Shown here one piece after another: positions 1 to 64,000 of a DNA stretch of 64,000 nt. Numbering within the stretch: position 1 is the first letter of the stretch; every line of letters starts with the position of its first letter. The DNA is from Austwickia sp. TVS 96-490-7B (lineage in GTDB: Bacteria > Actinomycetota > Actinomycetes > Actinomycetales > Dermatophilaceae). Where the stretch lies: NCBI RefSeq assembly GCF_019331795.1, contig NZ_JAHPZL010000004.1, positions 239,870 to 303,869 on the forward strand, in the 5' to 3' direction. The notes under the pieces were generated by a model, which searched no databases, had not been told where the DNA came from, and was given only the letters and a program-made list of their open reading frames with translations. Both the position numbers and the translations under genes were made by a program.

Positions 1-1
1 T

Positions 2-634
2 GTGCAAGTGCCCGTCCCGACCCGGGATACGGCGTACGTCGTGCGTTCTGCCGACCCCAGCGGTAACCGGTCGGACAGCACCGAGGTGATCACCCTCTCC
101 CCCACCCCAGTGGTGCAGCGCACCACCTTGGTGGAGTCGCACTCGACGTGGCGTTGGCGTTTTGACAGCACTGACCTGCCCGCTTCCTGGAACCAGCCCA
201 CCTTCGATGACAGCAGCTGGCCTGAAGGCGCTGGGACGCTCGGATATGGCACCGATGGGCTGGGGACCACCCTCACCCCTGCTGGGGATAACCCACCGGT
301 CACCGCGCAATTCCGCCGCACGTTCGCCGTGGATGACCCCAACGCTGTGGGCACCGTCACCATCCGGTTGCCCGCCGATGACGGCGTCGTCCTCTACCTC
401 AACGGTGTCGAGATCGGCCGGAAAAATCTCCCCGACGGCGAGATCACCGCAGGAACCTTCGCGACTCAGGCGCCGACGAGCGCGGACGCTGCCGCCGATC
501 CACTGGTCATCACTCTTCCTGGTTCCGCGTTGATCAGCGGCGCCAACGTCCTCGCCGCGCAAGTCCATCGGCATGACGCGAACACCCCGGATATCTCCTT
601 CGACCTCAACGCAGTAGGAGTACACACATCATGA
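2..634 (+). CDS. Secreted/surface protein C-terminal fragment (FN3 tail plus beta-sandwich domain), 5' end outside window
   Basis: The reading frame is open to the left edge, so only the last 210 residues are visible. The first ~30 residues look like the end of a fibronectin-III domain (AYVVRSADPSGNRSD). The rest is a galactose-binding-like beta-sandwich with DGVVLYLNGVEIGR and NVLAAQVH. The same domain type forms the N-terminus of the GH16 enzyme at 7701-9656 (DGAVLYLNGVELAR, NVLAVEVH), which links both ends of the polysaccharide cluster. The stop overlaps the next start (ATGA), so it is co-translated with the glycosyltransferase. Parent enzyme unknown; an extracellular polysaccharide-active or surface protein is my inference. 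Confidence 0.7.
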   Translation: MQVPVPTRDTAYVVRSADPSGNRSDSTEVITLSPTPVVQRTTLVESHSTWRWRFDSTDLPASWNQPTFDDSSWPEGAGTLGYGTDGLGTTLTPAGDNPPVTAQFRRTFAVDDPNAVGTVTIRLPADDGVVLYLNGVEIGRKNLPDGEITAGTFATQAPTSADAAADPLVITLPGSALISGANVLAAQVHRHDANTPDISFDLNAVGVHTS

Positions 635-1563
635 CCTTCCCCGACGACATGTCGAGTGCCCTCCCCACCGTCAGCGCGGTGGTCGGCACCCACGACAGAC
701 CGGTTCTGCTCCGCAGAGCCGTCACGTCGATCCTGGAGCAGGACTATCCAGGCACGATCGAATGCATCGTGGTCCGGGATCGCTGTCAGGACGACCTGTC
801 GATGACAGACCTGCCCCCCGGACGGTCGGTGATCGTGGTCGACAACGTCCGCAGCCCTGGCCTGGCTGGGGCCCGCAACACCGGGATCAACCGGGCTAGC
901 GGGGAGTTGATCGCGTTTTGCGATGACGACGACGAGTGGCTGCCGGGCAAGATCTCCGTCCAAGTGGAGATGTTGAGCCAGCATCCAGAGGCCAGTCTGG
1001 TCGCCACCGGGATTCGGATCGTCACTGCTGACGACGCTGTCACTCGGATCCCGCCGGCTCAGGTGACCTTGCCCGACCTGTTGCGTTCCCGGGTGGCGCA
1101 GATCCACCCGTCGTCTTTCCTGCTCCGCCGGGATGACCTGATCGCTGCCGGACTCGTCGACGAAGAAGTGCCTTCGTCGTTCGGGGAAGACTACGAACTG
1201 ATGCTGCGGCTGGCACGGCGCGGCCCGATCGTCTCAGTGACCGCCCCGCTGACCGTGGTGCATTGGGACCGGTTGTCGTTTTTCAGCACCCGCTGGAATG
1301 GCATCTGTGACGGGCTGGGCTACATCCTGACCAAGTTCCCCGAGTTCAACAGTGACCGGGTGGGGCGGGCAAGATTACGCGGTCAGATCGCTTTTGCGCA
1401 TGCGGCGGCGCATCGTCGTCGCGATGCCACTCGGTGGGCCGCCGCGACCCTGCGAGATGACCCTCGTCAGCTCCGCGGATATGCGGCGCTGGCCGTGGCC
1501 ACGGGGCTGGTCCCCCCACAGGCGCTGCTGGAGAGGGTCAATGCCCACGGGCGGGGCTTGTGA
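631..1563 (+). CDS. Family 2 glycosyltransferase
   Basis: 310-residue GT-A fold glycosyltransferase, probably adding a sugar to the lipid-linked repeat unit of an exopolysaccharide at the cytoplasmic membrane face. Visible are the N-terminal nucleotide-binding strand (VVGTHDRPVLLRRAVTSIL), the ARNTGI motif of GT2 enzymes and the metal-binding acidic run CDDDDEW near residue 98. A later ED motif (FGEDYELMLRL) resembles the catalytic-base region. No membrane segment is seen. ATG overlaps the previous stop (ATGA) and its stop overlaps the next GTG, so it lies inside a coupled operon. Donor and acceptor sugars cannot be read from sequence. Confidence 0.9.
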   Translation: MTFPDDMSSALPTVSAVVGTHDRPVLLRRAVTSILEQDYPGTIECIVVRDRCQDDLSMTDLPPGRSVIVVDNVRSPGLAGARNTGINRASGELIAFCDDDDEWLPGKISVQVEMLSQHPEASLVATGIRIVTADDAVTRIPPAQVTLPDLLRSRVAQIHPSSFLLRRDDLIAAGLVDEEVPSSFGEDYELMLRLARRGPIVSVTAPLTVVHWDRLSFFSTRWNGICDGLGYILTKFPEFNSDRVGRARLRGQIAFAHAAAHRRRDATRWAAATLRDDPRQLRGYAALAVATGLVPPQALLERVNAHGRGL

Positions 1564-2870
1564 CTTCCTCGCCTTCTGTTTGCTCGGTCCACTTGCCGGC
1601 GTGGCCGCTGCTCGTCGCGCTGGGCGGTATCCCGCTGTGGTGGGTGTTGGGGCTGCTGCCGTTCCTGCCATTGGGGTACGTCGTGATCGTCGCGGTCCTG
1701 CTGGTGGGGCTGCCTGATCTCTCGCAGATCAGGCTGCTCCCCGGCAGCGGCTGGCTGGGGATGTTCGTGATGTGGATCCCGTTCAGTATGGCGATGTTGG
1801 ACTCGGGGATGCGGGTCATCGGTTTTTCGATGCGGTGGGGTGCCTTGCTGGCCGCAGCGACCGTGTTGGTCCATGTGGCGAACTGCCCCACGTTGACGCA
1901 GCGGCGACTGCTGACCGCACTGGTCCCGTTGTGGCTGCTGCTCGTGGCCGGGGGCTATCTCGGGGCGCTCATCCCCGATGGCGGCTTCACCACGCCGATG
2001 GCTGGGGTGTTGCCCTCTGCGGTCTTGGAAAATGACCTGGTTGCCGAGATGGTTCGGCCACGGTTCGCGGAGGTGCAGCATCCCTGGGGTGCGCAGAGCG
2101 CCTTCAACCGGCCGTCGGCGCCGTTCATTTACACCAATAGTTGGGGCTGCGCCTTCGGGCTGCTCACCCCGATGATGCTGGCGTTGCGCAGCCACCTCGA
2201 TCATCCGGGGTGGCGCGCTGCGGTGCTCGTGGTCATGGCAGCGTCGCTGTACCCGGCCACGATGACCGGGAACCGCGGGATGCTCGTGATGACGGTGTCC
2301 GTGCTGGCGACGTATGCCGTCGGGACATTGATGCGGGGTGACCTGCGCCGGTTCGGGCAAGTCGCCATCGGCGGGGCCGTCCTGGCGGCAGGTTTTGTGG
2401 CGTTGGGGGTGCCGCAACTGATTGCGGATCGGTCCGCGGTGTCGGACTCCGCTGGAGGGCGGGCCCGGCTGTATCAGCAGACGTGGCAGGTGGTCCTGAA
2501 CTCACCGATCTTGGGGTACGGGGCTCCACGCCATGCTGAGGAAATCGGGGTAGCGATGGGCACACAGGGGGCGTTTTGGATGTACTTGTTTTCGTACGGA
2601 ATCCCGGGAGTCGCCGTGTTCCTGGTGTTCCTCGCCGGGGTGATCGTGCGGGGGATCCGGGTGGTCGACCCGTCTGCCACGTGGCTGGTCGCCGCGATGG
2701 TCGGGGCCTTGGTCGGGATCTTCTTCTACGGTTTGGACAGCGTGCACCTGCTGGTGTTCGCCAGTGGGGCAGCTTTGGTGCTGACCGCAGCTGCAGACGC
2801 TCCTCCCGGTCGGGTCGGTCAGGATGGCCGGGCAGGGTCCACGCATCGTCCTGCGGGGGTGACGGTGTGA
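1560..2870 (+). CDS. O-antigen ligase/polymerase (Wzy-like) membrane protein
   Basis: 436-residue polytopic membrane protein with about ten to twelve hydrophobic segments and a large loop in the second half, the layout of the Wzy/WaaL family, which polymerises or ligates lipid-linked oligosaccharides on the outer membrane face. The pattern GGRARLYQQTWQVVLNSPILGYG matches the family's conserved 'R...W....PI.G.G' region in its periplasmic loop. GTG start overlaps the preceding stop (GTGA) and the end overlaps the flippase start. Between a GT2 and a MOP flippase, a role as polysaccharide polymerase is more likely than ligase, but this is inference. Confidence 0.8.
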   Translation: MTSSPSVCSVHLPAWPLLVALGGIPLWWVLGLLPFLPLGYVVIVAVLLVGLPDLSQIRLLPGSGWLGMFVMWIPFSMAMLDSGMRVIGFSMRWGALLAAATVLVHVANCPTLTQRRLLTALVPLWLLLVAGGYLGALIPDGGFTTPMAGVLPSAVLENDLVAEMVRPRFAEVQHPWGAQSAFNRPSAPFIYTNSWGCAFGLLTPMMLALRSHLDHPGWRAAVLVVMAASLYPATMTGNRGMLVMTVSVLATYAVGTLMRGDLRRFGQVAIGGAVLAAGFVALGVPQLIADRSAVSDSAGGRARLYQQTWQVVLNSPILGYGAPRHAEEIGVAMGTQGAFWMYLFSYGIPGVAVFLVFLAGVIVRGIRVVDPSATWLVAAMVGALVGIFFYGLDSVHLLVFASGAALVLTAAADAPPGRVGQDGRAGSTHRPAGVTV

Positions 2871-4354
2871 GGTCGTCGACCGTGTCCGAACGCGGGGGGA
2901 TGGTCGCGACTGGGGCGTTGACTCTGGGCGCCGCGATCGTTGGTGCGGTAGCAAATTTCGCGATTGCCGTGGTGGTGGGACGTTCGTACGGCGCCGCCGA
3001 CACCGGGGTGTTCTTCGCAGTCATCGGGGCTTTCCTGGTGGCAGGGAGCGCCTTGCGGTGTGGCGCGGATACCGGTCTGACCAGGTCAATGTCGCGGCTG
3101 CGGGCGTTAGATCGCCAGGCTGACTTGGTGCCGACGGCGGTGGTCGCGGTGGTGCCGGTGGCGGTGGCTGGACTGCTGGTCGCGGTGACGGTGTGGGCGG
3201 TTTCGGGTCGAGTCGGGGCAGCTCTGGGCGGCGCGGACAGTGTGGCGCCGGATCTGGTGCATGACGTGGCGCTTTTTGTGCCGTTGTTGTCCTTGCTGAC
3301 TGTGGTGACTGCTGGCACCCGGGGTCTGGGGCGGGTCGCGCCGTATGCCTTGTTGCAGCATGTGGCGTTGCCGATGACCCGGCTAGCTGGGGTGGGGGCT
3401 GCTGCTGCGCTGGGGGCGGGAATTGTCGTCGCTGCCGGATGGTGGGCGTGGGGTTTGCCAGTGGTGACGACTGCTGCTGCAGTGATTTTCGTACGTGAGA
3501 TCCGGCGAGCTGCGCCGCCCGGGCCGCCATCCTGGGATCGATGGCGAGAGCTGGCAGTGGAGTTTTGGACCTTCAGTCTGCCGCGGGCGGTCTGCGCGAT
3601 CGTCGAGATCGTCCTGGAGTGGTTGGACGTGATGTGGGTCGCGGTGCTTGCTGGTCAGGAAGCAGCTGGGATTTACGCGGTGGCGACGCGGTTGGTGAAG
3701 GTCGCGTTGATCGTCGACCAGGCAGTGCGGGTGACGATGTCGACGCGCATCTCGGCGTGGCTGGCCGTGGGTGAGGTCGCCAAGGTGCAACGTCTCTATG
3801 AGGTGGGCACCACAGCGATGGTGTCTTTGGTCTGGCCTTTTGTGATCGTGTTGGGGTGTTTCCCCGACACAGCGATGGGGATGTTCGGGAAGGACTTCCC
3901 TGCCGGGTCGGCACTGCTGCTCGTGTTGTGTGTGGGGATGGCCGTGCTGGCTGCGGCTGGGTCGATCCAATCGATCCTGCTACTCGGTGGTCTGAGTTCC
4001 CGCCAGTTAGTCAACAAGTCCGTAGCACTGGTCACCTTCGTGTCGCTGGGGATGGTGTTGATCCCTCGATGGGGTGCCTTGGGTGGCGCGTTGACCTGGG
4101 CAGGGACGGTCCTGGTGGACACTGCGCTGGCTGCCTGGGCCGTGCAGACCCGCATCGGAGTCCGGCTCACCACCAGGGTCGCCGCGCGTGTCGGTCCGAC
4201 CGTGGTGCTGTGTGTCGCTCCGGTCGCGGTGGCGATCAGGTTCACGGTGGGCAACAACCTGGCCGGGATGGCGACCGCCGCGCTGCTGGGGCTCTTGGTG
4301 TTGGCGGTCGTGATGCGCCGCGACGTCCGCGACGGGTTGTTCGAGATGCGCTGA
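2867..4354 (+). CDS. Polysaccharide flippase of the MOP/Wzx family
   Basis: 495 residues with about twelve to fourteen membrane segments, typical for Wzx/MurJ-type lipid-linked oligosaccharide flippases. The N-terminus (GALTLGAAIVGAVANFAIAVVVGRSYGAADTG) matches the family's first helix and 'G..DTG.FF' motif. I place the start at GTG 2867, which overlaps the previous stop in GTGA like its neighbours; the frame is open further upstream but that part lies inside the polymerase gene. It should flip the repeat unit made by the neighbouring glycosyltransferases across the membrane before polymerisation. Confidence 0.85.
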   Translation: MRSSTVSERGGMVATGALTLGAAIVGAVANFAIAVVVGRSYGAADTGVFFAVIGAFLVAGSALRCGADTGLTRSMSRLRALDRQADLVPTAVVAVVPVAVAGLLVAVTVWAVSGRVGAALGGADSVAPDLVHDVALFVPLLSLLTVVTAGTRGLGRVAPYALLQHVALPMTRLAGVGAAAALGAGIVVAAGWWAWGLPVVTTAAAVIFVREIRRAAPPGPPSWDRWRELAVEFWTFSLPRAVCAIVEIVLEWLDVMWVAVLAGQEAAGIYAVATRLVKVALIVDQAVRVTMSTRISAWLAVGEVAKVQRLYEVGTTAMVSLVWPFVIVLGCFPDTAMGMFGKDFPAGSALLLVLCVGMAVLAAAGSIQSILLLGGLSSRQLVNKSVALVTFVSLGMVLIPRWGALGGALTWAGTVLVDTALAAWAVQTRIGVRLTTRVAARVGPTVVLCVAPVAVAIRFTVGNNLAGMATAALLGLLVLAVVMRRDVRDGLFEMR

Positions 4355-4493
4355 GGGGGAAACACATGAGCTGGAAGCCCTGAATGGTCCATTCGGTGTG
4401 GCGGCCCGTGCCTACCACTGGGGTCGATGGTGGCGAGCGCAGTGCGCTCCGGGTTGGTGTCCGTGATCTTTTCGTGTCGCAGATGGGAAGTGG

Positions 4494-5816
4494 ATGTCGA
4501 TGAACGTGCAGAAGAGCACGACGGTGGGTGCGGTGTTGTCTCGGCTGTGGGCGAGGCGGTGGATTGTGGTCGCCGGGGCGGTGCTGGGCGTCGCGGCGGG
4601 TGCTGCTGCCCCGGTGGTGCTGCCGTCGACGTACACCGCGACGGCGGTGGTGAATGTGGCGCCGACGACGGTGACGCCGTTCAGCACGGTGCAGAGTAAT
4701 CAGGCCGTGAACATGGAAAGTGAGCGGTCGACGGTCACGTCTCGCAATGTGGTGTCTCGGGCTGCGAAGACGGCGGGTGATGGCGTCAGTGTGGAGTCGT
4801 TGCAGCGGTCGTTGAGCGTCTCGTTGCCGACTCAGTCGTTGACGTTGAAGATCCGTAGTACGACGTCGGATCCGAAGACGGCTGCGACGTGGGCGAATGC
4901 GGTCGCGAAGGCGTATCTGGATGATCGTGCCGAGGCGGCTAACAGTGCTGCTGCGGTGATCATCAAGCAGTTGCGCTCTGATCTGGAGGCCCGCACTCGC
5001 GATTTACGCACGTTGCCGCCCGCGGAGCGTCCCCGGCAGGACCAAGAAGTAGCGGCGCTGAAGGAACGGATGTCGGCGCTGTCCACTGTCGGGTTGAATC
5101 CGGGTCGGGTGGTGACGACGGCGTCTGCTCCGTCGGAGCCTTCGTCCTTGGGGTGGTCCGATGTGCTGGTGGCGGGTCTGGCTTCGGGCTTGTTTCTGGG
5201 TCTGGTGGCGGCTCTGGTCCGGGATCAGACTGATCGGCGGGTGCGTTCTCGGGCGTGGCTCGCTGCGGTGACGGGTAACGCGGTGGCGGTGGGTGCTGGC
5301 GATGGTCGGGCTGCTGCGGCGGAGGTCGCGGAGCAGGCGTTGACGCGGCATGTGCGGGCCCGCGCCGGTTCTCGCTGTGTGGTGATCGACTTGACTGGGG
5401 TGGGCGACTCGCCGTTGGTCGAGGCGGTGGCATCGCAGGCTCGGGAGTTGGGCTTGCCGGTGGTGGAGGTGTTGTCGGCTGCCGTGGCGACGTCGAGCGC
5501 TGCGGCTGTGGGCACGGTGCAGGTCGTGGATCTGTCCGGGATGTCTCGACCTGCTGCGGCGACAGCATTGGTTGATCAGGGCGACATCGTGCTGTTTGAG
5601 GTGGCTTCGAAGACTCGACGTGAAATCTTCCGCACTGCTCACGACGCGGTGTTGGAGCGTGGCGCCACGGTGGGCCCGGTGCTGATGATGCGCCGCCCCC
5701 GTCCTGCGCGGTCACGGACCGTGCGTCCCGATGTCGCCGTGGAACGCCCCACCACCAGCCCTGACATGGCTGGTGCTTTCCCCACATCCGATGCTGCTTT
5801 GCAGCACACGACCTGA
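4494..5816 (+). CDS. Wzz-like chain-length/co-polymerase protein with degenerate kinase-like domain
   Basis: 440 residues. One membrane segment lies near residues 22-45 and a second near 220-240 (VLVAGLASGLFLGLVAALV), flanking an extracytoplasmic coiled-coil region, the Wzz/polysaccharide co-polymerase layout. The cytoplasmic C-terminus (~250-440) resembles the actinobacterial BY-kinase fold, but the P-loop position reads DLTGVGDSPL, without the GKS/T needed for ATP binding, and no tyrosine cluster ends the protein. It probably sets chain length without kinase activity. ATG at 4494 follows a GGGAAG ribosome-binding site. The 139-base gap before it may hold a separate promoter. Confidence 0.75.
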   Translation: MSMNVQKSTTVGAVLSRLWARRWIVVAGAVLGVAAGAAAPVVLPSTYTATAVVNVAPTTVTPFSTVQSNQAVNMESERSTVTSRNVVSRAAKTAGDGVSVESLQRSLSVSLPTQSLTLKIRSTTSDPKTAATWANAVAKAYLDDRAEAANSAAAVIIKQLRSDLEARTRDLRTLPPAERPRQDQEVAALKERMSALSTVGLNPGRVVTTASAPSEPSSLGWSDVLVAGLASGLFLGLVAALVRDQTDRRVRSRAWLAAVTGNAVAVGAGDGRAAAAEVAEQALTRHVRARAGSRCVVIDLTGVGDSPLVEAVASQARELGLPVVEVLSAAVATSSAAAVGTVQVVDLSGMSRPAAATALVDQGDIVLFEVASKTRREIFRTAHDAVLERGATVGPVLMMRRPRPARSRTVRPDVAVERPTTSPDMAGAFPTSDAALQHTT

Positions 5817-5829
5817 AAGTTGTTTCGTT

Positions 5830-6279
5830 GTGAAAGCCATGCTCATCGCTTCGACCGGTGGTCATCTGGCCCAGTTGCATGCCGTACGTCGGCACTGGGT
5901 GGACACCGATGTTCAATGGGTGACCTTCCCGCAGGCGGATGCCCGCACTCGGTGTGAAGGTGACCAGGTCATCTGGGCGCATTTCCCGACGACGCGTCAT
6001 CTGCCTAATGCGATCCGGAATTTGCGTCTTGCGTTGCGGACGTTGCGTCGGGATCGCCCTGATGTGATCGTCTCTGACGGGGCGGGGGTGGCGGTGCCAT
6101 TTTTCTTCGCGGCTCGCCTGTTCCGCATCCCGACCGTCTACTTGGAGGTCTTTGATCGGGTGTCTAGCCCCACCCTGACCGGTCGGTTGTGTTACCCGAT
6201 CACCGATCAGTTCTTGTTGCAGTGGGAACAACAGCAAGCGAGTTACCCGGAGGGTGCTGTCGTGGGGAGGGTGTACTGA
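5830..6279 (+). CDS. PssD/EpsE-like glycosyltransferase subunit (Alg14-type membrane partner)
   Basis: 149 residues starting VKAMLIASTGGHLAQL, the signature N-terminus of the Alg14/PssD/Cps14F family, the membrane-anchoring half of a split GT28-type glycosyltransferase. PDVIVSDGAG near residue 78 and the hydrophobic AVPFFFAARLFRIPTVYLE match the family. GTG 5830 is chosen because the longer frame runs inside the wzz gene; ATG 5839 is the alternative. Its stop overlaps the next ATG by one base (TGATG), as expected for obligate partner subunits. It probably adds the second sugar of the repeat unit. Confidence 0.85.
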   Translation: MKAMLIASTGGHLAQLHAVRRHWVDTDVQWVTFPQADARTRCEGDQVIWAHFPTTRHLPNAIRNLRLALRTLRRDRPDVIVSDGAGVAVPFFFAARLFRIPTVYLEVFDRVSSPTLTGRLCYPITDQFLLQWEQQQASYPEGAVVGRVY

Positions 6280-6884
6280 TGGGACTGCGCATCATGGTGT
6301 GTTTGGGCACTGACCATCACCGTTTTGACCGGCTTGTTGACTGGTTGGACGGATGGATGGAGAGCCACCCGGAGGGGCATCAGCTCACCTTGCAGCACGG
6401 GCATTCCCGGCCGTCGCCGTACGCCGATAATCACGTCATCATCTCCCGGGAGGATGTGGTGGCGCAGATGCGGCAGGCGCATGTGGTGATCACGCAGGCT
6501 GGTCCGGGGTCGATTTTTGATGCCCACGAGACGGGGCATCGCCCGGTGGTGGTGCCCCGCCGTCGGCAATGGCACGAAGTGGTAGACGACCATCAGGTGG
6601 CATTCGCAGATCTGATGGAGAGTCGCGGTGACTGCGTGGTCGCCCGTGACCCTGAGCAGCTGGGTGACCTGCTGGATCAGGTGGTGATCACTCCTGATCT
6701 GCTGCGCCGCCCTTATCGGGCCCCGGCCACGGCGCAATGCGCTGACGAGGTGCACCGTCGGATGGAGATCGCGGTGGCTCAGGGCGCGGGATGGCTTGCG
6801 CTGCGGCGGTTGGCGCATTCCCTCACTGGGGGAAGGAACGACCCAGCTCAGCTCCCCACCACCGTCTCTTCGTCTGCGCAGTGA
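6279..6884 (+). CDS. PssE/EpsF-like glycosyltransferase subunit (GT28 C-terminal, Alg13-type)
   Basis: 201-residue cytoplasmic catalytic half of the split glycosyltransferase. Visible are the GT-B C-terminal features: MVCLGTDHHRFDRLV at the start, VVITQAGPGSIFDA (the nucleotide-sugar binding G-loop, near residue 70) and RPVVVPRRRQWHEVVDDHQ, the conserved PR..Q.EHVDDHQ-like motif of the family. Translation starts at ATG 6279 overlapping the partner's stop. It should dock on the Alg14-like subunit at the membrane and transfer a sugar from a UDP donor to the growing lipid-linked oligosaccharide. Confidence 0.88.
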   Translation: MGLRIMVCLGTDHHRFDRLVDWLDGWMESHPEGHQLTLQHGHSRPSPYADNHVIISREDVVAQMRQAHVVITQAGPGSIFDAHETGHRPVVVPRRRQWHEVVDDHQVAFADLMESRGDCVVARDPEQLGDLLDQVVITPDLLRRPYRAPATAQCADEVHRRMEIAVAQGAGWLALRRLAHSLTGGRNDPAQLPTTVSSSAQ

Positions 6885-6917
6885 TCGTCGACACCAGCTA
6901 CCAGAGGACACCTCATC

Positions 6918-7655
6918 ATGCCCACCGCATCACCTGTCCGCCCGTCGTACCGGGATAATCTCGCGCTGCTCACCTCACGGCAGAAGCGGGGGTATACGGT
7001 CGCGGCGTACAGCCATTACATCAATCGCCCGATGGGGCGGCGCCTGGCCGCGGCGGCGGCTGTGCTGGAGATGACGCCTAACCAGGTCACCGCGATCAGC
7101 ATGATCGCCTCGTACGCCGGGATGGCGTTGCTCTGTCTGGTGGCGCCATCCCCGCTGGTCGGGGTCGGGGTGGGGGTGTGTCTGATCGCCGGATATGCCT
7201 TGGATTCTGCGGACGGGCAGCTGGCCCGGTTGCAGGGCAGCGCAGGTCCTGCCGGGGAGTGGCTGGACCATGTCAGTGACCAGGCTCGCACCGTGTCATT
7301 GCATCTGGCGGTGCTGATCTGGCTGTGGCGATATGTCGACGTCCCTGCCTGGGCGTTTCTGCTGCCGATGCTGTGGACGGTGGTGTTGAGCACCCGATTC
7401 TTCGGTCAGATCCTGGCGGGGCAGCTGCAACTGAAACGGGCTGGCGGGGTGGAGGCGGCTGCCGCGATCGGGGGCGCGTCCCGCCACCAGATCCTGCTGC
7501 TGCCCATGGACAACGGCGTGATCTGTCTGGCGTTTGTGCTGGTGGGTGCGCCAGCGCTGTTCCTGTGGGTGTACGGCGCCCTGCTTGCCGCCAACACGGT
7601 GAGCACCGTCGCATCTTTACGGCGCCGACACCGGGAGTTGGCGATGGGCGGGTGA
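6918..7655 (+). CDS. CDP-alcohol phosphatidyltransferase family protein
   Basis: 245-residue integral membrane enzyme. The full family motif D-x2-D-G-x2-A-R-x8-G-x3-D-x3-D is present (DSADGQLARLQGSAGPAGEW, then LDHVSD, about residues 95-120), so it should be active. Family members transfer a phospho-alcohol from a CDP-alcohol to an acceptor, usually making phospholipids; within a polysaccharide cluster it may instead decorate the polymer or make its lipid carrier, which is inference. About five to six membrane segments. It ends in a strong bidirectional hairpin that contains its stop codon. Confidence 0.9.
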   Translation: MPTASPVRPSYRDNLALLTSRQKRGYTVAAYSHYINRPMGRRLAAAAAVLEMTPNQVTAISMIASYAGMALLCLVAPSPLVGVGVGVCLIAGYALDSADGQLARLQGSAGPAGEWLDHVSDQARTVSLHLAVLIWLWRYVDVPAWAFLLPMLWTVVLSTRFFGQILAGQLQLKRAGGVEAAAAIGGASRHQILLLPMDNGVICLAFVLVGAPALFLWVYGALLAANTVSTVASLRRRHRELAMGG

Positions 7656-7681
7656 CTACCACCTGGTGGTCACCCGCCCAT
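7644..7681. terminator. Bidirectional terminator hairpin
   Basis: Perfect 13-bp inverted repeat ATGGGCGGGTGAC / GTCACCCGCCCAT with a 12-nt loop that can itself pair (ACCACC/GGTGGT). It lies between two convergent genes and includes the stop of the CDP-alcohol phosphotransferase. Confidence 0.75.
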
Positions 7682-7700
7682 GTCACACGGTGCGGGCCAA

Positions 7701-9656
7701 TCAGGCCGGGGTGTAGACCCGCACGTAGTCGATCTCGTAGCTGGCATCCCGCCACGGCGCGAACGCCAAGTTGGTGGTGGGACACTTCGCGGCATCTTTC
7801 TCTGGCATCGCCTTGTAGTTCAGCGAGCACCGGCCACCATCGGCAGCCATCCAGCCCAGTTTCTGCTCGGGGTGGCCGACCCAGATGCCACCGACGTTGA
7901 GTTGCAGCGCCATATCCCAGGTGGCGTTGCGATCATCGGAGGTGAATGCGGTGGCTTTGGTGTTGATCCAGTCCAACGTGGTCGCACCGTCGATTTTGAA
8001 GACGAAACGCACCTTGCTGTAGTCGCCTGCCGTCACCGGCAGGATGTCCACGGAGAAGGTGTGCCAGCCACCTCGGCCCACCACCGGGGTCTCATATTTG
8101 GTGGCTTTCTTCGCGACGTTGTATCCCAAACTCGTGGGGAAATGCACGGTGCTGGTGGTCCCGCCAGGGTTTTGCGAGTAGAAGTTCTCCTGAATATCAA
8201 CCTCCGCGGTGGAAGAGCCCTTGCGGTGCCGCAACCAGAATCCCGGATAGAGGCCCTGACCGTTGGGGATGCGCGCCCGGATCTCGTACCGACCAAACAG
8301 CGGATAGTAGCGTTTCACATCACGAGTACCCAAAAAGCCCGACGAGTAATTCCACACGGTCCCATTCGGGCAGGTGACTTTTTCTTTCTTCGCAGTGATC
8401 TTCATCGTTCCCGCACTGACCGACACATTATTGGGGGTGAGGCACTGCAACATGCCCGGATCCGAATCGCCGTACGTGTTGTGGTAGGCCTGCCAGCGGG
8501 TGGTGTCCAGAGCGGTCCCGTTGAACTCATCAGCATAAAAGAGCTTCCACCCGGCCGGGGCAGGGGTCGCGGACGGCGGGGTGTTGATGACGATCGCCGA
8601 GACCGTCGGCAGGTCAGTCTTCGCCACAAAACCCAGATCCAACTGGCCGTCAGTGACCTGTACTCGGAACGTCCGATCGTAAGCGGCATTCTTACCCACC
8701 GTGGCATACACATCGACGTCGGCCAACGCCAACGCACCCTCCGCAGTGACATCGAACACCCGTTTCTTCGGGGCGTTCCAATAGTTCTCCTGCATCTTCA
8801 ATGTCACGTCATACAGACCGTTCGGCACGGCCCGTTTCCATGCGGTCATTCCGTACCGCACCGGACGGTACAGCGCGTCTTCAGTGGTGCCTGCAATATC
8901 ACCGGCGTACGGCGTACTCAGCTTGCCGCCGACAAAACCGCTTTGCGCGCTCCACGTCTTCCCCGCACTATCCACGACCGCTTTGTCACCGGCGACCATC
9001 CGGAACGGGAAACCACTGGCGCTCACGTCCGGCACCGGCGCAGCCACCGGAGTCGCCACCACCGACACCTTTGCGTCGAAGGTCGAATCACTGCTGATCC
9101 ACGTGCCAGTGAAACTCTGATGCACCTCGACCGCCAGAACATTGACCCCGGCACGTAAGGCGCTAGCCGGGACCGTCCAGGACTGCCAGCGGGTGCCATC
9201 CCAGGTGTCCACACCAGAAGCAGAGGTGTCAAACCCGACGGGACCTGACGGCATATTGGTCCGCGCCAGCTCCACCCCGTTGAGATACAACACCGCACCG
9301 TCATCGACCCGAACGTTGATCGTCGCAGACTGCGCAGTGTGCGACGCGGGAATCGTGAACGCACACCGGTGGTACGTCGTCTTCGCGGGAATGCCAATGT
9401 CCGTAGCGACCTTCTCCTGGTGCCCCATCGGCAGGGCCCCCTTGGACCACCCAGACTCGTCAACAGACACACCTGACCAGCCCTGTGGCGGAGCAGCTTT
9501 GGGATTGAGATAGCTGCACGTTGAACCGGCGACCAGCGGCTCCAAGGTCACCGGAGCCGGATCAGCTGCTGAAGCTGGCACCGCGGCCAGACCCGCGCCG
9601 AGAAGAACGACAAGAACACTGCTGGATGTCAAGGCACGCCGATATGAAAGGGCCAC
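7701..9656 (-). CDS. Secreted GH16 glucanase with beta-sandwich and malectin-like domains
   Basis: 651 residues. A signal peptide (residues ~1-31, ends ASAAD) is followed by a beta-sandwich domain (~40-190) like that of the partial gene at 2-634, a malectin-like domain (~215-355, starting FPFRMVAG, with DVTLKMQENYW), and a GH16 catalytic domain to the C-terminus. The catalytic ExDxxE motif is intact (AEVDIQENF, near residue 485), and the domain opens with FYADEFNGTALDTTRWQ. GH16 enzymes hydrolyse or transfer beta-1,3/1,4-glucans or galactans. Placed convergently at the end of the polysaccharide cluster, it may trim or release that polymer. GTG start with AGAGAGG upstream. Confidence 0.88.
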   Translation of the reverse strand: MALSYRRALTSSSVLVVLLGAGLAAVPASAADPAPVTLEPLVAGSTCSYLNPKAAPPQGWSGVSVDESGWSKGALPMGHQEKVATDIGIPAKTTYHRCAFTIPASHTAQSATINVRVDDGAVLYLNGVELARTNMPSGPVGFDTSASGVDTWDGTRWQSWTVPASALRAGVNVLAVEVHQSFTGTWISSDSTFDAKVSVVATPVAAPVPDVSASGFPFRMVAGDKAVVDSAGKTWSAQSGFVGGKLSTPYAGDIAGTTEDALYRPVRYGMTAWKRAVPNGLYDVTLKMQENYWNAPKKRVFDVTAEGALALADVDVYATVGKNAAYDRTFRVQVTDGQLDLGFVAKTDLPTVSAIVINTPPSATPAPAGWKLFYADEFNGTALDTTRWQAYHNTYGDSDPGMLQCLTPNNVSVSAGTMKITAKKEKVTCPNGTVWNYSSGFLGTRDVKRYYPLFGRYEIRARIPNGQGLYPGFWLRHRKGSSTAEVDIQENFYSQNPGGTTSTVHFPTSLGYNVAKKATKYETPVVGRGGWHTFSVDILPVTAGDYSKVRFVFKIDGATTLDWINTKATAFTSDDRNATWDMALQLNVGGIWVGHPEQKLGWMAADGGRCSLNYKAMPEKDAAKCPTTNLAFAPWRDASYEIDYVRVYTPA

Positions 9657-9996
9657 GCTATCTGCCTCTCTGCGCAGGGATTGCTCACCCCTGACGAGAC
9701 GAGACGATCGTCACCGGACGCAGGCACACCTGGGTAGGGAAACAGGTGGCCTGGAGCAGGGGAGGCGACGATCCGCCGTCAGGGGGAAAGTGGGGTCGCT
9801 GTGAGCATCGACCCCAGACCAGCCGACCTGAGCCGAACAGCCGGAACGAACCCCACCCCATCGCGGGAGGGTGTGGTGCCTCCCGGCCGGTCCGTCACCA
9901 CAGACGCACAGGCCGGGAGGAGCAGAGAGCGGCAACCGTGGAGTCCTCAACCCACGGACGGTGCCACCGGAACGGACTCGAAAGCCCGGAACGGAA
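9657..9996. other. Intergenic region: GH16 promoter side and iolD terminator side
   Basis: 340 bases between the GH16 start and the iolD stop. The only structure I can support is a perfect 10-bp inverted repeat CCTCCCGGCC / GGCCGGGAGG at 9879-9888 and 9911-9920 (22-nt loop), placed to terminate the iolD operon. No gene is evident; frames open here are shadows. Confidence 0.5.
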
Positions 9997-11907
9997 CTAC
10001 AGGTAGTGACGCTGCGCGCGCTTCTCCACGACGTAATCGTCGTACGCCGTCTGCGTCGACTCCAACTCGCTGACCTGCGCGACCGGCACATCCCACCAGG
10101 CACACCCCGGCGGGTTAGGGCCGTACAGGTCTGTTTCGATGTAGAGCACGGTCGGACCGTCGGCGGCGACAGCCTGCACAAAGTTGTCCCGGAACTGCGC
10201 CACCCCCTCGCAGCGCAACACCGTCGCACCCCAGCTCTCAGCGTTCTTCGCCAAGTCAAAGGGCACATCGGACCCGTCCAGACGCCCCGACCCGCCGTCA
10301 CGACGACGGTACCTGGTGCCGAAGCGTTGGCTACCGCGACTCTCCGACAGCGCCCCGATCGACGCGAACCCATGGTTCTGCAACAACACCAGGACGACCT
10401 TCAACCCCTCCTGCACCATCGTGGCGATCTCTGCAGGCAACATCTGATACGTGCCATCCCCGACGATCGCGACCACCGTGCGGTCCTGATGACCCGCGTC
10501 ATCCAACGCCATCCGCACCCCGATCGCCGCCGGGATCTCATACCCCATGCAGGAGAACGCATACTCCAGGTGGTACTGCTCCGGGGTGCTCGCCCGCCAC
10601 AATGCCTGCAAATCACCAGGCATCGACCCAGCCGCGTTGATCAGGACATCCCGCTCCCCCATCAGCTCGTTCAACGCGCCAAACACTTCGGTCTGCGCTG
10701 GCAACGGCCCATGCCCCCGGTGATAACACTCGTCGACAACGCCCTGCCAAGCGGCATACCGCTCCCGGCCACGCGCCGCCCACTCCTCATCAACCCGCCA
10801 GCCCGACAACGCCACCCGCAACGCATCCAACGCCTCACGAGCATCAGCGAGCACCATCTGAGCCGCATGTTTACTCGCATCAAATGACCCCACGTTGACG
10901 TTGACGAACCGCACCTGCGGATCCGCGAACACCGAATGACTGGCCGTCGTGAAATCACTAAAGCGCGTCCCCACCCCGATCACCAGGTCCGCTTCGCGCG
11001 CCAACGTATTTGCTGCGTCATTACCCGTCGAGCCGACCCCACCAACGGCGCACTCGTGATCCCAGTTGATCGCGCCCTTCCCAGCCTGAGTGTCCGCGAC
11101 CGGGATCCCCGTCGCGCTGGCAAAAGCACGCAAGGCCTCGCTCGCCCCGGAATAGACCACACCACCACCGGCGACCAGCAACGGCCGTTTCGCCGTACGA
11201 ATCGCCTCGACCGCCCGCGCCAACGCGGCCGGTTCTGGCACTGGACGACCCACATGCCAGACCCGCTTGCGGAAGAACTCCACCGGCCAGTCGAACGCCT
11301 CAGCTTGCACATCCTGCGGCAGGCACACCGTCGCTGCGCCCGTCTCCACCGGATCAGTCAGCACCCGACAGGCCCCCAACAACGCCGGAATCAGCTGTTC
11401 CGGACGGTGCACCCGATCAAAGAAGCGCGACACCGGCCGGAAGGCGTCATTGACCGTCACCTCCGGGCTGTACGGCTGCTCCAACTGCTGCAACACCGGA
11501 TCCGGCACGCGCGTCGCAAACGTGTCCGAAGGCAACAACAACACCGGCAACCGGTTCGTCGTCGCCAATGCAGCGCCAGTGACCATATTCGTCGCCCCCG
11601 GACCGATCGACGTGGTCACAGCAAGCGTCTGCAAGCGCTCGGTGGTCTTCGCGTACGCCGCCGCCGCATGCACCCCGGCCTGCTCGTTCCGGATCAGGAA
11701 ATACGGCAGCTCTGCGTCCTGCGCGCCCCGGTCAGCCGCCAGCTCTGCCTGCAGCAAGGCCTGACCGACACCGCACACATTGCCATGCCCGAAGATCCCA
11801 AACACTCCCGCGAACAGTCGATGCTCCACCCCATCCCGTTCGGACCATTGGTTGGCGAGGAAACGCACCACGGCCTGGCCGACGGTGAGACGGATCGTGG
11901 ACGACAT
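9997..11907 (-). CDS. iolD: 3D-(3,5/4)-trihydroxycyclohexane-1,2-dione hydrolase (IolD)
   Basis: 636-residue thiamine-diphosphate enzyme that opens the ring of the diketone intermediate in myo-inositol breakdown to give 5-deoxyglucuronate. The N-terminus (LTVGQAVVRFLANQ, FGHGNV), the activating Glu region (RNEQAGVHAA) and the ThDP-binding GDG...NHG motif (VAIVGDGTYQM ... LLQNHGFASI) are all visible, and the length fits the family. Start at ATG 11907, preceded by AAGGAG; the frame runs 27 codons further without a better site. It is the second gene of an operon with a transaldolase-like gene 153 bases upstream. No other iol gene is in the window. Confidence 0.93.
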   Translation of the reverse strand: MSSTIRLTVGQAVVRFLANQWSERDGVEHRLFAGVFGIFGHGNVCGVGQALLQAELAADRGAQDAELPYFLIRNEQAGVHAAAAYAKTTERLQTLAVTTSIGPGATNMVTGAALATTNRLPVLLLPSDTFATRVPDPVLQQLEQPYSPEVTVNDAFRPVSRFFDRVHRPEQLIPALLGACRVLTDPVETGAATVCLPQDVQAEAFDWPVEFFRKRVWHVGRPVPEPAALARAVEAIRTAKRPLLVAGGGVVYSGASEALRAFASATGIPVADTQAGKGAINWDHECAVGGVGSTGNDAANTLAREADLVIGVGTRFSDFTTASHSVFADPQVRFVNVNVGSFDASKHAAQMVLADAREALDALRVALSGWRVDEEWAARGRERYAAWQGVVDECYHRGHGPLPAQTEVFGALNELMGERDVLINAAGSMPGDLQALWRASTPEQYHLEYAFSCMGYEIPAAIGVRMALDDAGHQDRTVVAIVGDGTYQMLPAEIATMVQEGLKVVLVLLQNHGFASIGALSESRGSQRFGTRYRRRDGGSGRLDGSDVPFDLAKNAESWGATVLRCEGVAQFRDNFVQAVAADGPTVLYIETDLYGPNPPGCAWWDVPVAQVSELESTQTAYDDYVVEKRAQRHYL

Positions 11908-12060
11908 CGAGACTCCTTCGTCAGAACTGGCCGACCCCGCACGGACCGACCCGGTACAGCACTGCCACGACACGACATATCGACGCACCGCAGCTGGTAT
12001 CGCTTCCCGTACGTCGTACCATCCTCAGCCAGAGACGGGCGGCGTACGGGAAGCGACAGC

Positions 12061-13134
12061 TCACGGAGCGGGAACGATCACATCAGCCACGATCTGATCG
12101 AGTTCCGCGTCTGCGGCGAGGAACTGCCGCAACGTCTTACGGGTCGCCCCAAAATCGTCGAATTCAGCTGGAGACATCCCGTCGACGTCGTACGCCTTGC
12201 GGAACTCCGGCATCTGCGCATACAAGGTGTCCACGATCTGCGGGTCCACCGGCTCGTCCATCCGCGGCTGGGGGTCGATCCCACTGCGTTGGAAGCGCTG
12301 CTGCCACGCGAAAGGCGGCGACAACACCAGGTCACCACCGACGAATTCGGTCCACTGCAACGCATTCCGGTACGCCGCAGCGAGCAAACGCGGACGCAAC
12401 CCCCGCGACCGGAACTCCGCATAAGCCTTCTTCATCACCGCAACACCTGCCCACTCCAGGTACCCCGGATCGAAACACAACGCGTCCTTGGCGTAGCACT
12501 CCTTCAACCAGTCATCGATCCGCCCGACCATGATCGTCACCACCGGGCCCATCTCATCGACCGGTAGGCCCTCCGCTTCCCGCCGTTGCAAACCCCGCTC
12601 GATCGCCTCCCCAGTGGCCACCGCCTGCGCCACCGTGAACGACACCGTCACATTGACCGACACACCCCGGTAGGTGGCCTCTTCGATCGCTTCAACACCC
12701 ACCGATGTCGCCGGGATCTTCACGATGATGTTTGTGGCCAACCCGTGGAAGTACTCCGCCTGATCGGCCAGCGCCTGAGCATCGCGGTGCAGCCGCGGAT
12801 CGGTCTGCATCGAGAGCCGGCCGTTGCGTCCGGCGTACGTTTTGAAGGCCGGTTCCAGCAGTTTCGCCGCATCAATCGACAACTCTTCGACGACTTTCCA
12901 ACCGATCTGCGACTCCCCCATCGTCGGGTGCTCCGCCGCGATCTGCGCGATCCGAGCACTCCACCGCGGCAGATCCGCTTTGATGCAGGTCACCGCGATG
13001 ACCGGATTGCAGGTCGCTCCAACCGCGCCATAGGAGATCGACTCGGTGAGCTCACGCGGGTCAGCCGAGTCATTCCACAGCACGGTGGGTCCGGCCTCGG
13101 TCATCGTGTTCAACGGACGCGGGTTGGAGCTCAT
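12061..13134 (-). CDS. Transaldolase-family protein linked to iolD
   Basis: 357 residues, transaldolase/TalB-like barrel. SYGAVGATCNPVIAV near residue 35 is the family's N-terminal motif, and NIIVKIPAT (about residue 138) carries the Schiff-base lysine, so it should form a dihydroxyacetone-type enamine and move or release a three-carbon unit. Its sequence is not that of a housekeeping pentose-phosphate transaldolase, and pairing with iolD suggests an aldolase/transaldolase step on an inositol-derived sugar; that substrate is inference. Start at ATG 13134 with GAAAGG seven bases upstream; an in-frame TTG lies just before. First gene of the operon. Confidence 0.8.
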   Translation of the reverse strand: MSSNPRPLNTMTEAGPTVLWNDSADPRELTESISYGAVGATCNPVIAVTCIKADLPRWSARIAQIAAEHPTMGESQIGWKVVEELSIDAAKLLEPAFKTYAGRNGRLSMQTDPRLHRDAQALADQAEYFHGLATNIIVKIPATSVGVEAIEEATYRGVSVNVTVSFTVAQAVATGEAIERGLQRREAEGLPVDEMGPVVTIMVGRIDDWLKECYAKDALCFDPGYLEWAGVAVMKKAYAEFRSRGLRPRLLAAAYRNALQWTEFVGGDLVLSPPFAWQQRFQRSGIDPQPRMDEPVDPQIVDTLYAQMPEFRKAYDVDGMSPAEFDDFGATRKTLRQFLAADAELDQIVADVIVPAP

Positions 13135-13571
13135 CAAAAGGCCTTTCGATCCGGTAGGGCCGACCCGGCACAGTGCGCGACGGTCGTACGGCGAGGAACA
13201 GCAGCGGACGAGGCACCGGGGACGAGCGTCACCCGTCGTACGACGTCATGACATGACCGAATGTCATGACTGACGGCGCACAGCGGGACGATACGGCAGG
13301 GCCGGAGCTCAACCACGGACAAACCGCACTGTCCGCTCATGATCGGTCCCGTGGAGCCGGTAAGCCCGACCGGCTCGGCGGGTTCAGTAGACCCGGCGGG
13401 CTCGGTAGACCCGAGTCGCTGACCGATCAGGTCGCCGCAGTGCGTCCTGTCGTGGCGCTACCCATTCAACGACGCCCCTGAGTCGCTGTCAACATATTGT
13501 TCGGACATTCAGACATCGGTGGGCGGTGGTGGTGACTTCCCTAGGCTGATGCGAGGCGACGGCCAGCGCCC
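13135..13571. other. Upstream region of the transaldolase-iolD operon
   Basis: 437 bases without a gene. It carries the 26-bp dyad described separately, and at about 13345-13405 two imperfect copies of an 18-nt unit of the form CGGCGGGYTCRGTAGACC that can form small hairpins. The Tsr-like gene ends at 13572 in the same orientation. Confidence 0.6.
13245..13270. promoter_or_regulatory. 26-bp dyad operator candidate for the transaldolase-iolD operon
   Basis: Perfect 10-bp inverted repeat GTCATGACAT-GACCGA-ATGTCATGAC, 111-136 bases upstream of the transaldolase start. Dyads of this form are typical binding sites of GntR- or LacI-type catabolic repressors; no regulator gene lies next to it. Confidence 0.6.
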
Positions 13572-14429
13572 TCAAGACCCCTGACTAGTGCGGGAATCCA
13601 CTCGACCAGCATGACCATCCGTGCGCCATGGCGCGCCCGCCCGACGCTCATACAACGCCAGCGCAGCACTCACCGACACGTTGAGAGATTCGACATCCGG
13701 ATGGATCTCAATCGTGACAGTCGGATCGGCGTGCGCTGACATCGCGGCAGACGGGCCATGCTTTTCACTGCCGAGGAGCAATGCGACCCGCCCTGGAAGT
13801 GCCGCGATACTCGACAGCGGCTGCGGCGCCCGAGGTTCCAAAGCGACGATGCGAATGCCACGGTCCGCCAGCTCTGGGAGCACCGTATCGGCATCGGCAA
13901 GGGCGATCGGCAGGGAAAACACACCGCCACGGCTAGCGCGAATGAGGCGACGATCCATCACGGTGTCTAAAGCGCTATCCAACAACAGGATCCCTGAGGC
14001 ACCGAGCGCTTTGGCGCTGCGGGTGATCGCGCCAATGTTGCCCATCAGCCGCACCCCGTCAAGGATGACCACATCTCCGGGGAGGTCCAGCAGCTCCGAG
14101 ACCTTCCACGGGCGTGGTTTCAGCGCCAACGCAAACACCCGCGACCGGCGTTCGACGCCAAACAATTCCTTCGATAGCCGTATCGACAATTGCTGAATGT
14201 CAAGGTCATCCGCGAGCAAATCCACCAGATCAGCACTAAGGTCGGTCCCCTCAGAGATGAAGACCGTGAAGATCTGGATGCCCTGCCGAAGAGCTTCAGC
14301 GATATTTTCTTCATCATCGATGATCATCACGCGGGTGCGCTTATTTTTCCCTTTAAGCAGGTCCACCACTTTGCGGACGCGAGCATCATGCTTGTCGTCG
14401 ATGATCGGATCCGGCAGGTTGAGGGACAT
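13572..14429 (-). CDS. TrmH/SpoU-fold 23S rRNA 2'-O-methyltransferase of the Tsr/NshR (thiostrepton-resistance) type
   Basis: 285 residues with two parts: an N-terminal L30e-like substrate-binding domain (~1-110) and a C-terminal SPOUT knot domain. The knot motifs are DVVILDGVRLMGNIGAITRS, MDRRLIRASRGGVFSLP, LLLGSEKHGPS and ESLNVSVSAALALYERR. The RLIRASRG-FSLP and IGAI patterns match from memory the thiostrepton/nosiheptide producers' enzymes, which methylate A1067 of 23S rRNA and block thiopeptide binding. Start at ATG 14429 with AGGAGG five bases upstream. No thiopeptide biosynthesis gene is nearby, so it may be stand-alone resistance or a general rRNA methylase. Confidence 0.85.
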   Translation of the reverse strand: MSLNLPDPIIDDKHDARVRKVVDLLKGKNKRTRVMIIDDEENIAEALRQGIQIFTVFISEGTDLSADLVDLLADDLDIQQLSIRLSKELFGVERRSRVFALALKPRPWKVSELLDLPGDVVILDGVRLMGNIGAITRSAKALGASGILLLDSALDTVMDRRLIRASRGGVFSLPIALADADTVLPELADRGIRIVALEPRAPQPLSSIAALPGRVALLLGSEKHGPSAAMSAHADPTVTIEIHPDVESLNVSVSAALALYERRAGAPWRTDGHAGRVDSRTSQGS

Positions 14430-14667
14430 GAACTCCTCCTGAGTGTCAGTGCTGACGTGGGGACGTGGAGCCCACAACGGCATGCGCCGCACCCGGGACA
14501 GAGCCGACGCATCGATGCCCCTGATCAGGCGGAGAGCGATGGTCGACCTCTCACAGGTCCGTCACATCTGTCGCCGAGTCTAGGTGGGTCACAGCTGCGC
14601 CATGAATTGACAGACCCCGTCGCGACACCGGAGCGAGGTCGCATCGATGGACGGGAGCGGCGGGGAC

Positions 14668-15186
14668 TCAGCCGAGGCGCGCCAAAGTCAGGTCGTCCCG
14701 GGATCCGCCAAAGCGCCCATCCAGTACGTCGGAAAACACCGTCCAGGCGCTGTCGGAATCAGCAGGAAAACTGACGGGACTGACGGTGCGATGTGACGGT
14801 TCACCATCAGGGGTACCGGCCGGGGGCTGAGCGGCTAGCGTCGTCGTTGATGCCGCTTCAAAGAGCGTCATGGAGCTCCGCAGTTTCATCGCATCAACGG
14901 GCCCAAAAATCTGCTGCACGTCCGTGACTACCGATGTCAGCACCGCCATCGACGCCTCGTGCAGACGCGGCCCCAGAACCGGGTGGCTCAGATAGGCGCG
15001 GGCATCATCACGACCGGATATCGCAAATCGCTGCGCCATATGGCTGCGTCCCAACCCCGCGACCTGCGGAAAAATGAACCACATCCAATGGCTGTCTTTG
15101 CGTCCCCGCAGAATCTGCGCGACAGCACTGCGATAGCAGTCATGGCTGTCTTGTGCTGCCTGAAAATGCGACAGGTCAACGCTCAT
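14668..15186 (-). CDS. DUF1810 family protein
   Basis: 172 residues, full family length. The N-terminal signature is clear: LSHFQAAQDS near residue 5, then SHWMWFIFPQVAGLGRS and the ISGRDDARAYLSHPVLGPRL stretch. The family's function is unknown to me. No signal peptide or membrane segment. The ATG has no ribosome-binding site; a -10-like TATAAA sits about five bases upstream of it, so a leaderless transcript is possible. The last ~30 residues contain several Asp/Ser and lack clear conservation. Confidence 0.85.
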   Translation of the reverse strand: MSVDLSHFQAAQDSHDCYRSAVAQILRGRKDSHWMWFIFPQVAGLGRSHMAQRFAISGRDDARAYLSHPVLGPRLHEASMAVLTSVVTDVQQIFGPVDAMKLRSSMTLFEAASTTTLAAQPPAGTPDGEPSHRTVSPVSFPADSDSAWTVFSDVLDGRFGGSRDDLTLARLG

Positions 15187-15321
15187 GGCTTTATAGTGCC
15201 ACGAGCGTCGACCTGTCGGCAGGACGCGTCAGAGACGGGGATTGACATCATCCTCATCGAACACCACGAGGTTATTCACCGATGGTGGCCATCAGTGAAG
15301 AACCTCGACACATCCATCAGC

Positions 15322-16245
15322 TCATAGATCTGGATTCCAGAAACTATCACCGTTAATGATGTAGTCATCAAGGGAAAATTCCTGCCCTGGTGCAAGATCA
15401 GCCTCAACAACAATGACATGCTTCCCCGGGTTCATCACGGTATACCCGAGGTGATCATAACCCTCATGATCCGCATGTGAATGCAGTATTCCTAGCACCT
15501 TCCCATCAACATACACCGTGGCATTACCTCCACGAGGCCCCTTGTGCCCTAAGAAATCAATAGAAGCACTGCTACGCTCATCAGCTGTGATAGTCACACG
15601 TGCTTTATTCACAGTTGTCATCACGTTAGTCCCAGCCCAAGCTTTGTCGTCACGCCGCTGAACCCACGACGAATCTGCCATTTTGCCAGTGACATCTCGA
15701 GGTGTTTCCGGAGTGGCAAATTTATACTGAGCGGTACTACTGTACTTCCCATCTGGGAAGCGAGCTGTCACCCGCACCTCATAAGCCGCCGAGTACTGAC
15801 CGTGGAAAACTGCACTGGTCCGAGGTGTCCCAGCAAGCCAAGACTGCTCAGGTCCATAGACACTGCCGTCCTTCCCCTTGCCCAGGATCGGAAGATAGTT
15901 CACGAAGTAGATCGTTCCTTGAGGAGTCACTGTCAGCGGCCATTCGATCTCACGATCAGGACTAATGACACTCGCTGTTTTAAAACTGATCTGGGGCATC
16001 GGCACTGAAGCATCAAAAGAAAGATCTTCGTATGGGAATTGATTCCCCTTGAGAATTAACCCACTTTCGGCAGGCGCCCCCACCGGAACACCATTGACGA
16101 CCCTCGATATTCCCGACTGTTCTGACGCATCAGGACCAAGATTGGCACCAGCAATCGGCGCCGCCCCAGCAGGAGCAGCCGTAGCCATCACCAGACCGGT
16201 GACGCCAGCGGCCAGAATTGACACTGCACAGCGATACGAAAACAT
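15322..16245 (-). CDS. Secreted protein of unknown function
   Basis: 307 residues with a clear signal peptide (MFSYRCAVSILAAGVTGLV, ending AGAAPIAGA). The middle contains YAAYEVRVTARFPDGK-like beta-strand sequence and the C-terminal third (from about residue 215) looks like a carbohydrate-binding beta-sandwich: STASIDF, GNATVYVDGKVLG, then PGKHVIVVEAD. No catalytic motif is recognised. Start is ATG 16245 with TAGGAG eight bases upstream; an in-frame extension to 16290 lacks one. Codons are noticeably more A/T-rich than in neighbouring genes (many AAA, ATT, GAT), a sign of possible acquisition. Confidence 0.65.
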   Translation of the reverse strand: MFSYRCAVSILAAGVTGLVMATAAPAGAAPIAGANLGPDASEQSGISRVVNGVPVGAPAESGLILKGNQFPYEDLSFDASVPMPQISFKTASVISPDREIEWPLTVTPQGTIYFVNYLPILGKGKDGSVYGPEQSWLAGTPRTSAVFHGQYSAAYEVRVTARFPDGKYSSTAQYKFATPETPRDVTGKMADSSWVQRRDDKAWAGTNVMTTVNKARVTITADERSSASIDFLGHKGPRGGNATVYVDGKVLGILHSHADHEGYDHLGYTVMNPGKHVIVVEADLAPGQEFSLDDYIINGDSFWNPDL

Positions 16246-16961
16246 CACAACGCTCCTACCTGGGCGGCGACGAAAAATGGATGACGTCATCGATGAATGT
16301 CACTGAACTACGGCCCCACCATCGACATCCTGGATGACATCACTCAAACTAATCCCGACACTCTCCCGCAAGGAAGAGGGGGTTACCGACACGTCACCGA
16401 CGTATCCTTAATGCAACCTGATGACTCTGAAAGCCAGCGATTCCGTGATCTCGCCGATATCGCACCGTAAGCTCTGACATCTGATGGTGACCTGTCGCTC
16501 ATGACCTGCTCACGGCACGAAGCCTCATCCTCCGTGTCTTCTCGCGATTCGAACCCCTCAGCTCCGGTTCCTCCCCACGGCTATGGCACTGGGGTCGGCT
16601 CATCGGTTCCGCGCTAAGTCGTTTCGTCAGACGCAAAGCCGCCCACGGGCGACACACCACTCAGCAAAAGCCGCCCACGGGCGACATTCCCCCACAAAAC
16701 CCCAGGACACCCCCCACCAAACCCGCCCACGGGCGACACACCACTCAGCAAAACCCGCCCACGGGCGACATGGTTGAGATTCATGTCACCCACGGGCGGG
16801 AAGTGCGCAACGGCGCGTCAGGTGACGGGGCAAGGACCACTCCACATGGGGAGCGCAGCCCTGTCAGACGTAGCGGGAGCCGACCACCCCGGCCTGAGCG
16901 GACGCGGGCACCCCAACGTCGCAAGACACGGCCAGATCAGACGCCGGAAGACGCGATCCGG
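16246..16961. other. Long intergenic region carrying repeat array A
   Basis: 716 bases between the secreted protein's start and the bioB stop. The first 370 bases hold the secreted gene's promoter side and no recognisable gene. Array A occupies 16640-16800. Between 16800 and 16961 nothing is recognised. Frames open across the array read through the repeats and look non-coding. Confidence 0.6.
16640..16800. repeat. Repeat array A: four phased copies of CGCCCACGGGCGAC plus an inverted relic
   Basis: Cores start at 16640, 16672, 16724 and 16756, spacings 32, 52 and 32 bp; a degenerate inverted copy (CCCACGGGCGGG) ends at 16800. Each core contains the hairpin CGCCC-AC-GGGCG. The 32-bp spacers (ACACCACTCAGCAAAA) are identical to each other, and the 52-bp spacer shares AAAACCCCAGGACACC with array B at 53975-54294. 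Shared spacers and two fixed spacings rule out CRISPR. Confidence 0.9.
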
Positions 16962-18317
16962 TCAGGCGTTGGGTGCGCTATCGGTGCCGACGCCACGGCG
17001 ACGGATCTTCACCGCGGTGACACCGTCAGTGCTGCCCATCTGCCCAGTCGCCGCGTCACCGTGGCCGCCATGCTCACCGTGGCCGCCATGCGCACCATGG
17101 TCCTCATGCGCACTGTGCCCGTCATGGTCACCGTCGTGGCTGTGGGCACCTCCGCCGCAGGATCCCGAACCACCACATGATCCGGAGCCGCCGCAGGACC
17201 CGGAGCCACCACAGGTTTGACCGACGACGTGGGAGTGTCCTTCAGCGACCCCGTGGACATGGCCGTGGGTGGCGGCTTCAGCGGCGGCGAGGATCTCTTC
17301 GGGGGTGCCGCCGCCTTCGATGGTGAAGCCGAGGTCGGAGATCATCTGTAGGTCCGCGGCGCCAGCCTGGCCTTCAGAGGTGAGGTAGTCGCCGAGGAAG
17401 ATGGAATTGGCGATTTCCAGGGCAAGCGGTTGCAGACTGCGCAGGTGGTATTCGCGTCCAGCTGCCGCGCGGACCTCGGTGTTGGGGTGCACGAAACGGA
17501 CCATCGCGAGGATGCGCAGGCAGCGTTGCGGGGTGAGCGCGAGGTGTCCACCGAGGGGGGTGCCTTCGAAGGGCAGCAGGAAGTTGACGGGGACGGAGTC
17601 GGCGCCGATGTCCCGAAGCGCGAAGACCACGTCGACGAGTTGTTCGTCGGTTTCGCCCATGCCGGCGATCAGGCCGGAGCAGGCTGACATTCCACCGGCG
17701 TGGGCAGCTTCGACGGTGGCTTCCCGGTCGGCGTAGGTGTGGGTGGAGCAGATCTCGTCGTACGCCGATTCAGCGGTGTTGAGGTTGTGGTTGTAAGCGT
17801 CAGCACCTGCCTGGTGCAGGCGGCGGGCTTGGTCTTCGGTGACGAATCCGAGGCAGGCGCATACTTCGACCTCGGGGTTGTCGGCTTTGATGCCTTCGAT
17901 GATTCCGGCGACTTTTTCGATTTCCCGGTTGCTGGGGCCTCGGCCGGAAGCGACGAGGCAGACGCGTCGAGCGCCACCGGCGACTCCGGCAGCGGCGGCT
18001 GCAGAGGCTTCGTCTTGGCCAAGCCAGCTGTATTTGAGGACGCCTGCTTCAGAGCCGAGGGCTTGGCTGCAGTAGTGGCAGTCCTCGGGGCACATGCCGC
18101 TCTTGAGGTTGATGAGGTAGTTCAGTTTGATGGTGGTGCCGAAATGGGCTCGACGGACGGTGGATGCCGCTGCCACCAGGCTCATCAGCGTGTCGTCACC
18201 GGAGCGCAGGATCGCGAGGGCCTGCTCCCGGGTGACGGATTCGCCGCGCAGCCCAGCCGCGATGAGGGCGTGCAGGTCCAGCGTCGCAGCGGTGGGCGGC
18301 GTTTCGAGCGTGGTCAT
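16962..18317 (-). CDS. bioB: Biotin synthase with a His/Cys-rich C-terminal tail
   Basis: 451 residues, about 100 more than usual. Radical-SAM enzyme that inserts sulfur into dethiobiotin. The 4Fe-4S motif CPEDCHYC is intact (about residue 76), followed by family motifs such as YNHNLNT and the second-cluster Arg/Cys positions. After residue ~355 comes an extension: [13 protein letters not shown], then four CGGSGS-type repeats, then [17 protein letters not shown]-like sequence, rich in possible metal ligands. Start ATG 18317 with AAAGG upstream; GTG 18326 is too close to it. Last gene of bioA-bioD-bioB. The tail's role (iron or other metal storage or delivery) is inference. Confidence 0.95.
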
Positions 18318-18368
18318 GCGGTTCACCTTTCGTGGGTGGGTCCGAGGGCGGGTACGACGATGCCGGGG

Positions 18369-19187
18369 TCAGGCGTGGGAGGCCCGTCGGATCGAGGTGG
18401 GGGTCATCAGGGGAACGACGTCGGAGATGTCGCGAATCGCGGTGGGATCAGCGCCGATCCCTTGAGGAATGCAGCAGAGCAGGGGAGCGGCGCAAACGTC
18501 GGCGAGTTCAGCGAGGTTGCATCGTTCGGCGAGGTGGTCTTCGCTGTCAAGGGATTCCGCTGGGGGGCAGGATCCGACGACGAGCCCGGCCAGGTCGTGG
18601 CCGTGGGCGCGGATGGCTCGGCAGGTCAGCGCACTGTGGTTGAGGGTGCCGAGGCCGGCGCGGGTGACGACGACGAAGCGGGTGGCGACGCCACGGCCGC
18701 GCAGGGCGTCGGCGAGTTGGAGCAGCCCGTGTCCGGCGCTGTCGAGTCCGACGAGGATGCCTCCGGCGCCTTCGACGAGGACGGATTCGTGGCGTTGCGC
18801 GAGCAGGGCGATACGGCGGGCGTGTTCGGCGACAGTGGGCAGAGCCACGCCTGCTCGTCGTGCCGCGGTGGTGGGTGCGAGCGGCTCGGGGAGACGCACG
18901 TATTCGTGGCGTCGTTCCGCGTCGATCCCGGCAAGGTCGCCGATGATGTCGACGTCGCTGCCCTGTTCGCTAGGTTCCAGGCCTGTTTGGGCGGGTTTGA
19001 CCACGGCGACGTCATGTCCGTTGCCGATGAGTGCCGCTGCGAGGACTGCGGTGAAGACGGTTTTACCGACGTCGGTGTCGGTGCCGGTGACGATGGTGAC
19101 TCCGGTGGTAGGGAGCGCCGCGACGTGCACGGTATCGCCGGGGTAGGGGGTAGCGCTGTGGTGGGGGGTGGTGAGCGTCGTACTCAT
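18369..19187 (-). CDS. bioD: Dethiobiotin synthetase
   Basis: 272-residue cytoplasmic enzyme that closes the ureido ring of 7,8-diaminopelargonate with CO2 and ATP. The P-loop GTDTDVGKT (about residue 34) and the catalytic KPAQTG motif are present, with LVEGAGGILV (the ATP/substrate loop) near residue 135. An N-terminal extension of about 28 residues before the first strand is unusual but harmless in appearance. Its ATG overlaps the bioA stop (ATGA), so translation is coupled; bioB starts 51 bases downstream. Confidence 0.95.
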   Translation of the reverse strand: MSTTLTTPHHSATPYPGDTVHVAALPTTGVTIVTGTDTDVGKTVFTAVLAAALIGNGHDVAVVKPAQTGLEPSEQGSDVDIIGDLAGIDAERRHEYVRLPEPLAPTTAARRAGVALPTVAEHARRIALLAQRHESVLVEGAGGILVGLDSAGHGLLQLADALRGRGVATRFVVVTRAGLGTLNHSALTCRAIRAHGHDLAGLVVGSCPPAESLDSEDHLAERCNLAELADVCAAPLLCCIPQGIGADPTAIRDISDVVPLMTPTSIRRASHA

Positions 19188-20563
19188 CGGGTGTGCTCCT
19201 CGTGCGCCGCGACGACGGCGCGGATTCCTCGGGCGATCGTGGTCAGGTCATCGTCGCTGCTGATGTACGGCGGCATGGCGTAGACCAGGTTGCGGAAGGG
19301 GCGTAGCCACACTCCGTGGTCGACGGCGACGCGGGTGGCCAGTGTCATGTCGACGGGGTGGGTGAGGGCGACGGCGACGCTGGCGCCGATGATCCGGACG
19401 TCTTCAACGAGGGGGCTGTCCAGGCTGGTGGGGGTATCTGGTCCGGTGAGTTCGCGGCGAAGGACGTCTCCGACACGGCGCACGTCGTCCTGCCAGTGGC
19501 CATCGCGGAGCAGCGTGATGCTGGCTCGGCTGACGGCGCTGGCGAGGGGGTTGGCCATGAAGGTGGGGCCGTGCATGAGGGCGCCGAAGGGTCCGTGTCC
19601 GATTTCAGCGGCGATCTCGTCGCGGGCGATGACGGCAGCTTGGGTGAGATATCCGCCGGTCATGGCTTTGCCGACGATGAGGATGTCGGGGGTGATATCG
19701 GCCCATTCGCAGGCGAAGAATCTGCCGGTGCGGCCGAATCCGGTGGCGATCTCGTCGGCGATGAGGAGGAGTTCGTATTCGTCGGTGAGGTCGCGCAGCG
19801 CCCGCAGCGCGAGAGGTGACCAGGACCACATGCCGCCGGCGCCTTGCAGGATGGGTTCGACGATGACAGCGGCGAGATCGTCCCGATGGGTGTGGAGGAT
19901 CTGGCGGGCTTGGTCGGTCCAGTCGGTGACGTGGGTGTGGTCGGCGTCGAACGCGGGGGGTCGGGGCAGGAAAATCTGGGCGGGGATGCTGTCGGCGAAG
20001 GCGGCGTGCATGCCGCCGTCGGGGTCGCAGACGCTCATCGCGGCGAGAGTGTCGCCGTGGTAGCCGCCGCGGAGGGCGGCGATGCGGGTGCCGCCAGCGC
20101 GGCGGCTGCTGCCGTCGGGTCCGTGGACGTGACGTCGGGCAGCCCGGGTGAGTTGCAGTTGTCGGGCCAGTTTGAGGGCGACTTCGACGGCGACGCTGCC
20201 GGAGTCAGCAAGGAAGACCCGGTTGAGCGGGGCGGGGGTGATGTCGACGAGGTCTTGGGCTAAGGCGACTCCGGCCGCGTGGGTCAGCCCACCAAACATG
20301 ACGTGGCTGAACTGGTCGACTTGGTCGTGAAGGGCCTGGTCGAGGGCGGGATGTCGGTAGCCGTGGATCATGCACCACCACGACGCCATGGCGTCGACGA
20401 CGTGATGGGTGGTGGTGCCGTCGTCGAGGGTGAGCCGAGTCCCGGCAGCGGACTGGACGACGTACAGCGGGCCAGGGGTGGTGGTGGAGGCGTAAGGGTG
20501 CCAGACGTGGGCACGGTCCTGGGTCAGGATCGTGCCAGCGTGGTCCGTGCTGCTCGTCGGCAT
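19184..20563 (-). CDS. bioA: Adenosylmethionine-8-amino-7-oxononanoate aminotransferase
   Basis: 459-residue PLP class-III aminotransferase that makes 7,8-diaminopelargonate, the step before BioD. Seen are HVWHPYAST at the N-terminus, SGSVAVEVALKLARQ, the PLP-ring Asp in LLIADEIATGFGRTG and the Schiff-base Lys in ILIVGKAMTGGYL, then the GPTFMANPLA region. First gene of the operon; a TGAAC-N3-GTTCA dyad lies 24 bases upstream of the start. No bioF is next to it, so 7-keto-8-aminopelargonate must come from elsewhere in the genome or outside the cell. Confidence 0.95.
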   Translation of the reverse strand: MPTSSTDHAGTILTQDRAHVWHPYASTTTPGPLYVVQSAAGTRLTLDDGTTTHHVVDAMASWWCMIHGYRHPALDQALHDQVDQFSHVMFGGLTHAAGVALAQDLVDITPAPLNRVFLADSGSVAVEVALKLARQLQLTRAARRHVHGPDGSSRRAGGTRIAALRGGYHGDTLAAMSVCDPDGGMHAAFADSIPAQIFLPRPPAFDADHTHVTDWTDQARQILHTHRDDLAAVIVEPILQGAGGMWSWSPLALRALRDLTDEYELLLIADEIATGFGRTGRFFACEWADITPDILIVGKAMTGGYLTQAAVIARDEIAAEIGHGPFGALMHGPTFMANPLASAVSRASITLLRDGHWQDDVRRVGDVLRRELTGPDTPTSLDSPLVEDVRIIGASVAVALTHPVDMTLATRVAVDHGVWLRPFRNLVYAMPPYISSDDDLTTIARGIRAVVAAHEEHTR

Positions 20564-20586
20564 GACAGCGAGGCTACCAGCCGAGT

Positions 20587-20599
20587 TGAACGCCGTTCA
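20587..20599. promoter_or_regulatory. BioQ-type operator upstream of bioA
   Basis: Perfect dyad TGAAC-GCC-GTTCA, 24 bases before the bioA ATG. Actinobacterial BioQ (TetR family) repressors are described as binding TGAAC-N3-GTTxx dyads before biotin genes; the match is from memory. No bioQ gene is adjacent. Confidence 0.6.
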
Positions 20600-20629
20600 G
20601 GTGCGAAAGGTCCCGAAGCCAGACGGGTG

Positions 20630-21658
20630 TTACAAGGTGGTGGCGCTGCCGCCGAGTGCGGCCATGGCGGAGTCGGACAGCAGCCCGTGGCCGGCGGCGT
20701 TGGGGTGGTCCCCGTCGTCGATGAGGTATTTGCCGGGATCTTGGTCACCGGCCCCTTTGAAGGGGGTGTAGAAGTCGGCGTACCCCACTCCGGCTTGGGC
20801 AGCGACGTCATTGATGATCGTGTTGACCCATCGGGTGAGCTGATCGGCTCCCGTGACGTAGACCTCGCCTTGTTGACGACCGACTTCGCCGTCACGGAAA
20901 ACGTTCCAATAGCCAGCGACCAGGATGGTGGCGTTGGGCACGGTCTGGAGCTGTTTGACCCGCTGAATGATGGTGGTGAGGTTGTTGCGCAGCGCGGTGG
21001 CGGTCTCGGCGTAACACGGGGAGTTCCGGGACGGTTGGCAACGAGTGTCGTAGGCGTGACTCTCATCAAAGTCGTTTGCCCCGATCTCAATGACGACCAG
21101 TTCAGCGGTTTTCAGCGCGGATTGCACGCCAGGGTCGTCGAGTTGGGCGAGGAGATCTTGTGAGGTGGCTCCCGGGACAGCGGTGTTGGTGACGGTGACG
21201 GGGCGTTGTTGGATCTCCCCGAGCCGATGCCCCACTGATTCGACGTAATTGGTGCAGTCGCAGTTGTAACCGGATTCGATGGAATCACCGAGTCCGACGA
21301 CGGTGAGAGGGCCACGAGATCGGGGCGGTGGCGCCGAGGGCGGCGCAGGCGGCGCTTCGGGGGTCCCGTCGTCTGGCGCGGGGCGTTCTTCGTCCGGGGC
21401 AGGCCGATCAATGGCAGGGCGGTTGCCGCTGATGATCGAGGACGAGTGCGACGGGTCGGTGGTCTCACCCGAGGTGGGGGCGAGGCCCTTCAGTCCAGAG
21501 TCGAGGCCGACTCCCACACCGGCTGCTGCGGGAATACTCACCGCGCCGACAGCGGAAGACGAGGCAAACAGCATCGACAAGAAAGCCGCCCTACGACGGC
21601 CGCTGCGCCGGGGTTTCCGGTGCGCACCGCCGGAGCGGGGTATCGACGTGTTCGACAT
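20630..21658 (-). CDS. Secreted SGNH/GDSL hydrolase
   Basis: 342 residues. A Arg/Lys-rich N-terminus and hydrophobic stretch (FLSMLFASSSAVGAVSIPAAAG) form a signal peptide, followed by a Pro/Ala/Asp linker to about residue 125. Catalytic blocks: GLGDSIESGYN (nucleophile Ser and block I), block III as IEIGANDFD, and DDGDHPNAAGHG (Asp-x-x-His, block V). The enzyme is likely an extracellular esterase or lipase, resembling Streptomyces GDSL lipases. Two adjacent ATGs at 21661 and 21658; GAGG spacing favours 21658. It lies upstream of bioA on the same strand, separated by 66 bases. Confidence 0.85.
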   Translation of the reverse strand: MSNTSIPRSGGAHRKPRRSGRRRAAFLSMLFASSSAVGAVSIPAAAGVGVGLDSGLKGLAPTSGETTDPSHSSSIISGNRPAIDRPAPDEERPAPDDGTPEAPPAPPSAPPPRSRGPLTVVGLGDSIESGYNCDCTNYVESVGHRLGEIQQRPVTVTNTAVPGATSQDLLAQLDDPGVQSALKTAELVVIEIGANDFDESHAYDTRCQPSRNSPCYAETATALRNNLTTIIQRVKQLQTVPNATILVAGYWNVFRDGEVGRQQGEVYVTGADQLTRWVNTIINDVAAQAGVGYADFYTPFKGAGDQDPGKYLIDDGDHPNAAGHGLLSDSAMAALGGSATTL

Positions 21659-22051
21659 CATCCACCTCGTGTAGTCGGCTGACAGACCGTCGCCATCGAC
21701 GCTTCTGGACGCATCGGTGAAGGCGACCCGTGCGCACCTCGGTCCCAGGGTGACGATCGGCGGTATGGACCAGTACACCTGCACGACATAAGGCGATACC
21801 TATGCTATGCCTGTCAAGGACCTGTGACCGATCAGCCTAGTTGTCGACACCTCGACGACACCGGAGCGCTCACCCTCAATCGGCACCGCCACCACGTTCC
21901 CAAGGAAAACTCCATCACGTCGAGTATTTCCGATGATGACGTGAAAAACCTTGAACCGCTAGGCGAATGGTCCATTGACAGTGGCCCTCCACCGTGACGA
22001 CCGCCCTAGCCTCGCTCCTGCCCGGACCTCCACACCCCCAGGAGCACCCCC
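21659..22051. other. Divergent promoter region between SGNH hydrolase and CtaA-like gene
   Basis: 393 bases without a gene. A TATGCT (-10-like) lies at 21801-21806. An AGGAG ribosome-binding site precedes the rightward ATG at 22052. No dyad or other structure was recognised. Confidence 0.5.
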
Positions 22052-22993
22052 ATGCCCGACCCCCGAGGCACCATCACCACCTACCGGATCGCTACCACCC
22101 TGACCATCGCCACCGTCGCCATGGGATCTCTCGTCTGCGCCACCGAATCCGGGGCGGCCTGCCCCACCTGGCCTGGGTGTTTCCCCGACCGGATCACCCC
22201 CGGCGCCCACCTCAACCCGGTCATCGAATGGACCCACCGCGTCATCTCCATCGCCTGCGGCCTGTCCATCGCCGCTGCTGCCCTCGCCGGACGACGACTC
22301 CCCCGCCGATCCCTCGCCCGCATCGCACCCTGGGTCGCCCTCGCCGGCGCAGCCATCGCCGCCATCCTCGGCCGACAGATCGTGCTGCACGGCCTCAGCC
22401 GTCCCTGGGGCGTCGTCGACCTCGCCGCCTCACTGATCGCCATGGCCGCCCTCATCATCGGCGCTGTCGCCGCCCCTCGCATCCCCTATGCCATCCACTT
22501 CGACCGCGCCGGACAATGCGCCTGGGCTGCTGTCGGCACCACCATCGTGATGCACCTCACGGGAGTGCTCACCGCCGCCGAAGGCTCCTTCACCCGATGC
22601 TTGGGCTGGCCCATCTGGCGGATCATCGAATCCGACCAGATGGTCGGCCTCCAGATCACTCGGATCATCCTGGCCCTGGCAACAACCGCGCTCGTTATCA
22701 CCGCCCTGATGACCGCCTGGCAGCGCCGCGACCTGCACCGCATCGCCGGGATTCTGGCCGGATGTGGGGGCGCCGAACTCGCTGTCGGTATCGCCATGGG
22801 CGGCCAACGCCTCGAACCAGTCTCGGCAGCGCTGTACTCCCTCATCGCCGTCGCTCTCCTGGCCACCATGATTCTCTTCGCCACCCGCCTGGTCCTCGAA
22901 CCGATCGACCGGCCCCAAAGCGACCACCCCGAGAACAGCCTTCCAGACTCCGAGCTGTGCGATCCTGCTCCCCAACGGCCGGTCACCACATGA
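22052..22993 (+). CDS. CtaA/COX15-like membrane protein (divergent)
   Basis: 313 residues, about eight membrane segments. The N-terminal half matches heme A synthase: TESGAACPTWPGCFP (the family's SG..CP.WP.C pattern) and IEWTHRVIS, with the first conserved histidine. In the C-terminal half the expected LQxxHR reads LQITR and the last histidine position reads ALYSL, so heme ligands seem lost. It may be a CtaA-like paralogue with another role rather than an active heme A synthase. ATG 22052 has AGGAG upstream. It lies 59 bases before the thiolase, possibly co-transcribed. Confidence 0.7.
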   Translation: MPDPRGTITTYRIATTLTIATVAMGSLVCATESGAACPTWPGCFPDRITPGAHLNPVIEWTHRVISIACGLSIAAAALAGRRLPRRSLARIAPWVALAGAAIAAILGRQIVLHGLSRPWGVVDLAASLIAMAALIIGAVAAPRIPYAIHFDRAGQCAWAAVGTTIVMHLTGVLTAAEGSFTRCLGWPIWRIIESDQMVGLQITRIILALATTALVITALMTAWQRRDLHRIAGILAGCGGAELAVGIAMGGQRLEPVSAALYSLIAVALLATMILFATRLVLEPIDRPQSDHPENSLPDSELCDPAPQRPVTT

Positions 22994-23052
22994 GACTCGC
23001 TGCACCCCAGTCCACCTCGCCATAGTCGTCGAGTCCGCCAGGAGCCCCAGTC

Positions 23053-24270
23053 ATGACCCACGCCTACCTCGTCGGAGGCGCCCGCACCCCGGTAGGCCGT
23101 TACGGCGGAGCCCTCGCTGCGGTCCGCCCCGACGACCTCGCCGCCTTGGTCATCGGGGCAACGCTCCACCGCGCCCACCTCGACCCTGAAGCCGTCGACG
23201 ATGTCATCCTCGGCAATGCCAACGGCGCTGGCGAGGAAAACCGCAACGTCGCGCGCTTAGCTTGGCTCCTCGCCGGGCTCCCTGACACCGTGCCTGGCAT
23301 CACCGTCAACCGGTTGTGCGCCTCCGGGCTATCCGCCATTGCCCTCGCCGCTGACATGATTCGGGCCGGATCTGCCGACATTGTCATCGCTGGCGGGGTC
23401 GAATCCATGTCTCGCGCCCCGTGGGTCCTCGCCAAACCCGAAACCCCCTACGCCAAACCCGGAGAGATCGTCGACAGCTCCCTCGGCTGGCGCCTGGTCA
23501 ACCCGCGGCTGACCACGGGCCCACTCAGTCGCGGCGGCAAGACGACATACTCCATGCCACAAACCGCTGAAGAACTCGCCGACATCGACCGGATCAGCCG
23601 CGCCGACGCCGACACCTTTGCCGTCCGCAGCCACCGCCGCGCCCTGGACGCCATCGCCGCCGGACACGGCGCCGACGACATCGTCCCAGTGGAGGTCACC
23701 GGCCGGAAAGGAGCCCGCACCACCGTCACCACCGATGAGGGACCGCGCGAATGCACCCTCGACGATCTCGCCGCGCTCCGCCCCGTCGTCCGCCCCGACG
23801 GTGTCGTGACCGCAGGGAACTCCAGCTCCCTCAACGACGGCGCCACCGCCCTGATCGTGGCGTCCGAAGAGGCGGTACGCCGCCACAATCTGACCCCACG
23901 CGCCCGCGTCGTCACCAGCGCCGTCGCCGGCGTACCACCCCAGATCATGGGAATCGGGCCGGTCCCGGCGACTCGACGCGCCCTTGACCGTGCGCGCTGG
24001 GATCTCGACGACCTCGACGCCATCGAACTCAACGAGGCGTTTGCCACCCAATCCCTCGCCTGCCTGCGCCGTCTGGGACTCGCCGACGACGATCCTCGCG
24101 TCAACGCCGACGGCGGCGCTATCGCGCTCGGGCACCCCTTAGGCAACTCCGGTGCCCGCATCACCCTCACCCTCCTGGACCGCATGCACCGCGACCACGC
24201 TCAGCGAGGCTTAGCCACCCTCTGCATCGGCGTCGGCCAAGGAGCAGCACTCCTCCTCGAACGGTCCTGA
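23053..24270 (+). CDS. paaJ: Acetyl-CoA acetyltransferase / 3-oxoadipyl-CoA thiolase (PaaJ/PcaF-like)
   Basis: 405-residue thiolase, full length. The acyl-carrying Cys is in NRLCASGLSAI (~residue 90), the GGVESMSRAP loop follows, and the C-terminal GGAIALGHPLGNSGAR (His) and CIGVGQGAAL (Cys) complete the active site. Next to PaaH- and PaaZ-like genes the best role is cleavage of 3-oxoadipyl-CoA to succinyl-CoA and acetyl-CoA in phenylacetate degradation; other beta-ketothiolase substrates cannot be excluded. ATG follows CAGGAGCC. The following gene starts 48 bases downstream. Confidence 0.88.
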   Translation: MTHAYLVGGARTPVGRYGGALAAVRPDDLAALVIGATLHRAHLDPEAVDDVILGNANGAGEENRNVARLAWLLAGLPDTVPGITVNRLCASGLSAIALAADMIRAGSADIVIAGGVESMSRAPWVLAKPETPYAKPGEIVDSSLGWRLVNPRLTTGPLSRGGKTTYSMPQTAEELADIDRISRADADTFAVRSHRRALDAIAAGHGADDIVPVEVTGRKGARTTVTTDEGPRECTLDDLAALRPVVRPDGVVTAGNSSSLNDGATALIVASEEAVRRHNLTPRARVVTSAVAGVPPQIMGIGPVPATRRALDRARWDLDDLDAIELNEAFATQSLACLRRLGLADDDPRVNADGGAIALGHPLGNSGARITLTLLDRMHRDHAQRGLATLCIGVGQGAALLLERS

Positions 24271-24317
24271 CCAGATCCTCCAGCCTGACCAGACACTCCA
24301 GCCACGAGAGGCCCCCG

Positions 24318-25163
24318 ATGAGCGACTTCCCCACCCGCGTCGGTGTCCTTGGCGGCGGCACCATGGGCGTCGGCATCGCCCACGCCTTCCTCCTCGCCGG
24401 GAGCCACGTCATCATCGTCGACCCCTCCCCCACTGCGGTGCACACTGCCGGAACCCGGCTCGATCAGACCCTGCTGGCGTCCGTGGAACGCGGCCGCCTC
24501 GACAACGCCGAACCGTGCATGCAACGCACCACCCTCAGCACCGACCTCGCCGACCTGACGGACCGGGACCTCGTCGTCGAAGCGATCCCTGAAGATCTCA
24601 GCCTCAAACAAGAGGTCCTGCGCGACGTCGAAACCCGCATCAGCGCGCAATGCCGCCTCGCCAGCAACACCAGCGCCCTGTCCATCGCTGACCTGGCTGC
24701 ATCCCTGCAACACCCCGAACGATTCCTCGGCTTGCACTTCTTCAACCCGGTCCCCGCGAGCGCGTTGGTAGAGGTGGTCGTCGGGCCGCGCACGGAGGCG
24801 CATCTGGTGGAGGTGGCGCGGGGATGGGTGGATCGGTTGGGCAAGTCTGCGGTGGTGGTTCAGGACAGTCCGGGTTTTGCGTCCAGTCGCTTGGGAGTGC
24901 ATCTGGCGTTGGAGGCGATGCGGATGGTGCAGGAGGGGGTGGCGTCGGTGGAGGACGTGGATCGGGCGATGGAACTTGGCTACAAGCATCCGGTAGGTCC
25001 GTTGCGGACCACCGATATCGTCGGATTAGATGTTCGGCTCGGCATCGCAGAACATCTGCACGCCACTCTCGGTGATCGCTTTACCCCACCGCAGATCCTG
25101 CGCGACAAGGTCGCCCGCGGTGAACTCGGCAAGAAAAGCGGCAAGGGGTTTTACGACTGGTGA
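24318..25163 (+). CDS. paaH: 3-hydroxyacyl-CoA dehydrogenase (PaaH/Hbd-like)
   Basis: 281 residues. N-terminal Rossmann motif VGVLGGGTMGVGIAHAFLLAG for NAD, the family's SNTSALSIADLA and GLHFFNPVPAS (catalytic His), and a C-terminal helical domain ending GELGKKSGKGFYDW. It oxidises 3-hydroxyacyl-CoA; in this context 3-hydroxyadipyl-CoA. Base composition at the third codon position shifts at about 24770 (a run of cross-over from C-ending to G-ending codons), without a break in the frame. RBS GAGAGG. Stop overlaps an in-frame GTG of the paaZ frame. Confidence 0.88.
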   Translation: MSDFPTRVGVLGGGTMGVGIAHAFLLAGSHVIIVDPSPTAVHTAGTRLDQTLLASVERGRLDNAEPCMQRTTLSTDLADLTDRDLVVEAIPEDLSLKQEVLRDVETRISAQCRLASNTSALSIADLAASLQHPERFLGLHFFNPVPASALVEVVVGPRTEAHLVEVARGWVDRLGKSAVVVQDSPGFASSRLGVHLALEAMRMVQEGVASVEDVDRAMELGYKHPVGPLRTTDIVGLDVRLGIAEHLHATLGDRFTPPQILRDKVARGELGKKSGKGFYDW

Positions 25164-25204
25164 CTCGTCGTACCCCTGTGGACTCTCCTCGGGAAGGGAA
25201 CGCC

Positions 25205-27307
25205 ATGACAGCACCACAGCTTGTGCCCGCCGTCGTCCCCAGCTATGTCGCCGATCGGTGGTGGCAGCCCTCAGGAGCAGTGACTGCTGAGGACATCCAT
25301 GACGCGGCTACGGGGGATGTGATCGCCCGGGTGTCGACGACAGGTTTGGATGTCGCGGCGGCCGTGGATCATGCCCGATCGGTGGGCCGCCGACGTCTGG
25401 GCCGCACCACGTTGCACGAACGGGCGCTGCTCATTAAAGAGTTGGCGTTATATCTCGATGATCCGGGTCGTAAGCAGCAGTTGTATGACTTGAGTGCGGC
25501 GACTGGTGCGACGAGGGCGGACAGCATGATCGATGTCGATGGTGGCATCGGGGTGTTGTTCACTATGTCCAGTCGAGGACGCCGGGAGCTCCCCAACAGC
25601 AATCTGATCATCGACGGGGGCATCGAAGTGATTTCCCCCGACGGCAGCTTTGTGGGGACGCACGTTTACACCCGGATCCCAGGGGTCTTGGTGCAGATTA
25701 ATGCGTTCAACTTCCCGATCTGGGGGATGTTGGAGAAGTTTGCGCCAGCGTTCATCGCGGGGGTGCCGTCCATTGTGAAACCGGCCGTGCAGACCGGGTA
25801 TCTCGCGGAGGCGGCTGTCCGGATGATGTTGGAGTCCGGGGTGCTCCCTGATGGGGCGATCCAACTGGTCAGCGGCGGCGCGGTGGATTTCTTGGAGTAT
25901 CTGGACCATCGGGACGCGGTGCAATTCACCGGGTCGTCTGCGGTGGCACATCGTCTGCGAGGTCACCGTCACGTCGTGGAGGGTGGGGTGCGGTTGACCT
26001 GTGAAGCTGACTCGTTAAACGCAGCGATCCTCGCCCCGGACGCTGAGGTGGGCAGCCCGGAGTTCACCGCGTTTGTCCGCTCAGTGGCGGTGGAAATGAC
26101 AGCGAAGGCCGGGCAAAAGTGCACCGCCGTACGGCGAATTCTGGTGCCGACGTCGATGGTGGACGCGGTCGCTGAAGCGATCGGGGCAGCGCTGGAGCGT
26201 CGCGTCGTGGGGGATCCGCGCAGCACCGGCACCACCATGGGCGCGCTGGTCAGCACCGACCAGTTGCAGGCCACCGCGGAGCGGGCCCGCCGGATGGCTG
26301 CATCCGGCGGTGAACTGGTGTGGGGTGATCTGTCCGATGATCTCGGCGGGTCGGGGGCGTTCATGACGCCAAAACTGTTCCGGTGGGCTGACGCAGGCAA
26401 CGCTGTCCTGCATTCGATGGAAGCGTTCGGGCCGATCAGCGGGATCGTCGGCTACCGCACTCTCGATGAGGCGGTGGCGCTAGCGGCGCGGGGCGGCGGG
26501 TCGCTCGTGGCGACGGTCTGCACGAATGACCCCGATACGGCTCGTCGGCTTGTCCTGGGGATCGCTGCGCACCACGGTCGGGTCCTCATCCTCAACCGTG
26601 AGGACGAACGCACCTCCACCGGTCACGGGTCACCGATGCCGATGCTCACCCACGGCGGGCCGGGTCGAGCTGGTGGTGGCGAAGAACTCGGCGGGGTCCG
26701 GGCCATCCTGCACACCATGCAACGCACCGCTTTGCAGGGGTCACCGGACATGCTGACGGCGGTCACTGGGGTGTGGCATCCGGGTGCGCGTCGACGGTGC
26801 GCTGGCGACCCGACGTACGGCGGTTCCCCGGACGAGGTGCATCCGTTCCGGAAATCGCTGGTGGATCTGCGGGTCGGTGACGCGTATGCGTCATCATTGC
26901 GACCGGTCCGCCCGGAGGATATCGCTGGGTTTGCCGACCAGACTGGTGACACTTTTTATGCGCACACCCACCCGCAGGCGGCCGCCGCGAACCCGTTCTT
27001 CCCAGGGATTGTCGCGCACGGATACCTGCTGGTGTCGTGGGCTGCCGGGCTGTTTGTCGACCCGGCCCCAGGGCCGGTCCTCGCCAACTATGGGCTGGAT
27101 CATCTGCGATTCCGCACCCCGGTCAGCGCGGGCGATGCGATCCGGGTGACCCTCACCGCAAAACGGATCACCCCTCGTGTCACCGACGATTACGGCGAGG
27201 TCGTCTGGGACACGGTGCTCCATAACCAGCATGGTGAGATCGTCGCGACGTACGACGTACTGACCTTGGTCGCGAAGACCTGGCCACTACCTCCGACCCA
27301 GGAATAA
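25205..27307 (+). CDS. paaZ: Bifunctional oxepin-CoA hydrolase / 3-oxo-5,6-dehydrosuberyl-CoA semialdehyde dehydrogenase
   Basis: 700 residues, two domains. Residues ~1-530 are an aldehyde dehydrogenase with the catalytic Cys in AGQKCTAVRR (near 300) and INAFNFPIWGMLEKFAPA. Residues ~550-700 are an MaoC-type hydratase with GDTFYAHTHPQAAAANPFFP and VAHGYLLVSWAAGLF, as in E. coli PaaZ. It opens the oxepin-CoA ring and oxidises the reactive aldehyde. ATG 25205 with GAAGGGA upstream is preferred; GTG 25160 would overlap the paaH stop. A terminator follows directly. Confidence 0.93.
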   Translation: MTAPQLVPAVVPSYVADRWWQPSGAVTAEDIHDAATGDVIARVSTTGLDVAAAVDHARSVGRRRLGRTTLHERALLIKELALYLDDPGRKQQLYDLSAATGATRADSMIDVDGGIGVLFTMSSRGRRELPNSNLIIDGGIEVISPDGSFVGTHVYTRIPGVLVQINAFNFPIWGMLEKFAPAFIAGVPSIVKPAVQTGYLAEAAVRMMLESGVLPDGAIQLVSGGAVDFLEYLDHRDAVQFTGSSAVAHRLRGHRHVVEGGVRLTCEADSLNAAILAPDAEVGSPEFTAFVRSVAVEMTAKAGQKCTAVRRILVPTSMVDAVAEAIGAALERRVVGDPRSTGTTMGALVSTDQLQATAERARRMAASGGELVWGDLSDDLGGSGAFMTPKLFRWADAGNAVLHSMEAFGPISGIVGYRTLDEAVALAARGGGSLVATVCTNDPDTARRLVLGIAAHHGRVLILNREDERTSTGHGSPMPMLTHGGPGRAGGGEELGGVRAILHTMQRTALQGSPDMLTAVTGVWHPGARRRCAGDPTYGGSPDEVHPFRKSLVDLRVGDAYASSLRPVRPEDIAGFADQTGDTFYAHTHPQAAAANPFFPGIVAHGYLLVSWAAGLFVDPAPGPVLANYGLDHLRFRTPVSAGDAIRVTLTAKRITPRVTDDYGEVVWDTVLHNQHGEIVATYDVLTLVAKTWPLPPTQE

Positions 27308-27321
27308 GCGGCACCGACAGC

Positions 27322-27361
27322 GGTGCAGGCGCCGACCCCGTCGAGGGTCGGCGCCTGCACC
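27322..27361. terminator. Bidirectional terminator between paaZ and the CPBP protease
   Basis: Perfect 17-bp stem GGTGCAGGCGCCGACCC / GGGTCGGCGCCTGCACC with a 6-nt loop (CGTCGA), extended outside by CCGACAG/CTGTCGG. It sits between convergent genes. Confidence 0.85.
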
Positions 27362-27378
27362 TTGAGCTGTCGGTCAGG

Positions 27379-28254
27379 TCAGGCCGCCGTACGTCGACGG
27401 TAGGCCCGGTAAGCGACCACGATGCCCCCGGAGAGCACCACCGTGACCAAGACGCTGGCTTCTAGGCCGTAGGAGCCGCCGCTGAGCAGTGCACCAGTGG
27501 TCGGGTCAGGGACCATGCGGAACAGTGACGTCCCGCCGTACATCCCGGAGACCGGTGAGCCCCACAGGCTGCCTTGGGACCAGTTCCACACCGCGTGGAA
27601 GGCGCACACCCCCCACAGACCATTCTCCGCCAATGCCCAATACCCCAGGAAGACCGACACCAGGACCAGGTTCAGGACCGCCATCGGGTTGATGTTTTTG
27701 TTGCCGAGGTGCAGCGCGGTGAACACGACAGTCTGGACGACCATCGCGACGACGATCCCCTTTTTCCAGGCGATACCTTGCATGATGTAGCCGCGAGTCA
27801 TGATCTCTTCAGTGCTGGCCTGCACCATGAAACCCATCAGCAAAATCGCGACCGGGAGCAATGCTGCGCCGGAGAAGTCCGTCAGCTCTGCGTGACCGGT
27901 CATCACGTTGAGCAGGACGATAATCGTGGAGAAGGCCACCGCGATGCCCGCGCCCCGCAAGAAGAGCTGACCCGCTCCGTGAGTGGCGAGCCCCAGCGAC
28001 GCCAGCGGACGCTGCTCCCGATAACGCACCCACGCCAGCAAGAGGAGCAACTGCACGGCGAAACCGAAGGTCAACGCCGCCTCAAACCAGAACGGCTTCG
28101 TCCCCGCTGCCGGGTCAGGAATCACCGCCAAGAAACCCTGACCGAGCAGGGTGGTCCCCACCACAGCCCCCATCACCAGCCATGGGCCGCTGGGTCGACG
28201 CGCCTGAGCCATCCCCGACATCAACGTCGAGCCTTCAACCTCAACCGATTTCAT
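27379..28254 (-). CDS. CPBP family intramembrane metalloprotease
   Basis: 291 residues with about eight membrane segments. The three CPBP (Abi/Rce1-like) motifs are present: STEEIMTRGYI (EExxxR), FTALHLGNK (His) and AFHAVWNW (HxxxN). Members cleave prenylated or other membrane substrates, or protect against bacteriocins; the substrate here is unknown. ATG 28254 follows AGGGA; the frame runs 22 codons further without a good site. It lies 107 bases downstream of the ABC permease on the same strand, so read-through from that operon is possible. Confidence 0.85.
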   Translation of the reverse strand: MKSVEVEGSTLMSGMAQARRPSGPWLVMGAVVGTTLLGQGFLAVIPDPAAGTKPFWFEAALTFGFAVQLLLLLAWVRYREQRPLASLGLATHGAGQLFLRGAGIAVAFSTIIVLLNVMTGHAELTDFSGAALLPVAILLMGFMVQASTEEIMTRGYIMQGIAWKKGIVVAMVVQTVVFTALHLGNKNINPMAVLNLVLVSVFLGYWALAENGLWGVCAFHAVWNWSQGSLWGSPVSGMYGGTSLFRMVPDPTTGALLSGGSYGLEASVLVTVVLSGGIVVAYRAYRRRTAA

Positions 28255-28361
28255 GAAGTCCCTATCGAGCAGAAAACCAATGATCTGAGCCGACCCCTCC
28301 ACCGAGGCATCCCCCGGCACAGCTCCGAGGCCATCAGGAAGTCAGGCCTGATCACAGGGTG

Positions 28362-29255
28362 TCACTGCAGGCCGGACGACACCTGGGAAGTCCCTCCACG
28401 TCCCCTCTTGACCCGCCCCGCCCACCAGCCGTGCCGCGGCGCACCAACCCAGGCCACAAAAAACAGCGCCGAGGACACCAACACGATGGTCCCGCCCGCC
28501 GGGAGGTCTAACGACCACGACAGGTAGATCCCGAGCACCGCAGCACCAGCCCCGAAACCCGCCGAAGCCAGCATCATCGGAGCCAACCGTTCGGTGAGTA
28601 GCCGCGCCGTTGCCGCTGGCGTGACCAGCAGAGCCAACACCAAGATGTTGCCGATGGTGCGGATCGAAATCACCACACTGAATGTGACCAGCAGATACAA
28701 CGCCAAATCGAGCAGAAACACCGGCAAACCCAACGCCCGAGCCGTCTCCCGCTCAAAAGACACCGCCACCAGTTGCGGACCGATCGCTAGGACCGCACCG
28801 ACAATCAGCACCGTCGCCCCCGCCACGACGTACACATCCGTGGCCGGGACCCCACTAATCGACCCAAACAAGAAACTCGTCAACGATCCGGAATATCCAG
28901 GCGCTTTGGAGATGATCACGATCCCCAAAGCAAACGCCGCCGTAAAGAACACCCCGACGACACTCTGCTCCGACACTCGCCGATTCTGCGAGAACACGGT
29001 CACCAACACCGCAGTTGCCACCCCCGCGATCAGGCCGCCGAGCAGCAACGAACCCCCGGTGAGGAAGGCCACCGCCAGGCCAGGAAAGACCGCATGGGAC
29101 ACGGCATCCCCGACAAACGCCATTCCCCGCAACACCACATGAGTGCCCACCACCCCGCAGACCACTGCCGCCAGCACCGACACCAGCAGCGCTCGCGGCA
29201 AGAAAGCTAACAACGGATTGGTGAGATCGGTGAGGAACTCCCACGGGGTCAGCAT
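28362..29255 (-). CDS. Anchored-repeat-type ABC transporter, permease subunit (ABC-3 / ZnuB-like)
   Basis: 297 residues, about eight to nine membrane segments. FVGDAVSHAVFPGLAVAF matches the conserved start of ABC-3 permeases for Zn/Mn/Fe, and GNILVLALLVTPAATARLL the later conserved loop. It belongs with the ATPase, the cluster-9 lipoprotein and the surface repeat proteins upstream. Its ATG lies inside the last codons of the ATPase gene (7-base overlap). This genomic arrangement is the known actinobacterial 'anchored repeat' ABC system; its substrate is not established, metal being likely from the permease and binding-protein families. Confidence 0.9.
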   Translation of the reverse strand: MLTPWEFLTDLTNPLLAFLPRALLVSVLAAVVCGVVGTHVVLRGMAFVGDAVSHAVFPGLAVAFLTGGSLLLGGLIAGVATAVLVTVFSQNRRVSEQSVVGVFFTAAFALGIVIISKAPGYSGSLTSFLFGSISGVPATDVYVVAGATVLIVGAVLAIGPQLVAVSFERETARALGLPVFLLDLALYLLVTFSVVISIRTIGNILVLALLVTPAATARLLTERLAPMMLASAGFGAGAAVLGIYLSWSLDLPAGGTIVLVSSALFFVAWVGAPRHGWWAGRVKRGRGGTSQVSSGLQ

Positions 29256-30154
29256 GATCCCTCCAGAGGGGTGCTCCCGGCGGCGACCAGGTCCGCGGCG
29301 TCAGTGGATTCAGGGTCGGCCGCAGAGGCCGAACCTGCGGTGGGATCAAGGTCAGCGACGGTAGGGACAGATTCAGCGACGGTAGGGGCGCCTTCCGCTG
29401 CCGGGAGGACCAGGCCCAAACCGGCCAGCAACGGCGAGTCCAGCCGCACTTGGAAGGTGCGCGACCAAGGTTCAGCGTCCCGCAGCTGCGCCGGAGAGCC
29501 CTCAGCGATGACGCGACGGCGAATCAGCACCATCCGGTCACAGCTTGCCGCGGCTCCGGTCAGATCGTGAGTCGACATCAGCAGCGCTTCTCCCTCCTCC
29601 GCGAGACGGCGGAACAGGTCGGTGAGGACCTCTTGAGTGGGCATGTCCAGGCCGGTAAACGGCTCGTCGAGCAACAACACCCGAGGTTCAGCAGCTAAAG
29701 CTCTCGCGATGAGCACCCGTTGCCGTTGCCCACCGGACAACTCCCCGAGCGGGCGGTCCGCCAGGTGTTCCATGCGCACTCGATGCAAAGCCCGTTGCGC
29801 GGCCAGATAGTCCTCCGTGCCTGCTCGCCGTAGCCACCCGACGCGTCGCACCCGCCCGCCAAGGACAGCGTCATGCACGCTCATCGGGAACGACCAGGCC
29901 ACGTCATGGCGTTGCGGCACATAGCCGCAGGCGATACGACGGGCATCGACGTCCGTGTGACCGTCAATACTCACCTGGCCGCGTGTCACCGGCACCAATC
30001 CCAGCATGGCCCGGAACAGGGTGGTTTTCCCGGCACCATTGGGCCCGAGCAGACCGACGAGTTCACCTTGACCCACTTGCAGGGTGATGTCCTCCAGAAC
30101 GGGCCGCCCACCCAAGGTGACCGCCAGATTGGTGACGTCAACGGGATGATTCAT
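29249..30154 (-). CDS. Anchored-repeat-type ABC transporter, ATP-binding subunit
   Basis: 301 residues. Walker A GLLGPNGAGKTTLF (~40), signature LSGGQRQRVLIARAL (~140), Walker B RVLLLDEPFTGL (~160) and the H-loop STHDL are intact. The C-terminal ~60 residues are a low-complexity Ala/Ser/Thr/Asp extension (TVAESVPTVADLDPTAG) not needed for ATPase function. Start ATG overlaps the upstream stop (30151-30154). It powers the neighbouring ABC-3 permease. Confidence 0.92.
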   Translation of the reverse strand: MNHPVDVTNLAVTLGGRPVLEDITLQVGQGELVGLLGPNGAGKTTLFRAMLGLVPVTRGQVSIDGHTDVDARRIACGYVPQRHDVAWSFPMSVHDAVLGGRVRRVGWLRRAGTEDYLAAQRALHRVRMEHLADRPLGELSGGQRQRVLIARALAAEPRVLLLDEPFTGLDMPTQEVLTDLFRRLAEEGEALLMSTHDLTGAAASCDRMVLIRRRVIAEGSPAQLRDAEPWSRTFQVRLDSPLLAGLGLVLPAAEGAPTVAESVPTVADLDPTAGSASAADPESTDAADLVAAGSTPLEGSC

Positions 30155-31215
30155 CGTCCGCCCCGATCGGTGACCTCGTGGACGGGTGATTCAGCTGATG
30201 ACGTGGATGCTGAGTCAGCCCCGGTGTCCGTAGTCGCGGCTTGGGCTTGTTCCCGCAAGGTACGCCGCCGCCGCCAGGTGAGCACCCCACCGACAGCCGC
30301 GAGCGCAGCCAGCACTCCGACCCCGCCAATGACCGGCCAGACCCCAGCTGACGGGGGGTTGTCAGTGCGGCCTGTCCCGCTGGCCCCCGACTCGCCCGCG
30401 GTGGGGGTGAGGGCGGCATGCGCGGGATCGGTGCGCGGAGCAGCCAAGGCCCTGACTTCGTCTTCTTTCACTGCGTCTCCGACGGCGAACCGGAGCGTGG
30501 CTTGTGCGCCACGCGCTGTCCCGTCGTGGGTGTGTCCACGGACTTGCACGGTCACGGCGTACGCCCCGGGTCGGGTAAACACCCAGTTGGCGTGCACGTG
30601 GGTGTTGGTTTCGGCCCATATGTCTTGCGGCGCCGGTTTGCGGCTGTCCCACAAGGGTCGAGCCCCACCAAAGGCACCGTCTTGCAGGAAGAGCACGAGG
30701 GCGCCTGGACCGGACGTACCGAGGAGTCGCAGGTTCGCCCCGCGGGAGAGTTCTGCGACGACGGCGGGGTCTTGGGTGTTCCATCCCACCCAGATGGTTT
30801 GCGAGTTTTGGGTTTGTGGCACGACGTGGACCGGTGTGCCCGCATCCACGCCCAGGAAGTGATAGCGGTCTCCACCGGGTGCGGGCAGCGTGGCCTGGTC
30901 TTTCACGCGGAGGACGACGTCTTCGGGGCGTCGCCATACTGGTGGTTGGACGGTGTCATCGCGCAGGTTCAACTGCCAGGTGCCGTCGGTTTTTTTAGGT
31001 CCTAGGTCGACATGTCCAGCATCAATGACAGCGGGTGTCCCGACGACGGTTTTTTCGGCGGCATCGACTCGTTGCCGCAGCGAGGGGTCGGTGTCTTCTG
31101 CGACGGCGGTGGTGGTGGACGCGGCGACGAGCAGCGTGACTACGGCGGCGAGTGCAGGCAGGCGCCAGTGTCGGGTGGGATGTGCCGGTGGGGCTGGGTC
31201 GGTGGTGGAGGTCAT
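30151..31215 (-). CDS. Membrane-anchored surface repeat protein (choice-of-anchor M type, one repeat)
   Basis: 354 residues: signal peptide (ends TTAVAED), one surface repeat (~60-250), a spacer, then a C-terminal anchor helix (WPVIGGVGVLAALAAVGGVL) with TWRRRRT positive stop-transfer. The repeat opens with VIDAGHVDLGPK, includes SQTIWVGWNTQDP, and closes with NTHVHANWVFTRPGAYAV. The HxH...W.F...G.Y signature recurs in every other protein of the operon. The last ~40 residues would be cytoplasmic. Role unknown; I infer a tethered capture or docking module for the transporter. 4-base overlaps with both neighbours. Confidence 0.85.
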   Translation of the reverse strand: MTSTTDPAPPAHPTRHWRLPALAAVVTLLVAASTTTAVAEDTDPSLRQRVDAAEKTVVGTPAVIDAGHVDLGPKKTDGTWQLNLRDDTVQPPVWRRPEDVVLRVKDQATLPAPGGDRYHFLGVDAGTPVHVVPQTQNSQTIWVGWNTQDPAVVAELSRGANLRLLGTSGPGALVLFLQDGAFGGARPLWDSRKPAPQDIWAETNTHVHANWVFTRPGAYAVTVQVRGHTHDGTARGAQATLRFAVGDAVKEDEVRALAAPRTDPAHAALTPTAGESGASGTGRTDNPPSAGVWPVIGGVGVLAALAAVGGVLTWRRRRTLREQAQAATTDTGADSASTSSAESPVHEVTDRGGR

Positions 31216-32870
31216 GTCAGGCAGGTCCTCAGGGAGCGGGCGTCAAAACGCATCAGGTCGATATAGCTGTGCACGTCCGGGGTGAACGAGTCGGACAGCA
31301 GCGGGCAGGCTTTCAGTCCCATATCTCGGGCGACGTCGACGAGCACGGAGCGGGTGCGTAGTTCGGTGGGTGAGACGAAGACGGCGGGTACGGCGAGGTC
31401 TTTCAGGGTGCGGACCAGTCGGGACCGGTCAGCGACGCTGGGTTCGGTGGCGGGACTGGGGGTGACAACCCCGGCGACGGGCAGGTCGTAGGCGTGGCTG
31501 AGGTAACCGAACGAGTCGTGGGTGGTGACGAGGTGTCGCCGTTGGGGTGGGATTGCGGCGAGTTCTCGGGCGACCTCAGCGTCGAGGTCGTCGAGTTGCC
31601 GCAGGTAGCGGTCGGTGTGTTCTCGGTACGTCGAGCTGCCTGGGGGGTCGAGGCGTTGCAGTTCGTCGCGGATCAGGTGGGCGTAGGCCTTGACATTGCG
31701 GACGTCCATCCACAGGTGGGGGTCGATCTGGCCGTGGACATGCCGACCAAGTACGGCCTGGGGTAGCTGGTAGACCTCAGTGCCGGGGCGGGCAATGAAC
31801 CGGAATGCGGGGTCGGCGGGGACTGGGGCTAACGCTTTGGTGGGGACGTCGATGACGACATTGGCGGGGTCGAGGGTGCGGGTCCCGTCGGGTCCGCCGG
31901 GGCTTCCTGGCCGGCGGGCCGGGTCGACTCGGGCGACCATGGTGCCGGTGTCGACGTCGACACCGAGGTCGGCGTGCTCGCGGGTGAGGACGGTCGCGTC
32001 GGGCCGTCGTACGGCGCTGTGCGGGTCGACACCCACGGCGAAGGTGACCACGGTGGTCCCGAGCGGGACAGGGGTGCTGTCTCTGCTGGTGATGAGGTCA
32101 GCTTTGAGGTGGAGTCGGTAGATTCCAGCGGCGGTGAACGCCCAGGACATGTGGGTGTGCGCGTCGACCGGGAGGGTGATGCTGTCCTGGTCGCTGGCGT
32201 CGTCGCCACGGGTGATGCCGTCCCCGGAGTCGAAGAAGACCCGGGGGTTACCGAAAGTTTCAGTGACATAGGCCGACAGCGCTCCGGGTCCTTCGACATC
32301 GGTGGCGCGCAGGCGCACGCTGGAAGCGCGGGTGGCGCCGCGGGATTGTCCAGTGCCGACGACCCGCAGGCCTAGCCACACGGTGTCTAGAGCAGCATTT
32401 TCGGTGAGGGAGATGACTTGTCCACCGTGGCGGGTGGCCCCTTCGGCGAGGGATACGTGCCGCACCCCGGGGGCGATATTCGCTTCGACTGCTTGGATGA
32501 GGGAGTGCTCTTCCAACATCAAGTAATTGGATAAGGCGAGGTCGGCGTAGGCGACGTCACGGATGGCTCGCAACCCTGGTTCGTAGGCGTGTGGGTCGGC
32601 ACCGATGGGGACCATGGCGGTGGCTTGGACCCGGTCGCCACCGACGTTGCGCACGATGTCAGCGATCAGTGGGGTGGTGGCGACGACCCGGACGGGGCGG
32701 GCGCCGTCGTAGCTGCCGACGACACCGGGGGTGGTGCCCGTGTGGCTGGGAACGGCGCAGCCGGTGAGTGCGAGGAGCATTCCGAGCAGCGCCATGCCGC
32801 TGGTACGGCGCCGACGCCGGGGAGGACCGCCCGTGGGGCGGCCCTCCCCGGCTGGAGTGTCGGCGATCAC
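31212..32870 (-). CDS. Anchored-repeat ABC transporter substrate-binding lipoprotein with an inserted surface-repeat domain
   Basis: 552 residues. Lipobox LLALTGC near residue 37. Residues ~55-150 (RVVATTPLIADIVRNVGGD, GADPHAYEP with a likely metal-binding His) and ~360-552 (DPHLWMDVRNVKAYA, VTTHDSFGYLSHAYDL, SDSFTPDVHSYIDLMRF) are the two lobes of a cluster-9 metal-binding protein (ZnuA/PsaA type). About 190 residues between them form an inserted domain with DAHTHMSWAFTAAGIYRL, the same HxH signature as the surface proteins. GTG start overlaps the upstream stop (GTGA). It should deliver a divalent metal to the ABC-3 permease. Confidence 0.9.
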   Translation of the reverse strand: MIADTPAGEGRPTGGPPRRRRRTSGMALLGMLLALTGCAVPSHTGTTPGVVGSYDGARPVRVVATTPLIADIVRNVGGDRVQATAMVPIGADPHAYEPGLRAIRDVAYADLALSNYLMLEEHSLIQAVEANIAPGVRHVSLAEGATRHGGQVISLTENAALDTVWLGLRVVGTGQSRGATRASSVRLRATDVEGPGALSAYVTETFGNPRVFFDSGDGITRGDDASDQDSITLPVDAHTHMSWAFTAAGIYRLHLKADLITSRDSTPVPLGTTVVTFAVGVDPHSAVRRPDATVLTREHADLGVDVDTGTMVARVDPARRPGSPGGPDGTRTLDPANVVIDVPTKALAPVPADPAFRFIARPGTEVYQLPQAVLGRHVHGQIDPHLWMDVRNVKAYAHLIRDELQRLDPPGSSTYREHTDRYLRQLDDLDAEVARELAAIPPQRRHLVTTHDSFGYLSHAYDLPVAGVVTPSPATEPSVADRSRLVRTLKDLAVPAVFVSPTELRTRSVLVDVARDMGLKACPLLSDSFTPDVHSYIDLMRFDARSLRTCLT

Positions 32871-35341
32871 GACGCGGGCACTGTCGTGTCAGGGTCGTCA
32901 CTGCCGGGTGGGCGAGTGCGTCGACCGCGGACGACCATGCCGAGCAGGACGAGGTTGAGCACGACCAGCAGGATCAACAAGGTGTTGGTCAGGGCCGACC
33001 CTTGCAGGACGTTCTGGCCGGTCAATGCCATCGCGGCGGGATCCTGCGGGGTGTCCTTAACGGCGGGGACAGCAGCGTCCCCGGCCGGTTCAGCAGTGCA
33101 ACCACCGGCCACCACGGTGAGGGTGGTGGTGGCGTTGATCTTCTTCCCGGCTGTGGTGGTGGCTTCCTGGGTGAGGTTGAGCCGATACTCCCCCGGAGCG
33201 TCAAACACCCAGATGCCGTGCTGGTGAGTGTTGGCGGGGATGGTGTAGCTGGTGGGCCCACCCACCGTGTCCATCAGCCTGGTCCCCACACCGCTGCCCA
33301 ACGGTCCGGGCAAAAAGTGGGCGACCTTGCCTGGTCCGGTGACCCCAGTGACCCTGATGGTGAGGGGCCCGCTGGTGCCGTTCACGATGCTGGGGTGTTG
33401 CGAGTTTTCTCCCACCCAGGGCACACCGGCTTCCTGCGTGGAGCCGATCATCCAGATGTCGCGGCCTTCAGCGGCGATGAATTCCAGCCCGGGAGGCGCT
33501 TGATGTTTGGCACGGTCAGTCAACCCGAAGAAGACCTTGGCCGGATCGGTCCACACCGGTGGAGCTTTTCGGTCATCTTTGACGGCTGCTTTCAGGGCCC
33601 CATCAACAAGCTGGGCTCCCACATCGAAATGCCCTTCGGTGAGAGCACCTTGTGGCATTCCAGGCCGGTTGCCGTGGGCGGCGCAGACACCGTTAGCGAC
33701 CGTCTTGGCAGCAGCGGTGAGAGCTGTGCCAGCGGGAGCTGCGGCTGGGGCAAGCGCGGCCGCACCAGCTGACGGTGCGGTATATGACGCTGGGGATGCC
33801 CCGTCGACACTGCTCACCGTGGGGACAGCAGCGGCGACGGCGGTGCGTCCCACCGCGATGGTGTACGTCGCCGTACGGGTCTGTCGTCCTTGAGCGGTGG
33901 CGCGTGCGGTCAGGGTGTAGGTGCCTGGCGCGGAGAAAATCCAGTTGGCGTGGACATGAGCCGGCGTGGGCACCTGGATCCGGCCCGGGAGCTGCAGTGA
34001 TCCGCTGGTCAGGACACTGCTGGGCTTCCCGCCGAATCCGGTGCTGAACAAGGAAACCCGTCCAGGACCAGTGACGGTGACGTCGATATCGGCGGCGCTC
34101 ATTCCCGCTGCCCGCAGCGGTTCAGTGCTCCACCCTGGCCACAACAACTGAGGGTTCTGGGTGATGGGCAGTACGTAAGCTTGTCGACCGGCTTCGGGGA
34201 GCCCCGAGGGCACGGTCATCACAGCGTTATCCCCGACGAGGAGTCGGACATCTTCGGGGCGGCGCAGGACACCGGAACCGGTGATGTCTTCCCGGAGCAT
34301 CATGTCTAATCCACCCCTTTGCGGGGTGACATAGAACAGATCAGTGTGGCCCTTACTAAACGCCACTGCACCAGTCGCGGGCCGAGCCACCGGCCGGGCC
34401 GGAGGCGCTGGGGGTGCCGGTTGAGCTGGCGGTGGCGGCGGTGGCGGCGGTGGCGGCGGCGCGACCGGACCAGGGGTGGTCGCGGAGTCACTCGGAGGCG
34501 GAGTTGGTGTCGTCGGGGTGGGAGAGTCCGTTGTCGGTGTGCTAGTTGGGGTCGCGGTCGGCTCAGGAGTGGACGTCGGTGTCGGTGTGGGGGGTGAAGT
34601 GGGGGTCGGTGTGGGCTCGTTCTTCGCCCCCACCTGCCAGGTGTACGTCGACGCCGCCGTCTCCAACCGGGCCCCACGGTGCGTCGTGACCGCTTTGACC
34701 GTCATCGTGTAGGTCCCGGCCGCGCTGAACACCCAGTTCGCGTGGACGTGTGCTGGTTCTTCCACCCGGATCGTCCCGGGAAGGGTGAATCCACCCCCGG
34801 TGAGCAGCGATTCAGCAGATCCGTCGAACGCTTGGGAAAAAACATGGACGTTCCCAGGGCCACTCACGCCGGTGACAACGATATCCACCGGCCCAAAACC
34901 GGCAGCCCGCGTCTCCAGGGTGTTCCACCCCGGCCAGAGCAGGTCGGCATCTTGAGAAAGCGGCAAGAGATAACCCGCCGGAGCACCCGGATAACCAGCA
35001 GGAATGTCAGACCATGCCTTCTGCTTCACCGTCAGTAGGACACTCTCCGGCCGGTGAACGACATGCTGGCCGGTGACATCCTCTCGGAGCCTGAGGATCG
35101 GCTTACCTGCCTGGGCGGCCACGTCAAACACGTCAGCGTGACCGGCATCAAGGACCAACGGACCAGCAGCGCTCGCCGTCAGGGGGTGCCATGCGGTCGG
35201 GGCGAGGAGCGCGAGGACACCGACGAGCGCCACCAGGATCGGAGTGGTCCTGGGGCGGTACGGCGCGGCGTCGCCGGGCCCACGTCGTACATGACGCGAG
35301 CCCGGGACGCCGTGGTGCCCGTGTGAGCGGGACAGGATCAT
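32867..35341 (-). CDS. Three-repeat membrane-anchored surface protein (choice-of-anchor M / transporter-associated)
   Basis: 824 residues: signal peptide, repeat 1 (~62-240, PAHVHANWVFSAAGTYTM), a Pro/Thr linker with a run of about ten prolines (~245-325), repeat 2 (~330-500, PAHVHANWIFSAPGTYTL), a short linker, repeat 3 (~570-770, NTHQHGIWVFDAPGEYRL), then an anchor helix (LTNTLLILLVVLNLVLLGMVV) and RGRRTRPPG. The Pro-rich linker probably spans the cell wall. Repeats start with the motif LDAGHADVFDV or similar. It belongs to the operon's surface part; ligand unknown, metal being suggested by the paired histidines. 4-base overlaps at both ends. Confidence 0.85.
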   Translation of the reverse strand: MILSRSHGHHGVPGSRHVRRGPGDAAPYRPRTTPILVALVGVLALLAPTAWHPLTASAAGPLVLDAGHADVFDVAAQAGKPILRLREDVTGQHVVHRPESVLLTVKQKAWSDIPAGYPGAPAGYLLPLSQDADLLWPGWNTLETRAAGFGPVDIVVTGVSGPGNVHVFSQAFDGSAESLLTGGGFTLPGTIRVEEPAHVHANWVFSAAGTYTMTVKAVTTHRGARLETAASTYTWQVGAKNEPTPTPTSPPTPTPTSTPEPTATPTSTPTTDSPTPTTPTPPPSDSATTPGPVAPPPPPPPPPPPAQPAPPAPPARPVARPATGAVAFSKGHTDLFYVTPQRGGLDMMLREDITGSGVLRRPEDVRLLVGDNAVMTVPSGLPEAGRQAYVLPITQNPQLLWPGWSTEPLRAAGMSAADIDVTVTGPGRVSLFSTGFGGKPSSVLTSGSLQLPGRIQVPTPAHVHANWIFSAPGTYTLTARATAQGRQTRTATYTIAVGRTAVAAAVPTVSSVDGASPASYTAPSAGAAALAPAAAPAGTALTAAAKTVANGVCAAHGNRPGMPQGALTEGHFDVGAQLVDGALKAAVKDDRKAPPVWTDPAKVFFGLTDRAKHQAPPGLEFIAAEGRDIWMIGSTQEAGVPWVGENSQHPSIVNGTSGPLTIRVTGVTGPGKVAHFLPGPLGSGVGTRLMDTVGGPTSYTIPANTHQHGIWVFDAPGEYRLNLTQEATTTAGKKINATTTLTVVAGGCTAEPAGDAAVPAVKDTPQDPAAMALTGQNVLQGSALTNTLLILLVVLNLVLLGMVVRGRRTRPPGSDDPDTTVPAS

Positions 35342-37587
35342 CGACGTGCGCCTCCTGCGGCGTCGATGGCGTCCTTACCGACCAGGATCCTCAAGGTGTG
35401 CCGGCCGCTGTCGAGCGCAGCGTTGGCTTTGCTCTTGGCGGTGTAACGCACTGCCACGTCGTACACACCAGGCTTGCTGAAGACCCAACCGCTGTGCACG
35501 TGCGCGGCCGTGGGCATTGAGATGGTGTTCATCCCTGGTTTGCTGCTGTCGACCAGGAGCGAGGGCCCGGTGCCCAATGACCCCATGGCGAAGAGCTTGA
35601 CGTCACCGGGACCGGAAACCTTGTCGAGCGTCAAGGTCACTGGACCATTGAGCTGGCTGTAGTCGATGGTTTCGGTGGAATACCCCGGCCAGATCAGACC
35701 GGCTTTCTGGGTCGCTGGGAGGATGTAATTGACCGACCCGATTGGCCCGAGGAAATCCCAGTTTTTGCTGCTCATGGACGAGGTCCGGGTGGTTTTGGCG
35801 TGGTTTTGCACACCCAGGGCCACCGTGGCGATGTCACGTTGGACCGCCCCGGGGCCAGCGATGCCGGTTTCGTCTTTGACCTTGGCGGTCAAGGTGTTGC
35901 CGGTGAGGAGGGCCTGCAGATCAAGGTGGCCCTTGTCCAGGATGAGACGTCCCGGGGCGGGCGCAGCAGCGACGGCTTCGGTGTTGCTGCGCTGGACCAA
36001 GGCGGCCGGGGCGGCGTCAGCTCCCGAGTAGCTACTCAGGTGAGCAGCGTGCCGGGCTGACGGGGTCCGTGCGGGGTCGGTGGTGCCGCGTGGAGCGACC
36101 CCCTTGCCGGCGTACGTGCGACCCACCTCGTAGCTGTCAGTCAGGTTGAGCTGGTGCGAGCGCAGGTTTTTCATCGTGGCGTGCGGCACGAAGCCCAGTC
36201 GAGCGTTGAGGCCTTGGACGCTGTCCGCACCTTCAATGACGGTTTCCCATTTGCCCTGGTGAATGGTGCCGAACCAGCTCGCGGTGGGATATTTTTCGCC
36301 TTTATCGTAGAAACCGAGTTGAGCGAAACCTCGAATGGCAGGGTCTTTGAAGTCGACGGTGACCCGCATGGTGTTCTTGTATTTCCCTGGTTCGACCGTC
36401 GCGGTGTAAGGACGGTCGGCGGCGACAGTGACCTCATCGCGGGGCGCCGCGGGAGCGGGCCGGTCAGGGCGTGGTTGGGGGAACGTCCCGGTCCCTTGGG
36501 CGGCAGTGGTCTGCGCGGATCCGCCGCGGCGATAGGTCACTTCCGGAGAAATCCACCGAACGCCACCGCTGGTGGGGGTATAGACCACCTGGTAGCGGGC
36601 TGCGTCCACGGAGGGGAGTTGGACGAGTTGTCCGACGCCATTGGTGACCGGGATGTCAGCCATGTGGTAGCCGTCGATGAGGACGGTGGCGGTGCCAGTG
36701 GAGCGGTCACCAGTAGCGAAGCGCCACCGGCTGAGCCGCCCGGCAGCAGCTTTGTCTTGCCCTTCGGGTGACTTCTCGTCAGTGATCGCGAATGTGTAGC
36801 TGGCGGGCACCTGACCAGCGGGAGCAGCGTTGTAGCGAGCCTCAGTGCTGGGGGTGGCTTGGGCGGAGGGAGTGGGACCACCGACCTGCCAGTCCATGGT
36901 CGTGGGCGGCGAGGTGATCAGTGATCCGTTGACGTGACGGGCCGTGGTCCGGAAGGTCAGCCGGTAGTGGCCAGGCTTAGAGAACAGCGTGGTGATGTGG
37001 TTGTGGCTGCCTGGTTCCAGCGCGGAGCTGCGGTAGGCGAGGTCATGGCTAGAGAGCAGCCGGGTGAGGCCGCCGTACTCCTGTCCTTCGTCGTGATACC
37101 AGGAGAAGAACTCCACCTGTCCTGGCCCGTCGACGTCGAGCAGGTCCAGGGAGAACGAACTGTCACGGAAGGTGTTGGCGGGGATGCCGGTGTCCGCACC
37201 GAACCCTGCCCAGATGGTGGCATTGCGGGCTTGTTCGGCGGGAGCCATCCACCAGGTCTTGCCGACGCCCCCGAGGAAGGCCAGTTCAGGGGCCTTGTCC
37301 GGGACGGTGAAGAGATATTGCGGACGGCCCTCTTCGTCGTACCCCTTGGGGAGGTGGTTAACGGTTTTGGCGAGGGGGTAGGTCGTGCCGCCGATTTCGG
37401 AAGTGAGGGCGAACGTGCCGTTCTTCCAGAACGTCTTCGGTGCGTCGACGTGGACATGCGCGGCCACTGTCTTGCCGTCGGCAGGTCCGGCGGTGGCTGA
37501 GGTGGCGTTGAGGAGGGATAGCAGTGGAAGGGCGGCGACGACGGTGAGCAGACGCCGGGTCGGTGAGGACAGGGGTGTACGCGTCAT
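35338..37587 (-). CDS. Secreted two-repeat surface protein, first gene of the anchored-repeat operon
   Basis: 749 residues with a signal peptide (ends TSATAGPAD) and no C-terminal anchor helix (ends DAAGGARR), so probably secreted or held by its partners. Repeat 1 (~40-240) ends GSHNHITTLFSKPGHYRL, and the final repeat (~560-740) has AAHVHSGWVFSKPGVYDV. Between them lies a region of about 300 residues not alike the repeats (beta-rich; KTFWKNGTF and YTATVEPGKYKNTMRV segments). ATG has GAAAGG eight bases upstream. A GAATGA-TAT-TCATTC dyad lies 36 bases before the start. Confidence 0.8.
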   Translation of the reverse strand: MTRTPLSSPTRRLLTVVAALPLLSLLNATSATAGPADGKTVAAHVHVDAPKTFWKNGTFALTSEIGGTTYPLAKTVNHLPKGYDEEGRPQYLFTVPDKAPELAFLGGVGKTWWMAPAEQARNATIWAGFGADTGIPANTFRDSSFSLDLLDVDGPGQVEFFSWYHDEGQEYGGLTRLLSSHDLAYRSSALEPGSHNHITTLFSKPGHYRLTFRTTARHVNGSLITSPPTTMDWQVGGPTPSAQATPSTEARYNAAPAGQVPASYTFAITDEKSPEGQDKAAAGRLSRWRFATGDRSTGTATVLIDGYHMADIPVTNGVGQLVQLPSVDAARYQVVYTPTSGGVRWISPEVTYRRGGSAQTTAAQGTGTFPQPRPDRPAPAAPRDEVTVAADRPYTATVEPGKYKNTMRVTVDFKDPAIRGFAQLGFYDKGEKYPTASWFGTIHQGKWETVIEGADSVQGLNARLGFVPHATMKNLRSHQLNLTDSYEVGRTYAGKGVAPRGTTDPARTPSARHAAHLSSYSGADAAPAALVQRSNTEAVAAAPAPGRLILDKGHLDLQALLTGNTLTAKVKDETGIAGPGAVQRDIATVALGVQNHAKTTRTSSMSSKNWDFLGPIGSVNYILPATQKAGLIWPGYSTETIDYSQLNGPVTLTLDKVSGPGDVKLFAMGSLGTGPSLLVDSSKPGMNTISMPTAAHVHSGWVFSKPGVYDVAVRYTAKSKANAALDSGRHTLRILVGKDAIDAAGGARR

Positions 37588-37622
37588 ACCGTTGCCTTTC
37601 TCGTGAGTGGGTCAGTACCCAG

Positions 37623-37637
37623 GAATGATATTCATTC
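37623..37637. promoter_or_regulatory. Candidate Zur-type operator before the anchored-repeat operon
   Basis: Perfect dyad GAATGA-TAT-TCATTC, 36-50 bases upstream of the operon's first ATG. AT-rich dyads with TGA...TCA halves are typical for Fur/Zur-family zinc or metal sensors, and a metal-type ABC operon follows. Assignment to Zur is inference. Confidence 0.55.
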
Positions 37638-37848
37638 TCAGTTAGTTGATGTGAGTTACCCCCCGCCTGATGCCGCCACCGGCACCGACAGCCGGAGATG
37701 CCCGCCTGCCCTGTCCGGACACACCAGACCAGCAGCGAGACCCCACACCCCCCTTTTTTTGGTCAGACACAACGCCGACCGGGAAGGATGACACCTCCCC
37801 GGCCGGTCACTAGCTCAGCCCGCACCCCGCCATTCAGCGGCTCACGCG

Positions 37849-38514
37849 TCAGTCGGGAACCCCGCCGTGGACCTCAAGGCCACGGAAGACCATCGACACC
37901 AACGCGTCAGCCACTTCTTCGACGCTGTGCTCCCCCTCAGGCCGATACCACTCGACCAACGAATTCACCGTGCCGTAAACGAATCTCATAGTCAATAGGG
38001 GATCAAGATCAGCCCGCAACGAACCCTCCGCCCGCGCCTGATCGACCAATTCAGCGCACCGATGATCCAACTGACGACGCCGCTCCAATGCCGCCCGCTC
38101 CACCTCCGTGTTGCCCCGCACCCGCAACAACAAGGTCACATAGGGCAGCTGGTCGTGCAGCACCTGCACCGCCCGCCGCAACAACAACTCCAACCGATCC
38201 CGCGCCGACCCCTCACTGGCGATGACCTCGTCCAGCGCCTCCTCCAGCGATCTCAGCGCGCGATCGCAGGCTCTAGCCAGCAGGTCCTCCTTGCTGTCCA
38301 CGTGATAGTAGATACCCGCCTTGGAGATCCCGAGCCGTCTGGCGAGCACCCCCATCGACGTACCGTCGTAGCCATGGGTGTTGAACACCTCTACGGCGAC
38401 GGCCAGGACCGACTCACGGTCATACCCCGGGCGACGGCGGCGGCCACGGTCAACGCCACTCTCGGACGCTGCACCTTCATCGGACGACTTCAACGACAGA
38501 GAACTGCTGGTCAC
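37849..38514 (-). CDS. TetR-family transcriptional regulator, PaaR candidate
   Basis: 221 residues. N-terminal HTH: FNTHGYDGTSMGVLARRLGISKAGIYYHVDSKEDLL (about 45-80), then a helical ligand-binding domain with HDQLPYVTLLLRVRGN typical of actinobacterial PaaR-like TetR proteins. GTG start with GAGG upstream. It lies between the anchored-repeat operon and paa genes, about 1.65 kb from paaA, so a role as phenylacetyl-CoA-responsive repressor of both paa loci is plausible. Its own operator was not identified. A degenerate hairpin at about 37775-37810 could be its terminator. Confidence 0.85.
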   Translation of the reverse strand: MTSSSLSLKSSDEGAASESGVDRGRRRRPGYDRESVLAVAVEVFNTHGYDGTSMGVLARRLGISKAGIYYHVDSKEDLLARACDRALRSLEEALDEVIASEGSARDRLELLLRRAVQVLHDQLPYVTLLLRVRGNTEVERAALERRRQLDHRCAELVDQARAEGSLRADLDPLLTMRFVYGTVNSLVEWYRPEGEHSVEEVADALVSMVFRGLEVHGGVPD

Positions 38515-38785
38515 ATCGTCATCCTCTCATCGGCACCAGAGCTTTCATACCAACAGCACTTCACACCCCCCTCACCCGCACCACTCGACTCCTGCATCAA
38601 GCACTGACAGCCCACTGCAATACGGCGGGAAGTGGAGGAAGAAGGAGGCCAGTCTCGCCAAAGCCCTTGCTGTCGCCCGACCACACCCGCACCCCAACGA
38701 AGAGATCCTCCGCGGCCGACCGCGTTGTCCACAGCCCCCACCCCCTCACCCCGTACGACGCGCCCCCAACCCGCACCCTGACCTC

Positions 38786-39724
38786 ATGCAACACGACCTA
38801 CCCCATGTGCTCCGCACCCGCGGCGACCTGCCCCGCAGCGAGATCCTGCGACTCGGACACACCGACCGTGACCTGAGCGCCCTGCTCCGACACGGCGCCA
38901 TCGAACGGATCGGTCGAGCAACATACGGCCTGCCCCGCCCCGACCTGCGCCCCGAAGAACGGCACATCAGGACCACCCGAGCCGTCCTGCACCGGTACGC
39001 CGGGCGAGCCGTAGCCAGTCATCACAGCGCACTCGCCCTCGCCGGGCTGCCACTGCACGACGTGCCCTGGGACGAAGTCCACGTCACAGCCCTCCACGCG
39101 CGGAGTTTCCGACGCCGCAGCGACCACGTCCTCCACGCCGCGGACGTCTCCACCCGGCACGGGGCGCACCCGGCACACCCCCATCGAGTCACCCTCGCCG
39201 ATGCCCTCGTCCAAACCGGGAAACAGTGGGGACCAGGGGCCTTGCTGGTCCCCGCCGACCAGGCACTCCGCCGCACCATGCTCACTGTCGACGAACTCGC
39301 CGCAGCGGTGAAACGCTACGCCCACGCGCCAGGCCTGACGCAGGTCAAAGCCGCCGTGGCGCTCGTCGATCCGTTGGCGGAATCCCCCGGAGAAAGCCTG
39401 CTGCGATGGGTGCTTCACCAGCTGGGACATGTCACCCGCGCGCAGGTCGACGCGGGCCTACGACACCGGGTCTGCCGGATCGACCTGGTCATCGAAGGGA
39501 CCCGAATCGCACTGGAATTCGACGGGATGGGCAAGTACGAGCTTGGTCCCAGCGGAAACGAGCACACCCGGCAACGCCTGCTACGCGCCGAGAAAGCCCG
39601 TGATGAGGATCTTCGTGCAGCAGGATGGTACGTCGTACATGTGACGTGGCCAGAGCTGTTCCACCCGGAGGTCATCGCGCGACGGATCGAGGCGGCCAGG
39701 ACCTGGTCGGCGCGGGCCATGTGA
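38786..39724 (+). CDS. AbiEi-like HTH protein with a C-terminal DUF559/Vsr-like nuclease-fold domain
   Basis: 312 residues. The N-terminal ~70 residues are a winged-helix AbiEi-type domain (RGDLPRSEILRLGHTDRDL, IERIGRATYGLP). The C-terminus has a PD-(D/E)xK-like core: CRIDLVIEGTRIALEFDGMGKY (D...ExD...K), then AEKARDEDLRAAGWYVVHVTW. Actinobacteria have many such stand-alone proteins, annotated as type-IV antitoxin-like, function unclear. Start ATG 38786 lacks a clear ribosome-binding site; the frame is open further left but overlaps the TetR promoter. No AbiEii toxin gene follows. The stop runs directly into a 13-bp tandem repeat. Confidence 0.75.
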   Translation: MQHDLPHVLRTRGDLPRSEILRLGHTDRDLSALLRHGAIERIGRATYGLPRPDLRPEERHIRTTRAVLHRYAGRAVASHHSALALAGLPLHDVPWDEVHVTALHARSFRRRSDHVLHAADVSTRHGAHPAHPHRVTLADALVQTGKQWGPGALLVPADQALRRTMLTVDELAAAVKRYAHAPGLTQVKAAVALVDPLAESPGESLLRWVLHQLGHVTRAQVDAGLRHRVCRIDLVIEGTRIALEFDGMGKYELGPSGNEHTRQRLLRAEKARDEDLRAAGWYVVHVTWPELFHPEVIARRIEAARTWSARAM

Positions 39725-39864
39725 TGGCTGCAGGTCATGGCCTCATGTCATGGCCACAGGTCATGGCCACAGGTCATGGCTGCAGGTCATGGCTGCAGGT
39801 CATGGCTCCACGTCATGGCTCCAGGTCATGGCTCCAGGTCATGGCCTCATGTCATGGCTCCAGG
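39724..39864. repeat. 13-bp tandem repeat (minisatellite), about 10.8 copies
   Basis: Unit ATGGCTGCAGGTC with variants (ATGGCCACAGGTC, ATGGCTCCAGGTC, ATGGCCTCATGTC). Ten full units run from 39724 to 39853 and a partial one follows. The first A is the last base of the upstream stop codon. With a period of 13 it cannot be in-frame coding repeat. Confidence 0.9.
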
Positions 39865-40165
39865 GCGAGGACGTGACGTCGCTCACCCGTGTCCGCGCCC
39901 TCGCCACCATCCCCTCGCCAGCGCCCTCGCCACCATCCCCTCTCCCACACTGAACACCTGTTATCCCCACCCACAGCACCGTTGATTCGGACGTCCAGCG
40001 CCAAAACATGGAGTTGAGTGCAGGGGCGGGGATGAGGCGGCGGGCGGTTGGTCGAAGCCGTAACAGCCATTTCGGGGCGTTCACCGCGTAGCGTCCTGTC
40101 CTGACGTCGTACGACGACACCCCTGACGCTGAGCACCACCCCCGCCAGAACCCGAGGTGACCGCC
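39865..40165. other. Intergenic region upstream of paaA
   Basis: 301 bases without a gene. Contains near-repeats of CTCGCCACCATCCCCTC at about 39899-39942, and a self-complementary CGTCGTACGACG at about 40105. A PaaR binding site was not identified with confidence. Confidence 0.4.
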
Positions 40166-41269
40166 ATGACGCACACCCCCACAGCGGTCGGCGCACTTGC
40201 CCCCGACCCCTCGAATGCGGCGCAGCACGACCCGGCGCAGCATGACGCAGAGCGTCACGACCCGGTGCAGCACGACCCGGCGCAGCATGACGCAGAGCGT
40301 CACGACCCGGCACCTCACGATGCTGCGTCAGCACACGGTGCTTTCGACCGCCTCATCGCTGAAGACTCCCGCGTCGAACCTCGCGACTGGATGCCCGATG
40401 GCTACCGCCGTACCCTGACTCGGCAGATCAGCCAACACGCCCACTCCGAAATCATCGGGATGCAGCCCGAAGCAAACTGGATCACCCGCGCTCCCAGTCT
40501 GAGACGCAAAGCGATCCTCATCGCCAAAGTCCAGGACGAAGCCGGTCACGGCCTTTACTTGTATAGCGCCGCCGAAACCCTCGGTACGCCGCGAGACACC
40601 CTGGTGCAGCAGTTGCTCGATGGCACCGCGAAATACTCCTCGATCTTCAACTATCCCACGTTGACCTGGGCGGATGTGGGCGCGATCGGGTGGCTCGTCG
40701 ACGGTGCTGCCATCGCTAACCAGGTGCCCTTGTGCCGGTGCAGTTATGGCCCTTACGCCCGTGCCATGGTGCGGGTCTGCAAGGAAGAGAGTTTCCACCA
40801 ACGCCAAGGGTGGGAGATCCTGCACGCGTTGTCACATGGCACCCCCGATCAGAAAGAGATGGCGCAGGACGCAGTGAACCGGTACTACGGGCCGTCATTG
40901 CAAATGTTCGGCCCGCCGGACGGGGAGTCGACGCACAGTCGCCAGTCCATGGATTGGAAGATCAAACGGTTCAGCAACGACGAGCTGCGGCAACGGTTCG
41001 TGGACATGATCGTCCCGCAGGCTGAAGCGCTCGGACTCACTCTGCCCGACCCTGACCTGGCGTGGAACGAAGCCCGCGGCCATTACGACTACGGCGAACT
41101 GGACTGGGCTGAGTTCACGTCAGTGCTCCGCGGGCACGGCCCGTGCAATGCGCAACGGATGGAACGTCGACGTACCGCTCACGCTGATGGCGCCTGGGTG
41201 CGCGATGCCGCTGCTGCCTACGCCGCCCGCACCTCCGATCAGCGTGACGCGTCGATGAAAGGCGTTTGA
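40166..41269 (+). CDS. paaA: Phenylacetyl-CoA epoxidase catalytic subunit
   Basis: 367 residues. Di-iron monooxygenase subunit that converts phenylacetyl-CoA to the ring-1,2-epoxide. The metal-ligand motifs are visible: [12 protein letters not shown] (ExxH, ~residue 125) and [11 protein letters not shown] (EExxxH, ~210). The family signature [20 protein letters not shown] lies just before. Unusual: residues ~20-50 are a His/Asp-rich duplicated insert ([14 protein letters not shown] twice). ATG 40166 is preferred over GTG 40157 because AGGTGA precedes it. First of five overlapping paa genes. Confidence 0.95.
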
Positions 41270-41314
41270 GCCGACGCCTCCCTACCTCTCCCCGCCTCAA
41301 TCTTTGGAGCCCCT

Positions 41315-41632
41315 ATGAGCGACAACGACGTCGACCCGCAGTTCCCGGATGGCAGCACGTGGCCGTTGTGGGAGGTGTTTGTGCGATCCGGACGGGGGTT
41401 GTCCCATGTGCACGCCGGGTCGTTGCATGCCCCGGACGCGGCGATGGCGGTGCGCAACGCCCGTGATCTCTACACCCGCCGCGGCGAAGGAGTGTCGGTG
41501 TGGGTGGTGCCGTCAGCGGCGATCACCACCTCCGACCCGGACCACAAAGGGGCATTTTTCGAGTCAGCTCAGGGTAAGGACTACCGGCATGCGACGTATT
41601 ACACCCTGTCAGAGGGGGTGAAGCATCTGTGA
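41315..41632 (+). CDS. paaB: Phenylacetyl-CoA epoxidase subunit B
   Basis: 105 residues, the usual size. WEVFVRSGRGLSHVHAGSLHAPDAAMA is the family signature, followed by ARDLYTRRGEGVSVWVVP. PaaB bridges PaaA-PaaC pairs in the epoxidase complex. GGAG lies before ATG 41315; stop overlaps the paaC GTG (GTGA). Confidence 0.95.
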   Translation: MSDNDVDPQFPDGSTWPLWEVFVRSGRGLSHVHAGSLHAPDAAMAVRNARDLYTRRGEGVSVWVVPSAAITTSDPDHKGAFFESAQGKDYRHATYYTLSEGVKHL

Positions 41633-42495
41633 ACGGCGGCTCAACCTCCACGATGCGCCTGCGCCCCGACCAGCTGTCACCGTCACCCACAACTCCGACA
41701 GTGACGGGAGGGACGGGAGTGACGGCGACGCTTCCCGGGCCGGATGTCGCCGCCTACGCCCTGCGCTTGGGTGACGATGCGCTGGTCCTCGCCCAACGGC
41801 TGTCCTGGTGGGTGTCTCGGGCCCCAGAGATGGAAGAGGACATCGCCCTGGCGAATATCTCGCTGGACCTGCTGGGTCATGCCCGCAGCTTGCTCACCTA
41901 TGCGGGCAGCGCTGAGGGCCGCACCGAAGACGACTTGGCGTTTTTTCGAGACGCACCGGATTTCCGATGTGTCCACCTCGTGCAGCTCGACAACGGCGAC
42001 TTCGGGCAGACCATCGCCCGCCAGATCATCGTCAGCCTGTCTCAGCTCGGGCTGTATGACGCATTGCAGCACAGCAGTGACCCGGTGCTCGCGGCGATCG
42101 CTGCCAAAGCGGTCAAGGAGGTCGAGTATCACGTCGACCATGCCTGGCAGTGGACGCTGCGGCTGGGGGTGGGTACGCCGGAGTCGGCACGTCGGATGCA
42201 GCAGGGCCTCGACGTGGTCTGGCCGTACGTCGAGGAGCTTTTCACCGACGACGAGCTGATCGACCGCCTCGGGGTGATCGGCGAGACTGACGGTGGGGTG
42301 GCGGTGCGTCCCAGCGCATTACGGGCCCAGTTTGAGGAGCGACTGAGCAGGCTCCTCGCCGAAGCCGAGCTGGTGCGGCCCACCCTCCCAGCGGCCCGCA
42401 CCGGTGGACGGCAGGGCGTGCACCGGGAATCGCTGAGCCTGCTGCTCGCCGAAATGCAGGTTTTGGCTCGACAGCACCCAGGTGCCAGCTGGTGA
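41629..42495 (+). CDS. paaC: Phenylacetyl-CoA epoxidase structural subunit
   Basis: 288 residues, ferritin-like helical fold. YALRLGDDALVLAQRLSWWVSRAPEMEEDIALANI at its start and YHVDHAWQWTLRLGVGTPES (~residue 165) match PaaC, the structural partner of PaaA without a di-iron centre. GTG start overlaps the paaB stop, and its stop overlaps the paaD GTG. The ~25 N-terminal residues before the family start are an extra Ser/Thr/Pro-rich tail; an internal start around residue 25 is an alternative. Confidence 0.93.
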   Translation: MNGGSTSTMRLRPDQLSPSPTTPTVTGGTGVTATLPGPDVAAYALRLGDDALVLAQRLSWWVSRAPEMEEDIALANISLDLLGHARSLLTYAGSAEGRTEDDLAFFRDAPDFRCVHLVQLDNGDFGQTIARQIIVSLSQLGLYDALQHSSDPVLAAIAAKAVKEVEYHVDHAWQWTLRLGVGTPESARRMQQGLDVVWPYVEELFTDDELIDRLGVIGETDGGVAVRPSALRAQFEERLSRLLAEAELVRPTLPAARTGGRQGVHRESLSLLLAEMQVLARQHPGASW

Positions 42496-43028
42496 GCGGA
42501 CATGTTGATCTCGACGAGGCGCGTGCCTGGGATCTCGCCGCGGCAGTGCCCGACCCGGAGATCCCGGTGCTCACCATCGCAGATCTCGGGGTGTTGCGGT
42601 CGGTGCGGGTCGACTCGCGCCTGGTTGACGGGGTGCTTCGCCGTACGGCGTTCGTGCAGGTCACCCCGACATACTCGGGATGCCCGGCGATGGAGACGTT
42701 CCGCAGGGACGTGGTGGCGGCACTACTAGCGGGGGGATTCGACGACGCGCAGGTGGAACTGGTGCTTTCCCCAGCGTGGACCACCGACTGGATGACCCAG
42801 GCTGGCCGGGACAGATTGGCGGCCTATGGGATCGCTCCTCCGGTGGGTGGCTCCGCCGCCGTACGGACCGAACCGGGTGTCCCGCGCTCGCTGGCGTTGT
42901 CGGTGCGATGCCCGCATTGCGGGTCGTTACGCACCGTGGAGAAGGCACGTTTTGCGTCGACGTCCTGCAAGGCGCTCTACAGCTGCCGGGATTGTCTGGA
43001 ACCTTTCGACTATTTCAAGGTGCTCTGA
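42492..43028 (+). CDS. paaD: Phenylacetate degradation protein PaaD (MIP18/DUF59 family, Fe-S assembly)
   Basis: 178 residues: N-terminal DUF59 domain (AAVPDPEIPVLTIADLGVLR, VTPTYSGCPAMETF) and C-terminal zinc-ribbon-like part with CPHCGSLRTV and SCKALYSCRDCLEPFDYFK. PaaD helps mature the metal centre of the epoxidase or PaaE. GTG start overlaps the paaC stop; paaE begins 3 bases after its stop. Confidence 0.93.
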   Translation: MSGHVDLDEARAWDLAAAVPDPEIPVLTIADLGVLRSVRVDSRLVDGVLRRTAFVQVTPTYSGCPAMETFRRDVVAALLAGGFDDAQVELVLSPAWTTDWMTQAGRDRLAAYGIAPPVGGSAAVRTEPGVPRSLALSVRCPHCGSLRTVEKARFASTSCKALYSCRDCLEPFDYFKVL

Positions 43029-43030
43029 TC

Positions 43031-44236
43031 ATGGTTGCCCTATCGTCGTCTCCTGCCGTGTCTTCGCCCTCAAGTGTTTCGTCGTCCTCTACTGTTTCGT
43101 CGTCCTCCGCGGTGGGGCGCGCTCACTTTTATCCGCTGACGGTCCGGGAGGTACGTCGCCTCACCGACGACGCCGTCGAGGTGGTTTTGATAGTCCCGCC
43201 GGAGCTGGTGCCTGTGTTTGATCATCACCCCGGCCAGTACGTCGCGGTGCGGGCTGAGGTGGGAGGCACGCAGGTACGGCGAAGCTACTCGTTGTGCGGG
43301 CCCCCAGCTGTCGGGGAGATCAGGATCGCCATCAAACGAGACCGCGGTGGGGTCTTCTCGACCTGGGCGAATGAGACGTTGCAGCCGGGTATGACGGTCG
43401 AAGCGATGAGCCCACGCGGTGGGTTTATCAGTCGGTGTGGGGTCGGAGACGGGGACGATGCCGAGGGTCTGGTCGCAGCGGACAAGACGAGTCGATATCT
43501 CGCGGTGGCTGCCGGGTCAGGGATCACCCCGATCGTCGCGATCGCCCGAGGGGTGCTTCACCGATCCCCGCGTGCTGTTTTTGACTTAGTTTTTGCTAAT
43601 CGGACAGCGAACGATGTGATGTTCGTGGAAGAAATAGCGGATCTGAAAGACCGTTACCCGGCGCGTTTCGCCGTCCATCACGTATTGTCACGGGAGCAGC
43701 GGTCCAGCCCGTGGCATTCGGGGCGGATTGACGATGTGAAACTTCGCGAATTATTCGATGTGGTGGTGCCGGTCGCAGAGGTCGATGAATTTTTTCTGTG
43801 TGGTCCGTTCGAGTTAGTGCAACTCGTCCGGGACGATTTGGCACGGCGGGGTGTCCCGTCGGAGAAAGTCCGTTATGAACTGTTTGCGTCGGCGTCAACA
43901 GCCAGGGCGCGCACCGAAACGGGCGCCCCGGTGGCAGCTGACCCGACCGGCGAGACGACCACCATCCGATTCACCCTGGACGGACTCACCAGCGAGGTGG
44001 AATCGCCACGCTCAGCCAGGGAAACCCTGCTTAATGCTGCTTTGAGAGTGCGAGCCGATGTGCCCTTCGCCTGTGCTGGCGGAGTATGCGGCACCTGCCG
44101 GGCGCGGCTTGTGGACGGCCAGGTCGACATGGCTGACAACTACGCCCTAGAACCCGACGAAGTAGCCGACGGTTTCGTGTTGACCTGCCAGTCACGGGCC
44201 ACCACAGAGTCAGTCACCATAGATTTCGATGCGTGA
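43031..44236 (+). CDS. paaE: Phenylacetyl-CoA epoxidase reductase subunit
   Basis: 401 residues. Residues ~30-135 form the flavin domain (HPGQYVAVRAEVGGTQVRRSYSLC), ~165-285 the NAD(P)H domain (LAVAAGSGITPIVAIA, FLCGPFELV), ~315-401 a plant-type 2Fe-2S ferredoxin with CAGGVCGTCRARLV and the distal Cys in LTCQSR. It passes electrons from NADPH to PaaA. The first ~28 residues are an unusual Ser/Val-rich tract (SSSPAVSSPSSVSSSSTVSS). The frame is open upstream but inside paaD; ATG 43031 is the natural start. Confidence 0.93.
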   Translation: MVALSSSPAVSSPSSVSSSSTVSSSSAVGRAHFYPLTVREVRRLTDDAVEVVLIVPPELVPVFDHHPGQYVAVRAEVGGTQVRRSYSLCGPPAVGEIRIAIKRDRGGVFSTWANETLQPGMTVEAMSPRGGFISRCGVGDGDDAEGLVAADKTSRYLAVAAGSGITPIVAIARGVLHRSPRAVFDLVFANRTANDVMFVEEIADLKDRYPARFAVHHVLSREQRSSPWHSGRIDDVKLRELFDVVVPVAEVDEFFLCGPFELVQLVRDDLARRGVPSEKVRYELFASASTARARTETGAPVAADPTGETTTIRFTLDGLTSEVESPRSARETLLNAALRVRADVPFACAGGVCGTCRARLVDGQVDMADNYALEPDEVADGFVLTCQSRATTESVTIDFDA

Positions 44237-44272
44237 TAGGTGCGCTCCGGGGAGAGGGTTGTTGAGGGCGTC

Positions 44273-44693
44273 ATGGTGACGATCACCGCTTTGACTGGCT
44301 TCGCCGTGGCGGTCACCCCGGTGGTCGTCAGCCCAGGGGCGAGTTTCACGTTAGTCAGTGCCCGAGGCATGGTCGGTGACCGCCAATGACTGCCGAGTGT
44401 TCGAGCACACCAGAGACGCATTCTTCGCCAATCTACTCAACGTCAAAGCAGCATCGGTATACCTCACTTTGGCGCCACAATTCCTCCCAGCGCATGAGGT
44501 CGGTGTCTCCTCCATGCTCAGTGTGGCGGGGGTTCACGTCACAGTGATGTCGGTATGGCTGGGCGTATGGTCGACCGGCCTGACACTGATGACCGCACGG
44601 CTCAATATCCCACGGTGGCGAAACGTCATTAATCGCTGCGGAGGCATGGTCCTCATCGCGATGGGAGTCCGTTCCGCCACCGACATCAATTAA
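44273..44693 (+). pseudogene. LysE/RhtB-family exporter, broken by internal deletion and frame change
   Basis: Two parts in different frames. Part 1, 44273-44389: MVTITALTGFAVAVTPVVVS-PGASFTLVSARG, the family's N-terminal helix and 'PG..F.LV.AR' motif, ending at a stop after 38 codons. Part 2, about 44400-44693, another frame: ANLLNVKAASVYLTLAPQF (family NLLNPKA..FF...PQF) to a C-terminal helix IAMGVRSATDIN. About 60-70 residues between them are missing relative to the ~205-residue family. Amino-acid exporter in origin; not functional. Confidence 0.75.
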
Positions 44694-45281
44694 CAGATAT
44701 TTTGCTGCTCACCGAGACTTTAGCGGGTCAACTAAGAGCACCAGTAACGGACCATAGACATACACTCGCCACAGCCCATGAACATTTGACAAACATGCAC
44801 AACCATGCGCACACATGACAACATCGACCGTTGTGAGATTGTGGGATTAAACGACTCTCATCGACGGCACCGCCATCCCGACCGGCAACCGTCTAGCTCA
44901 GGGCGCTGCAGTGACGAAGCTGCTACTCCATAAAGCGGCACTGTCAGTGCCCGAGCGCTTTATTCACGATTAGTCAACGTCAAAGAGCCCAGCTTGCAGC
45001 TCAGCCTACGGCGTCACCGAGGAGCGCGATAAGCGGCTGGATGATATCACACTGGATCTCATCCATGCATGGAGTCAGCTCAAATGCAAGATATTATGAT
45101 CTTTCCATCAAGATAAAATGATATCAGTCATGATATTTTACAATTAAACTAATTAAATAACCTTGTTATTCCTGCAAGCAAGAAGTAAAGTGTCACATCA
45201 CCTACCCTAGGGAGAAAATTTCATGCGCCGCGCAGGGGGCCGATAGGCTCAGTTAGTTCACTTGCCTGCGTTGCACTTTTC
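44694..45281. other. AT-richer decayed region with a second LysE-like relic
   Basis: 588 bases with far lower GC than the surroundings, most A/T-rich around 45080-45190. No intact gene. At 44943-44985 the words GTCAGTGCCCGAG and CAACGTCAAAG, both in the LysE pseudogene (44354-44366 and 44438-44448), recur 32 bp apart instead of 84 bp, and read RLVNVKEPSLQLSL, like NLLNVKAASVYLTL. This looks like a second, more deleted copy. Around 45015-45100 a frame reads VTEERDKRLDDITLDLI without a start codon. Confidence 0.45.
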
Positions 45282-45677
45282 ATGGGAAGACAGGAGATAA
45301 TATCCACACTGAAAGACTGTGAGCCTGCCATGGAAGGAGCAGACTCCGAAGCATCAACTCAAGCATTTCCTGTGGTTGCTCCAGCCATCATTTCTACTAT
45401 GACAGCTTGCGCTAAAGGCGCAGTAGGGTCAACCGTCATCAGCGCAGTGCAATCATGCTGCCGCAGCTGGAAATATGTCTCAAGCAGAGGAATGCATCGG
45501 CAGTACGCCGGCCGGCTGCATCAGCTCCATTGCAGGCCACCTCACGAAATCGATTACCACGAAAGAAAAGAAGACAGTTATCCATGCAATCATTGCCATC
45601 CTCGTTCGAATGAGCTAGCACCCCTCCATGAAACAAATTATCATGAAGTCCATATTGATTTCTGGAAATATGTCTAG
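45282..45677 (+). CDS. Small ORF of uncertain status in the AT-rich island
   Basis: 131 codons; only the first ~70 look protein-like (STQAFPVVAPAIISTMTACA, then KGAVGSTVISAVQSCCRSW), rich in Ser/Thr/Cys as in bacteriocin precursors. The remainder is His/Tyr-rich and unlike a protein core. A second frame starting at about 45476 (MSQAEECIGSTPAGCISSIA, then a helix-rich ending IIAILVRMS) runs to 45620. Either two small peptides or one frameshifted gene is possible. No modification enzyme or immunity gene is next to it, and no ribosome-binding site is convincing. Confidence 0.25.
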   Translation: MGRQEIISTLKDCEPAMEGADSEASTQAFPVVAPAIISTMTACAKGAVGSTVISAVQSCCRSWKYVSSRGMHRQYAGRLHQLHCRPPHEIDYHERKEDSYPCNHCHPRSNELAPLHETNYHEVHIDFWKYV

Positions 45678-45876
45678 AAAAGATGATGTGACATATGCCT
45701 TATTAACGGCTTCTTTTATTATGTCTATTGGACCGTCTGAGCGACTCTTTTCCATGCACTGGTGGCTGCTCTGGGGTGTGATATTTACTTTAGGCTATCT
45801 CTGGATGAGAGGGTTAGGTGCTATCGGTCGGCGTCTCTATCGAAAGCTCTACGGAAACCCAGAGGAGCACCACTAG
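45628..45876 (+). CDS. Small membrane protein of unknown function
   Basis: 82 codons. After an N-terminal part of about 25 residues come two hydrophobic stretches (YALLTASFIMSIG and WWLLWGVIFTLGYLWM) and a basic tail (GRRLYRKLYG). It overlaps the preceding ORF by 50 bases in another frame. ATG at 45646 or 45670 are alternative starts; none has a clear ribosome-binding site. Codons are A/T-rich like the rest of the island. It ends four bases before the 84-nt palindrome. Confidence 0.4.
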   Translation: MKQIIMKSILISGNMSRKDDVTYALLTASFIMSIGPSERLFSMHWWLLWGVIFTLGYLWMRGLGAIGRRLYRKLYGNPEEHH

Positions 45877-45879
45877 AGA

Positions 45880-45963
45880 TCGTCCACGAGGTGTCCTTTC
45901 TTGTTTTAAGTAGCGAATATGATGCATTGCTACGAAAAACTAGAAAGGACACCTCGTGGACGA
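45880..45963. repeat. 84-nt palindrome (22-bp perfect arms)
   Basis: Arms at 45880-45901 and 45942-45963 are perfectly complementary over 22 bp (left arm begins TCGTCCACGAGG). The inner 40 bases continue to pair imperfectly: GTTTT with AAAAC, and GTAGC with GCTAC. There is no T-run on either side and no target duplication. It lies between the small membrane protein and the convergent padR-like gene. It may be a MITE remnant, a folded recombination site or an unusual terminator. Confidence 0.8.
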
Positions 45964-45992
45964 CTTGCTGTCATTACGGCTATGTGCAGCGC

Positions 45993-46865
45993 CTAAACCA
46001 AGGGATCTCTGTGCTCACCGTCCTGGGGGTCATCGCTGTCGGTTTCGGCGCGAGAATGTTCGTCGCGTTCTTCGGCGAGGAGTCGGTAAAGGGAGCGGCG
46101 CGATTCTTCAAGGAGTTCCACCGCGGCTCGGGTGACGTCGGCGTCGCTGCTTTGGGCGACAACGCGGGCAGCGAGGCCGAGTTGACCGTAGGCCATCCAT
46201 AGTTCGCCGGTGCCGTTGAGGGGGTCTTGAGAGGTGCGGGCGCTATCGTCGGCGTGACTTTCCCAGGGTCGCGCCCGGTCACCGAGGTCGTCGACGTGGG
46301 TGCGGCCTTCGTCAGTGAGGGTGAAGACTTTGCCTTGGGCGGGGGCGATGAGGCCTTCATCTTCGAGCTGGTTGAGAGCTGGGTAGATCGCTCCGGGGCT
46401 GGGGCGCCATCGCCCGTCGGTGCGTTCTTCGAGGGCTCGGATGATTTGGTAGCCGTTTTTGTCACCTTCGGCGAGCAGTCCGAGGATGGCTAGTCGTACG
46501 TCGCCGCGGCGGGCGCGGTTGCCGCGATGTGCGGCGCGGGGGCCGCTGCGATAGGCACGGTAGGGTCCGGGGCGGTGGTCTGCGTGGCGTCCGGTGAGGA
46601 CATCAGCGAACGCTACGAAGGGGTTGGCGGCGCCGAAGGGACCGTCTGGCCCGAAGAGCCCTAGGGGTCCGTCAGGTCCGAAGAGTGCGTCGGGTCGGGG
46701 TGGGTCGGTGCGACCGGCGTGTTCGTGTCCGGGGCGGGGCGGCCGGTGATGGGGGTCGCGCGGTCCGTGGCTGCTGCGCGGGTCGTGGTCGTAGCGGGGG
46801 TGGCGAGGTGCGGATGGTCGATCGTCGTGGTCAGCGGGGTACCAATCGTCGTCGTGCCGGTTCAT
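45993..46865 (-). CDS. PadR-family transcriptional regulator with a long disordered N-terminus
   Basis: 290 residues. Residues ~125-205 are a PadR winged helix: RRGDVRLAILGLLAEGDKNG, YQIIRALEERTDGRW, PSPGAIYPALNQLEDEGLI. The first ~115 residues are His/Asp/Pro/Arg-rich with FGPDGPLGLFGPDGPFG repeats, unlike the family norm but seen in some actinobacterial PadR proteins. The C-terminal helical part should mediate dimerisation. ATG 46865 has AGGAC upstream; the frame extends left through the promoter. PadR proteins usually repress themselves and a neighbour. An AGATATATCT dyad lies 148 bases upstream. Confidence 0.85.
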   Translation of the reverse strand: MNRHDDDWYPADHDDRPSAPRHPRYDHDPRSSHGPRDPHHRPPRPGHEHAGRTDPPRPDALFGPDGPLGLFGPDGPFGAANPFVAFADVLTGRHADHRPGPYRAYRSGPRAAHRGNRARRGDVRLAILGLLAEGDKNGYQIIRALEERTDGRWRPSPGAIYPALNQLEDEGLIAPAQGKVFTLTDEGRTHVDDLGDRARPWESHADDSARTSQDPLNGTGELWMAYGQLGLAARVVAQSSDADVTRAAVELLEESRRSLYRLLAEERDEHSRAETDSDDPQDGEHRDPLV

Positions 46866-47012
46866 GGGGTGTCCTGTCCTGCAGGCTGCGGGCTGTCGAT
46901 GCCTGCTGATCCGGGGTGTGCCGGTGTCCTGTCCACGGCTGCGCTGGCCGGGAGGTTCGGCGGGAAAAGGGCTGCCCTTGCCAGCATGAACCCGTCCAAC
47001 GCGATATGTCAA

Positions 47013-47022
47013 AGATATATCT
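47013..47022. promoter_or_regulatory. AGATATATCT palindrome, candidate PadR operator
   Basis: Perfect 10-bp palindrome within an AT-rich stretch at 47001-47040 (with flanking CGATATG and CGTATATCG) in an otherwise GC-rich region, upstream of the padR-like gene. AT-rich ATAT/TATC dyads are common PadR operators. Confidence 0.5.
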
Positions 47023-47042
47023 CGATATGCTCGTATATCGCA

Positions 47043-47087
47043 GCACGCCCTAGAGCTGCACGCCCTAGAGCTGCACGCCCTAGAGCA
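47043..47087. repeat. Three tandem copies of GCACGCCCTAGAGCT (15 bp)
   Basis: Copies at 47043, 47058 and 47073, the last ending GCA instead of GCT. They adjoin the AT-rich dyad upstream of the padR-like gene and may be part of its control region. The frame of PadR open across them (ACSSRACSS) is not thought to be translated. Confidence 0.85.
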
Positions 47088-47140
47088 CCTCACCCCACGC
47101 CCCGGTCATTGAGCGCTCACGTGACGGCCACATCTAGCGC

Positions 47141-47908
47141 TCATGCGACCGCCAGAATCGCCGGCGCCGCCGCGATCACCTCGGTGGCTGCGATCACGAC
47201 CTGCCGGAAGTCAACGTCGGCGCACGCCACTCCCTCCCCCGCCGTCACCACCGGCTGGGCAGCGACCCCCGGCGTACGCAGTCCCGTCCAGGCCAAGACC
47301 ACCTCCCCTGGTCCGAGCGCCACCGGCACTATCAGCGCGGCTCCTGGGATCACCCCAGACATGCGTAGTCGACCTGCCTTGACCAGCAAGGATCCGTCTG
47401 TTCGCCGCCGCGCGTCGAGCGCTCTTGCGTTCTGGGCCGCGTGGGCGACGGTGACCGCTCCTCGCCGTAAGGCTCGTTGCAACCGATCATTGCTCGCGCT
47501 GGGGTGCCCGTGGGCGAGCAGGTCGATGGCGGTGCGATGCGCGGTGACGCACGCGGCGCTGAGGGGGTCTACCGACCGCAAGGCGGCGATGACGTTCAGC
47601 CAGGCGTGGGTCGCGGGGTCGGGCGACCCGTCGGTGCACCGGAGGACGATGTCGAAGAGCCCGGCGTCGGCGACGTCGTGGATCAGTGCCCGCAGGTCAG
47701 CGATCGGGTCGTGGTGTCGGTGCAACCCGACGATGATCCGTTGACGTTGTCCGGCGAGGACGGGTGCGAGCAGGGTGGCGGTGGGTGCGCAGGGGTCACA
47801 GACGCGCCGGGGTGCGGCGTCATCGGCGAGGACTACCGTGGGGGCCGCCGCGGCTTCACCGTTCGGGTCGGTGGGGTGGGACCGATCGGGGGTGGTGACG
47901 GTGGTCAT
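47141..47908 (-). CDS. Protein of unknown function, possibly a truncated acyl-CoA dehydrogenase-like protein
   Basis: 255 residues. No firm family match. DPLSAACVTAHRTAIDLLAHG and VTVAHAAQNARALDARRRTD, then MSGVIPGAALIVPVALGPGEVVLAW, loosely resemble the helical and beta parts of acyl-CoA dehydrogenases, without the catalytic base or C-terminal helices. ATG 47908 has GGAG seven bases upstream; the frame extends left without a site. It precedes the padR-like gene by 275 bases on the same strand, so co-regulation is possible. Confidence 0.5.
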   Translation of the reverse strand: MTTVTTPDRSHPTDPNGEAAAAPTVVLADDAAPRRVCDPCAPTATLLAPVLAGQRQRIIVGLHRHHDPIADLRALIHDVADAGLFDIVLRCTDGSPDPATHAWLNVIAALRSVDPLSAACVTAHRTAIDLLAHGHPSASNDRLQRALRRGAVTVAHAAQNARALDARRRTDGSLLVKAGRLRMSGVIPGAALIVPVALGPGEVVLAWTGLRTPGVAAQPVVTAGEGVACADVDFRQVVIAATEVIAAAPAILAVA

Positions 47909-48104
47909 GGTGGGCTCCGGGCGGCAGTGGCGGATGCAGGGCCGCCGGGTCACCCTGGCGGGGGCACCCGGACGGTCGTCCTTCGCATCGGCCGTCGCCG
48001 TACGGCGATGAGGTTTTCCCGCCACCGTTCGCAATGCGACGACGTGGTCCGCAGTGGCACTGTCAACGTCGGCCGCTGAGCGACATCACCGCTGGTGGGG
48101 GACG

Positions 48105-48416
48105 TTAGCGGCGGGGCGCGTAGACGGGACCTGCTGCGGCGGTGGTGCGAGCGCGGGGCGCATAAGCGGTGCCGGGGTGCTCAGTGTGCCCGTCGTCGGG
48201 GGCGTATCCCGGGCCAGCGTTGTCGCAGTCCTGGGCGTGGGGTGCGTAGGCGGGTCCGGTGACGGCGGTCACGGTGGTGATGCCTGCTGGCCAGCGGGTG
48301 GGTTGGCGCCGTTCGACCTGATCGGCGGTGGCCGACGTGCTGACACCAAAGGTGAGTACGCCGGTGACAGCGGCGGTGCAAGCGATGCCAGAGATCGTCG
48401 TCATCATGAGACGCAT
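48105..48416 (-). CDS. Small secreted protein with G-x-x-Y-A-P repeats
   Basis: 103 residues. A signal peptide (TISGIACTAAVTGVLTFGV, ending SATAD) is followed by a short body with four GxxYAP-type units: GPAYAPHA, GPGYAPDD, GTAYAPRA and GPVYAPRR, spaced about 12 residues. Start ATG 48416 with AAGGAG eight bases upstream. Family not recognised; the Tyr/Pro repeats suggest a wall- or surface-associated peptide. A dyad upstream (48473-48517) may regulate it. Confidence 0.6.
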   Translation of the reverse strand: MRLMMTTISGIACTAAVTGVLTFGVSTSATADQVERRQPTRWPAGITTVTAVTGPAYAPHAQDCDNAGPGYAPDDGHTEHPGTAYAPRARTTAAAGPVYAPRR

Positions 48417-48472
48417 GTCGTCTGCTCCTTCAGTCGTGGCGATGGCCCCCCGGCTCATCGATAGCTTATGTG

Positions 48473-48517
48473 CATCGCATCTTCATTATGAAATAGATAA
48501 TTTCTATCAATGCGATG
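48473..48517. promoter_or_regulatory. Nested dyads upstream of the small secreted protein
   Basis: Outer dyad CATCGCAT (48473-48480) / ATGCGATG (48510-48517); inside, ATAGA-TAATT-TCTAT at 48493-48507. The stretch is conspicuously AT-rich. It lies 57-101 bases upstream of the secreted protein's ATG, at promoter position. Binding factor unknown. Confidence 0.55.
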
Positions 48518-48883
48518 GGTTGTGGTGTGATCGCTCCGGATCAACCCGCCGTACGGCATGCACCTCACCCGGCGGCCACCCACACCGATGCAGCGCCATC
48601 GCGACATGACGGGGCACACCGGCGGACGAGCCGAGGACAAGCCCGGAAACGGTGCAGGTCACAGCAAGTCATCACGGATCAAGATCCACGGCAGACGGGC
48701 CGGTCGATCAGAGACCACCAGGACATTCGCGAGATGAACGATGAATCTCCACCGACGGACACGGTAGAAACACCGGAGCATCGTCGAGGATCTGCACGAA
48801 AGCACGGGCCCACACCAGAGGGCGCCGTGGCGCGCGGATCTAGCCTATCAGCTCAACCACCCCAGATGTCACATCCGTCACAG
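48518..48883. other. Intergenic region between the small secreted protein and the amidase
   Basis: 366 bases. A rightward frame from 48734 (MNDESPPTDTVETPE) continues into the amidase gene on the other strand and is not credible as a gene. No clear hairpin or dyad besides the one at 48473-48517. Confidence 0.4.
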
Positions 48884-50332
48884 TCAGCCCATGGAAGACC
48901 GATACCCCCGGGCGAGGACCGGCCACGGATCCGCTGCCTCCAGCTGCGCCGACAACGACAACAGCAGCTCATCCGCACCCAACTCCGCCATCAGCATCAC
49001 CCCAAAAGGCAACTCCACCCCATCGACGACCTCCCGATGGATCGGCAACGACACCGCTGGACGTCCAGTCACATTCGCCACACTGGTGTACGGCGTGTAT
49101 CGAGTCTGCGCAGCGAAATCCGCCTCCGGATCAGCGTCATCACGCAACTCCCCCACCCACGGCGGCGGCCCAGCCACCGTCGGCATCACCACCACATCCA
49201 CACCAGCCCACGCCGCCGCAGTCTCCCGGGCAAGCAATTGCGCCTCATCCAGCGCCCGCGCATATTCCACCCCACTGACCACCCGGCCACGCTCCCGCAA
49301 CCACCGCGTCAACGGCACCAACAAGGGCTCGTCCGCCTCCGGCACCGAAATCGACGCCGCAGAGACCGACCAGATCGCCGCAAACGCCGCCCACCGGTGC
49401 GCAGGAAACGGACTCGGCACCTCAACCACCTGATGTCCCAGATCAGCAAGGACCCGCACCGCCCGCTCCACCGCCCGCAACGCCGCCGGATGCACCTCAG
49501 CGTCCGCGATGATCGGAGTCGTCAACACCCCCACCCGCAACGACCCCACCTCCCGGACACAACAATCCAGGTACGTCGTACGCGGCGCAGGAAACAATGA
49601 CACGTCACCCGGCCAGCCCGGCGACAACACATCCAACGCGACCGCCGTATCCCGCACCGTCCGCGTCAACACCCCCTCACTGGCCAGCCCCGGCCCGCTA
49701 ACCCCCCACGGCCCTGAACCGATGAGCCCCCGAGAGGGCTTCATCCCCACCAACCCACACGCCGCAGCCGGAATCCGAATGGAGCCACCCCCGTCACTAC
49801 CGTGCGCGATCGGCACCACACCCGCCGCGACCGCCGCTGCCGCACCACCCGAAGACCCACCGGCACCCCGACGCACATCCCACGGCGTACGCGCAGGAAC
49901 ACCCACATCAGGCTCGGTGTAACAGGGCAGACCAAACTCCGGAGTGCTGGTCTTCCCGACCATCACCGTCCCCGCCTGACGCAGCCGACGCACCACCCCA
50001 CTGTCAGCAGTCGCCACCCGACCCCGCCACGCCGCCGACCCCGCCACATGCGGCAAGCCCCGCACCGGACTCACATCCTTAATCGGACAAGGCACTCCCC
50101 ACAGCGGCGGCAGCACCTCAGGGTGGGCCGCCACCACCGCATCCGCACGTTCTGCCTGCTCCACAGCCATCTCCGCGGCGACACACGCGAACGCACCGAG
50201 ATCCTCCGTGGCAGCGATGGCCGCGAGCGTGGACTCCGCCACTTCCACAGCGCTCACCACACCGCGGCGGATACATGCCGCCACCTCCACAGCACTCAAT
50301 GCGGCCAGATCATTCGGGGTCAACGCGGACAT
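48884..50332 (-). CDS. Amidase (amidase signature family)
   Basis: 482 residues. Catalytic Lys in CPIKDVSPV (~residue 85), the Gly/Ser-rich signature RGAGGSSGGAAAAVAAG with both serines and GSDGGGSIRIPAAACGL (~160-190) complete the Ser-Ser-Lys triad, then MKPSRGLI. Full family length. Such enzymes hydrolyse amides, e.g. aryl- or acylamides; the substrate is not deducible. ATG 50332 is preferred for GAGG spacing, ATG 50341 is an alternative. It lies 48 bases downstream of the ABC permease on the same strand. Confidence 0.92.
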   Translation of the reverse strand: MSALTPNDLAALSAVEVAACIRRGVVSAVEVAESTLAAIAATEDLGAFACVAAEMAVEQAERADAVVAAHPEVLPPLWGVPCPIKDVSPVRGLPHVAGSAAWRGRVATADSGVVRRLRQAGTVMVGKTSTPEFGLPCYTEPDVGVPARTPWDVRRGAGGSSGGAAAAVAAGVVPIAHGSDGGGSIRIPAAACGLVGMKPSRGLIGSGPWGVSGPGLASEGVLTRTVRDTAVALDVLSPGWPGDVSLFPAPRTTYLDCCVREVGSLRVGVLTTPIIADAEVHPAALRAVERAVRVLADLGHQVVEVPSPFPAHRWAAFAAIWSVSAASISVPEADEPLLVPLTRWLRERGRVVSGVEYARALDEAQLLARETAAAWAGVDVVVMPTVAGPPPWVGELRDDADPEADFAAQTRYTPYTSVANVTGRPAVSLPIHREVVDGVELPFGVMLMAELGADELLLSLSAQLEAADPWPVLARGYRSSMG

Positions 50333-50380
50333 AGAGGGCATCCTCGCGCATCGGCCCGCCCCCGTACGGCGAGGTGCTCG

Positions 50381-52852
50381 CTACTGTTGGGCTCTCTTCA
50401 TCACCACAGGGTCATTACCTGACATCCAGACCACGAGCAAAGCCGCGATCACTGGCGCACAGGTGATGGCAACAGCCCCAGACAAGGGCGGGAAGATCAT
50501 CACAGTCGGGCGCATCGTGCACCACGCCACAAACACCCCGATCCCCATCCCCACGACACAGGACCACCCGATCACCACGGCAAACATCACCGATGTCATC
50601 GCCTTAGCCCTCCGCGGAGAGCATCCCACCGCTTGCAAGACACCTCGATTCCGGGCGTCTTGACGCTTCCACGCCATGACGACAAAGGCAGCAACCACAA
50701 AAGTCAATCCAGCAGCGCCCCACACCGACCACGTCGCCACGACACCAGCCGGAGCGAATGCGGCGTTACGGAAACTCTGATAAAAAAACGCCCGCAATTC
50801 CTGATCGGCTGGCAGCTCACGAAAAACCTCCCAGCCGGGTCGTGCTTCGAGCGCATAATTTTGCTGGGCTTCCACGTCGATCCACCCCCAGGACCGCGCC
50901 GCCGCCGGGCTGATGACAAACCCTGGATGAGTGCTTGACCGTTGCCGATAGGGGAAAGACTTGGTGCGAATCTGCGTCTTCTCCACGAATGTCGAAGTGA
51001 ACACTCCGACTCCCACAGTCTGCGCCCACCCCTCCCCTTTGGTGAGCGCTAGGCGGCCCTCGACAAAATCCTGTCGATCCTGCCCGGTGAGTTCACGACC
51101 GACGAGGTACGACGCCGATGCTTCATCGGCAATAGTCACTGCGTCATCCTCCACGGAGTGCAGTGTTTTCTCGCAGTCACTCTCAGCGGGGCGCTGCGCT
51201 GATCCGATGGGGAGGGCACGGCATAACACCTCCCGGCTGCCAGCACGAGCCACCTCCTGGCGGCCATCGACCATCACCATGCCGCGACGCCAGGTGGCTT
51301 TGACGCCCAGTCGCTCTTTTTCAGCGACGGTCAGCGGACGGGTCGTCGTGACGACGTTGTCATTCGTGTCGAGGGGAGAGACATGATAGAACGCCACACC
51401 GAGGCGCAAACCGTAGGACATCACATGAATAAACACTGCGGCAGCGACCACCGTCATAAAGGCTGCGACGATGCCGTTGTTGCGCGGCCCAGAATGCACC
51501 AGTGCACGGATCGGCACCTCGACGGTCACGGGCACCCGATCTCGCATTGACGGGCGCACCCATCGGGCCAGGAGCGGCAGCCGATACAGCACCCACGGCA
51601 CCAACTTCAACGCGCCGACACCGATGAGAATGACCCCGGCCAAGATCAGAGGTTGCCCATTCGGATCACTGGAGGCCCACCACGCACAGGCCACACCGCA
51701 GATCATGGTCACTGCGAAGATGGTGACCGATGCGGTGGAGCGCATTCCTTGGCGGGGACGCCGTTGAACATGATCGACGAAAAATCGCCGGCATTGAAGC
51801 CAGGAGGCAATAGCAACGACAAGAAGGACCATGCCGAACACTGCGCGCTGTTCTTGCGAAAGATCTCCCCCCGCCCCCCAGATTTGATGATTGCGATCTG
51901 CCATCACCCGGATGGCCAGGTCACCGACTGGCGCTGTCAGCGCGTAGGCGCTTCCGAGGCCGGCTATAGCGCCAAGGATGAGTGGAGACATCGCCGAGAT
52001 AATCATCACCCGCCGAGATACACCCACACGATGCAAGCATCCATAATCACGTTCCTGATCTTTCAATAAAATTGAATTAAATCCTAACAGAATCGCCACA
52101 AGCATCGTCATAAATGCAGCCAAGAGAGCCACAGACCGACCGATATCCATGCCGTGTTGCTCTATTCGGTAGCTGATTTCAGGATCTGACTGCACCCGAT
52201 AGGTTGCCTGATGCGACATTAAAAAAGCAGCCGATGGGGATTTCATAGTGAGATAGGAGTAGCGAATCGGGATATCAGTCAGCCGAGGGATTGCCGCCAC
52301 CGGGGCGATCCATCCCAGCCGGGTCGTATCTTGCGGATCAACATAGAGTGCACTGACCCGGAACACACTGTCTTTCACCTGCACCTCGTCACCGATCCCA
52401 GCACCGATACGGCGCGCTAACGCCTCACTCAGGCCGAGGGATTCTGCACCAGCGGCAAAAGATCCAGATTTCACGACGGTGACAGCCGCCAACTGCGGGT
52501 TGCCTGCATCAAAGATCCGCCCGGCGGCTGCGACCGTGTCACCGCCACGCCGTACACCAAGGGAGTCGACATATCCCAGAGTTGCGTAGGGGCCTAGCTC
52601 AGCCTTGTCAGATTCACTCAGCGGCTGGCCCTCTCTCGTGTCAATCACACCGACGTACGAACCGTAGGCACGATCGGCAAGTTCGCTCCTCGTCAGCGTG
52701 CTGGCCTGGTCTACTCGGGCGAGAACTCCGACCGCGAGGAGACTCACTAGGCAACCGAGAAAGGCTAGCGCCGTCACACGAATCGACCGGCGAACTTGAG
52801 CCATGATCAGCATCATCGCCACCCCTAGCGATGATTTTTTGGTGACATTCAT
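50381..52852 (-). CDS. FtsX-like ABC exporter permease
   Basis: 823 residues, with about ten membrane segments: one near the N-terminus (VTALAFLGCLVSLLAVGV), a large external loop (~45-230), a block of three, another group in the middle, an external loop (~490-690) and a last block with LQAVGCSPRRAKAMTSVMF. This two-FtsX-module layout fits MacB/BceB-like exporters, which move lipoproteins, peptides or drugs or sense peptide antibiotics. ATG overlaps the ATPase stop (ATGA). No two-component system lies beside it, so peptide sensing is unsupported. Confidence 0.88.
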   Translation of the reverse strand: MNVTKKSSLGVAMMLIMAQVRRSIRVTALAFLGCLVSLLAVGVLARVDQASTLTRSELADRAYGSYVGVIDTREGQPLSESDKAELGPYATLGYVDSLGVRRGGDTVAAAGRIFDAGNPQLAAVTVVKSGSFAAGAESLGLSEALARRIGAGIGDEVQVKDSVFRVSALYVDPQDTTRLGWIAPVAAIPRLTDIPIRYSYLTMKSPSAAFLMSHQATYRVQSDPEISYRIEQHGMDIGRSVALLAAFMTMLVAILLGFNSILLKDQERDYGCLHRVGVSRRVMIISAMSPLILGAIAGLGSAYALTAPVGDLAIRVMADRNHQIWGAGGDLSQEQRAVFGMVLLVVAIASWLQCRRFFVDHVQRRPRQGMRSTASVTIFAVTMICGVACAWWASSDPNGQPLILAGVILIGVGALKLVPWVLYRLPLLARWVRPSMRDRVPVTVEVPIRALVHSGPRNNGIVAAFMTVVAAAVFIHVMSYGLRLGVAFYHVSPLDTNDNVVTTTRPLTVAEKERLGVKATWRRGMVMVDGRQEVARAGSREVLCRALPIGSAQRPAESDCEKTLHSVEDDAVTIADEASASYLVGRELTGQDRQDFVEGRLALTKGEGWAQTVGVGVFTSTFVEKTQIRTKSFPYRQRSSTHPGFVISPAAARSWGWIDVEAQQNYALEARPGWEVFRELPADQELRAFFYQSFRNAAFAPAGVVATWSVWGAAGLTFVVAAFVVMAWKRQDARNRGVLQAVGCSPRRAKAMTSVMFAVVIGWSCVVGMGIGVFVAWCTMRPTVMIFPPLSGAVAITCAPVIAALLVVWMSGNDPVVMKRAQQ

Positions 52853-53574
52853 GCTTTCACCGCGCGCCCATCCGTCGATGCTGCCACCGGCCGGCAATGC
52901 TCCCCACCCGTTGCCGGCTGATGCTGTTGCACATCGAGAATGTGATCACACCGTTGAGCGATGTCAAGGTCATGCGTGGCAATGACACAACACAGCCCTT
53001 GCTGGGCAGATCGCTCAAGCAGCAAATCAATGACATGTTGGCTGTTGTGCACATCAAGGGAACCAGTGGGCTCGTCAGCGAGCACCATGACAGTGTCACC
53101 CACGAGAGCTCGCGCCACAGCCACCCGCTGCTGCTCGCCGCCGGACAAATTTTCGGGGAAAGACGAAGCTAAACTATCCATGCCGACATGCTGCAACGCG
53201 TCATGCGCACGGCGTCGCGCCTTGTGTCGACGTTCGCCAGTCAACTGGAGCGGGAGAGCGACATTATCGAGCGCACTCAAATAGCTGACTAGATTCCATT
53301 CTTGAAAGATGAACCCAATCCGCTGCGAGCGAAGTTTTGATTGTTGGGCAAGAGATAACCCCGATATCTCTTTACCTTCGATTAACACCCTGCCCGCAGT
53401 AGGGACAATGAGCCCTCCTAAGATGTTGAGGATTGTCGATTTGCCGCAACCTGACACTCCAGTCAAAGCGAGACTTCCCCCTGAAGGAACTGAAAAGCTC
53501 ACATCTTCGAAGATGGTCCGCCAGTGATCACCGTCGGGAAACGCCATCGTTAAATTTTCAGCTTGGAGCAGCAT
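52849..53574 (-). CDS. ABC exporter ATPase (MacB/LolD-type)
   Basis: 241 residues. Walker A TGVSGCGKSTILNIL (~45), Q-loop FQEWNLV, signature LSGGEQQRVAVARAL (~145), Walker B MVLADEPTGSLD and H-loop ATHDL are intact. It belongs with the FtsX-like permease and shares a 4-base overlap. ATG 53574 has GGGGAGAAG upstream; the longer frame reads into the hairpin leader. The leader contains a 14-bp inverted repeat and a 17-codon mini-ORF, described separately. Confidence 0.93.
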   Translation of the reverse strand: MLLQAENLTMAFPDGDHWRTIFEDVSFSVPSGGSLALTGVSGCGKSTILNILGGLIVPTAGRVLIEGKEISGLSLAQQSKLRSQRIGFIFQEWNLVSYLSALDNVALPLQLTGERRHKARRRAHDALQHVGMDSLASSFPENLSGGEQQRVAVARALVGDTVMVLADEPTGSLDVHNSQHVIDLLLERSAQQGLCCVIATHDLDIAQRCDHILDVQQHQPATGGEHCRPVAASTDGRAVKA

Positions 53575-53600
53575 CCGACTTCTCCCCACAGAAGTAACCA

Positions 53601-53640
53601 ATGCATGTGGGGGCACCACTGAGTGCGCCCCCACATGCAT
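53601..53640. promoter_or_regulatory. Leader hairpin upstream of the ABC exporter ATPase
   Basis: Perfect 14-bp inverted repeat ATGCATGTGGGGGC / GCCCCCACATGCAT with a 12-nt loop, 27 bases before the ATPase ATG on the minus strand. A strong stem in the 5' UTR suggests attenuation or translational control. Upstream on the same strand (53649-53702) a mini-ORF reads MMRTADMWKKCEKATSR and stops 8 bases before the hairpin; it has no clear ribosome-binding site. Confidence 0.65.
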
Positions 53641-53974
53641 ACATCATCTCAACGGCTCGTGGCCTTCTCGCACTTCTTCCACATGTCAGCAGTGCGCATC
53701 ATCGCATTTTCGATAAGACAAAAGACCTGAACAGATAATGCGCACCGCTATCGCTAATGGGTAGTACCCTAACTAGCGGCAAGCTAAAATCAAGCATGCA
53801 CCGACTCAAACTAGCGCATCTTGCATAAAAATTTACCTTAAGCAGATATTTTCGCCTGACCTTGACGCACTGAGTGTGTGATTCACAATAGATTGACCCT
53901 CTTTGCGAAAATCCGAAAACTTGCAGGTGATCGCAGGTCGCAGGCTCATCCAGCGGGCGCCGCCCCGCACACCA
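53641..53974. other. AT-rich region upstream of the exporter
   Basis: 334 bases between the leader hairpin and array B, AT-rich in the part 53700-53900 and including the mini-ORF at 53649-53702. Promoter for the leftward exporter operon is expected here. Rightward and leftward open frames are unconvincing. Confidence 0.5.
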
Positions 53975-54294
53975 CGCCCACGGGCGACATTCCCGACATC
54001 CCAACCCGCCCACGGGCGACATTTCCCCACAAAACCCCAGGACACCTCTCACCAAACCCGCCCACGGGCGACTTTTCGGCGTAAAACCCCAGGACACCTC
54101 TCACCAAACCCGCCCACGGGCGCACTCCGCACCACCCCACCTGCAGGTTCACCCCACTAAACCCGCCCACGGGCGACTTTCCCGACATCCCAACCCGCCC
54201 ACGGGCGACTGTTCGGCGTAAAACCCCAGGACACCTCTCACCAAACCCGCCCACGGGCGACATCGGGGGAACGAAAAGACGCCCATGGGCGGGT
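53975..54294. repeat. Repeat array B: seven phased copies of CGCCCACGGGCGAC plus an inverted relic
   Basis: Cores start at 53975, 54007, 54059, 54111, 54164, 54196 and 54248: spacings 32, 52, 52, 53, 32, 52 bp. Copy 4 has GGGCGCAC instead of GGGCGAC. A degenerate CGCCCATGGGCGGG lies at 54281-54294. Three of the 52-bp spacers contain AAAACCCCAGGACACCTCTC and the two 32-bp spacers CCCGACATCCCAAC. Same family as array A (16640-16800). Frames across it, such as 53946-54431 minus, are translated repeats and not credible genes. Confidence 0.92.
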
Positions 54295-54947
54295 GGGGGG
54301 GTGGAGCGTCGCGTCACGAGCATGGCGTCTCCAGCATCGCGCCGTTCCATGACGAAGCGACGCCGCCCCAGGGTGGTGAGCGGGGCGGCGTCGCCGTCGG
54401 CGTCGGCGTGGGGGTCCGACGCTGGTGCCACCAGTGGCAGCCCACCACTGGCAACCAGGGCCCCTCAGCGGGGGACGGTCAGGAGAGTGGTTGGCTCAAC
54501 GGCTGGTGTGCCTGGCATGGCACGTTCGTACGACGCCACACGTTCGGACGACGCCACACGTTCGGACGACGGTGCAGCTCCGCTCTCGGCCTCGGGTTCG
54601 TACGACGGCGCAGGTCGGTACAACGGCGTAGCTGCGTGTCCCACCACGGGCGCGGATCCCACCACTGGCGCGAATCTCACTGCAGAGGCGCATGTCACGG
54701 TGGATGTGTGTGGCGCCGCATAGAACGGAGCTGCGGATGGCTCGGCGCTGAACTGACATGTGTTCCCCCTCAACGATGTGTCAGCGGTGCGGTCGTCCCC
54801 GTGGTGCTGGTGGGTGTCGTTGATGCCTGTCATCCACGGTAAACACCACATGTTCATTAGGTCAACTAATGACCTAGGCTAAATTTTCCTGCGGATTCAG
54901 GCACCCCCGGGGCGCATCGGCGTATCCCCCGTGGCTAGTGTCGGGTC
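54295..54947. other. Region between array B and the aldo/keto reductase
   Basis: 653 bases. Open frames exist on both strands. The best is 54496-54759 minus (87 codons, GAGGGGG eight bases before ATG) with a Cys-rich, repeated CGVVRT C-terminus; 54465-54857 minus and 54301-54723 plus compete. A repeat with CGTTCGGACGACGCCACA, twice at about 54539-54575, lies in this region. I cannot tell which, if any, is a gene. Confidence 0.3.
54858..54876. promoter_or_regulatory. TAGGTCA-N5-TGACCTA dyad upstream of the aldo/keto reductase
   Basis: Perfect 7-bp inverted repeat TAGGTCA-ACTAA-TGACCTA, with an overlapping ATTAG-GTCAA-CTAAT dyad, 72-90 bases upstream of the reductase ATG. TTAGGT/ACCTA halves recall iron-type IdeR boxes, but the spacing is two bases larger than the 19-bp consensus, so the regulator is uncertain. 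Confidence 0.5.
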
Positions 54948-55955
54948 ATGGAGCATCGTCATCTTGGCAACAGCGGATTGAAGACCAGCGAGATCATCTA
55001 TGGCAACTGGCTGACCCACGGGTCCCAGATTGAGGCCGACGCAGCCACCGCCTGCGTCCGCGCCGCACTCGACGCGGGAATTTCGACGTTCGACACCGCC
55101 GACGTCTATGCCAACACCGCCGCTGAGACTGTGCTCGGCGCAGCTCTGGCGGGCGAGCGTCGTGAGTCGTTGGAGATCCTCACGAAGGTGTATTGGCCCA
55201 CTGGTCCGGCGGGTCACAACGATTGCGGTCTGTCGCGTAAGCACATCATGGAGTCGATTAACGGCTCGCTGCGTCGCCTGCAGACTGATTACGTCGACGT
55301 GTATCAGGCGCACCGGTTTGACACCGAGACGCCGTTGGAGGAGACGATGCAGGCGTTCGCCGATGTCGTCCGTTCTGGCAAGGCGTTGTATATCGGGGTT
55401 AGTGAGTGGACGGCCGATCAGATTCGTCAGGGCCAGGAGTTGGCACGTCAGCTGGGGTTCCAGTTGATCTCCAACCAGCCGCAGTATTCGATGTTGTGGC
55501 GGGTCATCGACGATGAGGTGGTGCCGACGAGTCGCGAGTTGGGTGTGTCGCAGATCGTGTGGTCGCCGATGGCTCAGGGCGTTTTGACTGGTAAATACGT
55601 GCCCGGTCAGTCTGCGCCGGAGGGCAGCCGGGCGACACATCCGCAGACCAAGGACATGATTTCGCGGTGGATGGAGGATGACATCCTGACCGCCGTGCAG
55701 CGGTTGCATCCGGTGGCGGAGGCTGCGGGTCTCTCGATGGCTACCCTCGCGGTCGCGTGGGTGCTGCAGAACGACAATGTGGCCGGTGCGATTGTGGGTG
55801 CGTCGCGGCCGGAGCAGTTGGCGGACAGTGTGGCGGCGACCGGCGTACGTCTTGATGAGGCGACGATGGCGGCGGTGGATGAGGCTCTGGGTGCTGTCGT
55901 GGTGCGGGATCCGGGGATGACTGCGCAGCTGGCACCGAAGACGCGGCCTTGCTGA
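54948..55955 (+). CDS. Aldo/keto reductase (Kv-beta / YghZ-like)
   Basis: 335 residues, TIM-barrel NADPH oxidoreductase. Catalytic tetrad visible: TFDTADVYANTAAE (Asp, Tyr; ~50), ILTKVYW (Lys) and VYQAHRFD (His), with SEWTADQI and the C-terminal NADPH loop GAIVGASRPEQLADSV. The opening MEHRHLGNSGLKTSEI is typical. It reduces aldehydes or ketones; substrate unknown. The ATG has no clear ribosome-binding site. A dyad lies upstream (54858-54876). The region between 54295 and the start holds no firm gene. Confidence 0.9.
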   Translation: MEHRHLGNSGLKTSEIIYGNWLTHGSQIEADAATACVRAALDAGISTFDTADVYANTAAETVLGAALAGERRESLEILTKVYWPTGPAGHNDCGLSRKHIMESINGSLRRLQTDYVDVYQAHRFDTETPLEETMQAFADVVRSGKALYIGVSEWTADQIRQGQELARQLGFQLISNQPQYSMLWRVIDDEVVPTSRELGVSQIVWSPMAQGVLTGKYVPGQSAPEGSRATHPQTKDMISRWMEDDILTAVQRLHPVAEAAGLSMATLAVAWVLQNDNVAGAIVGASRPEQLADSVAATGVRLDEATMAAVDEALGAVVVRDPGMTAQLAPKTRPC

Positions 55956-56067
55956 CAGGCTGATCCGATGGTGCGTTGAGGTCTGAGGATCACGCGCGTC
56001 TCTAACCGGTCGGTGGACCACCCCCGTAGGTTACGGTGGCGTAGGTGACCGATGGATCAGGAGCGCC

Positions 56068-57687
56068 GTGTCCATGGAGTTCATGACCAGCACCGAACGG
56101 ATTTTCCTGCGCCTAGAGCGGCCAGGATTTCCCATCGACGTGGTCGGTGTCGCGGTGCTCGCTCCGCCCTTCGAAGCTGAGCCCGGCGCAGCTCAGCCCT
56201 GCGCAGCCCCGCAGGGTGGAGACGGGCAGCGTGACACGGACCAGTCGCATCGACCGGACACCTTCGAGGTGGTACGGCGAACGTTGGCGCGCACTGTCGC
56301 GCAGACGCCGTACCTGCGCCGTCGGGTCTCCCCTGCGCCGCTCGGCATTGGTGAGGACCGCTGGGTCAGCGTCGCTGAGGTCGATCTCGACGAGCATGTA
56401 CGTCGGGTCAGCTGTCCCGCTCCCGGGGATACCCGTGCCTTGTTGGATCTGATGCTGGATCTGACTGCGCATCCGTTGGATCGGCGTCGTCCGTTGTGGG
56501 AAGCCTGGTATGTCGAGGGGCTCCAGGATCACCGGGACGCTCTCATCCTGCGTGGGCATCACGCGCTCACTGATGGGCTGGGCTTCATGCAACTCCACCA
56601 GGCGATCTTCAGTGACGCTCCCACCTCGCCTGATGTCGCCATGGAACCCGCGACATCGCACCGGCAACCCGATGCGTCGATGCCCGAGGTGGAGCCGGGA
56701 CTGCTATTCCGGGCGTTGGCGGAAGTCCCTGAGCGGCTGTTGATTTCTACGATTGTCGGCTCGCGCGTGGCCCGCGCTGTCGTCCGGGAGGCCCCAGAAG
56801 CGGCAGGTCGGCTCGTGCGGGGTGCTGCGCGGGTGATGGCTGGCGCTGCGCAGGAGCGATCGCTGGATGCGTTGCCGAGGTTGCCTCGGCTGCCCCGGTT
56901 TATCCCGTCGTGGACATCTCATCCGCCGGTGACTCGGTTTAACCGGCATGTCAGCGACCCTCGCAAGTCGATGGCGGTGGCGACATTCCCGATGGCTCAG
57001 GTGCAGGCCGCTCGGTGTGCCCATCCCGGAGCGACAGTGAATGACGTGGTCTTAGCGTTGGTCGCTGGCGCCTTGCGCACCGAGTTGGCTCGGCATGGGG
57101 AGCTTCCCGATGAGCCGTTGGTCACGACATGTCCGGTGAATGTGCGAGCCAAACCCGGCCGAGAGAGCAGCGGCGTTGAGGGCAATACGTTCACCGCGAT
57201 ATGGGTGGAGGTGCCGGTGCATCTGCCAGACCCTGGGGATCGGCTGGCAGCGGTCCATGCCGGGTCGACGCGCGCGAAGGGCCAGCTGGGGCGGTCACGG
57301 GCGTCCTGGGATCTCCTGTCTGACGTGGGTGACTTATTTGTGCCAGGGGTGGTGTCAGCGGCGATGGAGTTTGCTGGCTCGCGTGCGTTTCAGGTGTTTC
57401 CACCGACGCAGAATCTGTCAGTGTCGACGATGCCAGGGCCGCGGACACCGCTCTACCTCGGGGAGCGGAAGGTGGAGAATTTGTATGCCCGGACGGTCAT
57501 TTGCCCGCCGATTCACCTGTTTATCCACGCCATCACGTACGCCGACGCGGTGGAGATGGGGGTGCTCTCTGTCGCTGAGATCCTTCCGGACCCCGAGGTG
57601 GTGACGGCCGGGCTACGGCGCGAGTTGGACGCTCTGGTCGCTCTCAGCGCCGTACCGCCCGAACCGTCAAGGGTCACTTCTGTTTGA
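56068..57687 (+). CDS. Wax ester synthase / diacylglycerol acyltransferase (WS/DGAT)
   Basis: 539 residues. Condensing motif HHALTDG in RGHHALTDGLGFMQL (~residue 167), plus PLDRRRPLWEAWYVEGL and the later NDVVLALVAGALR, and TVNDVVL in the C-terminal half, match actinobacterial WS/DGAT. It makes triacylglycerol or wax esters from acyl-CoA at membranes or lipid bodies. GTG 56068 has CAGGAG upstream. Its end overlaps the convergent lipoprotein gene by 14 bases (57674-57687). Length is normal (about 460-550). Confidence 0.9.
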   Translation: MSMEFMTSTERIFLRLERPGFPIDVVGVAVLAPPFEAEPGAAQPCAAPQGGDGQRDTDQSHRPDTFEVVRRTLARTVAQTPYLRRRVSPAPLGIGEDRWVSVAEVDLDEHVRRVSCPAPGDTRALLDLMLDLTAHPLDRRRPLWEAWYVEGLQDHRDALILRGHHALTDGLGFMQLHQAIFSDAPTSPDVAMEPATSHRQPDASMPEVEPGLLFRALAEVPERLLISTIVGSRVARAVVREAPEAAGRLVRGAARVMAGAAQERSLDALPRLPRLPRFIPSWTSHPPVTRFNRHVSDPRKSMAVATFPMAQVQAARCAHPGATVNDVVLALVAGALRTELARHGELPDEPLVTTCPVNVRAKPGRESSGVEGNTFTAIWVEVPVHLPDPGDRLAAVHAGSTRAKGQLGRSRASWDLLSDVGDLFVPGVVSAAMEFAGSRAFQVFPPTQNLSVSTMPGPRTPLYLGERKVENLYARTVICPPIHLFIHAITYADAVEMGVLSVAEILPDPEVVTAGLRRELDALVALSAVPPEPSRVTSV

Positions 57688-58420
57688 AGAGTTGGTCGCC
57701 GGTGGGAGGAGCGATGGTAGCTACGGCGTCCCACTGGCTGAAGGCGACCTTGATCGCGGGGACTTTGCCGACTTCCAGGAGCTCGTTTTTGCTGTCGTCG
57801 GAGACCACCGCGTAGGCGGCACCACCTCCAGCAGGGTCGCTGATCTTCCACGCCTTGACCCCACCGACGGTGATCGGCTCAACGGAGGCTTTGCCGTTCT
57901 TGATCCAGTCCATGTTGACGGCGCCAATAAATTTGTCGAGCAGGTCTTTCGGCGCTCCACCAGCCATGTTCTTCATCTTGTCGCCCTTGACAGGGAGGAA
58001 CTTTCCGGTAGCTCCAGCTGAGGCGCCCGCTTTATCGACGGAGGTCTTGTCGAGGAGCTTCATCCATGTTGATCCGCCAGCGGCAATCACTTCATAATTG
58101 CCGGTTGAATCGTCTTTGACCACGGCTTTCATGTTGTTACCGTCCATGGCACCAGCCATGTCGATATGGGATTTCTTGCCGTCACCTTGGAAGTCGATGA
58201 CGACATGCACAGCTTTAGCTGCTTTGGCCCCGTCGAACGCTTGTTTGACGATCTTGCTGGGATCTGGCTTAGAGGTGGTGGGGGCCGCGCTGGTGGTCGT
58301 CGCGGCGGAGCTGCTGGCTGGGGCCGCGTCGGGTTTCTTCTCCTCGCTTCCGCACCCGGTGAGCACGGCGGACACCATGCCTATTGTGATCAGCGCTGTC
58401 GTCCTGCGCGTCTGCCTCAT
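57674..58420 (-). CDS. LppX/LprG-like lipoprotein
   Basis: 248 residues. Lipobox AVLTGCGSEE (Cys about residue 23) follows a signal peptide, then a Ser/Thr/Ala-rich spacer and the LppX_LprAFG fold: VIDFQGDGKKSHIDMAGAMDG, STWMKLLDK, and DPAGGGAAYAVVSDD near the C-terminus. This family binds lipids and helps move lipoglycans or glycerolipids to the envelope, which fits with the adjacent WS/DGAT. The genes are convergent and overlap by 14 bases. Start at 58420 as ATG. Confidence 0.85.
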   Translation of the reverse strand: MRQTRRTTALITIGMVSAVLTGCGSEEKKPDAAPASSSAATTTSAAPTTSKPDPSKIVKQAFDGAKAAKAVHVVIDFQGDGKKSHIDMAGAMDGNNMKAVVKDDSTGNYEVIAAGGSTWMKLLDKTSVDKAGASAGATGKFLPVKGDKMKNMAGGAPKDLLDKFIGAVNMDWIKNGKASVEPITVGGVKAWKISDPAGGGAAYAVVSDDSKNELLEVGKVPAIKVAFSQWDAVATIAPPTGDQLFKQK

Positions 58421-58598
58421 GTCTGCCGACTCCTCAGGTTTGTGAGAGGGATGTCATCCCTGGAACCGCGCCCCATTATCGTCCAGGACGCCCGTCCTGG
58501 TGGGTTTCCCCCGACACCTCGCCCTGGACGCCGCGGACGAGGGTGCACCTCACGGCATTCCTGGTGACTGGACAATCGTCACCACATCTGTCACATCT

Positions 58599-58616
58599 GT
58601 CTCGATTTATCGAGAC
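58599..58616. promoter_or_regulatory. 18-bp palindrome upstream of soxR
   Basis: GTCTCGAT-TT-ATCGAGAC, perfect 8-bp arms, 43-60 bases before the soxR ATG. It equals the 18-bp length of the E. coli SoxR box dyad, but the sequence differs. Likely the autoregulatory operator. Confidence 0.55.
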
Positions 58617-58658
58617 GCTTCCCCCCGTCCATGGGCCATTGCCGCTACGCTCTTCGCC

Positions 58659-59114
58659 ATGCCACGGCGCCGTTCCACTCACGATCTCCTGCCAATTGGG
58701 GTGTTCGCCCAACGAGCAGGGGTCACAGTCGCCACTGTGCGTTATTACGAAGAGCAGGGGCTGATCTTTTCGACCCGCAGCACCGGCAATCAGCGACGCA
58801 TTCCCCGCCATGCGCTACGTCGAGTTGCATTCGTCCGAGCAGGGCAACGTTGTGGGTTGTCCTTGGCTGAGATCAAGTCAGCTCTGGACCTTTTGCCTCA
58901 GGATGAACCTCCATCCAAGAAGGATTGGAAGAAATTAGGGGCAGCATGGCACGACATGTTGCAAGAACGGATCGACGCTCTGATTGCCTTGCGGGACACC
59001 ACAAACGAATGCATCGTCTGCGGCTGTCTGTCGACAAAGAACTGTGCGATCTACAACCCGGAGGACCTGCACGGCCAGGAAGGGCCCGGGGCGCACCGCT
59101 GGCTTCCGGAATGA
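58659..59114 (+). CDS. soxR: SoxR-type MerR regulator
   Basis: 151 residues. N-terminal MerR helix-turn-helix (LLPIGVFAQRAGVTVATVRYYEEQGLI), RNARHALRRV wing, then the SoxR-specific 2Fe-2S binding sequence CIVCGCLSTKNC (C-x2-C-x-C-x5-C) near residue 120. It senses redox-cycling compounds or oxidation of its cluster. ATG 58659 lacks a strong ribosome-binding site; the frame is open further left. An 18-bp palindrome precedes it. No soxS is expected in actinobacteria; targets are probably oxidoreductases elsewhere. Confidence 0.92.
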   Translation: MPRRRSTHDLLPIGVFAQRAGVTVATVRYYEEQGLIFSTRSTGNQRRIPRHALRRVAFVRAGQRCGLSLAEIKSALDLLPQDEPPSKKDWKKLGAAWHDMLQERIDALIALRDTTNECIVCGCLSTKNCAIYNPEDLHGQEGPGAHRWLPE

Positions 59115-59157
59115 TCCTGCCCAGCCCTGCGGCGCCGCCGAGCTGACGCGTTCGAGC

Positions 59158-59583
59158 TCAGCTCACCCGTTCGTCCTGCGGTACGGCGATGGTCACCATC
59201 CAGGTGTTGCCAAACCGGTCGACGAGGGTGCCAAACAGGTCTCCCCACTGTTGCGTGGTCAGCGCGGTGATGACCTGACCGCCCTCAGCGAGTTGATCAA
59301 AATAATGGCGGAGGCGCTCCACGTCGTCTCCGCTGAGGGAGATCCGACCGTTGGGGACCGCGGGATGCCCCTGGGAGGGCAACGAGTCTGCCCCCATCAC
59401 GGTGAATCCGGTGTCGGTGATCAGCTGAGCGTGCATGATGCGTTCCCCGTCGTCGCCGTGCGCGACGTCGTACTGGGCGAAGGTCCGCAGGATCAGGTGA
59501 CCGCCAAAGATCTTCTGGTAGAACTCCATCGCTTCCCGGGCATGGCCGTCGAAGGAGAAGTAAGGGGTGAAACCGATGCTCAT
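59158..59583 (-). CDS. PhnB/VOC-family protein (glyoxalase fold)
   Basis: 141 residues. SIGFTPYFSFDGHAREAMEF, YQKIFGGHLILRTF and GDLFGTLVDRFGNTWMV are the PhnB/YjdN type VOC signatures. No clear substrate; members include demethylmenaquinone-like methylase-related and resistance-type proteins without a known reaction. ATG 59583 starts MSIGFTPYF; the longer frame to 59628 is not supported by homologues from memory. It is convergent to soxR. Confidence 0.85.
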   Translation of the reverse strand: MSIGFTPYFSFDGHAREAMEFYQKIFGGHLILRTFAQYDVAHGDDGERIMHAQLITDTGFTVMGADSLPSQGHPAVPNGRISLSGDDVERLRHYFDQLAEGGQVITALTTQQWGDLFGTLVDRFGNTWMVTIAVPQDERVS

Positions 59584-59738
59584 GGAGTGCTCCTGGTCGT
59601 GCGGACGTCGCTGCGGGTGCGCAGCCACCGCGGGGATGCATACTGACTCCCCATCATCCCAGGAACCTCACGTGCCCCTCTGGTGTTCGAGTCCCTCCCG
59701 ATGCTCAGATGACAGCACGAGGTACGACGAGCGAGGAC

Positions 59739-59777
59739 GATGAAGGGGCCGACCGTGACTCGGTCGGCCCCTTCATC
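59739..59777. terminator. Strong terminator hairpin downstream of the Pro/Ala-rich lipoprotein gene
   Basis: 17-bp perfect stem GATGAAGGGGCCGACCG / CGGTCGGCCCCTTCATC with a 5-nt loop (TGACT). Placed 33 bases beyond the lipoprotein stop (59810, minus strand). Confidence 0.85.
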
Positions 59778-59809
59778 AACGACTGGCACCCCGGTGGGGC
59801 GTCCCGCAC

Positions 59810-61294
59810 TCAGCCAGCAAGCAGGCCGGGGAAGGTCGTGGTCCACGACCCGGCGGGCCGCAGGTTCGGAGCTTTGACGGTGGGGGTGTACTGGCCGCTG
59901 AAGACGTGACCGCGACCTGCCCGGTCAAACACCACGAGTGCGCCGGTGTTTGAGACCCGGCCGTTCGGGTTCGCGCAGGTCAGGCGGGTCATTGCAGTAG
60001 CCCCAGCGACGTTCTTCTGCCCAGCGACGACGGTGGTCATCGGCTGGTGCGAACCGTCACGAGCCACGATGACCTGCCGCACCGAGTCACCGGCCGCCAC
60101 CAGCACGCGGCTGGCGGTGTTGGTCTCTTGAGCGGGGTCACCGTCGACGTCGAAGCTGTCAACGCTCACCGCTGTCGCACTGGCCAGGCCAGTAGCGATC
60201 ACGGAAGGAGCGGACAGTTTGGCAGCCTTGCCGTTGCCGACGATGGTGTACCGCAGCAACGCGCCGGAACCATCGACGACGTACACCTCGGGGTCACCGT
60301 AGGCGTGGAAGGCCACCCAGGCGCCAATCGCCTTGGCCTTGCCGAAGCCCGACCCTAGGACGACATCGCTGGTGACCTTGGCACCGGCGGGACGTCCAGA
60401 GGCGGCCCGGGTGATGGAGACCTCCACGAGGTGCATGCGGCCCTGAGCGTCCGTGGCAACGACCATTTCCATGCCTGCGCCCACGTCACCGGCGCTGCCA
60501 GCACTGGCGATCCGGACAGGCGCGAAGGGCAGTGAGCCCTGAGCTTCCTTCGTGGCGACGGCACCGTTGAGGATCTGGTAGCTCGTCATGGCCGAACCGA
60601 CCGTGCCATGGATCTGCGCCCGGCAGGACAGGCCGTCCAGCGTGGCGCCGCCCTTGGCCGGAGGCGTGGTGCTCGGCGCGGGCTTGGGTGCAGCGGGGGT
60701 GGTGGCCGGTTTCGGCGCCGCGGGAGCGGAGGCAGCGGGGGCCGCAGGAGCAGGTGCCGGAGCCGCCGGTTTCGGCGCGGCAGGCGCTGGAGCTGGTGCC
60801 ACTGGCGCAGCCGGAGCAGGCTCGACTGGCGCTGGGGCGGCCGGGGCGGGGCGTGCTGGCGGCGCCGGGGCAGGCACCGGAGCCGGGGCAGCGGCGCGCA
60901 CTGGCGCCCGGGCGGGCACCGGGCGGGCCGGCAGCGCTTGGGCGGAAGCGTCCACGCCGACTTCTTCCAGCATGGGTCCGATGAACGGGCGGGCCTTGCC
61001 CTGACCGGGAGCTTTCATCGGAGAGCGGTGCTGAATCCGCGCGTCGGCCTTGGCCTCGACGGCAGGGCGCGCCGCAGCGGGAGCGACCTGAGTCAGGACC
61101 TCACGACCAGAGTCGGATGCTGGAGAAGAGGAGGCGGGTGGTGCGGGTGGTTGTTCAGCGGCCGCCGGGTCGCCGGGGTTGCCACAGGAGGCGAGCCCGA
61201 CCACGGTGAGGACGGCCAGCGATGCCGTGAGATGAAGCTTGGGCCGCCCTAGGCTGGAGCGACCGCTCAGAAGGCGAGAGGGGTTGGCGCGCAT
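59810..61294 (-). CDS. Ala/Pro-rich lipoprotein with a beta-propeller-like C-terminal domain
   Basis: 494 residues. Lipobox GLASCGNPGD (Cys about residue 36) follows a signal helix, then an Ala/Pro-rich linker (~40-200) with PAP repeats. The C-terminal ~290 residues start with SCRAQIHGTVGSAMTSYQIL and show repeated strands such as VVATDAQGRMHLVEV and VVDGSGALLRYTI, which look like a beta-propeller (VCBS/FG-GAP-like). Function unknown; a surface-exposed ligand-binding or adhesive protein is inference. ATG 61294 with GAGGA seven bases upstream; the frame runs further left without a site. A 17-bp terminator lies downstream. Confidence 0.65.
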   Translation of the reverse strand: MRANPSRLLSGRSSLGRPKLHLTASLAVLTVVGLASCGNPGDPAAAEQPPAPPASSSPASDSGREVLTQVAPAAARPAVEAKADARIQHRSPMKAPGQGKARPFIGPMLEEVGVDASAQALPARPVPARAPVRAAAPAPVPAPAPPARPAPAAPAPVEPAPAAPVAPAPAPAAPKPAAPAPAPAAPAASAPAAPKPATTPAAPKPAPSTTPPAKGGATLDGLSCRAQIHGTVGSAMTSYQILNGAVATKEAQGSLPFAPVRIASAGSAGDVGAGMEMVVATDAQGRMHLVEVSITRAASGRPAGAKVTSDVVLGSGFGKAKAIGAWVAFHAYGDPEVYVVDGSGALLRYTIVGNGKAAKLSAPSVIATGLASATAVSVDSFDVDGDPAQETNTASRVLVAAGDSVRQVIVARDGSHQPMTTVVAGQKNVAGATAMTRLTCANPNGRVSNTGALVVFDRAGRGHVFSGQYTPTVKAPNLRPAGSWTTTFPGLLAG

Positions 61295-61554
61295 CGGTAT
61301 TCCTCGGTCATGGCCCGCTCGGAGACGGACCCGTCGATACCATGACTCCCTTTGAGAGCCCGAGACACTTAGGAACCCTACCGTGCAGTCCTGGAGGGGG
61401 GGTAACTTTTCGATACAGTCGTCCATCACGACATCGACGCAGCTCAGAAGGGTCGGCGCAGACATCTGTGGACATTCGTCCTGAACATGTGACATCACAA
61501 TTCGGTAACTGTGGCCTGATAGCGACCTCCGCAGACACGGCGTACCGTGAATTC

Positions 61555-62409
61555 ATGACAGCCGCAACGACTCCGGACGTCGCAGGCACCTACTTCCCCG
61601 CCGACCCGGACGAGCTGCACGAGACGGTGCGCACGCTCCTCAGCGCGCCGCGCCACCAACTCAGCGAAGACGCCGACCCCGATATCGACCGACCGGTGGC
61701 CGCGGTGCTCGTCCCACACTCCTCCTACAGCCGATCTGGGCAGGTCGCAGCAGTGGCTTACGCCCGACTGGAACGCACCCACCCCGCCGTACGACGGGTC
61801 GTCCTGCTCGGCCCCAGCCATCACGTCACGCTGCGCGGTCTGGCCCTGCCAGCTGGTACGTCGATCTCCACCCCTGCGGGCGAGGTCCCCATCGACGCGG
61901 ACGCCGTCCGAGAACTCACTGCCACCACTCCCAGCGGAGCTTCCCGGTGTCCACAGGTCGCCATCAACGCCCAGGCACACACAGGGGAACATTCACTAGT
62001 CGTGCAGCTGCCGCTGCTACAGCAGGTCCTGGGGCCTTTCACCGTGGTCCCACTCGTTGTCGGACGGGCCACCCCGGCGGAGATCGCCGACCTCCTCGAC
62101 CTCCTCGTCACCGACCCCTCGACGGTGGTCGTCGTGACGACAGACCTATCCCGCCATCTGCGCTACGAGGATGCCCGCGCCGTGGATGAGGTCACCATCG
62201 CTCAAATCGTGGGCAGCCACGGCGCGTTGAACCACGAACAAGCCTGCGGCGCTAGCCCTGTCAACGGATTGACCCTGTGGGCGGTGCGACACCGCCTCTC
62301 CCCTCGGCTGCTCGGCCAGTCGTGTTCATCCGCAGCTGGAGACGACTCCTCCCGGGTGGTCGGCCACGCAGCGATCGCCTACACCCGCAAGGACCACGAC
62401 AGCTGGTGA
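61555..62409 (+). CDS. Memo-family (AmmeMemoRadiSam system protein B) protein
   Basis: 284 residues. AGTYFPADPDEL at the N-terminus, LVPHSSYSRSG (family PHAGYxYSG), LLGPSHHV and TTDLSRHL (family histidines) fit Memo/YjjW-like members, which resemble class III nonheme iron dioxygenases. The usual Ala-Gly after PH is Ser-Ser here. The partner AMMECR1 and radical-SAM genes of the AmmeMemoRadiSam trio are not adjacent. ATG 61555 is chosen because MTAATTPDVAGTYFP matches the family start; no clear ribosome-binding site. Confidence 0.85.
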   Translation: MTAATTPDVAGTYFPADPDELHETVRTLLSAPRHQLSEDADPDIDRPVAAVLVPHSSYSRSGQVAAVAYARLERTHPAVRRVVLLGPSHHVTLRGLALPAGTSISTPAGEVPIDADAVRELTATTPSGASRCPQVAINAQAHTGEHSLVVQLPLLQQVLGPFTVVPLVVGRATPAEIADLLDLLVTDPSTVVVVTTDLSRHLRYEDARAVDEVTIAQIVGSHGALNHEQACGASPVNGLTLWAVRHRLSPRLLGQSCSSAAGDDSSRVVGHAAIAYTRKDHDSW

Positions 62410-62432
62410 TCGCATTGCAGCCACCGAGCAGC

Positions 62433-62466
62433 GGGCGCCGCCCACCTGAACGGGTGGACGGCGCCC
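62433..62466. terminator. Bidirectional terminator hairpin between Memo and MCP genes
   Basis: GGGCGCCG pairs with CGGCGCCC (8 bp), then a C-A mismatch and five more pairs closing a 6-nt loop. Lies between convergent genes. Right next to it (62461-62475) is GCGCCCACGGGGCGAC-type sequence, a one-base variant of the arrays' core. Confidence 0.65.
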
Positions 62467-62497
62467 ACGGGGCGACACAGGGGTCAGCACGCCTAGG

Positions 62498-64000
62498 TCA
62501 GAAACGGAACTTTCCGACGAGGTCTTGCAATTGATGGGCCCGGCCAGCCAGCTCTTCGGCAGCCCGAGAGGTGTCCTCCACCGCTGACGTGGTCTCCCCA
62601 GAGGCCTGCGAGACCTGGTCGACGTAATTGGCGATCTGAGACGCTCCCGAAGCCGCTTCAGAGACATTGCGACCCATTTCGTTGGTGGTCGCTGTCTGCT
62701 CCTCGACTGCGGAGGCAATCGTCGCCTGGGTGTCGTTAATCTGCGCGATGATCGCCGAAATCTCACTAATCGCCGCCACCGCAGCCTGCGTATCGACCTG
62801 AATCTGCTCGACTCGATGGCCGATGTCCTCAGTCGCCTTCGATGTCTCTTGCGCCAAATCCTTCACTTCGTTGGCCACCACCGCGAAGCCCTTACCCGCT
62901 TCACCCGCCCGAGCCGCCTCAATCGTCGCATTCAACGCCAACAGGTTAGTTTGCTCCGCAATCGTCGTGATCGTCTTGACCACTTCACCGATCTGCGTCG
63001 AACTATCTCCCAGCTTCGCCACCGTCGCGTTCGTCTGATCAGCCACCGCCACCGCCGAGGCTGCCACGTTCGCCGCATCATTCGCGTTCTTCGAGATCTC
63101 TCGGATCGACGCCGTCATCTCTTCGGTCCCCGCCGCGACCGTCTGCACGTTGGTGGAGACTTCAGAGGCCGACTGAGCAGCCGCACCCGCCCGCTCGGAG
63201 GACAAGGAGGCTGAGTTCCGCATCTGACCGGAGGTGGCGGTGAGCTCCTCACTGGCGGCAGCCACCGTCGCTGAGGCATCACCGACCTGTTGCAGGACAG
63301 ACCGGATCGACTCGCGACTCTGATCCAAGGCCCGTGCCATGTCGCCGATCTCGTCGCCTACGGTGACATCGGCCGCCACCCGCAGGTCGCCGGAGTCCAT
63401 CGCCTGCACGCTGGCGAGGACCTTACGGACCGCCACCAGGATGGCGCCGCTCACTCGCCACGCCAAGAAGATCAGTCCTAGCGCCGCCACAGTCAACGTC
63501 ACTGCTGAAACGACAACGGCAGTAGATCGAGCGCTCTCAGCTTCGTCTTGAGAATTCTTCACTCGATTTTGAGCTGTCGTGGTCAGTGCTTCTGTTTGTG
63601 CACTCAATGCCTCCATGATCTTGCCGGCCTCAACCACAGCTAGTTCATTGGCTTTGTCCATAGATTTTTCTTTGACCGCTGCAACCACTTTTTCATCATT
63701 AGCGACCCACTGCTGCAAGGTCCCTTTGACCTCTCCCAGCGATTTCTTGCCAGCGTCAGTGATGAGCTGCGGTTGAATTTCAGCGATCTGCTTGTTGAGA
63801 TCGTCAAGGTCTTTGAGGTAGGCCTTACGGCTAGGCGACGAGGGCTCCACAGCCTTAGCACCGGTAGTCGCCGCTTCTAAAAGGTAGCCGTTTTGCTGTC
63901 CGTTGAGGTCGGATACCAGCTGATCAATCCAGGTGGCGTTCACCTGGACTTCGTAGGCAGATTTCATGTTTTGTGAACTGTTACTCACGTTGTTTAGCGA
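62498..64000 (-). CDS. Methyl-accepting chemotaxis protein, 5' end outside window
   Basis: At least 500 residues; the frame is open at the right edge, so the N-terminal membrane helix is beyond it. The visible order is a helical periplasmic ligand domain (~1-150), a membrane segment (TAVVVSAVTLTVAALGLIFLAW), a HAMP domain (SGAILVAVRKVLASVQAMDSG) and the signalling coiled coil with the hairpin tip EQTNLLALNATIEAARAGEAGKGFAVVANEVKDLA. The tip is canonical, so it should form a CheA/CheW array. The ligand is unknown; its presence implies chemotaxis genes and probable motility. Start GTG 63988 is not a true start. Confidence 0.92.
   Translation of the reverse strand, partial: SLNNVSNSSQNMKSAYEVQVNATWIDQLVSDLNGQQNGYLLEAATTGAKAVEPSSPSRKAYLKDLDDLNKQIAEIQPQLITDAGKKSLGEVKGTLQQWVANDEKVVAAVKEKSMDKANELAVVEAGKIMEALSAQTEALTTTAQNRVKNSQDEAESARSTAVVVSAVTLTVAALGLIFLAWRVSGAILVAVRKVLASVQAMDSGDLRVAADVTVGDEIGDMARALDQSRESIRSVLQQVGDASATVAAASEELTATSGQMRNSASLSSERAGAAAQSASEVSTNVQTVAAGTEEMTASIREISKNANDAANVAASAVAVADQTNATVAKLGDSSTQIGEVVKTITTIAEQTNLLALNATIEAARAGEAGKGFAVVANEVKDLAQETSKATEDIGHRVEQIQVDTQAAVAAISEISAIIAQINDTQATIASAVEEQTATTNEMGRNVSEAASGASQIANYVDQVSQASGETTSAVEDTSRAAEELAGRAHQLQDLVGKFRF

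Follow-up and report, generated by a model that had tools for sequence, protein, structure and literature searches.

The window analysed here, a stretch of 64,000 nucleotides from the genome of an Austwickia strain, carries a run of short palindromes at regular distances (array B), and the question it raises is whether such a run is a platform for a DNA-binding protein or a repeat of another kind. The answer could be approached by considering the anatomy of the run, its relatives elsewhere in the same genome and in other genomes, the helical spacing of its cores, and its direction relative to the replication origin.

Array B and its family in the genome

Array B is real and consists of seven direct cores and one inverted core within 53975-54294 (Table 1). 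The initial annotation had reported seven copies of one sequence at distances of 32, 52, 52, 53, 32, and 52 bp; these spacings stand as given, but only six of the seven are exact copies of the 14-mer CGCCCACGGGCGAC (53975, 54007, 54059, 54164, 54196, and 54248), whereas the fourth, at 54111, ends in CA and thus has two mismatches. The inverted eighth core, CGCCCATGGGCG, follows 32 bp beyond core 7. With up to two mismatches, the 14-mer is matched 14 times in the window, compared to an average of 3.24 matches (sd 1.82, maximum 9) in 100 dinucleotide-preserving shuffles. The proposed folding of each core into a hairpin with a 5-bp stem and a two-nucleotide AC loop had to be abandoned, as such a loop is generally known to be sterically impossible in a single strand. 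A single-stranded core would instead form a 4-bp hairpin with a 4-nt loop, or the core could act as a duplex dyad. Tandem repeats of 18 bp, possibly coding for six-residue repeats, lie close to array B (54521-54574 and 54639-54680) and to the second array of the window, array A (17056-17215).

Table 1. Positions in the window of the cores and spacers of array B, and of array A
Feature	Position	Strand	Basis or remark
Core 1, CGCCCACGGGCG	53975..53986	+	sequence match
Short (S) spacer, 20 nt	53987..54006	+	
Core 2	54007..54018	+	sequence match
Long (L) spacer, 40 nt, contains AAAACCCCAGGACAC	54019..54058	+	
Core 3	54059..54070	+	sequence match
Long spacer, 40 nt	54071..54110	+	
Core 4, then CA in place of AC	54111..54122	+	sequence match
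Long spacer, 41 nt, variant with ACCTGCAGGT	54123..54163	+	
Core 5	54164..54175	+	sequence match
Short spacer, 20 nt	54176..54195	+	
Core 6	54196..54207	+	sequence match
Long spacer, 40 nt	54208..54247	+	
Core 7	54248..54259	+	sequence match
Short spacer ahead of the inverted core, 20 nt, sequence differs from other S spacers	54260..54279	+	
Terminal inverted core CGCCCATGGGCG, then GGTG, a partial mirror of the AACC preceding direct cores	54280..54291	-	
Array A, same family, locus L162	16640..16798	+	spacings 32, 52, 32, and 31, the last leading to a degenerate terminal core with GG after it

The family extends over the genome. Allowing at most one mismatch, the 16-mer CCCGCCCACGGGCGAC is matched 87 times in the 3.63-Mb genome, and a reversed control pattern is not matched at all. 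A core scan with at most two mismatches in the fetched surroundings of the 16-mer matches revealed 23 arrays with 122 cores genome-wide, an array being defined as consecutive cores within 60 bp of each other. At the genome level, this search covered cores that lie near a 16-mer match. All 87 matches of the 16-mer are located inside arrays of at least two cores, and the only one that appeared single has a partner 31 bp off. A profile built from 30 core-L-core units yielded 70 matches at E 0.01, all of them inside known arrays, among the best 150 of 2459 candidates.

The consensus of these 30 units is AAACC-CGCCCACGGGCG-AC; AAACC stands ahead of most cores, and AC after many of them. The general core pattern can be written as CGCCCRYGGGCG, with AC, AT, GC, or GT at the core centres within arrays. 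The L spacers carry a AAAACCCCAGG- or ACCTGCAGGT-like sequence approximately 30 bp past the start of the preceding core. By reading the array sequences, 8 of the 23 arrays were found to end in a core followed by GG, which mirrors the 5′ flank. Copies within one array are near duplicates, and arrays are shared between loci whose flanks differ. Another repeat of this genome, with a 29-bp period and the sequence CGACATATCGC, lies at 84.0 kb of contig C35 (L190:9016).

Helical spacing of the cores

The 99 spacings within arrays fall into a short class of 30 (1), 31 (17), and 32 bp (32) and a long class of 51 (1), 52 (34), and 53 bp (14). The two classes are not made by the 60-bp limit, because the core distances in the fetched loci leave a gap between 54 and 234 bp. 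Helical phasing, which had been proposed for array B, survived this genome-wide tabulation: the spacings keep to the two classes, and when periods of 5 to 60 bp were scanned using every pair of cores that share an array, the peak was at 10.5 bp. At 10.5 bp per turn, the mean S spacing of 31.62 bp corresponds to 3.01 turns and the mean L spacing of 52.27 bp to 4.98 turns, and long arrays stay near phase over spans of 304, 305, and 302 bp (28.95, 29.05, and 28.76 turns). The chance that two random class means would lie this near to whole turns is p 0.0023 at a fixed period of 10.5 bp and p 0.013 when the period is free over 10.3-10.7 bp.

The spacers bear on whether the spacing is kept by selection. 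Greedy clustering at 75% identity divides the S spacers into 21 sequence groups, the representatives of which have a mean identity of 0.49 and lengths of only 18-20 nt, and the L spacers form 8 groups of 39-41 nt. Terminal inverted cores are reached through differing spacer sequence, yet they are 31-32 bp away. In a neutral star-tree simulation, the constant S length has p values of 0.18, 0.0097, and 0.0001 when indels amount to 2%, 5%, and 10% of substitutions, respectively, and p values of 0.26 at 5% and 0.05 at 10% indels when only one third of the substitutions is counted. Selection cannot be argued from S length at an indel share of 2% of substitutions, and the argument is weaker should just one third of the divergence between spacers be genuine. 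Length compensation between neighbouring S and L spacers, which would have argued strongly for selection on phase, was looked for and is absent (permutation p 0.22). Ancestry accounts for part of the spacing constancy, since the copies within an array are near duplicates. The evidence for phasing is made up of the two spacing classes and their conservation. Intrinsic curvature was also considered as an explanation that needs no protein; the curvature predicted with a wedge model is not uniform, exceeding all 60 shuffles in three of the eight arrays tested (of 23) but not in the other five.

Sites approximately three or five helical turns apart would put the cores on one face of the helix, on which a putative dimeric DNA-binding protein could stack cooperatively along the array. 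The helical spacing, the length kept under sequence drift, and the phased inverted ends would agree with a DNA platform for a dimeric protein. For array B, cooperative protein binding, as suggested in the initial annotation, may reasonably be assumed from the sequence.

Distribution, direction, and a possible role

The array profile matches only one of 186 genomes of the family, the window's own, in a search with stricter filters by which weak matches are lost. The 16-mer search covered 38 genomes, namely the own genome and 37 relatives, three of these in the genus; it gave 46 matches in the relatives versus 58 for the reversed control, which is chance level. Among 396 genomes of the order, including the own, a two-core pattern was matched 47 times in the window's genome, and two further genomes had a single match each. 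These two candidates were rejected, the first having spacings of 33/33/51 bp and reading as a coding repeat, the second being a single 29-bp pair, both in long stop-free frames. A 33-bp repeat with the same palindrome in the relative G430 (L295) lies in a long open frame, where it reads as a recurring peptide motif. Phage and plasmid collections gave nothing that matches array B at E 1e-5. Four viral contigs hold one core pair 30 or 31 bp apart, and in one of them a third core lies at a distance of 137 bp from this pair. The pairs of all four are within long stop-free frames, and none of the contigs has three or more closely spaced cores. In a pattern scan of named genomes, which matched at least 118 stretches, two of those listed have cores within 60 bp when one mismatch is allowed; they were set aside because their spacings, 18-18-18 and 57 bp, are different.

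In the sister genome G002, no phased k-mer arrays were detected in 20 stretches of 20 kb, with a detector that is not fully sensitive, since it recovered 16 of the 23 known arrays (14 of 19 loci). The array is absent from the orthologous G002 stretches at four gene ends (kdpE, pepN, the gene before the first L165 array, and bioB). A further search (R1) in seven other genomes reached through loci gave 0 matches, with no positive among these genomes. The arrays are dispersed over the chromosome and unmatched in the relatives searched, and appear from these searches to be species-specific.

The gene dnaA is on contig C2 at 378.5 kb and, in G002, at the beginning of a chromosome contig of 3.63 Mb. 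Orthologous genes were used to map C35, C55, C24, C18, C2:235-256 kb, and the end of C56 onto G002, a placement that rests on one sister species and on draft contigs, with C18 placed from one gene and C29 from one short gene. The C-rich strand points toward the origin in 19 of the 23 arrays: 11 on C35, three on C55, two on C24, and one each on C18, on C56, and at C2:254 kb. The four that point away are at C2:442 kb, at C2:459 kb (two arrays), and on C29. In a one-sided binomial test, the excess has p 0.0013 for arrays (19/23) and p 0.0022 for loci in which arrays within 2.5 kb are merged (16/19). The GC skew agrees with the map for C24, where 9 of 13 samples are negative, and for C56, where 9 of 10 are positive, and is near zero for C35. 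Single hits at C35:302 kb, C56:34 kb, and C56:300 kb disagree with the map, and two of nine segments compared with G002, those from C29 and C35:7 kb, gave no hit.

Compared with G002, the genes at C2:440 and C2:452-457 kb have the opposite direction relative to the fork, which would explain the three exceptions on C2. The explanation is not complete, because the 459-kb arrays are flanked on their opposite side (C2:460 kb) by a gene that maps unflipped to 1.386 Mb of G002. A gene block that is contiguous in G002 (3.163-3.179 Mb) is split over C35:135 kb and C2:452 kb in the window's genome, the C2 part lying beyond dnaA, which reflects either a rearrangement or an assembly fault. Array direction would seem to be tied to replication direction, and the bias can be explained either by insertion linked to one of the two replication strands or by selection that disfavours one orientation.

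The reading that we favour, at about even chances, is that the arrays are species-specific dispersed intergenic repeat modules acting as a helically phased DNA platform for a putative dimeric protein. The arrays would probably shape local nucleoid or supercoil structure, by analogy with BIME-2 arrays and gyrase in E. coli, and they may have expanded through duplication of core-S-core-L modules; we infer the bound protein, its cooperativity, the architectural role, and this mode of expansion. A more far-reaching proposal, which we consider speculative and rather unlikely, is that they represent a new class of chromosome-organising element, in which polar phased arrays pointing to the origin in one species would be recognised by an architectural or replication-coupled protein of their own, one that emerged or spread alongside them. 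Intergenic repeats are often regarded as debris, and a spacing in 10.5-bp steps under sequence drift, together with mostly one direction versus the origin, could offer a natural test of dispersed repeats as platforms for architectural proteins. The array sequence could also be used as bait for finding its protein.

Known systems and rival explanations

Among known repeats, PMC2817692 describes gyrase binding and a chromosome-organisation role for BIMEs and substantial length variation in the inter-REP segments of Stenotrophomonas. PMC3733652 defines REPs by a GTAG or CGTC tag at one palindrome end, and CGTC REPs are said there to have no dedicated transposase. As with these REP and BIME elements (E. 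coli BIME-2 and Stenotrophomonas), the present arrays are many-copy GC-rich intergenic palindromes, built from modules into composite clusters and species-specific. Unlike REP/BIME, however, they run head-to-tail rather than alternating, with at most a terminal core with a mirrored flank (8/23), and they are phased at 10.5 bp and polar relative to the origin. Their spacers are fixed at 18-20 and 39-41 nt, unlike those of Stenotrophomonas BIMEs, and the consensus of 30 units lacks the GTAG/CGTC tag of the definition. The arrays are REP/BIME-like, but three features tested, namely the tag, the alternating orientation, and RAYT (Y1, PF01797) in the genome, were not found, and they are therefore not standard REP/BIME.

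The TAACTGA heptamers of Beggiatoaceae and others are, according to PMC4679880, genome-wide direct repeats that are mostly intergenic and mostly just upstream of start codons, and a translational role is proposed for them. The present arrays share with this description the genome-wide, mainly intergenic short direct repeats, but consist of 12-bp palindromes with helical spacing, and a start-codon link was not noticed. No description of helically phased head-to-tail palindrome arrays was found in searches of open-licence literature, including PMC3733652, PMC2817692, PMC4679880, and PMC12306157.

The arrays also invite comparison with phased and polar DNA sites of other kinds. Plasmid iterons and ParR/TubR centromeres are helically phased direct repeats stacked by a small dimeric DNA-binding protein, and occur as one or few sites per replicon beside the gene of their own protein. 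The spacing of sites in whole helical turns is found here as well (3.01 and 4.98 turns), whereas there are 23 chromosomal arrays with no common neighbouring gene noticed. KOPS, Chi, and AIMS are short polar motifs that are singly dispersed over whole genomes and follow the direction of replication. The arrays resemble them in direction, which, judged from synteny with a single sister genome, is toward the origin for 19 of 23 and away from it for 4, but the 16-mer occurs in arrays only and in one genome, without the frequent single copies of such motifs.

A possible though doubtful explanation is a REP- or MITE-like selfish repeat that serves no host function, was spread into intergenic DNA by an enzyme, and keeps its spacing by recent ancestry only. 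The enzyme would perhaps act on the single-stranded lagging-strand template, which would yield the observed direction along replication. The presence of the arrays in one genome only among those searched, the four array-free gene ends of G002, the differing flanks around shared arrays, the near copies among modules, and a 24-bp terminal inverted repeat bounding one array (L153, at C24:559 kb of the own genome, G000) all speak for such spreading, but half-diverged S spacers of different arrays retain their length, and the 16-mer is confined to arrays of at least two cores. The Y1 transposase PF01797 was not found at E 0.001, with a control matched in 5 of 14 genomes; the Y2 transposase PF04986 gave 0 matches, and its control also matched in 0 of 14. 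We regard as improbable a polar site of replication or segregation (for instance, a one-way barrier to forks, or a site that guides or loads a motor), whose reverse orientation would stall forks or misguide the motor. This explanation could account for the 19 arrays that point to the origin while the direction of adjoining genes varies, and three of the four exceptions adjoin the flipped genes; against it are the unflipped gene across from the C2:459-kb arrays, the reliance of the map on one sister species and draft contigs with some disagreeing single hits and a flat C35 skew, and the expectation that core segregation systems would be common to relatives, where the arrays were not found.

The platform reading also has to be weighed against functions in RNA or protein. 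An RNA-level element, i.e., a terminator, a rho site, or a small RNA with repeated hairpins, seems very unlikely, although the plus-strand spacers are C/A-rich (45% C and 11.5% G), resembling rho-loading sequence, and some arrays directly follow a called stop codon. Neighbouring genes are divergent, convergent, or co-directional depending on the locus, the arrays being on either strand in no fixed relation to gene direction, and helical phasing would be meaningless for RNA. Two 146-nt stretches of array B have fold z values of -0.77, -0.91, -0.78, and -1.79 over both strands, and 41, 38, 43, and 10 of 200 shuffles fold as well, so that RNA structure is not clearly better than in shuffles. Nothing in 53600-55000 reaches an Rfam gathering score; two sub-threshold matches, both after array B, are to 6C RNA (54352-54432, minus strand, 29.3 bits versus 47) and to CcsR1 (16.8 versus 65.3). 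A CRISPR array or a translated repeat protein is hardly credible, even though the arrays are direct repeats with spacers and stop-free frames through them are common (43 of 66 on the plus strand and 39 of 66 on the minus strand, in 22 of 23 arrays). In contrast to the unique spacers between identical repeats of CRISPR, the spacers here are shared within and between arrays, and the cores have 12 bp. A translated repeat is disfavoured because steps of 31/32 and 52/53 bp do not keep the reading frame, and no Pfam family was matched by any of the five ORFs on or next to array B. ORFs were placed over arrays at 6 of 19 loci by a simpler caller, which uses the GC content at codon positions, but no gene called from codon usage, with ORFs holding N skipped, covers an array, and by this second caller all arrays are intergenic. 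The initial annotation's reading of array B as neither CRISPR nor a gene is thereby supported.

Separate CRISPR-like arrays with a 61-bp period, picked up by the k-mer detector, are present elsewhere in the same genome, at C24:389 kb (L203) and C56:378-382 kb (L214). An ORF of 67 aa with a good codon score lies between two arrays at L151:2799-2999 on the plus strand.
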